Of a DNA stretch of 41,709 bases, positions 1 through 41,709 are shown piece after piece (the stretch's first letter is position 1; the number at the start of each line of letters is the position of its first letter). The position numbers and the translations under genes were made by a program. The notes under the pieces are model-generated. The model did no database searches, was not told the origin of the DNA, and saw only the letters and a program-made list of their open reading frames with translations. This DNA comes from Bacteroidota bacterium (GTDB lineage Bacteria; Bacteroidota; Bacteroidia; J057; JAJTIE01): assembly GCA_019638695.1 (NCBI GenBank), contig JAHBTG010000018.1:1-41709 (forward strand). Direction: 5' to 3'.

Positions 1-16
1 ATTTGAGGAGCCGCAT
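1..16 (-). CDS. 5' end of a second RHS-type gene, cut by the window edge
   Basis: Only the start codon and four further codons (MRLLK) are present, reading leftwards off the window. It is recognised because bases 11-47 are identical to bases 1901-1937, which hold the start codon and 31 bases of leader of the complete RHS-type gene at 749-1906. The complete gene begins MRPLK, so the proteins also start alike. The simplest reading is a tandem array of related cassettes. Nothing can be said of the rest of the protein. Confidence 0.5.
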
Positions 17-47
17 GAGAGGATGATTAGCAGGAATGGATCATTAC
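11..47. repeat. 37-bp direct repeat, copy 1 (start region of RHS-type genes)
   Basis: This copy is identical over 37 bases, in the same orientation, to 1901-1937. Read on the minus strand it covers 31 bases of leader, the ATG and the next codon. Bases upstream of the repeat diverge completely between the copies, so the shared block is sharply bounded. It may be conserved as a translation or regulatory signal or as a homology tract for cassette duplication. Confidence 0.9.
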
Positions 48-133
48 CCGTGATTTATATAAACCAATAAATATATAATCTGCTCATTATCACATATTTA
101 TGACAATATCAGTAGAAATAAACCATCACTATA

Positions 134-730
134 TTACCTATTCTCAGTGCACTCTTGTATTAGAGATCGGTCTCTAAAGGCCCAGCACATTTCAAATGGC
201 AGCATAAATCTATTTTGGAACCGGCCGCTGCCAACTATCTGTATATCTAGATTAGTATCAAAACAAAGTACCAAATCTTTTGAAAAAATATTCCTATATC
301 CTATGCATATTTTATGCGGAACAACAGGCGTAATATAGTCCGATATGTTTATTAATTTTGATTCAATCTTTATTGCATCAATATCATATAATCTATATGC
401 TTGAAAAATAGATCTCTCATAATTTATTGTATCTGAATATAGCAAAATAGAATTCTTAAACTCATCAATTAGACATAGCCTATTTTTATCCTTTATCAGT
501 ACTCCTTCAGCTTTTATAGGAGAGAATTCAGAAGACCCTATAAAGCTATATTTATGAATAGAGGTGTATTTAAAACTATAAAACGACGCTATATTTGGAA
601 TTTTTCTTACCTCCAATACTGGAATATCTCTATGATAGAGAGTATACGAATCCCTAGAATATGTATTTTTCTTATTTGCTAATAGGATAAAAGATAGGAG
701 TAACGCACATGTCAAAATTATATTTTTCAT
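134..730 (-). CDS. Small exported protein, candidate immunity partner of the RHS-type protein
   Basis: This 198-residue protein is not a family I recognise. It begins MKNIILTCALLLSFILLANKK, a clear signal peptide or membrane anchor, and the rest is hydrophilic and rich in Ile, Tyr, Ser and Lys. There is no lipobox. The gene lies 18 bases downstream of the RHS-type gene on the same strand, where cognate immunity genes of polymorphic toxins normally sit. Its DNA is strongly AT-rich, like the 3' part of the RHS gene and unlike the housekeeping genes to the right, which suggests they were acquired together. The immunity role is inferred from position, composition and export only; it could also be an unrelated cell-surface protein. 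Confidence 0.55.
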   Translation of the reverse strand: MKNIILTCALLLSFILLANKKNTYSRDSYTLYHRDIPVLEVRKIPNIASFYSFKYTSIHKYSFIGSSEFSPIKAEGVLIKDKNRLCLIDEFKNSILLYSDTINYERSIFQAYRLYDIDAIKIESKLINISDYITPVVPHKICIGYRNIFSKDLVLCFDTNLDIQIVGSGRFQNRFMLPFEMCWAFRDRSLIQECTENR

Positions 731-748
731 AGCACATAATAAGAAGGT

Positions 749-1906
749 TTAATCACTTAGCACCCTATTCACTGCATCAATTACTTCATTTCTAACATTT
801 CCTTGAGGAGTATTTCTAAAATTTTCCGGATTTTCTTTTACCTCTTTCCAACTAGGTGAAAAGCTACCAAAAGAGCCATGAAAATCTTTATGCTCTTGTG
901 CTGCTGGTTTTGGGGTTCCTTTCAATTCATTTTTACCATGGGCTTCAGCTTCATGTATAATAGTATTAGCATAAGCCTCAAGAATATTTCGCATTCGTGA
1001 CATAGAGGTCTTAATCTGTGTATTATTATCCATAAGAATAGCTCCAAACATTCTTCCAAATTCTGTAGATATTTCTTGATTATATGTGTCGGTAGCAGCT
1101 AAAACAATTATTGATTTTCCTTGATTAATTGATTGCAAAAATCTTTCATAATCAGTATAAAAACCCGTAGTAAGTATATGGACTTCGTTTTCCAAAACAT
1201 CAGTAAGCCCTTTTCTACCTGGAGAGGCATACCCCTCTTCGTCAAAAGTAATCCTAGAACCATAAGAAGAGTTCTTCTCGGGAGGAATATTCGTAACATA
1301 CACATCAAACTTATTTTGAGCTTTAAGTGTTGCTTCAAATCTCTTCCAGGTATCTGTATGATTAATCACTTCAATAACAAGCCGACCTCCAAGCTCTTTT
1401 TGCAGCCTAAAGTTATATAATAACTCCTCTGATCCATCCAAATCAACTGCCTGTATTGGTTTATTCCCTGCAAATTGATAGGGTGAATAGTGAGGAAAAC
1501 TACTTGTTAACGGATCCACACTCAGGAACCTACCGATCCTTGCATCATACATCCGCTCTCCATAATCATAATCATCCTCACCAAATTCGGCGTTGCGTTC
1601 CTTCCCATTAAATGCATACCTATATCCATTTGTCTTCACGACCGCAGAATCCCCAGGGCACCCCGCCGGGATATTCGCCGTCGTTCCCCCCTGACCACTG
1701 CCGTTGGCCGGGCTGCCCGGACGGTTGATGCTGCTCACCGGCACTTTGCGCTTCACCGTCACACATAATCCCGAACATGCATTGGGGTTCGGCGGTTTGT
1801 TCACGATACTTTGGCTGGTGCCGGTGACGGTATTCAGGACCAGGAAACACACAAGGTATACTGGGCAACCGGAAAAGAGCAGTGTTTGAAGTTTGAGAGG
1901 CCGCAT
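749..1906 (-). CDS. Short secreted RHS-core protein with variable C-terminal domain (putative toxin)
   Basis: This 385-residue protein has an N-terminal signal peptide (about residues 1-32) and a Pro/Gly-rich linker. Residues about 94-158 form an RHS repeat-associated core: RYAFNGKERN, YDYGERMYDARIGRFLSVDP, PYQFAGNKP and DLDG. The upstream YD repeats of full RHS proteins are absent. After DLDG the sequence (about 159-385) is an unfamiliar domain, and its DNA turns clearly AT-rich at the junction near base 1432. That is the usual build of polymorphic toxins with exchangeable C-termini. The variable part contains HEAEAH (residues 318-323) followed by EHKDFHG (338-344), a possible metal site. 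Toxin function is inferred; it could be a stand-alone delivered cassette or a remnant of a larger RHS locus. Confidence 0.75.
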   Translation of the reverse strand: MRPLKLQTLLFSGCPVYLVCFLVLNTVTGTSQSIVNKPPNPNACSGLCVTVKRKVPVSSINRPGSPANGSGQGGTTANIPAGCPGDSAVVKTNGYRYAFNGKERNAEFGEDDYDYGERMYDARIGRFLSVDPLTSSFPHYSPYQFAGNKPIQAVDLDGSEELLYNFRLQKELGGRLVIEVINHTDTWKRFEATLKAQNKFDVYVTNIPPEKNSSYGSRITFDEEGYASPGRKGLTDVLENEVHILTTGFYTDYERFLQSINQGKSIIVLAATDTYNQEISTEFGRMFGAILMDNNTQIKTSMSRMRNILEAYANTIIHEAEAHGKNELKGTPKPAAQEHKDFHGSFGSFSPSWKEVKENPENFRNTPQGNVRNEVIDAVNRVLSD

Positions 1907-1937
1907 GAGAGGATGATTAGCAGGAATGGATCATTAC
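1901..1937. repeat. 37-bp direct repeat, copy 2 (start region of RHS-type gene)
   Basis: Second copy of the block at 11-47, covering the ATG of the RHS-type gene (1904-1906) and its leader. The shared leader has stop codons in the gene's frame, so it is not a coding extension. Confidence 0.9.
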
Positions 1938-2211
1938 TGATATTTGATTTAATACCACGCATAATATTTACAATCTTAATATCGGAAACGTTGGATAGCA
2001 ACATTTTTCAGAAATTTCTGTCTGCATCCTTGCCCCCATTCATAGCATACAAACATCCCTTCATCCCGATAGAATGGCAGGCAGGATATACCAGATTCAA
2101 CAAAAGATCACCTTTTTATCTCGTTATTGCCGCACCAACTGGGGTATCTCCTCAGGACGATAGGCAAAAATTCATGATATATAATAAGCCGCTTACCTAA
2201 TAAGTCTTACC
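1938..2211. other. Intergenic gap between the RHS cassette and the core genes
   Basis: This AT-rich stretch separates the minus-strand RHS gene from the plus-strand methyltransferase. I find no convincing gene, hairpin terminator or TAnnTTTG promoter box in it. Composition changes abruptly near 2212, so the gap probably contains the boundary of the accessory segment. Confidence 0.5.
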
Positions 2212-2850
2212 ATGGAATTTCTACCTAAACCCATCCAGGATTATGCCGAAGCGCATACCGAACCGGAACCCGAACTCCTGCAGGCGCTGGCGCGGGAGAC
2301 CTGGGTACAAAGCCTGTATCCCCGCATGCTCAGCGGGCACCTGCAAGGCCGGTTGCTGGCCGCCTTCAGCCGCATGCTGCAACCCAGGCGTGTATTGGAG
2401 GTAGGTACTTTCACAGGCTACAGCGCCCTCTGCCTGGCCGAGGGACTGGCCCCGGACGGTCATATCCTGACGCTGGAAGCAGATCCGGAAACCGCAGACG
2501 TGGCCCGGCGGTGGTTTGCCACGGCCGGGCTGCAAGACCGCATCACCTGCATCACGGCAAACGCAGTCACCCACCTGGACACACTCACAGAGACCTATGA
2601 CCTGGTATTTATAGATGCCCGGAAGGAAGAGTACCTGGCGTATTATGAGGCCATCCTGCCGCGGGTTCGCCCAGGAGGGGTGATACTCACAGACAACGTG
2701 CTGTGGAGCGGGCAGGTAGTGGAAAAAAGTGCTACCGACCCGGCTGCCAAAAGCCTGCAAGCCTTTAATATCTTTGTAGTACAAGACCCCAGGGTCTTCA
2801 ACGTGCTGATGCCCGTCCGGGACGGCATCCAGCTGATAATCAAACGCTAG
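2212..2850 (+). CDS. Class I SAM-dependent O-methyltransferase (COG4122-like)
   Basis: The 212-residue protein has the build of small O-methyltransferases of the caffeoyl-CoA OMT/YrrM type. The SAM-binding motif I is VLEVGTFTGYSALCLAEGL near residue 60, followed by an acidic motif (LTLEADPE), YDLVFIDARKEEY and PGGVILTDNVLW, which carry the usual catalytic/metal-binding aspartates of the family. Some members methylate tRNA wobble hydroxyuridine (TrmR) and others small catechols; the sequence alone does not decide. It lies 6 bases upstream of a lytic transglycosylase gene on the same strand, so the two are probably co-transcribed. The start is the first ATG after the AT-rich gap and gives a full-length domain. 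Confidence 0.85.
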   Translation: MEFLPKPIQDYAEAHTEPEPELLQALARETWVQSLYPRMLSGHLQGRLLAAFSRMLQPRRVLEVGTFTGYSALCLAEGLAPDGHILTLEADPETADVARRWFATAGLQDRITCITANAVTHLDTLTETYDLVFIDARKEEYLAYYEAILPRVRPGGVILTDNVLWSGQVVEKSATDPAAKSLQAFNIFVVQDPRVFNVLMPVRDGIQLIIKR

Positions 2851-2856
2851 TAGGCC

Positions 2857-4308
2857 ATGTGCAAACGCTTCCTCCTGTTCCTCATATCGCTGCTACCCCT
2901 TTCGCTGCTGGCAGGCCCTCCCGTGCCCAACGAAATGGACTATTGCGGTATCCGGCTGCGGTTTACCCCTGCCGGCAAGGCAGCTATCCAAAAGCACGTA
3001 GACAAGCTCACTGAGAACCCGCTGTATTTCAATATCCTGGCAGAGAAAGCAGACCTGTACATGCCTTTTGTGGAGCATGCCATGCGCATCATGAATGTGC
3101 CGGAAGATCTCAAGTACATCTGCATCCAGGAAAGCGCTATGCAGGGAGATGCCGTGAGCAGCAGCAATGCCGTGGGTTTCTGGCAGTTCAAGGACTTTAC
3201 CGCTACGGAAGTGGGCCTTAAGATTGAGACCAGTGTGGACGAACGCAAACATATCTTCCACAGCAGCGTGGGGGCGGCGCGCTATTTCAGCAAGAACTAT
3301 GTGCGGCACCCTAACTGGGTATACAGCATCATTTCCTACTATGCAGGCGGCACAGGCGCTATTCCGTTTATCAAAACCGAGAACTATGGCGTGAGCGTGA
3401 TGGAGGTGGATGAAACGCTGCACTGGTATGCGCAAAAGGCCATAGCACACAAAGTGGCTTTTGAGCAGGTACTGAACCGGACGCCCCGCCGGGTGTGGCT
3501 GGAGCCGGTCTCCACCCTGGGAGAGACCGACCTGTGGAAGCTGGCCACACGCTATAATGTGACCGTGGAAGAACTGCGCGAATACAACAAATGGATAACG
3601 GCCAGTCCCCTCCCCGCGGGCTACACCGGCAGCCTGTACATCCCCCGCAAAGACCGCGGCTACACCTTCGTAGAAGACCCCACGGCAGCCCATGTGAAAC
3701 CCCTGCTGGAACCCGGTCAGGAGCAGCAAAGCGCCTATTATGCCCTACTGGCCAGCATGCGCAAAGAACCTGAGCCGGTGAACCTCACCCTCAAAGAACC
3801 TGCCGGCACCTCAGACATTGCCGGTACACAGACCGGCAAAGAACCGGCCGCTACACTGTACCTGCAGAAATACCGGGAGCTGCCGCCAGCCTGGAGCAAC
3901 CTGCGGTATTTCTATATTGGCAAAGACCCGCTGATGGGACAGGCGTTTGTGGTAACTACCGAGAACTTTGATCTCACCGCCATTGCCGGGCAATTCGGGC
4001 TGCAGGAAAGCAACCTGCGCAAACACAACAACCTGGCGCCTGGGGAGCCGGTACCCGCAGGACGTATCATATGGCTCCAGAGTCCCCGCAAGCTCAGCTA
4101 CTACATCGTGGAGCAGGAGAAGACCTTGCAGGAAGTGGCTGTCCGCCTGCGCAAGGAAAGCACCCGCCTGGCTGTCCTCAATCACCTCGATGCCGACGCC
4201 CAGGTCAAACCCGGCCAGAAACTCTACCTGCGCACGCCCCGCCCGGCAGATGAACCCGTCATCCTGTATACACTGACGGATGATACGATAGACCTGGAGA
4301 AGAAGTAA
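2857..4308 (+). CDS. LysM-containing lytic transglycosylase, MltD-like
   Basis: This 483-residue exported murein hydrolase would cleave glycan strands non-hydrolytically in the periplasm. A signal peptide covers residues 1-19. The SLT domain starts near residue 65 and has the catalytic glutamate in YICIQESAMQ (E92), then AVGFWQFKDFTA and an YYAGGTGA segment. LysM-like peptidoglycan-binding repeats follow at about 213-265, 365-411 and 415-465; the last ends in VKPGQKLYL. The arrangement matches MltD. There is no lipobox, so it is probably soluble or peptidoglycan-bound rather than a lipoprotein. It follows the O-methyltransferase by 6 bases and ends 25 bases from the convergent SDR gene. Confidence 0.88.
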   Translation: MCKRFLLFLISLLPLSLLAGPPVPNEMDYCGIRLRFTPAGKAAIQKHVDKLTENPLYFNILAEKADLYMPFVEHAMRIMNVPEDLKYICIQESAMQGDAVSSSNAVGFWQFKDFTATEVGLKIETSVDERKHIFHSSVGAARYFSKNYVRHPNWVYSIISYYAGGTGAIPFIKTENYGVSVMEVDETLHWYAQKAIAHKVAFEQVLNRTPRRVWLEPVSTLGETDLWKLATRYNVTVEELREYNKWITASPLPAGYTGSLYIPRKDRGYTFVEDPTAAHVKPLLEPGQEQQSAYYALLASMRKEPEPVNLTLKEPAGTSDIAGTQTGKEPAATLYLQKYRELPPAWSNLRYFYIGKDPLMGQAFVVTTENFDLTAIAGQFGLQESNLRKHNNLAPGEPVPAGRIIWLQSPRKLSYYIVEQEKTLQEVAVRLRKESTRLAVLNHLDADAQVKPGQKLYLRTPRPADEPVILYTLTDDTIDLEKK

Positions 4309-4333
4309 CCCGTTCCTGCAGCCCAGGCGCCAA

Positions 4334-5098
4334 CTATCGCGCCGTATACCCCCCGTCCGCCAGGAAATGCTGGCCGGTGATAAAACCGGCTTCTTCCGAG
4401 AGGAGGAAACACACCAGGCTGGCGATTTCTTCCGGTTCGCCTATACGGCCCATGGGGTGGAGAGCCTCTATACTATGCAGGGCCTTGGGATTATCCAGTA
4501 TACCGGCGGCATCCAGCAACGGGGTGCGAATGAAGCCCGGCCCCACAGCATTGATACGGATCTTCTGCGCAGCATAGTCCAGTGCGGCGGCCTTGGTAAG
4601 GCCCACTACACCGTGCTTGGCAGCTACATAAGCAGGTGCATTTGTAAAGCCTACCGAACCCAGGATGCTCGCGCAGTTGACAATGCTGCCGCCCTGCCCT
4701 TGTTTCAGCAGCTGGGTTACCTGGTGCTTCATGCAATAGAATACCCCGGTGAGATTTATCCCGATCACCCGGTGCCAGTTCTCAGCCGTACACGCATGGG
4801 TGGGGCCCTGGTCACCTATACCGGCATTATTGAAAGCATAGTCCAGGCGACCGTAACTATTCACCGCGGCCTGCACAGCAGCGGCACAATCGGTTTCCAT
4901 GGATACGTCACAACGCTGTACTATCGCCCGGCCACCTTCCTGGAGGATGTGCTGACGGGTGACTTCAGCGCTTTCTACATGATAATCTGCCAGCACTACG
5001 GCAGCGCCGCGGCGGGCCAGCCATTCCGCAGTGACACGACCTATACCGGTAGCGGCTCCAGTGACAATGGCTACTTTGCGGGCAAAAGGCTGAGACAT
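4334..5098 (-). CDS. Short-chain dehydrogenase/reductase (classical SDR)
   Basis: The 254-residue protein is a classical SDR. It has the cofactor motif TGAATGIG (residues 13-20), NNAG (90-93), the catalytic serine in NCASILG (S144) and YxxxK (Y157, K161). D37 in VVLADYH at the end of strand 2 favours NAD(H) over NADP(H). The C-terminal [21 protein letters not shown] is typical of the family. The substrate cannot be read from sequence. The gene is monocistronic. Its start codon lies 4 nt from a near-consensus -7 box, and a 12-bp inverted repeat overlaps that box, so it may be regulated by a dedicated repressor or activator. Confidence 0.88.
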
Positions 5099-5102
5099 GG
5101 TG

Positions 5103-5110
5103 CAAACATT
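5103..5110 (-). promoter_or_regulatory. Near-consensus -7 box of the SDR gene
   Basis: The minus strand reads AATGTTTG, one mismatch from TAnnTTTG, followed by 4 nt and the ATG. The spacing is the same as for several other genes in the window. Confidence 0.4.
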
Positions 5111-5136
5111 TAGGTGTATAGAAATATACGCCTAAA
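5109..5136. promoter_or_regulatory. 12-bp inverted repeat with GAAA loop, upstream of the SDR gene
   Basis: The arms tttaggtgtata-like (5109-5120) and tatacgcctaaa-like (5125-5136) pair across a GAAA loop with one mismatch, G:T in the plus-strand RNA. The repeat begins 11 bases upstream of the SDR start codon and overlaps the -7 box by two bases, as an operator would. It also lies downstream of yidC, so a terminator role is possible, but no T tract follows it. Confidence 0.5.
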
Positions 5137-5196
5137 TAATCTACCTGCCGCTACCCAAACCATGACGCAGGTCAATTATAGGTAGATGCCCGTATC

Positions 5197-7074
5197 TTAT
5201 TTTTTGCGCCGCTGCTGTTGCTGCTGGCGCTTGAGCTGCTGCTGTTTTTTCTGCTGGGATTCCATCCAGCGCGCCATGCGCCCCTGCTTGGCAGGCTTGC
5301 TGGCACGTTGCTTCCGCAGTTCGTGCACCTTGGCCTCCAGTGCTTCCTTGCTGATGACGGCCTTGAGGATATAGGTCTGAGCTATCGTCAGCAGGTTAAA
5401 CACCAGGTAGTAGTAGCTAAGGCCAGCAGAATAGTTGTTCAGGATACCCAGGAACATGATAGGCATGATATAGACCAGCCACTTCATATTGGCGGGTCCC
5501 ATGGAACTGCCCTGCATACGCTGCTGCATCCAGCTATAGACCAGCGTACTGATGGTCATCAGCAGGGTGAAGAGGCTCACGTGGTCTCCATAGATGGTAT
5601 TGATCACGGGCACATAGCCGAACGTCCAGATACTGTCATAGGTGCTGAGGTCATCTGCCCAGAAGAGTCCTTGCTGGCGCAGCTCGATGGACACCGGGAA
5701 GAAGTTGAACATGGCGATGAGAATGGGGAACTGCAGCAGCATGGGCAGGCACCCGCCAAACGGACTGACGCCCACTTGCTTGTAAAAAGCCATCTTGCGC
5801 TGCTGCAGCTCGGTGGGGCTTTCCTTATAGCGGGCCTCCAGTTCCTTCATCTCGGGCATGTTGTTCACTATCTGCATCTTCACCGTGCTGGTATGGCTCT
5901 TGAGCGTGAGCGGCAGCAGGATTACCTTGATGAATATGGCCAGGATCAGAATGATCAGTCCATAGCTGGCGGTCATGCCCTCGAGCAAATGAAACACCCA
6001 GATAATGAACAGGGTCACATAACGCAACGGCCCCCAGCCCAATGCAATGGAACGGTCCAGGTCCGGCCCGTAGGCATCCATGATACGGATATTATTGGGG
6101 CCGGCATAGAGCTGCACATTCAGCACTTCCTGGTCCCCGGCGGCATAGGCCATGGGCAGCGTAGCTTCCATGTACTTCACATGAGAAGAATCCTTGGGCA
6201 GGGGAACTGTCTTCAGCCGGGTATTCCCTTCAAAAGACTTGCCGGCAATAAACGCCAGCGAAAAGAACTGGCTCTTGAAGCTCACCCACTTGGTGCGGAA
6301 GTCTATCCGCTCGCTCACTTCTTCATCCATGCTCATCTCCAGCTTCTCCACATCGTCATCCTCTGCCAGGCGATAATGCAGGTTCGTCTCAGGCAGCATC
6401 TTGCTGATGTCCTTTTCTGTCTTGGGAATAGCCAGCTGGGCCACCAGGTCCACACGGGAACCGGTAATATAGGGCTTCATGTTCACCAGCCGCAGCTGCC
6501 AGTCTATATGCCAGCTATCTGCCTCAAAGGTATACACCTGCTCCAGGTAGCTGCTGCCATCTACCTGCGCTTTCATACGCAGGGTCTTTTTCTCGCCTGC
6601 CTTCAGCGTAAGGGCGCCCTGAGTATCAGGAGTAAAGAACAGATCCTTGGTAGAAATGATCTTGCCCTGGGAAGCAAAGCTGAAGAAGGTGCCGTTGCGG
6701 GCTTCCACGGGAATAATGGGCAAAGGCTTGCCTTCGGAGGTCTTGTGCTCATTGAGGTAGAGGGTCTCTATAGTGCCGCCCCTGGTATTCAGCTGCAGGG
6801 TATAATGCTGGGTGCGCACCGTGATCTTCTGCACCTCACCCTTGGTCAGGGGCAGGAAAGGCCCATACAGGTTTGCCTGCTTCAGGCTATCCGGCACTTC
6901 CGCAACCGCACCGGCAGGTTGCGGCGCAACCGGGGCCGGAGCCGCTTTCTGCGTACTGTCGGTTTGGGTTGCCGGCGGCGTTTTTTCGATAGCAGGATCT
7001 TCCCGGGTGAGCAGTCCGTAGGCAAGGAACAGCAGGACTATCAGGAGTATGCCGGTTAAGCTTTTTTTATCCAT
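5197..7074 (-). CDS. yidC: Membrane protein insertase YidC
   Basis: This 625-residue protein inserts and folds inner-membrane proteins with or without SecYEG. It has the Gram-negative layout: an N-terminal transmembrane anchor (MDKKSLTGILLIVLLFLAYGLL), a large periplasmic beta domain with a low-complexity linker, and then the conserved core of five transmembrane segments from about residue 350. The core includes ASYGLIILILAIFIKVILLPLTLKS, SPFGGCLPMLLQFPILIAMFNFFP and MKWLVYIMPIMFLGILNNYSAGLSYYYLVFNLLTIAQ. The C-terminus is a highly basic Gln/Lys/Arg tail, common in YidC and thought to touch the ribosome. murB ends 52 bases upstream on the same strand, so they form a probable operon. Confidence 0.97.
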   Translation of the reverse strand: MDKKSLTGILLIVLLFLAYGLLTREDPAIEKTPPATQTDSTQKAAPAPVAPQPAGAVAEVPDSLKQANLYGPFLPLTKGEVQKITVRTQHYTLQLNTRGGTIETLYLNEHKTSEGKPLPIIPVEARNGTFFSFASQGKIISTKDLFFTPDTQGALTLKAGEKKTLRMKAQVDGSSYLEQVYTFEADSWHIDWQLRLVNMKPYITGSRVDLVAQLAIPKTEKDISKMLPETNLHYRLAEDDDVEKLEMSMDEEVSERIDFRTKWVSFKSQFFSLAFIAGKSFEGNTRLKTVPLPKDSSHVKYMEATLPMAYAAGDQEVLNVQLYAGPNNIRIMDAYGPDLDRSIALGWGPLRYVTLFIIWVFHLLEGMTASYGLIILILAIFIKVILLPLTLKSHTSTVKMQIVNNMPEMKELEARYKESPTELQQRKMAFYKQVGVSPFGGCLPMLLQFPILIAMFNFFPVSIELRQQGLFWADDLSTYDSIWTFGYVPVINTIYGDHVSLFTLLMTISTLVYSWMQQRMQGSSMGPANMKWLVYIMPIMFLGILNNYSAGLSYYYLVFNLLTIAQTYILKAVISKEALEAKVHELRKQRASKPAKQGRMARWMESQQKKQQQLKRQQQQQRRKK

Positions 7075-7126
7075 GCGGGAGGGGATGTAAGATGCGGGGC
7101 GAAATTAGTCAAAAAAGCAGGCGGCA

Positions 7127-8161
7127 TTACACCACATTGACTTCTGGTTCCAGGTCTATATCAAAGGTATGGCGCACAGACTGGCGGATGGCTTGCGCCA
7201 GTGCAAGCATTTCCTGCCCTGTGGCGCCACCATAGTTCACCAATACCAGTGGCTGCCGGGCATGGGCGCCGGCATGGCCCAGACGCTTACCCTTCCAGCC
7301 GGTCTGCTCTATTAGCCAGGCAGCAGGCACTTTCACCTGGCCGTCAGGTTGCGGCCAGCCGGGTATCTCAGGGTAATGAGTGCGGAGCTTACTGTGCTGT
7401 GCAGCAGGCACCAAGGGGTTCTTGAAAAAACTGCCGGCATTGCCCAGTTCCGCAGGATCCGGCAGCTTACTGCGGCGGATAGCCATCACGGCCTGTGCGA
7501 CATCGGTAATGCCGGGGGACTGCCCGGCGGGCACGCGCAATGCCAGTTCCTCTGCCACGGCGCCGTAACCCGTATGCAGCACATGAGGCGCCTTATGCAG
7601 CCGCAAGGTTACGCGGGTAATGATATACTGTCCTTTGACCTCGTGCTTGAAGACGCTGGTGCGATATCCAAACCGGCAGGCCTCCTTGTCAAAAGTATGG
7701 ATATGGCCGGTAGGCAGGTGGAATGCCTGCAGGCTATGAAACACGTCTTTGAGTTCTACCCCATAGGCGCCGATGTTCTGCATGGGTGCTGCGCCCACTG
7801 TGCCGGGGATCAGGGCCAGGTTCTCAATGCCGCCCCAACCGCTGTCTACAGCGGACAACACACTATCATGCCAGCATTCACCGGCACCCAGCTGCCACAA
7901 CACGGTACGGTCATCTTCGGCAATGACCTCTTGCCCCCGGATGGCCATGTGCAGGGTGAGACCGGGGAAATCCCGTGTAAGCAATACATTGCTGCCCCCG
8001 CCCAGGACCAGGAGCCCCTCCGGAGGCGTACCCTGCGTTTGCCACCACTCCTGCAAGGCGGCTTCATCGGCCACCTGCAAATACCGCGCAGTATAGGCGC
8101 TTAACCCGAAGGTATTGAAAGGCCGGAGGTCTTTATGTAGCTCTATAGACAAGGTTGGCAC
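7127..8161 (-). CDS. murB: UDP-N-acetylenolpyruvoylglucosamine reductase MurB (type I)
   Basis: MurB is the FAD/NADPH enzyme that makes UDP-MurNAc for peptidoglycan. The 344-residue length and the motifs FNTFGL, LGGGSNVLLT, LIPGTVGAAPMQNIGAYGVE, FGYRTSVFK, GNAGSFFKNP (catalytic Ser) and the C-terminal LEPEVNVV match the E. coli-type enzyme. The first in-frame start that gives the complete N-terminus is a GTG at 8161. An in-frame TTG three codons in is an alternative. A consensus TAACTTTG box lies 44 bases upstream on the minus strand. The gene leads a probable murB-yidC operon. Confidence 0.96.
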   Translation of the reverse strand: MPTLSIELHKDLRPFNTFGLSAYTARYLQVADEAALQEWWQTQGTPPEGLLVLGGGSNVLLTRDFPGLTLHMAIRGQEVIAEDDRTVLWQLGAGECWHDSVLSAVDSGWGGIENLALIPGTVGAAPMQNIGAYGVELKDVFHSLQAFHLPTGHIHTFDKEACRFGYRTSVFKHEVKGQYIITRVTLRLHKAPHVLHTGYGAVAEELALRVPAGQSPGITDVAQAVMAIRRSKLPDPAELGNAGSFFKNPLVPAAQHSKLRTHYPEIPGWPQPDGQVKVPAAWLIEQTGWKGKRLGHAGAHARQPLVLVNYGGATGQEMLALAQAIRQSVRHTFDIDLEPEVNVV

Positions 8162-8169
8162 TAATTTTG
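8162..8169 (+). promoter_or_regulatory. -7 box (TAATTTTG), probable promoter of the lipoprotein-xseB operon
   Basis: A perfect TAnnTTTG match lies 59 bases upstream of the lipoprotein ATG. It sits within 50 bases of the opposing murB box, so the two divergent promoters are interleaved. Confidence 0.4.
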
Positions 8170-8205
8170 TTTCTTTGTAAAACTAAAGCCCGCACGTCTG
8201 GCGCC

Positions 8206-8213
8206 CAAAGTTA
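8206..8213 (-). promoter_or_regulatory. murB: -7 box (TAACTTTG), probable promoter of murB-yidC
   Basis: A perfect TAnnTTTG match on the minus strand. It predicts a leader of roughly 40 nt before the GTG of murB. Confidence 0.45.
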
Positions 8214-8228
8214 GTTAGTCACACCCCT

Positions 8229-8648
8229 ATGAAAGCTATGAAACCCCTGGTATTTGCATTTCTGGCCATTGTGGTCATTTCGCAGGCCGGCTGCAAGAAA
8301 AAAGATGAGACGCCAGCACCCGATACCTCTATCGTATATGCCGACAGCGCCAGCGGTACCGGCTATCTTTCTGTACAACTGCGCCGCTGGACGGGCACGC
8401 CCGGCGCCAATATCGGCAACGCTTTTGTGGCCCTTTACCTGACGTATGAAGACTATGCAAATGACATATCTCTGACCACCGGTCGCACCGATGGCAACGG
8501 CTATGTGGATTTCGGCTACCTGAATGTGGGGAACTACTATATCTACTCAGAAGTGGAAGTGACTCCCGGCAACTTTAGCCAGCGGGTGGACGTGGTGCAG
8601 GTGCAAAGCCGGACGCCGATTACCAAGCTGGTATATCATGAGTTCTAG
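8229..8648 (+). CDS. Small lipoprotein of unknown function
   Basis: The 139-residue protein has a type II signal peptide ending in SQAGC (lipid-anchored Cys22), followed by KKKDE. The mature part looks beta-rich: residues about 48-130 read like a small carboxypeptidase-regulatory or transthyretin-like fold (AFVALYLTYEDY, GRTDGNGYVDFGYLNVGNYYIYSEV). Such domains are frequent in Bacteroidota surface lipoproteins. The function is unknown. Its last 11 bases overlap the start of xseB, so the two are probably translationally coupled. Confidence 0.75.
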   Translation: MKAMKPLVFAFLAIVVISQAGCKKKDETPAPDTSIVYADSASGTGYLSVQLRRWTGTPGANIGNAFVALYLTYEDYANDISLTTGRTDGNGYVDFGYLNVGNYYIYSEVEVTPGNFSQRVDVVQVQSRTPITKLVYHEF

Positions 8649-8898
8649 AAAAGGCAGCAAGAAGCCTGCTGCCGCAGAAGAGGCTCCTTTTGTCTATACC
8701 GAGGCTATTCAGAAACTGGGCAACATCCTGCACAAGCTGCAGCAGGATAGCACGCCCCTGGAGGAAGGGTATGTCCTGTTCAAAGAAGGCTCCCTGCTTC
8801 TGCAGCAATGCCGCGCTTACCTGGAGCAGACCGAACTGGAGGTAAAACAGATCATTACCGAATCAGACGGCAGCCTCTCGGAGGCAGATTTTATGTAA
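8638..8898 (+). CDS. xseB: Exodeoxyribonuclease VII small subunit
   Basis: This 86-residue protein matches XseB, which binds the XseA catalytic subunit to form the single-strand-specific exonuclease VII. The diagnostic stretch is EAIQKLGNILHKLQQDSTPLEEGYVLFKEGSLLLQQCRAYLEQTELEV, a helical hairpin. The N-terminal 15 residues are basic and the C-terminal tail (SLSEADFM) is acidic, as often seen. The start codon lies inside the 3' end of the lipoprotein gene. No xseA is present in the window, so it must be elsewhere in the genome. Confidence 0.88.
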   Translation: MSSRKGSKKPAAAEEAPFVYTEAIQKLGNILHKLQQDSTPLEEGYVLFKEGSLLLQQCRAYLEQTELEVKQIITESDGSLSEADFM

Positions 8899-8903
8899 AC
8901 TTG
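8896..8903 (+). promoter_or_regulatory. Near-consensus -7 box (TAAACTTG) before the DUF3127 gene
   Basis: One mismatch from TAnnTTTG, overlapping the xseB stop codon and ending 4 nt before the next ATG. Read-through from xseB is equally possible. Confidence 0.3.
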
Positions 8904-8907
8904 CCGT

Positions 8908-9291
8908 ATGGCTTCTTTTACCCTACAAGGAACCCTGCACGATGTACTGGACACGCAGGATGTAAGCGCTACCTTTCGCAAACGAGAGTTTGTGGTGGCG
9001 GTTACAGAACAAGGCAACAGCCGCAATTTCATGCAGCTCATCAAGTTTGAGGCTACCCAGGACCGTTGCGACCTGCTGGATAGCTTCCGGCCGGGCGAAC
9101 CGGTAGAGGTGGCCTTTAATCTCAAGGGCCGGGAATGGGTAAGCCCTAAGGGCGAAAAGAAATACTTCACTACCCTGGATGCCTGGCGCGTACAGCGGGC
9201 CGGCAACGCCGGCAGTCCGCCGCCTCCACCTCCCACAGATTTCGACGGCCCCACTTTCCTGGACGAGGACGCAGGGGACCTGCCGTTCTAA
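8908..9291 (+). CDS. DUF3127 family protein (single-strand-DNA-binding-like)
   Basis: This 127-residue protein matches the Bacteroidota DUF3127 family: FTLQGTLHDVLDTQDVSATFRKREFVVAV, NFMQLIKFEATQDRCDLLDSF, VAFNLKGREWVSPKGEKKYFTTLDAWRV. The pattern is that of an OB fold, and the tail (PPPPPPTDFDGPTFLDEDAGDLPF) is a proline spacer plus acidic/hydrophobic tip like the C-terminal tip of SSB. A DNA-binding or replisome-docking role is therefore plausible but unproven. It sits next to xseB, another single-strand DNA factor, with 9 bases between them. The gene ends 17 bases from the convergent deacetylase-like gene. Confidence 0.82.
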   Translation: MASFTLQGTLHDVLDTQDVSATFRKREFVVAVTEQGNSRNFMQLIKFEATQDRCDLLDSFRPGEPVEVAFNLKGREWVSPKGEKKYFTTLDAWRVQRAGNAGSPPPPPPTDFDGPTFLDEDAGDLPF

Positions 9292-9308
9292 TACCGGGAA
9301 ACCGGCTC

Positions 9309-10580
9309 TTACCGCAACGACGTATTCAGGGCGCTGTGCCACCTGTGCCAGCCACGCCATTCCCGGGCATTGCCCAGGATGTGGTTATGTAGCAGCACGG
9401 TGAAGGTGCCGCCCCAGCGGTGCGTGTCTTCCCGCAGAGCTTTCGTATGGGCAATGGCTGCCTCTACATCCAGTTTCATGTACTGTTGCAGGGTGCGGTC
9501 CATTACCTGAAAGGGCACGCGCCACAAGGTACTCATACGCTCCTCCGGCAGGTCATACCAGGGAAAGGAAACGGCCATCCCATGCGCAAAGCCTGTGGTA
9601 CTGCTAAAACCCGCAGCGTATTCTTCCAGCACACCTGCCGCGGCCAGTTGCTGCAAGGTCTGCGGCAGCGCCATGCGCAGGTAATGCTGGCGGCTTTGAA
9701 TGGCTTTCTGGCCCGTTACCCGGGCAAAGGCTTGCAGCTCCGCGTTCAGCAGGTCGGGCTGCCGGGAAGTTTCATAGCTGGGATGGGGCCCCATATCGAT
9801 TCCCCGTTGGCGGGTATATGCCAGCAACGCGCGCAGCGGGGCAAAGTCCAGGGAAAAGCGGTTGTCCCTGGGATGCCGCCCGCCTGCCAGCCAGAAGGTG
9901 CGCAGCTTATCCGCAGGCCATTGGGCAAACAAAGGCAAGGGATCATAGCGGTCTGCCCCTCCGGCCAATACTTTGAGGCGCTGTGCCGCATCCTTCCATT
10001 CCCAGGCCAGCAGATCTTTGGCAAGGCCGCCCACCTGGCGTATAAAAGGCTTGTGCCGGTACTCCCAGGGCTCATCTATATCTACGGTAATGAGATAATC
10101 CGGCTGAGGCAACGCAGCGTGCCAGCGGGGCCATACGCGTTGCACAACCTCAATGAGCCGCTGTGCGTACTCATGCACCAGGGGGCGACGCTGCAGACCC
10201 GCCATAACCAGCGGATGGCAGGTTTCATCCGGACGGCCATGCGTATCCTGAGGGAAGGTGGGGGCATAGAGGAAATAATCGCTCAGCAGGAGAAAGACGG
10301 AGGCCAGCGGATCTCCCGGGGGGTCTCCCTCGCGCTGCAACACCGGCAAGCCTTCCCAAGTTGTCCATTGTACAGGCGCATGCCTGAGTCCTTCTTCTGC
10401 CAGCAACGTGCCAGCGGCTATAGACGGGATATCCGTAGTCTCGGCTGACCCATAGGTAATATGCGGAACACTGGCATCTGCCGTGGGCACTAACTGCACG
10501 GGCACTCCCAAAAGCAGGCCCAGTACCTGTGCTACATACTGCAGGCGCGGGCTAAGCGCCGCTGCTTGTATCCGAAGCAT
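9309..10580 (-). CDS. Polysaccharide deacetylase family protein (DUF7033-type)
   Basis: The protein (423 residues from the ATG at 10580) resembles the Bacteroidota polysaccharide-deacetylase proteins with an N-terminal DUF7033 region. The catalytic half shows DYLITVDIDEPWEY (metal/catalytic Asp), later MGPHPSYETS (HxxxS-type metal ligand) and a C-terminal LLHNHILGN. It has no signal peptide, so it probably acts in the cytoplasm, perhaps on a lipid-linked or nucleotide sugar. An earlier in-frame start at 10628 would overlap the upstream gene by 77 bases. The chosen start overlaps it by 29, giving a tight cotranscribed pair with the YfhO-like gene. Confidence 0.72.
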   Translation of the reverse strand: MLRIQAAALSPRLQYVAQVLGLLLGVPVQLVPTADASVPHITYGSAETTDIPSIAAGTLLAEEGLRHAPVQWTTWEGLPVLQREGDPPGDPLASVFLLLSDYFLYAPTFPQDTHGRPDETCHPLVMAGLQRRPLVHEYAQRLIEVVQRVWPRWHAALPQPDYLITVDIDEPWEYRHKPFIRQVGGLAKDLLAWEWKDAAQRLKVLAGGADRYDPLPLFAQWPADKLRTFWLAGGRHPRDNRFSLDFAPLRALLAYTRQRGIDMGPHPSYETSRQPDLLNAELQAFARVTGQKAIQSRQHYLRMALPQTLQQLAAAGVLEEYAAGFSSTTGFAHGMAVSFPWYDLPEERMSTLWRVPFQVMDRTLQQYMKLDVEAAIAHTKALREDTHRWGGTFTVLLHNHILGNAREWRGWHRWHSALNTSLR

Positions 10581-13290
10581 GACCACCTGCTTGCTTTTTG
10601 CGCCGCTGCAGAAACACCCACACCCCATAACCTGCCGCTGCCAGCAAAAAGAGTATGCTCAGCACCGTGCTCACCATACCCAGCTTTTGATGCCGGGGGT
10701 CTGCACATTCGAAGATAATGGTGTGTTCTCCTGCAGGAATGACGCTACCCCGCAACACATAGTTAGTGTGCAGGATGGGGATCTCATGAGCAGGGTCTAT
10801 CTTGTCCAGGTAAGCCTTCCATTCCTTGTAATAGACCTCGGAGAAGGTAACAAAGCGGGGTTTGCTGCTTTTGAAGCGGTAGATCATGTGGTTATTGTTC
10901 CAGCTGGCAATACGCACATATTCTGTGGTATCCAGCGGGCCGGTGTCAAACTTGCCCAGTTTGTCTTTGTCCCTGGCCTCTATGAGAGCAGTGAAACGAC
11001 TGTTCACAGAATCCAGTGCCAGGATCACTTCATCGGGACGGGGCATTACCTTGACTTCCGGGGTAATCCAGGCCGGGCCATAGTTATTCCGGTTAAGGTA
11101 GATCATCTCATTCTGCTGAGTCGGCCGGGGCAGGACGGGAACCAGGCTGCTGTCTCTGAGACCGGGATTGTGGATGATATAGCCCGTATTCAGCATGTTG
11201 ATGACATTCCAGTTGAACTTGCTCAGGTGTGCATCTATCAATTGCTGATACCGTTTGAGCTTGATAGGGCTATAGCCGCCTATGGTATAGAGCGAGGTGG
11301 GGGTAACTCCGTCATTAAAGGGATTGCGTTGCCTGGATACGGGGAATACCCGGAAGTACTCTTTCTTCAGGCGTGGGTTAAGGATCAGATCTGCCTCCAT
11401 TGGCGCTATGTTATTTTCTGTCTTAGCCTCATAGCCATCGCGCCAGAGATAACGCATGTCTACTACGAAGATGTCCAGGAGAACAAGACATGAGACGGCG
11501 CCCAGGGCTATAGCCGTCTGTCGTATGCGTCCGGTAACCCACAGGAACAGCATACCTGCAGCCAGCACGATAAAGCCGGCAGAGCGCCAGGCATCGATAC
11601 TCAGCAGGGTCCTGCGGTCAGCTTCCAGGGCGTCGAGGAATGCTTTGGCATTCTGGCCCATACCGGCAGCGATACGGGCATCGCCGGGTCCTGCAAAGCT
11701 GTCAAATACCAGCCCGGGAGCCAATGCCAGCACCAGAGCAATGAACACAGGGATGCCTGCGGCAACATACAGGGCACGCAGCTTCACGGCCTTGCTGACC
11801 TGGGCATCCATCAGTCCCCGGATGCCCAGCATAGCCAGTATGGCCACACATAATGGCAATACGGCAAGCATAGAGGCCGGCACCCGGAAATGGTCATACA
11901 AGGGCAGGTTATCCATGCACCAGTCTGCCATCGTCTGGGCTCCGTCCGGGAATCCGCCATCGGGCAACATCTGCACCAGCAGGTAGCCACCCACCGCCAG
12001 GATCAGGCCATAAGCCGGTTTGGGTATATTCCGGATATACTTATGTGTAAGAATATATACCACCGGCAACAGCAGCAGTACCAGGCTCTGGGGAATGGAG
12101 AGGCTATAACGCCCCAACGAAAGTATCACCAATAGCAACCCTGCATACAGCATACCCCATTTCAGGACGCTGTTATTGAGGAAAAGGCCCAGTAAGCACA
12201 GGAAGAACAGGACTGCGCCCAGGTAATAGGGGCCGGAGGTAAAGGATTGGGGTCCCCAGTACAGGGGCCAGGCTTTGCCCTGAAGCGTAGGGTTATTGCC
12301 ATAGAGCTCCAGTAGTTTACCGCCTTTAGGAGCCCTGCCCTGGGAAGCCCCCCCCTGTGCATTGGGAATTACCAGGCTCAGGAGTTCCTGGCGGCCGTGC
12401 GACCAGCCATAGGCATACTCCCTGTCCAGCGCAGTGGATTTTGTGACCGTGGTATTTTGAGCTGCATTGGGATTGATACGGGCTTCGGTCTCGGGGCTAA
12501 GCTCACTGTGGCTGCGGGTGGACACCTTGCCATACTCATTGAGCCCCACCAGGCGCTCATAATTCAGCAACAGGCCCAGGCCTACCCCCAGCACCAGCAG
12601 GCCCGTGCGGATAGCCAGCGGGACAAACTGCTTATCCCGTACCAGCCTGGTTATGTAATAGATGCCAAAGGCTATTGCCGGCAGCAGAAAGTAATACAGC
12701 ATTTGCACGTGCCCGGCATATACGGCCCAGGCAGTGAACAGGAAGATAATCAGGATGCCTGCATACAATCGTCCTTTCATCAACACTTGTATGCCCAGGA
12801 GCAATGCGGGTAACAGCATGAGGGTGTTAAATTTCTGATCGTGCCCGGCTTCTACGATATGGATGTAATAGGCAAAAAACCCGTAGCCCACGGCAATACC
12901 CGCCGCTGCCCAGGCATTGACGGCAAAACCCAACACCAGGACAAACATGCCCAGCATGCCCAGGGCATGATACCATACTGGCTGGGGAATCACCCGGAAT
13001 ACCACATCTGTAATGGACTTAATGAGATGACTGTACTCCACCTTGCGATATATACCGGCGGCTGGCATGCCGGAAAAGGAGCTCATGGACCATTGAGCGG
13101 CACTGTCCGGATGGGCAGCGTTATATTCATGAATGTTTTTCTGCACGCCCAGGATCAGCGTATGGTCATACTGAATAATCCGTTTGCCCTGGAACAGGGG
13201 CAAGAAAAAGAAGGCCGTGATAGCAAGAATGGCCAAAGCAAGGACTGCGACCAGTTGTTTGTTGGTAAAGGCGGATTTTGGCTTTCCCAT
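10552..13290 (-). CDS. YfhO-like polytopic membrane protein
   Basis: The 912-residue protein matches the bacterial YfhO family: an N-terminal GT-C-like membrane region of a dozen or more helices (ALAILAITAFFFLPLFQG to about residue 600), a soluble beta-rich domain with YYKEWKAYLDK and VPAGEHTIIF-like sequence, and a final transmembrane helix with a basic tail. In Gram-positives, YfhO-type proteins are linked to glycosylation of lipoteichoic acid. In Bacteroidota the role is unknown but probably involves transfer from a lipid-linked sugar. It is followed with a 29-base overlap by a deacetylase-like gene, which supports a joint role in envelope polysaccharide modification. Confidence 0.82.
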   Translation of the reverse strand: MGKPKSAFTNKQLVAVLALAILAITAFFFLPLFQGKRIIQYDHTLILGVQKNIHEYNAAHPDSAAQWSMSSFSGMPAAGIYRKVEYSHLIKSITDVVFRVIPQPVWYHALGMLGMFVLVLGFAVNAWAAAGIAVGYGFFAYYIHIVEAGHDQKFNTLMLLPALLLGIQVLMKGRLYAGILIIFLFTAWAVYAGHVQMLYYFLLPAIAFGIYYITRLVRDKQFVPLAIRTGLLVLGVGLGLLLNYERLVGLNEYGKVSTRSHSELSPETEARINPNAAQNTTVTKSTALDREYAYGWSHGRQELLSLVIPNAQGGASQGRAPKGGKLLELYGNNPTLQGKAWPLYWGPQSFTSGPYYLGAVLFFLCLLGLFLNNSVLKWGMLYAGLLLVILSLGRYSLSIPQSLVLLLLPVVYILTHKYIRNIPKPAYGLILAVGGYLLVQMLPDGGFPDGAQTMADWCMDNLPLYDHFRVPASMLAVLPLCVAILAMLGIRGLMDAQVSKAVKLRALYVAAGIPVFIALVLALAPGLVFDSFAGPGDARIAAGMGQNAKAFLDALEADRRTLLSIDAWRSAGFIVLAAGMLFLWVTGRIRQTAIALGAVSCLVLLDIFVVDMRYLWRDGYEAKTENNIAPMEADLILNPRLKKEYFRVFPVSRQRNPFNDGVTPTSLYTIGGYSPIKLKRYQQLIDAHLSKFNWNVINMLNTGYIIHNPGLRDSSLVPVLPRPTQQNEMIYLNRNNYGPAWITPEVKVMPRPDEVILALDSVNSRFTALIEARDKDKLGKFDTGPLDTTEYVRIASWNNNHMIYRFKSSKPRFVTFSEVYYKEWKAYLDKIDPAHEIPILHTNYVLRGSVIPAGEHTIIFECADPRHQKLGMVSTVLSILFLLAAAGYGVWVFLQRRKKQAGGHASDTSSGA

Positions 13291-13420
13291 GCAGCTTGAA
13301 AATAGGGGGATCGGGGAGGCAGTAGTAGCAACAAGTTGTATGCAAGTTTACAGTTTTTGATACAACCGAGGCATACTTTTCTGTCCTATCCCCGCGGTAT
13401 CCTTCCTTACGGCTTTACAC

Positions 13421-13428
13421 TATATTTG
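13421..13428 (+). promoter_or_regulatory. ychF: -7 box (TATATTTG) of ychF, leaderless layout
   Basis: A perfect TAnnTTTG box is followed by CCGC and the ATG. With the usual Bacteroidota distance from box to start site, transcription would begin at or next to the start codon. No clear -33 TTG is visible. Confidence 0.6.
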
Positions 13429-13432
13429 CCGC

Positions 13433-14533
<1,101 letters not shown>

Positions 14534-14540
14534 ATAGCTC

Positions 14541-15185
14541 ATGCTAAAACGCATTAAAAGATATACCTGGCGTGTATTACGCAGCATGGGCCTGGCAGGC
14601 TATGTGGTTGTCTTTGTCAATAGCATGCTCACCCAGCGCAAGTGGTTTCGCACCTTCAACAGGCAGGCCTCCGTTGACGCAAACGGGCAGCCTATTCCGT
14701 GGCTCAATTATGCGTTCCTGCACTTTCTGGAAAGCCGCTTACAACCTCACTACCGGTTATTCGAATACGGCTCGGGCAGCTCTACCTTGTGGTTTTCCTC
14801 TCGTATACAAGAAGTGGTCAGTGTAGAAAGCAGCCGGATGTGGTATGCCAAAATTTCCCGGCAGCTACCTGGCAATGCGTCTTTAACCCTGCTCGAAGAC
14901 GAACAAGCTTATGCCCAGCATATACAAATGCAGGATGGTCTTTTTGACCTGATTCTTATCGATGGTATCAGCCGCAGCTTATGCGCCCAACAATGCCTGT
15001 CCAAGTTAGGTCCTGCCGGAGTCATTATCTTTGATAACACAGATATTGATGCCTGGGCAGGAGGCATTGCCCATCTACAGGCAAATGGTTTTCGGCAGCT
15101 GGAATTCAAAGCGCTGGCAGCGGGGGTTTCTCTGGAGACTTGCACCAGTGTCTTTTACCGGGACGAAAATTGTTTGCATATTTAA
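14541..15185 (+). CDS. Methyltransferase-like protein of unknown substrate
   Basis: The 214-residue protein has a Rossmann-type SAM-binding segment: RLFEYGSGSSTLWFSSRIQEVVSVESS, followed by FDLILIDGISR and GPAGVIIFDNTDID. This is a class I methyltransferase core of the kind often near glycosyltransferases or surface genes. A basic, hydrophobic N-terminus (MLKRIKRYTWRVLRSMGLAGYVVVFVNSML) suggests peripheral membrane association. It lies 7 bases after ychF and 24 before the rhodanese gene, so it is probably part of a three-gene transcript. The substrate is unknown. Its base composition is slightly more AT-rich than ychF. Confidence 0.65.
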   Translation: MLKRIKRYTWRVLRSMGLAGYVVVFVNSMLTQRKWFRTFNRQASVDANGQPIPWLNYAFLHFLESRLQPHYRLFEYGSGSSTLWFSSRIQEVVSVESSRMWYAKISRQLPGNASLTLLEDEQAYAQHIQMQDGLFDLILIDGISRSLCAQQCLSKLGPAGVIIFDNTDIDAWAGGIAHLQANGFRQLEFKALAAGVSLETCTSVFYRDENCLHI

Positions 15186-15209
15186 CACTATAATAATTCC
15201 ACGCTTAAA

Positions 15210-15527
15210 ATGGCCGATATCACTGTAACCGAACTCAAACAACGCCTGGACCAGGGAGAAAAGCTCATCATCCTGGATGTGCGTGAAGACGATGAATACA
15301 GAACTGGTAACATAGGGGCCATTCACATCCCGCTGGGTTCGCTCATGACACGCCAGGACGAACTCATGCCCTACAAAGACAGCGAAATCATTGTACACTG
15401 CCGCAGCGGCAAACGAAGCGCAAGTGCCGTGCAGTTCCTGCAAGCCAGTGGATTTGCCAATCCGCGCAACCTGGCAGGGGGTATCTTAGCGTGGAAAGAG
15501 CAAGTGGATCCAGGCATTAACGTATAG
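15210..15527 (+). CDS. Single-domain rhodanese-like sulfurtransferase
   Basis: This 105-residue cytoplasmic protein is one rhodanese domain: IILDVREDDEYRTGNIGAIHIPLGSL, then the active-site loop VHCRSGKRSA with Cys64, and FANPRNLAGGILAWKEQVDP at the end. Such proteins carry a persulfide on the cysteine and act in sulfur transfer or cyanide/thiosulfate metabolism. Its last 11 bases overlap the end of the convergent membrane-protein gene. Confidence 0.92.
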   Translation: MADITVTELKQRLDQGEKLIILDVREDDEYRTGNIGAIHIPLGSLMTRQDELMPYKDSEIIVHCRSGKRSASAVQFLQASGFANPRNLAGGILAWKEQVDPGINV

Positions 15528-17103
15528 CTGCCTTTTGATAAAGGTAATAATACTCTCCTTTATCATTTTGCACAGAATCCAGCTTATTAAAACTTCTCAG
15601 GCCGGCAATGTAGGCAGGCAAATCCTCTTTGCGATCCGCAGGTTGAATGATGATAAACTCAGGGTTATACGAGGCCATGAACGCCTCTATACTGTTCTTC
15701 CTGGGAAACAAGGCATCGCAATGGCCAGACATATAATAAGACCAAAGGGCCCAGTCATTTGCCAGCACAGTACGCTCAGGCGCCAGGTATTTCTGAAAAC
15801 GGTTTCTGACAGCCTGTTTGGCAGCCTCCTTATCAGGATACCGGTAGGCCAGCAGAAAAGAAAAGCACAACAGGCCTAAAAGCAACCCGCCTGCCGCTTG
15901 ATTCTTATAGGTGAGGATAAATTTATGCATAGCACGCCACCTATGAAAGAAGTACGTTTGAACCGGCTGACGGATCTCGACCAGGCTTAGAACGACCAAT
16001 AACATAGAAAGATCAAAATATCTATGCAATGCTTTATGATATCCCATAGAAGTCATCAGAAACAATAACAACACGGATAGCCCTACAGCACGAACTATAA
16101 TCTTCTGACCTCGCGTAAGCTTCTGCCAGCACACAACGACACTTCCCAGAAAGGCAAGCAGTATCATGCCATCAAACCGTTTGAAGAATAGTTCGCCAGG
16201 CAACATTTGTATGGAATGCAGGAGCTTGCGGAACCAGTTATAGAGGTATGGTGCACGGAACAGGTCAGAAAACACCAGGTTCCCCCCCTGCCTAAGGTGA
16301 TCATATTCACTCCCCAGCACATCATAGCCCCAGACCATCATCATATGAGGGCGGCCGGATTGCGCCCCCAGCCAATCACGTAAAACCATGCACAGGAACA
16401 AACCCAGGACAAAGGCTGCAACGCCAGGCAATCCCAGGATTATATGCTTCCGAACGGGCGGCTCAGCAGGCCATACAAGCCTAGCACCCAGAAATACGGC
16501 ATAGATCGCTATCATCTCTGGTCGGAACTGGCAAGCAATTGCCGCAATAATGCCCAAATAAATCCCCTGCCTGACGGATAGCATTGGCAAACGAAGCCAA
16601 CGCCACATCAGCACACATAAGAAGATGGCAAATAATTGCGTAGGATTCAGTATAAGGCTATAGTGCGAGGATAAAACACCAAACAGCACAGTGACAAAAC
16701 TCGCCTGCAACCAGGGTAACTGATAGACCCTAAGAAGAAGAACATACATTGCCCATAACACAGCCACATAAGCAACTAATTGCCCCGCAATAAAAGGCGC
16801 GTTGGACTCAACAGGGAAAATCTTGCAAAAAGGTGCAAAATACAGCACCGGGCCCAGGTATGAGAACCAATAGGGAACAGCATCTCCAACAGCTGCCTCC
16901 CCACTCAGGATCTGCTGAGGGGTAACAAAAACTGTGTTTGCCAGGCAGCCTTCTTCAGCCAGCTTCTGAGCCGGCACCAATACCATACTGATATCTAGCC
17001 ATACATCTGCCTTACTCAGTATCCAATATTTAGAAACGAGCAGGGCACTCCCTAGCAAAAGCAGCAACAGTACACTCTTAACAGGATACCGGTGCGTGAG
17101 CAT
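15517..17103 (-). CDS. Polytopic membrane protein, GT-C glycosyltransferase-like topology
   Basis: The 528-residue protein has about ten hydrophobic helices, starting with VKSVLLLLLLGSALLVSKYW, and a soluble C-terminal portion of about 100 residues. An early acidic residue in KADVWLDISM (first loop), the multi-helix topology and the late FIIIQPADRKEDLPAYIAGLRSF segment resemble GT-C mannosyltransferase-like proteins of Bacteroidota, but I cannot name a family. It starts 22 bases after rplI on the same strand and may be read through from the ribosomal operon. Its composition is a little more AT-rich than its neighbours. Confidence 0.6.
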   Translation of the reverse strand: MLTHRYPVKSVLLLLLLGSALLVSKYWILSKADVWLDISMVLVPAQKLAEEGCLANTVFVTPQQILSGEAAVGDAVPYWFSYLGPVLYFAPFCKIFPVESNAPFIAGQLVAYVAVLWAMYVLLLRVYQLPWLQASFVTVLFGVLSSHYSLILNPTQLFAIFLCVLMWRWLRLPMLSVRQGIYLGIIAAIACQFRPEMIAIYAVFLGARLVWPAEPPVRKHIILGLPGVAAFVLGLFLCMVLRDWLGAQSGRPHMMMVWGYDVLGSEYDHLRQGGNLVFSDLFRAPYLYNWFRKLLHSIQMLPGELFFKRFDGMILLAFLGSVVVCWQKLTRGQKIIVRAVGLSVLLLFLMTSMGYHKALHRYFDLSMLLVVLSLVEIRQPVQTYFFHRWRAMHKFILTYKNQAAGGLLLGLLCFSFLLAYRYPDKEAAKQAVRNRFQKYLAPERTVLANDWALWSYYMSGHCDALFPRKNSIEAFMASYNPEFIIIQPADRKEDLPAYIAGLRSFNKLDSVQNDKGEYYYLYQKAAIR

Positions 17104-17125
17104 TTTGCAAAACCAGACTGGAAGC

Positions 17126-17575
17126 TCAACCGGCCTTCTCCACCACTTGCAGGGCCACTTCGGCCTTGATTTCTTTGTGGAGGTTTACACGGGCCTTGTA
17201 CTCACCCAGCACACGGATCTCCGTCTCAAAGGTGATCTTCCGGCGATCTACGTCATATCCCTGTTCTTTCAACAGGTTGGCAATCTGCAGGGGAGTGATA
17301 GAACCATAGATCTTGCCTTCCTTACCTGCCAGTGTAGGCACAGTAAGGGTAAGGTTGCTGAGCTTCTGGGCCAGTTGTTGCGCTTCTGCCTTGATCTTCT
17401 CTTGGCGGTGAGCGGCCTGGCGCAGGTTCTCGGCCAGCACTTTCTTGGTAGAGGCGGTGGCCATAACAGCCATGCCGCGGGGGATCAGGTAATTATTGGC
17501 AAAGCCGGGTTTCACCTTCACCACATCGTCTTTATCGCCAAGTTTGGCAACGTCTTGCAGGAGAATAACTTCCAT
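17126..17575 (-). CDS. rplI: 50S ribosomal protein bL9
   Basis: The 149-residue protein is bL9. The N-terminal rRNA-binding domain reads MEVILLQDVAKLGDKDDVVKVKPGFANNYLIPRGMAVMAT, followed by the long connecting helix (KVLAENLRQAAHRQEKIKAEAQQLAQKL) and the C-terminal domain (GKEGKIYGSITPLQIANLLKEQG). The order rpsF-rpsR-rplI is the standard bacterial arrangement. The gap to rpsR is 29 bases. Confidence 0.98.
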   Translation of the reverse strand: MEVILLQDVAKLGDKDDVVKVKPGFANNYLIPRGMAVMATASTKKVLAENLRQAAHRQEKIKAEAQQLAQKLSNLTLTVPTLAGKEGKIYGSITPLQIANLLKEQGYDVDRRKITFETEIRVLGEYKARVNLHKEIKAEVALQVVEKAG

Positions 17576-17604
17576 GGGATTAAAATCTGAGGGATGAGGG
17601 AAAA

Positions 17605-17886
17605 CTACTTCAGGCGGTCAGTTACAAACGGCAGCATAGCCAGGTGGCGGGAGCGCTTGATGGCAGTGCTCAGGCGGCGCTGATACTTGAGGCTGGTACC
17701 GGTGATGCGGCGAGGCAGCATCTTGCCTTGCTCATTCACAAACTTCAGCAGGAAGTCGGGGTCTTTGTAATCGATATACTTGATACCCGCCTTTTTGAAA
17801 CGGCAGTATTTGGTCTGGCGCTCTTTCACATCGCTGAAGTTGGGGTTCAGCGGGGCATTACCTATTTTATTGATCTCAGTGCTCAT
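17605..17886 (-). CDS. rpsR: 30S ribosomal protein bS18
   Basis: The 93-residue protein is bS18, recognised by [61 protein letters not shown]. It binds bS6 on the 30S platform, matching its place between rpsF and rplI. It lies 31 bases downstream of rpsF. Confidence 0.98.
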
Positions 17887-17917
17887 GATTTATGCAAAAT
17901 GAAATGGGAGAGAAATA

Positions 17918-18271
17918 CTAGCTCTGGTTCTGGCGGGCTTTGCGCTTAATGTTCCAGGCCACCGCGTGCTTGTCCAGCTTCACGGTCAGATAACGGACCA
18001 CACGCTCATCATACTGATACTCACGCTCCAGGGTGAAGATCAGTTCGCTGGGTTCTGCCGAAAATTCGGTATACACATAGTACCCGTTGGTTTTCTTACG
18101 AATGGGATAAGCCAGTTTGCGAAAACCCCAGACTTCCTGGTTCACAATAGCGGCGCCATTGTCCGTAAGCAGTTTGGTAAATTTCTCTACAATGCTCTTG
18201 TAGGCATCTGCGTCCAGGTCCGGAGTGACGATGAACGTAGTTTCATAAGTGGTACGACTCTTATCAGACAT
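17918..18271 (-). CDS. rpsF: 30S ribosomal protein bS6
   Basis: The 117-residue protein is bS6: TYETTFIVTPDLDADAYKSIVEKFTKLLTDNGAAIVNQEVWGFRKLAYPIRKKTNGYYVYTEF, then DERVVRYLTVKLDKHAVAWN. The frame stays open further upstream to 18343, but that stretch contains the promoter. The ATG at 18271 (MSDKSRTTYETTF) gives the conserved N-terminus. It is the first gene of the rpsF-rpsR-rplI operon, led by a strong promoter with a leader of roughly 35-40 nt. Confidence 0.97.
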   Translation of the reverse strand: MSDKSRTTYETTFIVTPDLDADAYKSIVEKFTKLLTDNGAAIVNQEVWGFRKLAYPIRKKTNGYYVYTEFSAEPSELIFTLEREYQYDERVVRYLTVKLDKHAVAWNIKRKARQNQS

Positions 18272-18311
18272 AATGCTTTCGAGTTGAAAATGAAATGGAT
18301 AAATTGGGCTG

Positions 18312-18338
18312 CAAATATAGAATTTTCCACAATTACAA
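18312..18338 (-). promoter_or_regulatory. rpsF: Promoter of the rpsF operon
   Basis: On the minus strand a TTG (18338-18336) is followed by 16 bases and a perfect TATATTTG (18319-18312). Both Bacteroidota promoter elements are present. An AT-rich leader of about 40 bases separates it from the ATG of rpsF. Confidence 0.6.
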
Positions 18339-18412
18339 ACCACACTTCATCACAGATTTTGCAGAGGTTCTGCAGAATATCTGCCCCAATCCGGCGTTAG
18401 GCAGGAAAAATC

Positions 18413-19333
18413 CTAGAAATACTCCGCCCAGCCCACACCCATGTACCGGTATTTGAATACATCGGGGTGGAAGATCTCGGCCAGGATCTCGTAGCTCTGG
18501 ATCAGGCGCGGACCAGGACGGTGAAAGAAACGGTTACCGTCCAGCACATACACCTGCTTGCGCTTGTAGGCATGCAGGTTACGGAACATATCGTCCTGCA
18601 AAATGCTGCGCATGGCTTCCCCGCTCTCAAAGAGCGTCAGGTTATAAGGCATCATCACCAGTATGTCCGGGTTCACATCAGCAATCTGGTGCCAGGTCAG
18701 AAAACGGGTATGGTAATGATCTGCTGCAAAGGGATCTACAGCACCGGCTTCGCGCACCATATCAGGAATCCAGGTACCGGGTGTGCGCAGCGGGTCAAAA
18801 TTTTCCAGGCAGGCCACCACGGGTTTCGGGCGGTCCTTCAGCACAGCCAGCTTCTCCCGGGTGCGCTCCAGCTGGCGGGCCATACTAGCCACGAGCGCTG
18901 TCCCCTTATGCGGTGCTCCCAGCTCAAAGGAAACGAACTCTATGGTCTCCATAACCTCGTCTATCGTTTCCGGGGCAATGGAGATCAGCTTCACCGGCCG
19001 GCCTATATAATCGCTCAGGAGCTTGGCCACCGTTTCCAGCGAGGTTTCGGTCTCGCGGCAACGGCACTGGGTAAGCACCATATCCGGACGAAGCTCACGC
19101 AGCGCCTCCAGGTCCAGGTCATACTGGCATAGCAGCTCTTTTAAAATATGCAGTTCACTGCCGCCATGTCCGTTGCTGCCCGCGCTTCGGGGTTTAGTCA
19201 GCGCAGGGAGCTTCTGCACCCTGGCAGGCACATCGCTGTCATGACTGCGACCCACCAGGTGATAGGCCAGTCCGCATTCGGCTACGATCTCCGTAGCAGC
19301 GGGGGTAAGCGAAACAATACGGTATTCTGCCAT
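18413..19333 (-). CDS. BtuF-like periplasmic-binding-fold protein without signal peptide
   Basis: The 306-residue protein has the fold of cobalamin/iron-complex binding proteins (class III SBP): RIVSLTPAATEIVAECGLAYHLVGRSHDSDVP at the N-terminus, LRPDMVLTQ, and a second lobe with VACLENFDPLRTPGTWIPDMVREAGAVDPF and NPDILVMMPYNLT. The protein starts directly with the domain (MAEYRIVSL) and has no export signal, so it should be cytoplasmic. No BtuC/BtuD genes or B12 riboswitch are nearby. Related signal-less proteins are annotated in other bacteria as cobalamin-binding protein. It follows the RsmI-like gene by 24 bases. Confidence 0.8.
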   Translation of the reverse strand: MAEYRIVSLTPAATEIVAECGLAYHLVGRSHDSDVPARVQKLPALTKPRSAGSNGHGGSELHILKELLCQYDLDLEALRELRPDMVLTQCRCRETETSLETVAKLLSDYIGRPVKLISIAPETIDEVMETIEFVSFELGAPHKGTALVASMARQLERTREKLAVLKDRPKPVVACLENFDPLRTPGTWIPDMVREAGAVDPFAADHYHTRFLTWHQIADVNPDILVMMPYNLTLFESGEAMRSILQDDMFRNLHAYKRKQVYVLDGNRFFHRPGPRLIQSYEILAEIFHPDVFKYRYMGVGWAEYF

Positions 19334-19357
19334 AGGATGCCAAAAGAATACGCAATA

Positions 19358-20095
19358 TTACACAACACCCGCATAAATCAAAAAGACGGCAGGCCGCTTG
19401 TTCAATGCAGGGCAGGCAAAATGCTTCCATTGACTCACCGGAGCCGTATGCACCCATTGCGCAGGCAGGCTCAGATCTGCAGCCACGCAGAGTAGTGTAT
19501 GCGGCTGCAGGCTATCCAGGCAGGCCCGCAGCAACGCTTCATTGCGATAAGGTGTATCCATAAAAAGCTGGGTAGCCTTCTGCTGGCGGCTCTGCGCCTC
19601 CAGTCTCTGCAACGCCTGCTGGCGCGCACGCGCCTCCACAGGCACATACCCCGAGAAAGCAAACTGCTGTCCGGGTAACCCGCTGGCCATCAGTGCCAGA
19701 AAAAAACTGCTCGGCCCGGCCAAAGGCTGCACAGGGATGCCCCGCCGGTGCGCTGCCGCCACCAGGCGTGCACCCGGGTCTGCAATACCCGGGCAGCCGG
19801 CATCGCTCAACAGTCCCACAGCATGCCCGGCAGCTACTGGCAGAAGCCATTGCGCCAGGTGCTCTTCAGGCGTATCTTCTGCCAGCAGGTGAAAGAGGCA
19901 ATCACCTATAAAGTCCGTCCCTATACCCGCAGCACGGGCCACGGCAGCCAGGTACTGCCGGGTGGGCTTCAGATTCTCTACTACAAAATGGCGTATCTGC
20001 AGTAAGCGCACCCGGGTATCTGCCGGGACAGCACCCAGCCCCGGCCCCAGCGGAGAAGGGATGACATATAAGGCAGGAGCCGCGGCAGTATCCAT
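19358..20095 (-). CDS. SAM-dependent tetrapyrrole-methylase-fold protein, RsmI-like
   Basis: The 245-residue protein belongs to the TP-methylase superfamily near RsmI (2'-O-methylation of 16S rRNA C1402). It shows LYVIPSPLGPG at the N-terminus instead of the usual TPIGNL, VENLKPTRQYL, the SAM-binding LLSDAGCPGIADPGARLVAAAHRRGIPVQPLAGPSSFFLALMASGLPGQQFAFSGYVP, and MDTPYRNEALL. Classical RsmI is nearer 280 residues, so this is the shorter version common in Bacteroidota, whose exact target is uncertain. A perfect TAGCTTTG box ends 4 nt before the ATG. Confidence 0.85.
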   Translation of the reverse strand: MDTAAAPALYVIPSPLGPGLGAVPADTRVRLLQIRHFVVENLKPTRQYLAAVARAAGIGTDFIGDCLFHLLAEDTPEEHLAQWLLPVAAGHAVGLLSDAGCPGIADPGARLVAAAHRRGIPVQPLAGPSSFFLALMASGLPGQQFAFSGYVPVEARARQQALQRLEAQSRQQKATQLFMDTPYRNEALLRACLDSLQPHTLLCVAADLSLPAQWVHTAPVSQWKHFACPALNKRPAVFLIYAGVV

Positions 20096-20099
20096 ACTG

Positions 20100-20126
20100 C
20101 AAAGCTACGGTGATTACACAGCACAA
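20100..20126 (-). promoter_or_regulatory. Promoter of the RsmI-like gene, leaderless layout
   Basis: The minus strand reads TTG (20126-20124), 16 bases, TAGCTTTG (20107-20100), CAGT and the ATG. The predicted start site falls at the start codon. Confidence 0.6.
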
Positions 20127-20186
20127 CCGCGCTGTCGGCACGTGCACTGTGGGCAAATGCTGCCGGACTGTTCGGGCAAAATGCCC

Positions 20187-20194
20187 TATATTTG
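20187..20194 (+). promoter_or_regulatory. -7 box (TATATTTG) of the DUF3822-rsmD operon
   Basis: A perfect TAnnTTTG match 36 bases before the ATG of the DUF3822 gene. It gives a short leader and makes an upstream TTG start at 20192 impossible, since that codon lies inside the box. Confidence 0.55.
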
Positions 20195-20230
20195 TCCAAC
20201 GTCCTCTACGTATCCCTTTCGGCTGCTCGC

Positions 20231-21079
20231 ATGACCGCCACCGCACAGCAATTCAAAAGCGCTTCCTTTGATGAAGCCTTCATCGCCAACTATCGCCTGG
20301 AACTGCACCTGGCGGCAGACAGCATTCACTTTGCGGTGAGCAACCAGCTCAACAACCCGGTCTACCTGGCCCTGCATCCCAATCCCAATGAAAGGACACC
20401 CCTGGACCTGCTGAACGAAGTGACAGCAGCCGATCCCATGCTGGCCCATAAATACGAAAGCGCAGAGGTTTTTATATCTGCGGATCCCTGGATCGCGGTG
20501 CCCCAGAGCCAGCTGATGCGCGGCAAGGAGGGCATGTTCCTGGAGGTGCTGTTCGACACCAATACGGCCAAAGACCCTGCTACCCGGGATGACCTGGAAG
20601 ATCTGAAGCTGAGTATTCTCTATACCCTGCCGGAGGAGTTGCAACAGGCCCTGCATGCCGCATGGCCCCAGTACAGGCGGATACGGTCTTCGCATATCGT
20701 CAGCCCCGTGCTGCGCATGGCGCATAAGATCCACATAGCGCTCAAAGGCAAGCCCAGCGCCAACGTGGAAGTATTCCCGGACTATTTTATCTATACTGTC
20801 TTTGAACAAGGCAAGCTGCGCTTCTGCAACCGTTTCTATATCAGCACAGAGGCAGATGTGCTGTATTATGTAATGAGTGTGAACCAGAACCTGGGGATAG
20901 ATCCGGCCGCCATTATCCTGTATGTAACCGGATACAGCCCCCTGCGGGCGCCCATTGAGAAGCTCATGGAAAGCCAGTTCAAACATTTTGCCCCCAGTCG
21001 CAAACTTTTTCCCCAAAGTGTGGAGCTCAACGAAGCGGGTTTTTTCCTGGACGAATTCAGCTTCCTGCTCATCAAATAG
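20231..21079 (+). CDS. DUF3822 family protein
   Basis: The 282-residue protein fits DUF3822, a Bacteroidota family with an actin/hexokinase-like fold reminiscent of type II/IV pilus assembly ATPases; no function is established to my knowledge. Visible landmarks are SASFDEAFIANYRLELHLAADSIHFAVSN, the middle KIHIALKGKPSANVEVFPDYFIYTVFEQGKLRFCNRFYI and the terminal RKLFPQSVELNEAGFFLDEFSFLLIK. No signal peptide is present. The chosen ATG follows the promoter box. Its stop codon directly abuts the rsmD ATG, and the DUF3822-rsmD pairing is one I recall from other Bacteroidota. Confidence 0.82.
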   Translation: MTATAQQFKSASFDEAFIANYRLELHLAADSIHFAVSNQLNNPVYLALHPNPNERTPLDLLNEVTAADPMLAHKYESAEVFISADPWIAVPQSQLMRGKEGMFLEVLFDTNTAKDPATRDDLEDLKLSILYTLPEELQQALHAAWPQYRRIRSSHIVSPVLRMAHKIHIALKGKPSANVEVFPDYFIYTVFEQGKLRFCNRFYISTEADVLYYVMSVNQNLGIDPAAIILYVTGYSPLRAPIEKLMESQFKHFAPSRKLFPQSVELNEAGFFLDEFSFLLIK

Positions 21080-21622
21080 ATGCGCATCATCAGTGGCAAA
21101 TACCGGGGCCGCCGGTTGCAGCCGCCACCGGGACTGGACTTCCGCCCCACGACAGACATGGCCCGCGAGGCCCTGTTCAACTACCTTGCACACCATCACC
21201 CCGTACACAATGCTCGTGTACTGGACCTTTTTGGGGGCTCAGGCACAGTGTCCATAGAGTTCCTGAGCAGGGGCGCGGCGCAGGTTACCACGGTGGAGAT
21301 GAATCCCAAAACCCTGCGCTGGTTGAAACAATGCCATACGCAACTGGCAGATCCTGCCTGGCAGATCACAGGCACACGGGTAGAAACCTACCTTGCCAAA
21401 GCCCCCAACCTGCCCTGGGACCTCATTTTTATGGATCCGCCCTATGCCATGCCCGGCAAGGCGGGGCTTATCGCCCGGTTGCAACAGCCTGCATGGCTCG
21501 CCCCCGGCGGATTACTGATCGCCGAACACGCCACGCAGGAGGACCTGGGCCAGTTACCCGGCGCCACGGAAACCCGCCGGTATGGGCAAAGCAGCTTCAC
21601 ATTATTTGATGCTATTCAATAA
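21080..21622 (+). CDS. rsmD: 16S rRNA (guanine966-N2)-methyltransferase RsmD
   Basis: The 180-residue protein is RsmD: MRIISGKYRGRRLQPPPGLDFRPTTDMAREALFNYL at the N-terminus, SAM motif VLDLFGGSGTVSIEFLSRGA, the catalytic DPPY motif in FMDPPYAMPG, and a C-terminal LLIAEHATQ. It methylates G966 of 16S rRNA. It begins immediately after the DUF3822 stop codon, so the two are translationally coupled. Confidence 0.95.
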   Translation: MRIISGKYRGRRLQPPPGLDFRPTTDMAREALFNYLAHHHPVHNARVLDLFGGSGTVSIEFLSRGAAQVTTVEMNPKTLRWLKQCHTQLADPAWQITGTRVETYLAKAPNLPWDLIFMDPPYAMPGKAGLIARLQQPAWLAPGGLLIAEHATQEDLGQLPGATETRRYGQSSFTLFDAIQ

Positions 21623-21654
21623 TACAGACAAATAGATTTCATATCAGCAACAGC

Positions 21655-21662
21655 GATATTTG
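21655..21662 (+). promoter_or_regulatory. Near-consensus -7 box (GATATTTG), leaderless layout
   Basis: One mismatch from TAnnTTTG, followed by CCCC and the aminotransferase ATG: the same 4-nt spacing as at ychF and rlmN. Confidence 0.5.
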
Positions 21663-21666
21663 CCCC

Positions 21667-22731
21667 ATGAGATACACCTTTGCACCGGGACCTTCACAGC
21701 TTTGGCCCGGCCTTGCAGAACATATGACTACGGCCGCGGAAACCGGTCTGCTGAGCATGAGCCACCGGTCGCCCCGGTTCTCGGAACTGTATGAAGACGT
21801 GTTACAGGGTTTCCGCGAAAAACTGGGGATGCCGGCAGGCTGGAGTCTCTATTTCCTGGGCAGCGCCACAGAATGCTGGCAGGTGCTGGCACAGGGATTA
21901 GTCACCCAGAATGCGTTACATCTCTACAGCGGCGCCTTTGGCGAGCGCTGGCATGCCTATGCCAAAGCCCTGTTGCCCGACGCCAGAGGCATGGCCTTTA
22001 GTGAACAGGAACCCATAGAGCTATTACAGGCACAGGTGTTACAACCGGTGGAATTGCTGTGCTTCACCCAGAACGAAACCAGCAACGGCAGCCAGGTGCC
22101 CCTGTCCTTCCTCTCCCAGGTGCGGGCGGTGTTGCAGGAGCAGCTCATTGCGCTGGACGTGACCAGCAGCCTGGGCGGACAGTCCTTTGACTGGCACAGC
22201 GGTGACGTATGGTTTGCCAGTGTACAGAAATGCTTTGGGCTACCGGCCGGACTGGGCATCCTGGTATGCAGTCCGCGCGCGCAGGCCCGCATCCGCAAAG
22301 TGGGCAAGGAAGACACCTACAACGGCCTGCTGCGCCTGCATAAACACTATGAAGACCGGCAGACCAGCTACACACCCAATGTGCTGAACATCTACCTGCT
22401 GGGAAGGGTGCTGGCAGAGATGCCGCCCATCGCAGAGACGGATGCCCAGCTGGCGGCCAGGGCAGCGCGTTACCAGGCTGTTGTGGAAGCACACCCCTGG
22501 CTATCGTTGCATGTACAGCCCCTTGAGAACCGCAGCCAGACGACCCTGTGCGTGCAGTGCCCGCCAGAAAGACTGGCTACCCTCAAAGCCGACGCCCAGG
22601 CGCAAGGGCTCACCCTGGGAAGCGGTTACGGTAGCCTGAAAGCCAGCACCTTTCGCATTGCCAACTTCCCGGCCTTGCCCGATGCAGCTGTGGAGGCGCT
22701 TTGCCGGTTCCTGGAAAGCGAATCCGCATAA
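21667..22731 (+). CDS. Class V PLP-dependent aminotransferase (SerC-like)
   Basis: The 354-residue protein is a fold-type I, class V aminotransferase near SerC in size and motif order: YTFAPGPSQLWPGLAEHM, SMSHRSPRFSELYEDV, an SATECWQVLAQ segment, LLCFTQNETSNGSQVP, IALDVTSSLGG and the PLP lysine in SVQKCFGLPAGLGI. True SerC makes phosphoserine; the KxFGxPAGLG site fits either SerC or alanine-glyoxylate type relatives. There is no serA next to it. The start follows a -7 box by 4 nt. It is probably monocistronic, because a structured element follows. Confidence 0.8.
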   Translation: MRYTFAPGPSQLWPGLAEHMTTAAETGLLSMSHRSPRFSELYEDVLQGFREKLGMPAGWSLYFLGSATECWQVLAQGLVTQNALHLYSGAFGERWHAYAKALLPDARGMAFSEQEPIELLQAQVLQPVELLCFTQNETSNGSQVPLSFLSQVRAVLQEQLIALDVTSSLGGQSFDWHSGDVWFASVQKCFGLPAGLGILVCSPRAQARIRKVGKEDTYNGLLRLHKHYEDRQTSYTPNVLNIYLLGRVLAEMPPIAETDAQLAARAARYQAVVEAHPWLSLHVQPLENRSQTTLCVQCPPERLATLKADAQAQGLTLGSGYGSLKASTFRIANFPALPDAAVEALCRFLESESA

Positions 22732-22741
22732 GACCGACATA

Positions 22742-22872
22742 ATACGATACCCAGTTTTCCCCTGAGAAGGCACAACTTCAGCTACTGGGTTTACATCCCG
22801 TTACCCCCCTGCTGTAGCGTCCCCTGCAGGGCCCTACTTTTTTATCAAGAAAAAAGCAGGGCGGTATCGTAT
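22742..22872. repeat. Structured intergenic element bounded by a 10-bp inverted repeat
   Basis: ATACGATACC (22742-22751) and its exact reverse complement (22863-22872) flank 111 bases. Inside is a hairpin with 12-base arms and one mismatch (22832-22843 and 22850-22861, loop ATCAAG) and the palindrome CCCTGCAGGG (22822-22831). Bases 22835-22856 are an exact reverse-complement match to 29505-29526. The element lies 3' of the aminotransferase gene and could act in 3'-end formation or be a small mobile repeat. Confidence 0.6.
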
Positions 22873-22922
22873 GCTCCCGACAAGAAAGCTTGCTGCAGGT
22901 TTCCCACAGGGTGGGGGTAAAA

Positions 22923-22930
22923 TACTTTTG
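22923..22930 (+). promoter_or_regulatory. -7 box (TACTTTTG), probable promoter of the SNF2 gene
   Basis: A perfect TAnnTTTG match 121 bases upstream of the SNF2 ATG. It implies a long leader of about 115 nt, unusual in this window. No clear -33 element is visible. Confidence 0.4.
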
Positions 22931-23051
22931 CGCAGGCCCGGGATTGGGCCGTACCTTTACCAGATGTATGCCTATACCAAAGGGCTGCATTCAATTAAAA
23001 AGAGAAGCTTGTTTGTAACGATATATCGGGGTTGCCCAATCCACCGGAACT

Positions 23052-25931
23052 ATGGTTAAAGAGCTGATAGACAACAACCTGGCATTTGAGTCGGTATACA
23101 GTATATACCTGCACCCGCAGGTGGGATACCTGCTGGGCGCCTATGTAGTACAGTGCAACCCCACCGGCGGGCTCAGCCTCAAGAGCCAGCGCCTGCTCCC
23201 GGAAAACTTCCCGCAGTTTGCGCACCGGCTGGATGACAAAGACCGGGAACTCACCCGGATCCTCAACGAACTTACGGTGCAGGCGCTCTTCAAGCAGTTC
23301 GGACAAAAATTCAGCAGCATAGACCAGTTCCTCAAGAAATTCGACAAGATCCCCACCCAGGAGTATATCCAGACGTACATCCAGCGGCGCCTGGCGCAGG
23401 CATTGCCCCTGCTGTCAGACCGGAACTTTTACCTGATGGGAAAAGATGGTTACCCGGCATTCAAACAGCTCCGTATCAGCGACGCCAAAGCGTTTGCAAA
23501 CTTCAACTTCGACCGCACCCCCACCGAAACGCGCTACCGGGCTTTCGTCAAGCTGGGCGAGGAGCGGCTGGACCTCTATCGCCAGCCTGTGGCCCTGCTC
23601 ACCAGCGAACCCTGCTGGATGATGGTGGGCGACACAGCCTTCACCTTCGATCAGAAACTGGACGGCAAGAAACTATTGCCCTTTATTAACAAACGTTACA
23701 TCTCCATCCCCAAAAGTATGGAAGCGGAGTATTTCCGCAAATTCCTGCTCAGGCTGATAGAAGACTACCCGGTATGGGCCACGGGTTTCACCATTGAAAA
23801 AGAAGACGGCGAACCGCATTTTGTGCTCAACATCAATTCTGACGCACAGAACAACTATACCTTCTCCATGTCGGTAGAGTATGGCAAATACGCGTTTCCC
23901 CTGGTCCCCTTCCGGGCGGTATCCGCATCCATGCAGTACGATGAGGCCACGGATGACTACCGCTTTGTGAAGCTGCGTCGCAGGGCTGAGCCTGAAAAGG
24001 CTATGCAGCAGTTCTTTGAGGAAATCCGCGGCGGCAGCCAGCTGCTTTCAGACCTGGTTCTCAATGAAGAAGAAGCCTATCGCTGGCTCTACAAGCATGC
24101 GCCGGCCATCCTGGAAAGACGGATAGACATCCGCCAGCAGGGCAGCGGCAAGCAGCTGATGTTCCAAAGGCCCCGGCTGGAGGCGCAGGTGACCGAAGCG
24201 GAGCACCAATACCATGTGCACGCACATGTGGCGGTAGGCCCGCACAAGCTACCGCTGAGCGCCATTCGTTCCCACATTCTGCGGGGCAACCAGAAGCTGG
24301 CCCTGCCAGACGGCACGGAGGCCCTGCTACCCACAGAGTGGCTGGAGGACTGGAAACACTTCTTTGAGGTGGCCCGGCAGGCAGATGACGGCACCTATAC
24401 GCTGCAGCGCTACCAGGGCAGCCTGCTGCAAACCCTGGCGGACGGGCAGCAGAGCCAGGAGGATCACCGCAAGCTGCGAGCCCAGGAGATCGAAGCCTTT
24501 GACAGCATACCCCAGCAGCCTTTGCCGGAGGGCCTGCAGGCTACCCCGCGCGACTACCAGTGGGCAGGGTATGACTGGCTGTGCTTCCTCAAGGAATATG
24601 GACTGGGGGGCATCCTGGCAGATGATATGGGGCTGGGCAAAACCCTGCAAACACTTACCCTGCTGCTGCGGGAACATAACGGCGAACAGGCCGCAGATGC
24701 ACCCAGCCTCATCGTGGTGCCCAACAGCCTGGTCTTTAACTGGCAGGCGGAAGCCCGCAAATTTGCACCGGCCCTCAGGTGCCTGCAATATACCGGTCTG
24801 CGCAGGCAGGAGCAGCTCAGCAAGTTCCCGGACCATCATCTTATCATCACCACCTACGGCACGGTGCGGCAGGACCTGGAGCTGCTGCTGCAATACCGTT
24901 TCCACTATGTGGTGCTGGATGAAAGCCAGACCATCAAAAACCGGGATGCCAAGATCACCCGGGCCGTCCTCAAACTACAGGCGGCCCACCGCCTGAGCCT
25001 CACGGGTACACCCATTGAGAACACGGCCATGGACTTGTGGACGCAGATGCAGTTCCTCAACCCGGGCCTGCTGGGCTCAGAGTCTTTCTTTGCCAAATAT
25101 TATGCGCTGCCTATCGAACGAGAGCGGAACGAACGCCGGGCCGAGGCATTGCGCAAGCTCACCGCGCCTTTTATCATGCGGCGAACCAAGGACATGGTGG
25201 CCACAGAACTCCCTCCCCGCACAGACCAGGTGCAGCTGTGCGAAATGACGCCGGAACAGCACCGCCTGTATAGTGAAACCAAAGGCGCCATCCGCCAGAC
25301 ACTGTTCTCCGAGCAGGCCCTGGACAGCCTGCATACCAATAAGCTGCAGGTACTCAGCGGACTGCAACGCCTGCGCCAGATCGCTATACACCCGCGGCTG
25401 GTGGCCCCGGAAGAGCCTATGGACAGCGGGAAATACACTGAAATGTGGGAGATGCTGGACAATATCCTGCAGAGCGGCAGCAAGGTGCTCATCTTCAGCC
25501 AGTTCGTGAAGTTCCTGCAGATCGTCAAGTATGACCTCATGCAGCGGGGCATCCGCTTCAGTTACATAGACGGCAGCGTCAAAGACCGTGGCAAAGAGGT
25601 AGACAATTTCCAGAACGACCCGGACATCCCCGTGTTCCTCATCAGCCTGAAGGCAGGCGGCACCGGGCTCAATCTCACCGCGGCAGAATATGTATTCCTG
25701 CTGGATCCCTGGTGGAATCCGGCTATTGAACAACAGGCCATGAACCGTGCCCACCGCATAGGCCAGCAGAAAGCGGTGTTTGTCTACAAGTTCATTACCG
25801 AGGGGTCTATAGAAGAGAAGATCCTCAAGCTGCAGGAGCGCAAACAACAGCTTGCCGGAGATATTATCCATACCGAAGAGAATTTCTTCAAATCCCTGGA
25901 CAAAGAAGACCTGCTGGATCTGCTGGCCTAA
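23052..25931 (+). CDS. SNF2/Rad54-family DEAD/DEAH helicase
   Basis: The 959-residue protein has a long N-terminal region of unknown fold (about 1-490) and then a complete SNF2 ATPase: motif I ILADDMGLGKT near residue 524, motif II VVLDESQTIKN (DESQ) near 620, LTGTPIENTAMDLWTQMQFLNPGLLG, then lobe two with KVLIFSQFVKFLQ, VFLISLKAGGTGLNLTAAEYVFLLDPWWNP and NRAHRIGQQ near 898. Bacterial members are thought to displace proteins from DNA or RNA polymerase (HepA-like). It lacks a recognisable SWIM zinc finger; the N-terminal section is Cys-poor. A glycosyltransferase gene follows after 12 bases. Confidence 0.93.
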   Translation: MVKELIDNNLAFESVYSIYLHPQVGYLLGAYVVQCNPTGGLSLKSQRLLPENFPQFAHRLDDKDRELTRILNELTVQALFKQFGQKFSSIDQFLKKFDKIPTQEYIQTYIQRRLAQALPLLSDRNFYLMGKDGYPAFKQLRISDAKAFANFNFDRTPTETRYRAFVKLGEERLDLYRQPVALLTSEPCWMMVGDTAFTFDQKLDGKKLLPFINKRYISIPKSMEAEYFRKFLLRLIEDYPVWATGFTIEKEDGEPHFVLNINSDAQNNYTFSMSVEYGKYAFPLVPFRAVSASMQYDEATDDYRFVKLRRRAEPEKAMQQFFEEIRGGSQLLSDLVLNEEEAYRWLYKHAPAILERRIDIRQQGSGKQLMFQRPRLEAQVTEAEHQYHVHAHVAVGPHKLPLSAIRSHILRGNQKLALPDGTEALLPTEWLEDWKHFFEVARQADDGTYTLQRYQGSLLQTLADGQQSQEDHRKLRAQEIEAFDSIPQQPLPEGLQATPRDYQWAGYDWLCFLKEYGLGGILADDMGLGKTLQTLTLLLREHNGEQAADAPSLIVVPNSLVFNWQAEARKFAPALRCLQYTGLRRQEQLSKFPDHHLIITTYGTVRQDLELLLQYRFHYVVLDESQTIKNRDAKITRAVLKLQAAHRLSLTGTPIENTAMDLWTQMQFLNPGLLGSESFFAKYYALPIERERNERRAEALRKLTAPFIMRRTKDMVATELPPRTDQVQLCEMTPEQHRLYSETKGAIRQTLFSEQALDSLHTNKLQVLSGLQRLRQIAIHPRLVAPEEPMDSGKYTEMWEMLDNILQSGSKVLIFSQFVKFLQIVKYDLMQRGIRFSYIDGSVKDRGKEVDNFQNDPDIPVFLISLKAGGTGLNLTAAEYVFLLDPWWNPAIEQQAMNRAHRIGQQKAVFVYKFITEGSIEEKILKLQERKQQLAGDIIHTEENFFKSLDKEDLLDLLA

Positions 25932-25943
25932 CCCCTGCACGCT

Positions 25944-26702
25944 ATGGATACCTCTCCGCTTGTCTCCATCATCACCGTTACCTACCGAGCCCAGGAGGTA
26001 CTGCCGCTTACGCTTGAAAGTGTAGCCAGCCAGACCCTCGCGGGTATAGAGCATATACTGGTAGACGGGGCCAGTCCGGACAATACCCCGGGCCAGATAG
26101 CGGCCTATGCAGCGCAAGCCCCCTACCCTGTCCGCTGGGTGAGCGAAAAAGACCAGGGGCTCTATGATGCGATGAACAAGGGACTGGCCATGGCCGGCGG
26201 GGAATGGGTGTGTTTTATGAATGCAGGAGATTGTTTCTATACCTCTGATACATTAGCACAGGCGCTGGACCAGGCAACAGACACTACGGATGTGCTCTAC
26301 GGCCATACGATGATGGTAGACGCACAAGGCAGGGAACTGGGGTTACGCAGCCACAAGAAGCTTCCGTCATCGCTGCACTGGCGGCATTTCCGGCAGGGCA
26401 TGGTGGTAGGCCACCAGGCTTTGCTGGTGCGGCGGCGCATTGCGCAAACATATGACCTGCAATACCGCTATTCAGGAGATATTGACTGGAGCATCCGCAC
26501 CCTGAAGCAGGCGCGTGAGATCAGACATACCGGTCTTATTATAGACCGGTTCCTGGAGGGCGGCGTCAGCCATACGCGGCGCAAGGAGGCCTTAAAGGAA
26601 CGCTGGCACATTATACGCCGGCATTACGGGTGGCTCACTGCACTGTGGGTGCACCTGGGTATAGGACTACGGTTCCTGCTGCGCGGGGGGAAGCTGCGCT
26701 AA
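25944..26702 (+). CDS. Family 2 glycosyltransferase
   Basis: The 252-residue protein is a cytoplasmic-facing GT-A enzyme: PLVSIITVTYRAQEVLPLTLESVASQTLAGIEHILVDGASPDNT, then WVSEKDQGLYDAMNKGLAMAGGEWVCFMNAGD (nucleotide-sugar/metal region), GHQALLVRR and YSGDIDWSIRTLKQA. These are the marks of GT2 enzymes of the WcaA/PgaC-like Bacteroidota group that build surface polysaccharide. Donor and acceptor are unknown. It is probably co-transcribed with the helicase gene. Its 3' end overlaps rnpA by 36 bases on the opposite strand. Confidence 0.9.
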   Translation: MDTSPLVSIITVTYRAQEVLPLTLESVASQTLAGIEHILVDGASPDNTPGQIAAYAAQAPYPVRWVSEKDQGLYDAMNKGLAMAGGEWVCFMNAGDCFYTSDTLAQALDQATDTTDVLYGHTMMVDAQGRELGLRSHKKLPSSLHWRHFRQGMVVGHQALLVRRRIAQTYDLQYRYSGDIDWSIRTLKQAREIRHTGLIIDRFLEGGVSHTRRKEALKERWHIIRRHYGWLTALWVHLGIGLRFLLRGGKLR

Positions 26703-27119
26703 CCCTGGCAAACGGGGAAGCGCTGCCGCCTGCTGCACCACCGCCTCCAGGGCCAGGGCCATCCCGGCCCGGGTTTTATCCCATGACGGCAACCGGCGGC
26801 CCTGCCATACGATATGCAGGGCCAGGTAATATCCATCCGGCACGGCTATCTCCTGCAATGCGTGCTTATGCAGGCGATAAGCTTCCCTGAGCACACGCTT
26901 GGTGCGGTTGCGCTCATGCGCGCGCCGGAACAACCGTTTGCTTACCGAAAGCAGAATTTTGGGAGGACTGGCGGGGCGGGCGGGCAGCCAGGCGGCTCTT
27001 AGCCGGAAGCTGCTGCACTTATATACAGACTGGCCCTGGGTGAGCAGCCACTCGGTATGAGTGCGCAGACAGAGCTTTTCTGCTTTGGAAAAACGGAAAG
27101 AAAAGGGTGGTGTAGCCAC
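26667..27119 (-). CDS. rnpA: Ribonuclease P protein component
   Basis: RnpA binds the RNase P RNA to mature tRNA 5' ends. The protein (150 residues from the GTG at 27119) shows FSFRFSKAEKLCLRTHTEWLLTQGQSVYKCSSFRL and the basic RNR-type signature FRRAHERNRTKRVLREAYRLHKHAL. The open frame begins at a TTG (27143), but a TATATTCG box ends 4 nt before the GTG at 27119, the spacing seen at other genes here, and the GTG gives a protein starting MATPPFSFRFSK. It lies downstream of rpmH, the classical order. Confidence 0.9.
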   Translation of the reverse strand: MATPPFSFRFSKAEKLCLRTHTEWLLTQGQSVYKCSSFRLRAAWLPARPASPPKILLSVSKRLFRRAHERNRTKRVLREAYRLHKHALQEIAVPDGYYLALHIVWQGRRLPSWDKTRAGMALALEAVVQQAAALPRLPGLAQLPPAQQEP

Positions 27120-27123
27120 AAAA

Positions 27124-27131
27124 CGAATATA
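27124..27131 (-). promoter_or_regulatory. rnpA: Near-consensus -7 box (TATATTCG) before rnpA
   Basis: One mismatch from TAnnTTTG on the minus strand, then TTTT and the proposed GTG start. It would allow rnpA to be transcribed without rpmH. Confidence 0.35.
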
Positions 27132-27192
27132 GCGGCTAATCAATTAGCCTCAGCGCCTCATCTATACCTCCCAGGAAAGGTAACAGAGCTTC

Positions 27193-27351
27193 TTAGTGCT
27201 TGTGGCGGGACTCGGTGCTCACCGTGAGCTTGTAACGGCCTTTGGCACGGCGGGCAGCCAACACTTTACGGCCATTTTTGGTAGCCATGCGCTCACGAAA
27301 GCCATGCTTGTTGCGGCGCTTACGGTTGCTGGGTTGGTAGGTACGTTTCAT
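27193..27351 (-). CDS. rpmH: 50S ribosomal protein bL34
   Basis: The 52-residue, very basic protein starts [20 protein letters not shown] and continues [25 protein letters not shown], the hallmark bL34 sequence, with a short C-terminal extension ESRHKH. It is followed by rnpA on the same strand, as in most bacteria. The gene is led by a consensus promoter with a leader of about 40 nt. Confidence 0.98.
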
Positions 27352-27394
27352 GGCGCAGTGTAATCTTATATCGGGCTAACCCTTTCGGGGAGGG

Positions 27395-27423
27395 CAAAGA
27401 TAGGAAAAAAATAGAAATGTCAA
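27395..27423 (-). promoter_or_regulatory. rpmH: Promoter of rpmH
   Basis: The minus strand reads TTG (27423-27421), 18 bases and TATATTTG-type TATCTTTG (27402-27395). Both boxes are perfect at a spacing within the usual Bacteroidota range. Confidence 0.65.
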
Positions 27424-27438
27424 CTCCTGTTTCTCTTT

Positions 27439-28374
27439 TTACCGGCTTCCGCCTGCTTTGGCAGTCCCTGCAGGCTGTAGCCAGATGCTCAGCTGCATGC
27501 CGGTATTATTGGCAGCCATCCAGGGTTTGAGGATGGGGTTAAGGACTTTGGGCAAAAAGGTGTCGCAGACAAAGAACTCGTGGTGGGCAATCCGATACCC
27601 CAGCCGCAGCGCATTTTTCTCAAAAGACCGCACATCGAACTCATAGAGGTGGTAGGGCGTATGCATGGGGCTGAGGTGGCTGGTATAATCCGTGCCCGCC
27701 AGGCGAAACCAGGTGTCGAAAATGCGGGCTACCGTCCATTTGCTGGAGGGTACTTCTATATGCAGCAACCCTTCGGGTTTGAGGAGAGGCAACATACGCG
27801 CCAGCACGGCGCTGGGATCTACCAAATGCTCCAGCACCACCCCCAGGGTAATCAGGTCAAAACTGCCGGGGGCAAACTCCAGTTCCTCTGCGGTTCTGAG
27901 CAGCATACGCTCCGGAGCAATGTCCATTTTGTCAATAGCCCGCTGGCGAAAGGGTGCGCTGGGTTCTACACCCCAGGTATCAAAGCCAACACGCATCAGG
28001 CTGCGCATGACCTTGCCGATACCGGCGCCCACATCCAGGGCGGTCTTGCCGGCAGCAGGCCCCCGCAGGCGCTGATAGACTGCGATCTCGGTAGCAAACA
28101 GCTTAGGGTCTTCGGTGAAATAATAATCATGCCAATACTCCTCCGGGGGCACGCCATAGTGGTCATCCCAGTTATGGGGAATGGGCATGGGATTGGCAAA
28201 GATCAGCCCGCAGGTCTTGCACTTGCACACCGTGGTAGTAATACCGGTTTTGCGGCGCGGGCGTAGCCCCTGGCTGGTATTCAAGCGCTTGCCCAGCACC
28301 TTGAAGTCTGTGCCTTCACACATATTGCAGGCATCTGCATACACAAACTTATAGTTGAGCTCTTTGGCAGGCAT
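27439..28374 (-). CDS. Class I SAM methyltransferase with N-terminal zinc-ribbon-like motif
   Basis: The 311-residue protein starts with two CxxC pairs (ACNMCEG near residue 12 and CKCKTCGLIFANP near 45), a likely zinc ribbon. A methyltransferase domain follows: KTALDVGAGIGKVMRSLMRVGFDTWGVEPS, FDLITLGVVLEHLVDPSAVLARMLPLLKPEGLLHIEVPS. This matches the Bacteroidota methyltransferases often found in polysaccharide or secondary-metabolite loci; the substrate is unknown. The frame is open further upstream, but that would run into the esterase gene. The ATG at 28374 leaves 10 bases between the two genes. Confidence 0.82.
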   Translation of the reverse strand: MPAKELNYKFVYADACNMCEGTDFKVLGKRLNTSQGLRPRRKTGITTTVCKCKTCGLIFANPMPIPHNWDDHYGVPPEEYWHDYYFTEDPKLFATEIAVYQRLRGPAAGKTALDVGAGIGKVMRSLMRVGFDTWGVEPSAPFRQRAIDKMDIAPERMLLRTAEELEFAPGSFDLITLGVVLEHLVDPSAVLARMLPLLKPEGLLHIEVPSSKWTVARIFDTWFRLAGTDYTSHLSPMHTPYHLYEFDVRSFEKNALRLGYRIAHHEFFVCDTFLPKVLNPILKPWMAANNTGMQLSIWLQPAGTAKAGGSR

Positions 28375-28384
28375 GGCAGTAGGA

Positions 28385-29290
28385 CTAGCGGTTAGGAGTA
28401 GACTTGGAGGCCCAAATATCCAAAAAATCCAGTACGGCAGGGGTCTCGCTCCCCCAATAAGCATAATCATGGGCCTTGCCGGGAGCCAGGTGCAGCACCA
28501 GGCGGTCTTTGAGATGAGGATGCTGCGCCAGCAGGGCGTCATAGAAATACCGGCTTTGCTCGGCAGGGATAACCTTATCCAATGTCCCATGCCCCAGGTA
28601 CAGGGCCATAACCTGCCATTGGCGGACCAGGGTGCAGGGGTTATCCAGCGTCCAGCGGTCAGGGAACTGGTCGTGGGGGCCGTAGGTAGCTATGGTGATG
28701 CGGTCCCAGTGCAGGCGGGGCAGGTCATAATCTCCGCTCAGGCAAGCAGCGGCGCAGAAATAACCGGGCCTGTCCAGGCAAAGGAGGCTGGCTCCGTGTG
28801 CACCGGTGCTGAGCCCCAGCACCACATTTACCCCTCCACTGTCCAGTATCCCATACTGCTTGGCAAGGGTGCCGATGAGCGTATCCCACACCCAGGGGCG
28901 TGTGCGTTCCTGCCGGAAGTCTGCTCGGGTCTCGGGAAAATACCGGCTGGCATAGAGACTCCGGTGCATCTCGGGCAGGACAAGGCGGTATCCCCTGGCG
29001 AGCGCCTGTTGGCACATATCCGTCTTTTCGCACCAGTCTGTGCGGCTGTAGTTCCAGCCGGGCAATACCAGCAAGTCCGCTTTCACCGGCCCAACGGGCA
29101 CGCGTATGGTCACCGCAAGGCCATCTACCTGCAGCGTGGTATCCTGCACAATGGACGAGTAGCGGCCGGATTGAGACGCAGAGCTGGTTTCTGCACCAGA
29201 CCTGCCCGGTGCAGCATCTGCACAGGCCAGCAACGCACCGGCACCCCATAGTAGACAGAACGCTCTGGCAAGCAACGAAACAGCCGTCAT
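28385..29290 (-). CDS. Esterase/alpha-beta-hydrolase-like lipoprotein
   Basis: The 301-residue protein has a hydrophobic N-terminus and a lipobox-like LLAC (Cys23), so it is probably lipid-anchored. The body reads like an alpha/beta hydrolase: LLVLPGWNYSRTDW, the nucleophile elbow GLSTG with Ser161, and a late VLHLAPGKAHDYAYWG supplying the likely catalytic His. It resembles the putative esterase (D-like) family acting on ester-linked acyl groups of sugars or drugs. A TTG-N21-CATATTTG promoter ends 4 nt from the ATG. The methyltransferase gene follows after 10 bases. Confidence 0.75.
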   Translation of the reverse strand: MTAVSLLARAFCLLWGAGALLACADAAPGRSGAETSSASQSGRYSSIVQDTTLQVDGLAVTIRVPVGPVKADLLVLPGWNYSRTDWCEKTDMCQQALARGYRLVLPEMHRSLYASRYFPETRADFRQERTRPWVWDTLIGTLAKQYGILDSGGVNVVLGLSTGAHGASLLCLDRPGYFCAAACLSGDYDLPRLHWDRITIATYGPHDQFPDRWTLDNPCTLVRQWQVMALYLGHGTLDKVIPAEQSRYFYDALLAQHPHLKDRLVLHLAPGKAHDYAYWGSETPAVLDFLDIWASKSTPNR

Positions 29291-29294
29291 GTTA

Positions 29295-29327
29295 CAAATA
29301 TGCTCAATAGCTGCACGTCAGCTCAAA
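29295..29327 (-). promoter_or_regulatory. Promoter of the esterase-like gene, leaderless layout
   Basis: The minus strand reads TTTG (29327-29324), 21 bases, CATATTTG (29302-29295, one mismatch), TAAC and the ATG. The predicted start site coincides with the start codon. Confidence 0.5.
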
Positions 29328-29462
29328 GCCAATCCCAAATATCTGCCGAAGGCTAATGCATAACCGCCAGTTTACCCCTGGCTACCCCCAGGCAAAAACA
29401 CATAAGCAGTTATCCCAATACCTACGTATAAAAAATGGTAATGATATACAAGTTTACACCTA

Positions 29463-29492
29463 CAGCAGATGGGACGCTTAGGGCATCTGCTG
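29463..29492. repeat. Hairpin with perfect 9-bp arms
   Basis: CAGCAGATG (29463-29471) and CATCTGCTG (29484-29492) pair across a 12-base loop. It lies next to the AT-rich hairpin at 29501-29528 and may be part of the same composite element. Confidence 0.5.
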
Positions 29493-29500
29493 TCCCAGGT

Positions 29501-29540
29501 CTTACTTTTTTCTTGATAAAAAAGTAAGCAAAAAATCAAG
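29501..29540 (+). repeat. AT-rich hairpin with loop complementary to downstream bases
   Basis: Perfect 11-bp arms (29501-29511 and 29518-29528) enclose the loop CTTGAT (29512-29517). The reverse complement of that loop, ATCAAG, occurs at 29535-29540, so a pseudoknot is possible in RNA read from the plus strand. The central 22 bases recur inverted at 22835-22856. I recall similar hairpins, followed by an AAAAATCAAGGC-like sequence, as a dispersed repeat in Bacteroidota genomes, but cannot check it here. Confidence 0.6.
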
Positions 29541-29544
29541 GCTG

Positions 29545-29672
29545 AACAGCAAAAGGGGGAGTCGCCTGTGCTCCGGCGGCCCAAAACAAACTCGGAACAC
29601 ATCCGTGTTCCTCAAACAGTGTTTGGGGCTGTTCGCCTGCGCCCAGTCACCTCTTGTTCCCCTTTTGCTGTT
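29545..29672. repeat. 128-base imperfect palindrome
   Basis: Perfect 14-base ends, AACAGCAAAAGGGG (29545-29558) and its reverse complement (29659-29672), flank an interrupted stem. The apex is GGAACAC-ATCC-GTGTTCC (29594-29611). A further CCCAAA/TTTGGG pairing sits between. The whole can fold as one long cruciform or RNA arm. It sits 3' of the RND pump gene. Confidence 0.6.
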
Positions 29673-29862
29673 AGGCCGGTCTGGCAGGGGTGAATAGCTG
29701 CCATGAGAAAAGAGATTATCCGGTGTCAATGGGTATATCATCGCCTAAAAAATAGCCCCGGCGGCTTGGGACCACCAGGGCTTCACACTAACCTAAATCT
29801 AACTACTATGAATCTTTGCTGACCTTTATCCCTTTGCGCGCCAGCCGGCAGGGGATACCGGC

Positions 29863-32800
29863 TTACAGGACTTGCGTCTCGGCAACTACCTCTGCATGCT
29901 GCGTATAGGCATTGGGCTGGTGGTTCTCCTGCGGGTCACTGCCTTTGCGTTTCTTGCGCGTGAAGAAATTGCGCCAGCCGTCCAGGATCTTGTAGACCAC
30001 GGGCACCACCATAAGAGTGAGGAACATAGATGACGTGAGCCCCCCGATCAGCGCCCAGGCCAGTCCGCGCTTCCACTCGGCACCGGCCCCCCCGGCCAGT
30101 GCGATAGGCATCAGGCCGATCACCATGGCAAAAGTGGTCATGAAGATGGGACGGATCCGCTCCCTGCCGGCTTCTACCAGGGCGTCTATGACGTTGAGTC
30201 CGCGTTCCCGGGCACCATTGGCAAAGTCCACCAGCAGGATGGCATTCTTGGCAACCAGGCCTATAAGCATAATGAAGCCCAGCATAGTAAAAATACCCAT
30301 GCTTTCGCCTGCCAGCGCCAGCGCCATGAAGGCACCTATGGTAGCCAGCGGCACAGAGAACATTACCACAAATGGGGTAAAGTAGCTGTTATAGAGGGCC
30401 ACCATGATAAGGTACATGAACACGATGCCCGCCAGCATGGCCATGCCCATGCTTTCGCCCGACTCACCCAGGCTTTTGAGGTTACCGAAAGGAATGATCT
30501 GTACGCCTTCGGGTACCACTTTCTGCTCCTCCATTTTCTGGCGCACCACGGCATCCACTTCGCCTTCTGTTTTGCCACGCACCTGGCTTTGTACCACTAC
30601 GGAGGGGATACGGTCATACCGTTCCAGCTTGGCGGGACCTACACTGCGCTCGATACGGGCAAAGTCCTTGAGCTTGACCACACCACCGGTATTGGTCACA
30701 AACGCGAGGTTGGCCACGTTGTCTTCGTTCCGGCGGTCCTCCTGGTCCAGCATGACGCGGATGTCAAACTCGTCTTCTCCGGCACGGTATTTCACATCAT
30801 CATAGCCGGTGAGGGCGGTTTGCAGCACCGTGCCCACATCTGCAGTGGTAATGCCCAGTTCTGCCATCTTCTGCTTGTCCACGTCAATACTCAGCTCCGG
30901 CTTGCCTTTCTCAGAACTGGTGCGGGCATCGACAGCGCCATCCGTCTCTCGCAGGATCTTAACGATCTTGTCTGCCGTCTGGGCCACCTTTTCCCGGTCG
31001 GGCCCCGTCACAATATACTGCACAGGGTCATCATCCGCCGTACCAAAGATGCTGATCTGCCGCACACGCAGCTCCACCCCGGGATATTTGAGCAGGAGGC
31101 TATTCTTGAGCTTCTGGCTCAGTTGCAGGGTAGACAACCCGCCCCGGACTTCTATACCCTTCAGCATAATGGTCATATCCACGATATGGCTGGAACCTTG
31201 CAGGAAGTCCAGGCCATCTTCGGAGGCGCCTACCTTGGCAATCACCTTTTCCACGCGGGAATCATTCATCAGATCCCGTTCAATATCCTGGCTGACCAGG
31301 TTGGTCTGGGCCAGCGGTGTTCCCTGCGGCAATTCGACGAGTAGTGAGAACTGGCCGCGGTCCGCCTGCTTGATAAACTCATTGCCAATGTAATTGCCCG
31401 CAATCATGAACGAGAGGACAAACAGGCCGATGGCCGAGAGGGCTACCCAGCGCTTGCGGTGCAAACACAGGTGCAGGAAACGTCCATACCAGTTGGTCAG
31501 GCGCTGGAAATTGCGCTCAAACCACCGGCCAAAGCGGTCTGACAGGCTATTGCCATCCAGGTGCTGCAGCTTGCTCAGGCGGCTGGCCAGTACCGGCGTA
31601 ATGGTGAAAGAGACGAAGAGCGACATCATGGTGGAGAACACCACCACCAAGGCAAACTCCCGCATAATATTGCCAATCATCCCGCCCACCAGGGCCAGGG
31701 GGAGAAACACCACCACGTCCACCAGGGTGATGGACAGAGCCGTAGAGCCGATCTCGTTCCGGCCGTCCACGGCTGCCTGGCGGCGGTGCTTGCCCATTTC
31801 CATATGTCGATAGATGTTCTCCAGCACCACAATGGAGTCATCCACCAGGATGCCGACTACCAGCGACAGGGCCAGCAGGGTCATCAGGTTCAGACTAAAG
31901 TCTACGGCATACATCACCAGGAACACCGAGATGATGGATGCCGGGATGGATACCATGACAATAAGAGAGTTGCGCAGGCTGTGCAGGAACACAAACATCA
32001 CAAAAGCCACGAGCAGCACCGCAAACAGCAGGTCCACCATCACAGAATTAGCCGCTTCTATCGTAAACTCCGTGCTATCCTGCGCCACGTCAAACTTCAG
32101 CTGGATATTGGCATACTCCTTTTCCAGCGCCGCCATCTCCTGCTTCAGCAAAGCTGCCGTTTCCACTGCATTGGCATCGCTCTGCTTCTGGATCTGCATA
32201 CCGATGCTGTTGATACCGTTGATGCGGTTGATATTCATATAATCCTTCACCCCGTCTACAACTTCCGCCACATCGCGCACATAGACCACCCCGTTATACC
32301 CGGGAGGGGTAATGATGCGCAGGTCGCGCAGCTTGTTCAGGTCCGGGCTTTTACCGGCCACACGGACGACCAGTTCATTGTTGCTGTTCTTGACATTGCC
32401 CGTGGGAAAATCCAGGTTACCGGTCTGTATGGTCTGCACCACTTGCAACAGGCTGAGGCCATAGCTGCGCAGCTTATCCTCATCTACATTGATGCGGATC
32501 TCGCGCTCTTCACCCCCGATAAGGGCGATCTGGCCGGTGCCGGATACCTTGTTGAGGCGGGGTTGCACCTGGTTCTTGACAAACTGGTAGAAATCCTTGC
32601 TGTCCATAGTGGAGGTAACACCCAGGCGCAGGATAGGCAGCTCGTTGATGGCAAACTTGAGCACCAGGGGCTCGTCCGCCGTTTCGGGCAGGATATTCCG
32701 GATCTCATTCAGTTTGCGCTGCACGTCCTGTGTGGTCACATCTATATCCACGCTCTGGTCAAACTCCAGCATCACAAAGCTGAAGCTCTCTATGCTCTGG

Positions 32801-33045
32801 CTTTTGGCATACTTGAGGTTCGATATGCCGGAGACGGCATCTTCCACCCGCTTGGATACGTTGTTCTCTACCTCGCTGGGACTAGCCCCCGGGTATACCG
32901 TTACCACGGAGATAACGGGCGGCGCCATATCCGGCAACAATTCATACTTCAGATTATTATATCCGAAGCCACCCAGCAGGCCCAGCACGGTGAAGATCAC
33001 CACTACCAGGGTAGGTCGGTTTACTACGGTTTGGGTAAGCGACAT
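29863..33045 (-). CDS. RND-family efflux transporter, inner-membrane subunit (HAE-1 type)
   Basis: The 1060-residue protein is a proton-driven RND pump: a first transmembrane helix (RPTLVVVIFTVLGLLGGFGYNNLKYELLP), two large periplasmic loops, and two sets of membrane helices. The Asp pair of the proton relay lies in helix 4 (GILVDDSIVVLENIYRHME), which marks the hydrophobe/amphiphile group rather than heavy-metal pumps. GLVAKNAILLVDFANGARERG in the second half is the equivalent of the AcrB/MexB family signature. It is the second gene after its adaptor (66 bases). No outer-membrane channel gene is adjacent, so TolC-type partners must lie elsewhere. Confidence 0.95.
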   Translation of the reverse strand: MSLTQTVVNRPTLVVVIFTVLGLLGGFGYNNLKYELLPDMAPPVISVVTVYPGASPSEVENNVSKRVEDAVSGISNLKYAKSQSIESFSFVMLEFDQSVDIDVTTQDVQRKLNEIRNILPETADEPLVLKFAINELPILRLGVTSTMDSKDFYQFVKNQVQPRLNKVSGTGQIALIGGEEREIRINVDEDKLRSYGLSLLQVVQTIQTGNLDFPTGNVKNSNNELVVRVAGKSPDLNKLRDLRIITPPGYNGVVYVRDVAEVVDGVKDYMNINRINGINSIGMQIQKQSDANAVETAALLKQEMAALEKEYANIQLKFDVAQDSTEFTIEAANSVMVDLLFAVLLVAFVMFVFLHSLRNSLIVMVSIPASIISVFLVMYAVDFSLNLMTLLALSLVVGILVDDSIVVLENIYRHMEMGKHRRQAAVDGRNEIGSTALSITLVDVVVFLPLALVGGMIGNIMREFALVVVFSTMMSLFVSFTITPVLASRLSKLQHLDGNSLSDRFGRWFERNFQRLTNWYGRFLHLCLHRKRWVALSAIGLFVLSFMIAGNYIGNEFIKQADRGQFSLLVELPQGTPLAQTNLVSQDIERDLMNDSRVEKVIAKVGASEDGLDFLQGSSHIVDMTIMLKGIEVRGGLSTLQLSQKLKNSLLLKYPGVELRVRQISIFGTADDDPVQYIVTGPDREKVAQTADKIVKILRETDGAVDARTSSEKGKPELSIDVDKQKMAELGITTADVGTVLQTALTGYDDVKYRAGEDEFDIRVMLDQEDRRNEDNVANLAFVTNTGGVVKLKDFARIERSVGPAKLERYDRIPSVVVQSQVRGKTEGEVDAVVRQKMEEQKVVPEGVQIIPFGNLKSLGESGESMGMAMLAGIVFMYLIMVALYNSYFTPFVVMFSVPLATIGAFMALALAGESMGIFTMLGFIMLIGLVAKNAILLVDFANGARERGLNVIDALVEAGRERIRPIFMTTFAMVIGLMPIALAGGAGAEWKRGLAWALIGGLTSSMFLTLMVVPVVYKILDGWRNFFTRKKRKGSDPQENHQPNAYTQHAEVVAETQVL

Positions 33046-33111
33046 ATAAGTTGCTATTTATTAAATAAGGAAGAGGGGAGGTGGAATGCGTAGTGATAAC
33101 TGGCCTGAAGG

Positions 33112-34173
33112 TTATTTCTGCACGGTCACCGCCACACTATCTTTCAGGTTATACTGACCGGCCACTACCAGTTGGTCACCGGCAGCCAGCCCGGAGGTTA
33201 CCTCCAGGATATCGGCCTGCACCACACCCAGGGTAATCTTGCGGCGCACGGCCTTGTTACCCTCCACTACAAAGACCTCGGGATTTTTGATACTGCCAGC
33301 CAGGGCATTGCGCGGGATGAGGATGCGCTGTCCGGCGGCTTTCTGGGTAAAGTGTACACGGGCAAACATACCGGCCTTCATGGGCTGTCCGGAAGTGTTC
33401 TGGATAGTCACTTCTACAGGATAGTTGTGGGCGCGGTCGCCTTGCACACCTATATAAGTGATCACCCCTGCCAGGCGGGCATTCGGATAGATGTCTGTGC
33501 TTACCTCCACGCGGTCGCCGTTCTTCAGTTGAAACACATCGCGCTCCGTCACATTCACTTTCACCTTCAGAAGGCTGATGTCCGTCAGTTCCACCACGGG
33601 AGTGCCGGGATTGGCCAGCTCGCCATATTCAGCCAGTTTTTTGGTCACCACACCGTAGCTGGGGGAGAAGATGCGGGTATCCTTCAACTGGCGCTCTGCC
33701 ACGATATACTGGCTCTCTGCAGTTTCCAGGGCCAGGCGGGCATTATCTACCTGCTGACCGGTAGCCACGTTACTTTTGGCCAGGTTCTCAAAACGCTCCA
33801 TATCCCGTTTGGCCTTCTCATAATTGGCTTTGGCGGCCTGCAGGTTGGCCTTCTTGAGTTCATCATCCAGCTGGGCGATGGGAGTGCCGGGCGCCAGCAC
33901 ACTGCCTTCTTTGACGAACAAAGACACAATGCGGCCGTTGGTTTCGCTGGAAACCGTAATGACCCGGTTGGCTTCTACCGTGCCTAGCAGTTCCAGCTGG
34001 CCGGTGAGCTCGCCGGTCTTCACTTCATCTACCTTTACAGGGGTAGCAGACAGGGTTTCAACCTTTGCCTCGGCCTCACGGGCGGCCTTGTTGCCCTCCA
34101 TTACGGAAACAGAGCCCACCACCACTGCTGCTGTGATGCCCAAGCCGACGACTATGCGGATAACCTTTTTCAT
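33112..34173 (-). CDS. RND efflux periplasmic adaptor (membrane fusion protein)
   Basis: The 353-residue protein links the RND pump to an outer-membrane channel. It starts MKKVIRIVVGLGITAAVVVGSVSVMEG, an uncleaved anchor or signal sequence without a clear lipobox. A lipoyl half-motif follows (LLGTVEANRVITVSSETNGRIVSLFVKEGSVLAPGTPIAQLDD), then a short coiled-coil hairpin (ANYEKAKRDMERFENLAKSNVATGQQVDNARLALETAESQYIVAERQL), the second lipoyl half and a beta-barrel. The frame is open upstream to 34359, but that part covers the operator-like repeats and lacks coding character, so the ATG at 34173 is chosen. Confidence 0.93.
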   Translation of the reverse strand: MKKVIRIVVGLGITAAVVVGSVSVMEGNKAAREAEAKVETLSATPVKVDEVKTGELTGQLELLGTVEANRVITVSSETNGRIVSLFVKEGSVLAPGTPIAQLDDELKKANLQAAKANYEKAKRDMERFENLAKSNVATGQQVDNARLALETAESQYIVAERQLKDTRIFSPSYGVVTKKLAEYGELANPGTPVVELTDISLLKVKVNVTERDVFQLKNGDRVEVSTDIYPNARLAGVITYIGVQGDRAHNYPVEVTIQNTSGQPMKAGMFARVHFTQKAAGQRILIPRNALAGSIKNPEVFVVEGNKAVRRKITLGVVQADILEVTSGLAAGDQLVVAGQYNLKDSVAVTVQK

Positions 34174-34216
34174 ATAGGGTAGAAAATAAGACGGATTTAC
34201 CAGTGATAAATATTCA

Positions 34217-34244
34217 GGAAACTCTGAACACTCTGAAAGTTTCC
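34217..34244. promoter_or_regulatory. Inverted repeat with internal direct repeats, candidate operator
   Basis: GGAAACT (34217-34223) and AGTTTCC (34238-34244) are perfect arms. Between and into them runs ACTCTGAA twice (34221-34228 and 34230-34237), spaced 9 bases apart. The site is centred in the 177-base divergent region between the adaptor gene and the Cys/His-rich gene, where a shared regulator would bind. Confidence 0.45.
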
Positions 34245-34338
34245 GAAATAACGCAAGCGTTTTGGAATTGGTTGCAATCCCTTTGAAAAAAATCAATGAG
34301 CGGCCAAAAAGCCGCATGGACGGAATCTGGCTTTGCCT

Positions 34339-34346
34339 TATATTAG
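34339..34346 (+). promoter_or_regulatory. Near-consensus -7 box (TATATTAG) of the Cys/His-rich gene
   Basis: One mismatch from TAnnTTTG, followed by GGGT and the ATG at 34351, again with 4-nt spacing. This supports the 34351 start over an in-frame upstream one. Confidence 0.45.
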
Positions 34347-34350
34347 GGGT

Positions 34351-34806
34351 ATGAATCAAAAGATGCGAAACAGTCTGTTAATGGCCGCCCTGTCGCTGGT
34401 GCTGGCCGTGGGTGGGGCTATTGGCGTGCGGGCCATGCAAAAATGCGCCGGCTCCGAAGAAAAGTGTACCACCACGTCTCCGCATACCGGTGGCCAGCAT
34501 GCGTGCAAAGGCGGCAAAAGCGGCGCCTGCGCACACGGTTGTCCAAACGGGAAATGCTGCCAGGAAGGGAAGGCCGCTTGCTGCCACAAGGGCATGCACG
34601 GAAAAAAAGCCTTCGCCTGCTGCAAAGGCCAGGGAAAAGCCTGCTGTATGAAGGGACCTAAAACCTGCACGGCAGACAGTGCTTCCTGCCAGGCAGATTC
34701 TACGCATCATGGGCATTTCCACCACCGGGGTCACCACAAACACCACGGCCGGGGCGGCAAACAAGGCCATGAGAAAGCGGTTTGCCCCCATATGAAGGAG
34801 CAATAA
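34351..34806 (+). CDS. Cys/His-rich exported protein, putative metal binder
   Basis: The 151-residue protein has an N-terminal hydrophobic segment (NSLLMAALSLVLAVGGAIGVRA) and no known domain I recognise. The rest holds 16 cysteines and 16 histidines. The middle has five CC pairs spaced by short Gly/Lys-rich linkers (GKCC, AACC, ACCK). The tail is a His-rich run (HHGHFHHRGHHKHHGRG) ending ICPH-like (AVCPHMKEQ). This is the composition of metal-sequestering proteins, but no metal specificity can be read. It is divergent from the RND adaptor gene. A role in metal handling or in sensing for that pump is inferred. Composition and reading-frame codon use match the neighbours. Confidence 0.6.
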   Translation: MNQKMRNSLLMAALSLVLAVGGAIGVRAMQKCAGSEEKCTTTSPHTGGQHACKGGKSGACAHGCPNGKCCQEGKAACCHKGMHGKKAFACCKGQGKACCMKGPKTCTADSASCQADSTHHGHFHHRGHHKHHGRGGKQGHEKAVCPHMKEQ

Positions 34807-34841
34807 ACCGGTCCTTAACCAACAAAAGCCATTCCCGGGCG

Positions 34842-34849
34842 TATCTTTG
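34842..34849 (+). promoter_or_regulatory. rlmN: -7 box (TATCTTTG) of rlmN, leaderless layout
   Basis: A perfect TAnnTTTG match, followed by TGGC and the ATG at 34854. This excludes the open-frame extension to 34782 as coding. Confidence 0.6.
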
Positions 34850-34853
34850 TGGC

Positions 34854-35900
34854 ATGGAAACACCCTTGCCGGATATTCGCGGGCTGAGCAAAGAGGAACT
34901 GGCCGGTTGGTTTGCAGAACGGGGAGAACCCTCTTTTCGTCTGAAGCAAGTCAACGAATGGCTATGGGAACGCCATGCCACCGCATTTGGGGACATGACC
35001 AACCTGGGCAAAGAATTGCGGGCTACACTGGCAGCGCACTTTTGCATTGGACAGGTAAGCATTGCCACCGAACAGCGCAGCCGCGACGGCAGTATTAAAT
35101 ACGGGTTCCGCCTGGCAGACGGTGAACTGGTAGAGGGGGTACTCATCCCCACGGCCAGCCGGGTCACGGCCTGTGTAAGCAGCCAAAGCGGGTGCAGCCT
35201 GTCCTGCAAATTCTGTGCAACCGGCTACATGCCGCTGAAGCGCAACCTGCACGCCTACGAGATATTTGACCAGGTAGCCACCCTGAGAACCCGGGCCCTG
35301 GCGGAGTATGGGCGTCCGCTGACGAATATCGTGTACATGGGTATGGGTGAGCCCCTGCTAAACTACAGGAATGTGATGGAAAGCATCCAGCGCGTCACCA
35401 GCGCAGAAGAAGGGCTGGGTATGAGCGCCCGGCGCATTACCCTAAGCACTGCAGGGATCGCCAAGATGATCCGCAAACTGGGCGATGACGGCTTCCGCTG
35501 CGAATTTGCACTCTCGTTACACGCGGCCACGGATGCCAAGCGCAGCCTTATCATGCCCATTAACGAGAGCAACAGCCTGGAAGCGCTCACCGATGCGTTG
35601 CTGCATTTTTATGACCGCACCGGCACCCGCATTACGCTGGAGTATATTGTGCTGCAGGACCTGAACGACGGGCCGGAGGATGCGGAAGCCTTACTGCAAT
35701 TCTCCCGGGTAGTGCCCAGCAAGATCAATATCATTGAGTACAACCCCATTGCAGAAGCCGGCTTTGTCAATACCGGTGCCCCACGGATGGAAGCTTTCCG
35801 CACCCACCTGGAGCGCGGAGGGGCTATTGTCAACGTACGCCGCAGCCGGGGACGGGATGTAGACGGGGCCTGCGGGCAGCTGGCTATCAAGGAACGGTAA
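34854..35900 (+). CDS. rlmN: Dual-specificity rRNA/tRNA adenine C2-methyltransferase RlmN
   Basis: The 348-residue protein is a radical-SAM enzyme that methylates A2503 of 23S rRNA and A37 of some tRNAs. The N-terminal domain reads RGLSKEELAGWFAERGEPSFRLKQVNEWLWERHA. The [4Fe-4S]-binding CxxxCxxC is in SGCSLSCKFCATGYMP, followed by NIVYMGMGEPLLNY and ITLSTAGIAKMIRKL. The catalytic second cysteine is in DGACGQL near the C-terminus. The length is normal for the family. The ATG at 34854 lies 4 nt after a consensus -7 box. Confidence 0.96.
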   Translation: METPLPDIRGLSKEELAGWFAERGEPSFRLKQVNEWLWERHATAFGDMTNLGKELRATLAAHFCIGQVSIATEQRSRDGSIKYGFRLADGELVEGVLIPTASRVTACVSSQSGCSLSCKFCATGYMPLKRNLHAYEIFDQVATLRTRALAEYGRPLTNIVYMGMGEPLLNYRNVMESIQRVTSAEEGLGMSARRITLSTAGIAKMIRKLGDDGFRCEFALSLHAATDAKRSLIMPINESNSLEALTDALLHFYDRTGTRITLEYIVLQDLNDGPEDAEALLQFSRVVPSKINIIEYNPIAEAGFVNTGAPRMEAFRTHLERGGAIVNVRRSRGRDVDGACGQLAIKER

Positions 35901-36264
35901 CCTGCATAGGCAGTTGCATTCCGTGGATAGGCAAATAAGCCTAACATCTTTCTGTATTTTGCAAAAATCTCAGCTTAATTCACAAGAATTAACAAATAAT
36001 TCGGAATCTTATGCATCCATTTGCTGTAATAAGCGTATACACCTTATCTCTTACAGTATAAGATATGCGAGATTATCAGGTTAAATATTATCGGTTCATC
36101 AGACAACTTAGTCAGGCCACCCGCACCCGGACTACCCCAGAGCCATCGGTTCCGGCACAGCCTAAACCAACACTGGCAACCGCCGACAAGTCCAACTCCT
36201 AAAAAGGGTCACTTCCGTTAGCTACAAAGGACAGGGGACATCTGGCGGCAAAGCCTGAAGCGGG
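35901..36264. other. 364-base gap between rlmN and the epimerase gene
   Basis: The left half (about 35930-36065) is markedly AT-rich. It is followed by a possible 45-codon gene at 36065-36202. The rest shows no promoter box, terminator or repeat that I trust. The two flanking genes converge here. Confidence 0.4.
36065..36202 (+). CDS. Possible 45-residue small protein
   Basis: An open frame starting ATG-CGA encodes MRDYQVKYYRFIRQLSQAT followed by a Pro/Thr/Ala-rich tail (EPSVPAQPKPTLATADKSNS). The N-terminus is basic/aromatic. It has no homologue I know, no promoter box with the usual spacing, and no ribosome-binding site. It is kept only because it fills an otherwise empty gap. It may be accidental. 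Confidence 0.2.
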   Translation: MRDYQVKYYRFIRQLSQATRTRTTPEPSVPAQPKPTLATADKSNS

Positions 36265-37251
36265 CTATACTGCCTGCCGGTGGTAGGCAATGATGTCTGT
36301 AAGCAGGGCGTCCAGATCATAACCCAGCTCAAACCCCAGTGCATTGCGCAGCTTGGAGATATCGGCAGTGCGCCGGTTCATGTCCTCAAAGCCCTTACCA
36401 TAGGCCTCTTCATAGGAGATGCAACGAATACCGGATGTAGAGCCAGTGAGGGCAATCACACGCTCTGCCAATTCCCGTATAGTGATCTCGAAGGGGTTGC
36501 CTACATTGAATACCTGGCCCAAAGCTGCATCCGAACCCATTAATCCTGTGATGGCCCGCAAGGCGTCATTTACATGCAGGAAACTGCGCTTCTGGGTGCC
36601 ATCGCCAAAAATGACAAGGTCTTCACCCGACAGGGCAGCCTTCACAAAATTGGGTATCACCATCCCATACAGGCTGAGCTGACGAGGACCCACGGTATTG
36701 AAGAACCGCACAATCACGCTCCGGGTGCCATACTGCTTCCAGTAGGCCAGCGCCAGGAATTCGTCCATACTCTTGGTATTGGCATATGCCCAGCGGTGGT
36801 TGGTCGTAGTCCCCTCTACCCGGTAATCGTCTTCCTTAAGCTTGCGCTGGCCGGTAGGATCCAGCAGATCCAGGCTCCTGCCATAGACCTCACTGGTACT
36901 GGCCACCAGCATCCGCTTATTGTGCTTGTGCACAGCAGCTATCACCACATCCATGCCCCGCACATTGTCCAGGATGGTCAGTACAGGATTATCCATGATG
37001 TACTTCACACCCACAGGCGCCGCCAGGTGATAAACATGGTCCGCCCAGGCTACCAGCGGTTCCACCAGGGTTGCATCCGTCACGGTACCCAGGTGAAACT
37101 GGAACCCGGGATGAGACAAGATCGTATCGAGGTTCTCCTTACGCCCGGTGGACAGGTTATCCAGCACCTGCACATGGTGCCCGGCTGCCAGCAGGTTCTC
37201 TGCCAGGTTAGAACCTATAAAACCAGCGCCACCGGTGATAAAAACGTTCAC
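36265..37251 (-). CDS. NAD-dependent sugar-nucleotide epimerase/dehydratase (extended SDR)
   Basis: The 328-residue protein is an extended SDR: NVFITGGAGFIGSNLAENLLAAGHHVQVLDNLSTG at the N-terminus, VYHLAAPVGVKYIMDNP, STSEVYG, the catalytic YxxxK in WAYANTKSMDE (Y about 156), and RFFNTVGPRQ plus GDGTQKRSFLHVNDA. These features fit UDP-glucuronate decarboxylase or UDP-glucose 4-epimerase relatives; which one cannot be settled. The start is a GTG at 37251. A stop codon lies six codons upstream in frame. It follows pnp by 27 bases on the same strand and may be part of the rpsO-pnp transcript. Confidence 0.88.
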   Translation of the reverse strand: MNVFITGGAGFIGSNLAENLLAAGHHVQVLDNLSTGRKENLDTILSHPGFQFHLGTVTDATLVEPLVAWADHVYHLAAPVGVKYIMDNPVLTILDNVRGMDVVIAAVHKHNKRMLVASTSEVYGRSLDLLDPTGQRKLKEDDYRVEGTTTNHRWAYANTKSMDEFLALAYWKQYGTRSVIVRFFNTVGPRQLSLYGMVIPNFVKAALSGEDLVIFGDGTQKRSFLHVNDALRAITGLMGSDAALGQVFNVGNPFEITIRELAERVIALTGSTSGIRCISYEEAYGKGFEDMNRRTADISKLRNALGFELGYDLDALLTDIIAYHRQAV

Positions 37252-37278
37252 AGGAGAAGGGGATTAGCAATATGGAGT

Positions 37279-39558
37279 CTAGGCCTGATCGCTGCCATTT
37301 CCGTTAAAGGAGTCGCGGCGGCGGTCTCCACCGTCACGGCGGTCACGTCCACCGTCTCTGCGGTCACCGCCACGGTCACGGCGGTCTCCACCGCGGCCGC
37401 GGTCACGATCGCGGTCGCCACGCTCACGTGGAGGAGCATCTACCCAACCCTCGGGCTTAGGCATCAGCGCCCTTTTGCTCAGGCGGAATTTGCCAGCCTT
37501 AGCATCCACTTCAATGAGTTTCACATCAAACTCATCTCCTATCTGAATGGCGTCTTCTATGGAAGGGATACGCTCATAGGCTACTTCTGATATATGCAGC
37601 CAGCCTTCCCGGCCGGGCATAAATTCTACAAAAGCGCCGGATTCTTTCATACCCTTCACCACGCCATGGAATACCTGGCCTACCTCCGGCTTGGCAGTGA
37701 TAGAACGAATCCATTCGGCCGCATCATTAATACCCACCTTATCCGAGCTGGCAATGGTCACATGGCCCAGGTTGTCATATTCTTCAATGGCAATGACAGT
37801 ACCTGTCTCGCGCTGGATCTCCTGGATGATTTTGCCACCAGGCCCGATAACGGCGCCAATGGTATCCTGAGGAATAGTGAGCTTGAGAATACGGGGAGCG
37901 AACTCTGCGATATCCGGACGGGGCTCTGCGATCACTTCCAGCATCTTGCCCAAGATATGTGCGCGGCCATCCTTAGCCTGGTAGAGCGCTTTGGTCAGAA
38001 TCTCATAGCTGAGGCCGCGCACCTTAATGTCCATCTGGCAGGCGGTAATACCCTTCTCGGTACCGGTTACCTTAAAATCCATGTCTCCCAGGTGATCCTC
38101 ATCTCCCAGAATGTCGGACAATACGGCGAAGCGGTCTCCCTCCAGGATAAGGCCCATAGCAATACCGGATACCGGGCGGCGGATAGGAATCCCTGAATCC
38201 ATCAGCGCCATGCAGCCGGCACAGACGGTGGCCATGGAACTGGAACCATTGCTCTCCAGGATATCGGAGGTAATGCGGATGGTATGTTCTACTTCTGACG
38301 GAATGACCTTGCGCAGGGCACGCTCGGCCAGGTTGCCGTGGCCCACCTCGCGGCGGCTGGGACCTCGCAGGAACTTGGTCTCACCGGTACTGAAGGGGGG
38401 GAAGTTATATTGAAGCATGAACTTCTTGGAACCTTCCTGAGTAGCATAGTCTATGGTTTGTTCATCCATCTTGCTACCCAGTGTAATGGTGCTCAGGCTT
38501 TGCGTCTCTCCCCGGGTAAACAGGCTGGAGCCGTGGCTACGGGGCAGCACAGCCACCTCACCTGAAATAGGACGGATCTGGTCCGGGCGGCGGCCATCGA
38601 TACGGGTATTCTTGTCCAGTATCATGGCCCGCATTTCTTTGTAGACCACATCTTCATAGTAGGTCTTGATCATGAGGGCCATTTGATCGGCCTGTTCATG
38701 CTCCTTGTCCAGGAATTTCTCCAGGCAGGCTTCCTTGATAGCCTTGAGCTGGCTGCTCCGCTCCTGCTTGGGCAGCATGCGGTCAAATATGCTCTTCACC
38801 TGCGGCTGCGCAAAAGCTTCCAGCTGCTGCAGAATCTGCTCATCGCGCAGCGGCTTCTCGTAGTCACGGAAGGTTTTACCCACTGCCTTGCGGAGCTCAA
38901 GCTGTACTTCGTTCAGTTTTTTGATAGCCTGGTGAGCGGTCTTCAGCGCCTCTACCATCAGCTCCTCGCTCACTTCATTGGCCTCACCCTCCACCATGTT
39001 GATGGAGTCTATGGTACCGCCTACCACCAGCTCCAGGTCCGCACCTTCGGTTTGCTCATAGGTAGGGTTGATGATGAACTGGCCGTCTTTGTAGACAATG
39101 CGCACCGTGGAAACGGGATCCGGGAAAGGGATATCCGACACACAGACGGCGGTAGAAGCCGCCAGGCAGGCATAGGCATCCGTCTGGATCATGCGGTCTG
39201 CAGAATACACCGTGATGATGACCTGGATATCCGCATGATAATCCTCGGGGAACAGCGGGCGCAGCGAGCGGTCCACAATGCGAGACGTGAGGATCTCGTA
39301 ATCATTGAGGCGGCCGTCGCGCTTAAAAAAGCCACCGGGGAATTTACCGGTGGCCGAATAATTTTCTTTATAGTCTACGGACAGGGGGAGAAAATCCGTG
39401 AGCGGATTGATCTCCTTGCGTGCCACAACGGTAGCCAGCATGCGCACGTCACCCACAGTCAGCCAAATGGCGCCATCCGCCTGACGGGCAAGTTTACCAT
39501 ACTCTACGGTAACAACTTGTCCGTTCCCAAGCTCAATTGAGCGAGAAACCAATTCCAT
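37279..39558 (-). CDS. pnp: Polyribonucleotide nucleotidyltransferase (PNPase) with Arg/Asp/Gly-rich tail
   Basis: The 759-residue protein has the two RNase PH domains (LTVGDVRMLATVVARKE, GGFFKRDGRLNDYEILTSRIVDRSLRPLFP, later RGETQSLSTITLGSKMDEQ, GHGNLAERALRKVIP), then the KH domain (IGAVIGPGGKIIQEIQRETGTVIAIEE) and S1 domain (GQVFHGVVKGMKESGAFVEFMPGREGWLHISEVA). PNPase degrades mRNA 3'-5' phosphorolytically. Beyond the usual end it carries about 50 residues (PPRERGDRDRDRGRGG onward) of Arg/Asp/Gly repeats, similar to RGG-type RNA-binding tails. rpsO ends 47 bases upstream, the classical rpsO-pnp order. Confidence 0.97.
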   Translation of the reverse strand: MELVSRSIELGNGQVVTVEYGKLARQADGAIWLTVGDVRMLATVVARKEINPLTDFLPLSVDYKENYSATGKFPGGFFKRDGRLNDYEILTSRIVDRSLRPLFPEDYHADIQVIITVYSADRMIQTDAYACLAASTAVCVSDIPFPDPVSTVRIVYKDGQFIINPTYEQTEGADLELVVGGTIDSINMVEGEANEVSEELMVEALKTAHQAIKKLNEVQLELRKAVGKTFRDYEKPLRDEQILQQLEAFAQPQVKSIFDRMLPKQERSSQLKAIKEACLEKFLDKEHEQADQMALMIKTYYEDVVYKEMRAMILDKNTRIDGRRPDQIRPISGEVAVLPRSHGSSLFTRGETQSLSTITLGSKMDEQTIDYATQEGSKKFMLQYNFPPFSTGETKFLRGPSRREVGHGNLAERALRKVIPSEVEHTIRITSDILESNGSSSMATVCAGCMALMDSGIPIRRPVSGIAMGLILEGDRFAVLSDILGDEDHLGDMDFKVTGTEKGITACQMDIKVRGLSYEILTKALYQAKDGRAHILGKMLEVIAEPRPDIAEFAPRILKLTIPQDTIGAVIGPGGKIIQEIQRETGTVIAIEEYDNLGHVTIASSDKVGINDAAEWIRSITAKPEVGQVFHGVVKGMKESGAFVEFMPGREGWLHISEVAYERIPSIEDAIQIGDEFDVKLIEVDAKAGKFRLSKRALMPKPEGWVDAPPRERGDRDRDRGRGGDRRDRGGDRRDGGRDRRDGGDRRRDSFNGNGSDQA

Positions 39559-39605
39559 ACTAAAAGGATATAAGTGAAAACAGGAAGAAAGAAGAAGGGC
39601 GAGTC

Positions 39606-39881
39606 CTACTTACGGATGCCAAGCTTCTGAATGATTTCGCGGTAGCGTACGATCTCATCGCGGCGGAGATAATCCAGCAGTCTACGACGCTTACCCACCA
39701 GGCGGAGAAGACCCGTTTTGGTACTCATGTCCTTAGGGTTCTTCTTCAGGTGTTCGTTCAGGTGATTGATACGATACGTAAACAGGGCGATTTGGCTCTC
39801 GGCACTACCGGAGTCGCTAGCTTTCTGCGAAATGCTGTTTTCCTTGAAAATCTCAGCTTTCTTTTCGGATGTCAGATACAT
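39606..39881 (-). CDS. rpsO: 30S ribosomal protein uS15
   Basis: The 91-residue protein is uS15: KKAEIFKENSISQKASDSGSAESQIALFTYRINHLNEHLKKNPKDMSTKTGLLRLVGKRRRLLDYLRRDEIVRYREIIQKLGIRK. It binds the 16S rRNA central domain. It is the first gene of the rpsO-pnp unit. The 5' region has a short dyad (CCCGTAA/TTGCGGG around 39908-39922) that overlaps a weak promoter-like TAATTTG. In E. coli uS15 controls its own mRNA, but no such structure is proven here. Confidence 0.98.
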   Translation of the reverse strand: MYLTSEKKAEIFKENSISQKASDSGSAESQIALFTYRINHLNEHLKKNPKDMSTKTGLLRLVGKRRRLLDYLRRDEIVRYREIIQKLGIRK

Positions 39882-39974
39882 TCTCGTGCTTTTTCTCTTT
39901 TTTACTAGCCCGCAAATTACGGGAATAATCCAAGGCAGCGCAAGCTACTGTATGAATAAAATTATAGGAGCCGC

Positions 39975-40403
39975 TTAAGGCAGCAGAGCATACGCAGGCG
40001 GGGCCAGGCGCAGGGCCAGCAAAGGCAGGCTTATCCCTCCCGCCAGGCAAACATAGAGCAGCATCTCGGCAAAGAGGAATGCTTCCAGCATACCGGCAGC
40101 CCAGGGAAGCGCGGCCAGGCGGTCATACTGCCATTGCACCACCCCGGCGCCCAGGGCAAGGCATGTGAGCACGCCTATCTGCAGCAGCAAGGGCTTTTCC
40201 TGCGGAAACAGTTGCACCAGCACCAATATGCCCAGTAAAAGCCCCAGCATCAGGTATCCCCGGGTGGTATAATAAGCCGTAATGCGCCGCCCCAGCACCT
40301 GTTGCGACTCCGCATTCAGGCTGCGCCGCGCCCGGCGACGCACATACTCCTGCAACACCAGGGCGGCGAGCAGCAGGCTGGTTTGCACTACCCAGAAAAG
40401 CAT
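39975..40403 (-). CDS. Small membrane protein of unknown function
   Basis: The 142-residue protein has four predicted transmembrane helices (LFWVVQTSLLLAALVLQEYV, YLMLGLLLGILVLVQLFP, IGVLTCLALGAGVVQW, and the last, MLEAFLFAEMLLYVCLAGGISLPLLAL), with a basic loop RRRARRSLNAE after the first. The N-terminus is the ATG at 40403. An upstream TTG is part of the promoter box. It shares a 28-base divergent promoter region with ruvA. The function is unknown. Confidence 0.65.
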   Translation of the reverse strand: MLFWVVQTSLLLAALVLQEYVRRRARRSLNAESQQVLGRRITAYYTTRGYLMLGLLLGILVLVQLFPQEKPLLLQIGVLTCLALGAGVVQWQYDRLAALPWAAGMLEAFLFAEMLLYVCLAGGISLPLLALRLAPPAYALLP

Positions 40404-40406
40404 GTA

Positions 40407-40414
40407 CAAAGCTA
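40407..40414 (-). promoter_or_regulatory. -7 box (TAGCTTTG) of the small membrane protein gene
   Basis: A perfect TAnnTTTG match on the minus strand, ending 3 nt before the ATG. It is 5 bases from the opposing ruvA box. Confidence 0.5.
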
Positions 40415-40419
40415 GCTAT

Positions 40420-40427
40420 TATCTTCG
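40420..40427 (+). promoter_or_regulatory. ruvA: Near-consensus -7 box (TATCTTCG) of ruvA
   Basis: One mismatch from TAnnTTTG, followed by GGGC and the ruvA ATG at 40432, with the 4-nt spacing. Confidence 0.45.
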
Positions 40428-40431
40428 GGGC

Positions 40432-41013
40432 ATGATAGAATACCTCAACGGCAAAGTGGCCCGGCTGGACCCGGCCCTGGTGGTAGTGGAGTGCCATGGG
40501 GTGGGTTATGCCTGCCGCATATCGCTGAATACATACACTGCGCTCAAGGGTATGGCCACCGCCCTGGTACACACCCACCTGCAGATCAAAGAAGACAGCC
40601 ACACACTCTATGGATTTGCCCACGTGCACGAGCGGGCCTTGTTCTTGCAACTGCTGGGCGTGAGCGGAGTGGGCGGCAGCACGGCGCTCACTATGCTGAG
40701 CGGCATGACGGCTGCCGAGCTGCAGGCCTGCATTGCCCAAAGTGATGTAGCCCGCTTAAAGCAGCTGAAAGGAGTAGGTGAAAAAACGGCTAACCGCATC
40801 ATTGTAGAACTGCAGAACAAATTGCCGCAGCTGGCAGAAGCCGCAGGAGAAACCCCCGGCGGGGCCACTGCCCTGCGGGCAGATGCCCTGCAGGCTTTGC
40901 TCAGCCTGGGATTTCCCAAGGCCGAGATGGAAAAACGGCTGGATCGCATACTCAAACAGGAAGCGTCTCCGGTTTCGGTAGAATTTCTTATCAAAGAAGC
41001 CCTTAAAGGCTGA
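40432..41013 (+). CDS. ruvA: Holliday junction ATP-dependent helicase subunit RuvA
   Basis: The 193-residue protein binds four-way junctions and loads RuvB. It starts MIEYLNGKVARLDPALVVVECHGVGYACRISLNTY, the OB-fold domain, then has HhH motifs (LLGVSGVGGSTALTMLSGM and LKQLKGVGEKTANRIIVEL) and a C-terminal RuvB-binding domain ending in VEFLIKEALKG. An upstream ORF extension to 40282 overlaps the divergent gene and is rejected. sprA follows 146 bases downstream, an order I recall from other Bacteroidota. Confidence 0.97.
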   Translation: MIEYLNGKVARLDPALVVVECHGVGYACRISLNTYTALKGMATALVHTHLQIKEDSHTLYGFAHVHERALFLQLLGVSGVGGSTALTMLSGMTAAELQACIAQSDVARLKQLKGVGEKTANRIIVELQNKLPQLAEAAGETPGGATALRADALQALLSLGFPKAEMEKRLDRILKQEASPVSVEFLIKEALKG

Positions 41014-41030
41014 TTATTTCTGTGCCTGTG

Positions 41031-41038
41031 TATATTTG
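41031..41038 (+). promoter_or_regulatory. sprA: -7 box (TATATTTG), probable promoter of sprA
   Basis: A perfect TAnnTTTG match 17 bases after the ruvA stop codon. If used, it gives sprA a leader of about 115 nt, unlike the leaderless genes nearby. A two-codon frame ATG-GTA-TAA (41107-41115) lies in that leader. Confidence 0.45.
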
Positions 41039-41159
41039 CCTCGCAAAACAGCGTTAACAATCCAGCTCTGACCGCGGCAATATCTAACCTCTCCCCAGTG
41101 CAACGCATGGTATAAATCTCTACGTAAGTTGATTTTTTCCCGAAAACCGTAAACGCGTT

Positions 41160-41709
41160 TTGCAGTATCGTCTGTTATCTGCATGTATTATCGTACTGGC
41201 ATGGACTGTCAGTGCAGCAGATGCCTGCGCAAATGTGCCATTACTGCCGGCCGAAGGCTTGTGGGAGGCGTTTGCTTTATGGCCAATCCCGGAAGATACC
41301 ACCCGCAAAAAACTGGACAGGTATGGCGATGCCACCCGGCGGGACAAGTATGACAACTCCAGCCTGCCCAATCCCAGCAATATCAAGAAGGTATTTGAGC
41401 TGGCGCCGGACGGCAAGGGCTTTTATGTATACGAGCGGGTGGGCGACCAGGATATCCGTCCCCCGTCTTACATTACCCGGGAGCAGTTCATGCGCATGCG
41501 GGAAAAGGAACAGCGGGAAGATTATTTCCGCGAACTGGCAGGCAACAGCAGCCAGAACGCCAATAAACCCCGGAGCCTGCTGGAACCCCAGCTGAACGTC
41601 AACAGCAAGCTGTTTGCCACCATATTCGGCAGCACCAAAATAGACATCAAGCCCAATGTAAGCGTACTGCTGGATTTCTCCGTGCGGCTCAACCGCATGA
41701 AAAATCCCT
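41160..41709 (+). CDS. sprA: Type IX secretion translocon protein SprA (N-terminal part)
   Basis: The last 550 bases encode the N-terminus of a much larger protein (SprA is about 2,400 residues) that forms the outer-membrane translocation channel of type IX secretion. A signal peptide (QYRLLSACIIVLAWTVSAADACA) is followed by NPSNIKKVFELAPDGKGFYVYERVGDQDIRPPSYITREQFMRM and LLEPQLNVNSKLFATIFGSTKIDIKPNVSVLLDF, both recognisable SprA/Sov landmarks. The frame is closed upstream by a TGA at 41130, and the only plausible start before the signal peptide is a TTG at 41160. The gene runs off the right edge. Confidence 0.85.
   Translation, partial: MQYRLLSACIIVLAWTVSAADACANVPLLPAEGLWEAFALWPIPEDTTRKKLDRYGDATRRDKYDNSSLPNPSNIKKVFELAPDGKGFYVYERVGDQDIRPPSYITREQFMRMREKEQREDYFRELAGNSSQNANKPRSLLEPQLNVNSKLFATIFGSTKIDIKPNVSVLLDFSVRLNRMKNP

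Follow-up and report, generated by a model that had tools for sequence, protein, structure and literature searches.

In a 41,709-nucleotide stretch of a draft Bacteroidota genome (hereafter the window), a gene for a small Cys/His-rich protein was found to be divergent from an operon encoding an RND periplasmic adaptor and a drug-type RND pump. The same arrangement recurs in G001, the sole other genome of the family that was compared, which belongs to a different genus; the recurrence thus rests on two sequences. In both genomes the intergenic region contains a 28-bp inverted repeat which, across the order, precedes genes for TetR regulators, outer-membrane factors (OMFs) or adaptors. We propose that the small protein may be an exported, disordered soft-metal sponge that has been kept with the pump of a TetR-type efflux regulon, a reading to which we give about an even chance. 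The relevant features of the window are as follows.

29863..33045, minus strand: HAE1-type (drug-type) RND pump, 1060 aa; PF00873, E-value 5e-254; Asp-Asp in TM4; 69% identical to the G001 pump
33112..34173, minus strand: RND periplasmic adaptor, 353 aa; TIGR01730, E-value 1.6e-62; PF16576; 53% identical to the G001 adaptor
34174..34350, no strand: divergent intergenic region, 177 bp, between the adaptor ATG (34173, minus strand) and the small gene ATG
34217..34244, no strand: inverted repeat GGAAACT-N14-AGTTTCC, 28 bp, probable TetR-type operator; also in the G001 intergenic region; unique in the window
34351..34806, plus strand: gene for the small Cys/His-rich protein; ATG start, 151 aa, 16 Cys, 16 His, four CC pairs, His-rich tail; positional homologue in G001
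34372..34428, plus strand: hydrophobic N-terminal segment (residues 8-26), from sequence; signal peptidase I may cleave at VRA|MQ, or the segment may stay uncleaved as an anchor
34441..34689, plus strand: cysteine-rich middle (residues 31-113) with 15 of the 16 Cys; CC pairs at 69, 77, 90 and 98
34705..34743, plus strand: His-rich tail (residues 119-131); 8 of the 13 residues are His
34854..35900, plus strand: rlmN RNA methyltransferase, the downstream neighbour; TIGR00048, E-value 8.6e-104, above cut-off; in G001 another gene takes its place beside the homologue

Translation of the open reading frame bore out the original prediction of 16 Cys, 16 His, a hydrophobic N-terminus and a His-rich tail, and the gene does face an adaptor-pump pair across 177 bases. 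The sequence has four CC pairs (69/70, 77/78, 90/91 and 98/99) rather than the five that had been claimed. Cys and His each make up 10.6% of the protein; among the window genes tabulated in their correct frame, Cys amounts to 0-2.7% and His to 0.6-3.4%. Of the 16 His, 7 lie within residues 119-129. Judging from its N-terminus, the protein is probably exported or membrane-anchored. Because a basic residue immediately follows the hydrophobic stretch in both homologues, an uncleaved anchor is as possible as cleavage at VRA|MQ. An AlphaFold model contained a helix at residues 3-25 (pLDDT about 72-75), and nearly everything beyond it had pLDDT below 50. With only two sequences behind the model, this is consistent with disorder but is no proof of it; the protein may well be disordered.

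Since low-complexity Cys/His proteins diverge fast, relatives were sought by position. In G001, the gene divergent from the orthologous adaptor encodes a 105-aa protein that likewise begins with a hydrophobic segment, contains 12 Cys (two CC pairs among them) and 7 His, and ends in a His-containing tail. Its CC region is QACCRGVGKKQACC, vs FACCKGQGKACC in the window protein. Local alignment of the two proteins gave a z of 3.5, which 0.4% of composition-preserving shuffles exceeded; the mature regions alone aligned weakly (z 2.5, 1.7% of shuffles). The check proposed with the original prediction was to look for homologues with the same CC spacing and for their recurrence beside RND pumps. The Cys/His layout does recur at the orthologous pump, but the Cys spacing is only loosely kept, and the small protein is far more diverged between the two genomes than the pump.

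The gene on the far side of the small gene is rlmN in the window and an amino-acid permease in G001. Because this neighbour differs while the adaptor-pump pairing stays, the conserved link of the small gene is to the pump and not to rlmN. No convincing Cys/His gene was detected in the rlmN upstream regions of 29 other genomes, and a link to rlmN was rejected on this basis; a weak match just upstream of rlmN in one genome (G013) was dropped as not plausible as a gene. When genome contigs were scanned with the adaptor, five loci came up, of which the four inspected were all without an upstream Cys/His gene, and none was found beside the other adaptors examined in the order and beyond (about 29-46% identical). 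The pump of more distant relatives comes without the small gene. Recurrence next to RND pumps, the second part of that proposed check, was therefore seen in another genus with a changed far-side gene, but in one family only. The link between the small gene and the efflux locus is real and lineage-restricted, spanning two genera of this family.

In the window the inverted repeat is separated from the adaptor ATG by 43 bp and from the small gene ATG by 106 bp; the corresponding distances in G001 are 38 bp and 80 bp. When 22 genomes of the order were searched with spacers of 12-16 bases allowed, 16 sites were found, and in 16/16 the spacer was exactly 14 bases. The gene preceded by the element encoded a TetR protein at 11 sites, an OMF at two and an adaptor at three (the window's genome G000, G008 and G001), and in most of the 11 TetR-side cases TetR was followed by an OMF. 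The element is usually present in single copy per genome; G001 has it twice, on separate contigs, at a TetR-OMF locus and at the adaptor-pump locus. A control with the reversed pattern gave 9 sites vs 16, and the bare counts are unconvincing; what makes the element convincing is its constant spacing and the position of its sites before efflux genes. A search allowing two mismatches was discarded as noise, with control counts as high as the real ones, and a literature search for a TetR operator matching the element returned nothing specific. These positions suggest that, throughout the order, the 28-bp element is likely the operator through which a TetR protein controls an RND efflux system, and it provides a concrete candidate operator for such a system in a poorly studied group. 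A repressor would bind there and likely control the pump. Co-regulation of the small gene is possible, but uncertain because the element is nearer the adaptor.

The adaptor-pump operon of the window (29863-34173) contains neither TetR nor OMF genes. In the family of the order that has larger genomes (loci L054, L055 and L059) the OMF gene directly precedes the adaptor gene and TetR precedes the OMF gene. As TetR, OMF and adaptor are consecutive there, the system appears to be split in the smaller-genome families. All 16 sites precede TetR, OMF or adaptor genes, which argues that the window pair is probably one half, split off from the rest, of a tripartite system under TetR control in which both loci carry the operator. 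Compared with TetR-OMF-adaptor-RND multidrug operons, the window has the same kind of adaptor and pump and the same operator as the order's TetR-OMF operons, whereas its adaptor and pump genes stand apart from TetR-OMF, and a Cys/His gene is divergent from the adaptor. In the window's draft genome, which is 95.9% complete, the G001 TetR query matched nothing, and the sole TetR_N protein, at C90, is of the TetR_C_24 type; either the assembly lacks the regulator, or it has been lost or has diverged. The TetR-OMF locus of G001 that carries the same operator (L095:1420-3030) is divergent from a cysteinyl-tRNA synthetase-like gene, as judged by eye.

Under the proposed reading, a small disordered protein, exported or anchored in the inner membrane, would face the periplasm, where its clustered Cys and His would bind soft metal ions (Cu(I), Ag(I), Zn(II), Cd(II)) and act as a sponge. 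The adjacent adaptor and drug-type RND pump would be half of a tripartite system with its TetR and OMF elsewhere, and the shared 28-bp operator would govern expression of the pump and perhaps that of the small gene. The sponge would also help the pump in its function. Such a sponge might instead be merely the pump's neighbour, that is, a metallothionein-like exported protein for metals or thiol reagents that has its own promoter, was inherited in place and has no functional or regulatory link to efflux. This alternative is possible, though clearly short of an even chance. It fits the occurrence of the pairing in only two related genera, the operator's position in the adaptor-proximal part of the intergenic region and the lack of such a gene beside the remaining adaptors examined in the order. 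However, the far-side gene has changed (rlmN vs permease) and the pump side has been kept, which argues against a mere neighbour, although the small protein has diverged far more than the pump. It is unlikely, in our view, that the protein represents a new exported Cys/His-rich metal (or thiol) sponge family that serves as a working accessory of a TetR-controlled drug-type RND pump, with the pump exporting metals or metal complexes that the sponge delivers. Other RND/OMF sets are present in the window's genome, one of them CusA-like by inspection; these would be more natural metal pumps, which counts against the reading proposed above.

The ACR_tran domain (PF00873) spans the full length of the window pump. 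Both this protein and its G001 ortholog have VGILVDDSIVV in TM4, the Asp-Asp pair of drug-type RND pumps, in agreement with what had been predicted for helix 4. The best NCBIfam model was NF033617 at 745 bits, under the 1250 cut-off of this named multidrug subfamily, and the CusA/CzcA model TIGR00914 reached 405 bits (cut-off 701). Although the drug-type Asp pair of the pump was thus confirmed, the pairing with a metal-binder-like protein is less of a surprise than first thought, as resistance to zinc, copper and tungstate has been linked to MdtABC, itself a drug pump (background of PMC4107485). The BaeSR regulon (MdtABC, AcrD, Spy) similarly combines metal-implicated drug-type RND pumps with a small periplasmic protein (PMC4107485). 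Its regulator, however, is of another class. In addition, Spy is a chaperone and is not Cys/His-rich. If the link proposed here holds, the locus offers a testable case of a drug-type RND pump working with a Cys/His-rich periplasmic binder, and the line between drug and metal efflux would be blurred.

The drug-type Asp pair, the best scores with HAE1-type families and the 16 thiols, which could react with electrophiles, would also suit a protein with organic ligands: a thiol-rich periplasmic trap that aids the drug-type pump by capturing toxic electrophiles, toxic compounds that react with thiols or the metal complexes of such substances. We consider this improbable, since metal binding explains the His-rich tail better and no precedent was found.

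With regard to metal sponges, SilE may be viewed as the nearest functional analogue of the small protein. It is a disordered periplasmic sponge of silver resistance, encoded with the SilCFBA RND effluxer (PMC5008109). Like SilE and PcoE, the window protein would be small, exported, disordered and rich in metal ligands and is encoded with efflux genes, its export being suggested by the N-terminus and its disorder by a low-confidence model. In contrast, SilE uses His and Met, not Cys, and its pump is a heavy-metal RND protein, whereas the window pump belongs to the HAE1 type and its operon has a probable TetR-type operator. Neither SilE nor PcoE was matched in sequence. Bacterial metallothioneins of the SmtA type are also small and Cys/His-rich; they are cytoplasmic and are not known to carry a signal peptide. 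The window protein matched no Pfam or NCBIfam family. Bufferins, peptides modified by DUF692/MNIO enzymes, are exported, Cys-rich and proposed to sequester metal, and the window protein, if exported, resembles them in these first two respects. A bufferin/MNIO substrate was rejected because no DUF692 gene (PF05114) was detected in the window's draft genome, while two control genomes gave matches. What is new here is the orphan status of the protein family and its unusual partnering with this pump; the mechanism we infer resembles that of known metal sponges.

The small protein is an orphan. Neither Pfam nor NCBIfam, metallothionein models included, contained a family that it matched, and the PDB had no relevant chain. 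Protein searches of first 60 and later 395 genomes from the class gave chance composition matches only, several of them in wrong frames; a scan of genome contigs revealed no relative, and a profile built from the window and G001 sequences found nothing credible beyond those two genomes. A plasmid search also gave nothing, and plasmid spread of the gene was rejected on this ground. Many cysteines, CC pairs among them, might suggest a periplasmic redox or disulfide protein, or a sensor, coupled to the pump. We think this very improbable: no thioredoxin-like or sensor family was matched in Pfam, NCBIfam or the PDB, the structure model shows no folded domain, and the two homologues differ in the spacing of their cysteines. 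Thus, of the three functions originally suggested (metal buffer, sensor and redox protein), a metal buffer is the most likely, and the other two found no support.

The gene at 34351-34806 is real. Of the six frames, the annotated one scored highest for synonymous-codon usage (6.6), and its GC3 (0.64) is similar to that of neighbouring genes. The idea that GC-rich DNA has produced a Cys/His-rich frame by chance, alongside antisense ORFs of equal length, draws on the modest margin over the best antisense frame (2.0) and on the presence of antisense ORFs of 104 and 161 aa, but is the least probable of all, because a positional homologue with the same layout exists in G001, where codon usage favours its frame (GC3 0.76), and because the window gene has an ATG start, a hydrophobic N-terminus and a stop just 5' of rlmN. 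Elsewhere in the window, two long ORFs on the minus strand, 749-1906 and 15517-17103, have GC3 values of 0.35 and 0.51, respectively, vs about 0.62-0.74 in other window genes, and were possibly acquired horizontally.
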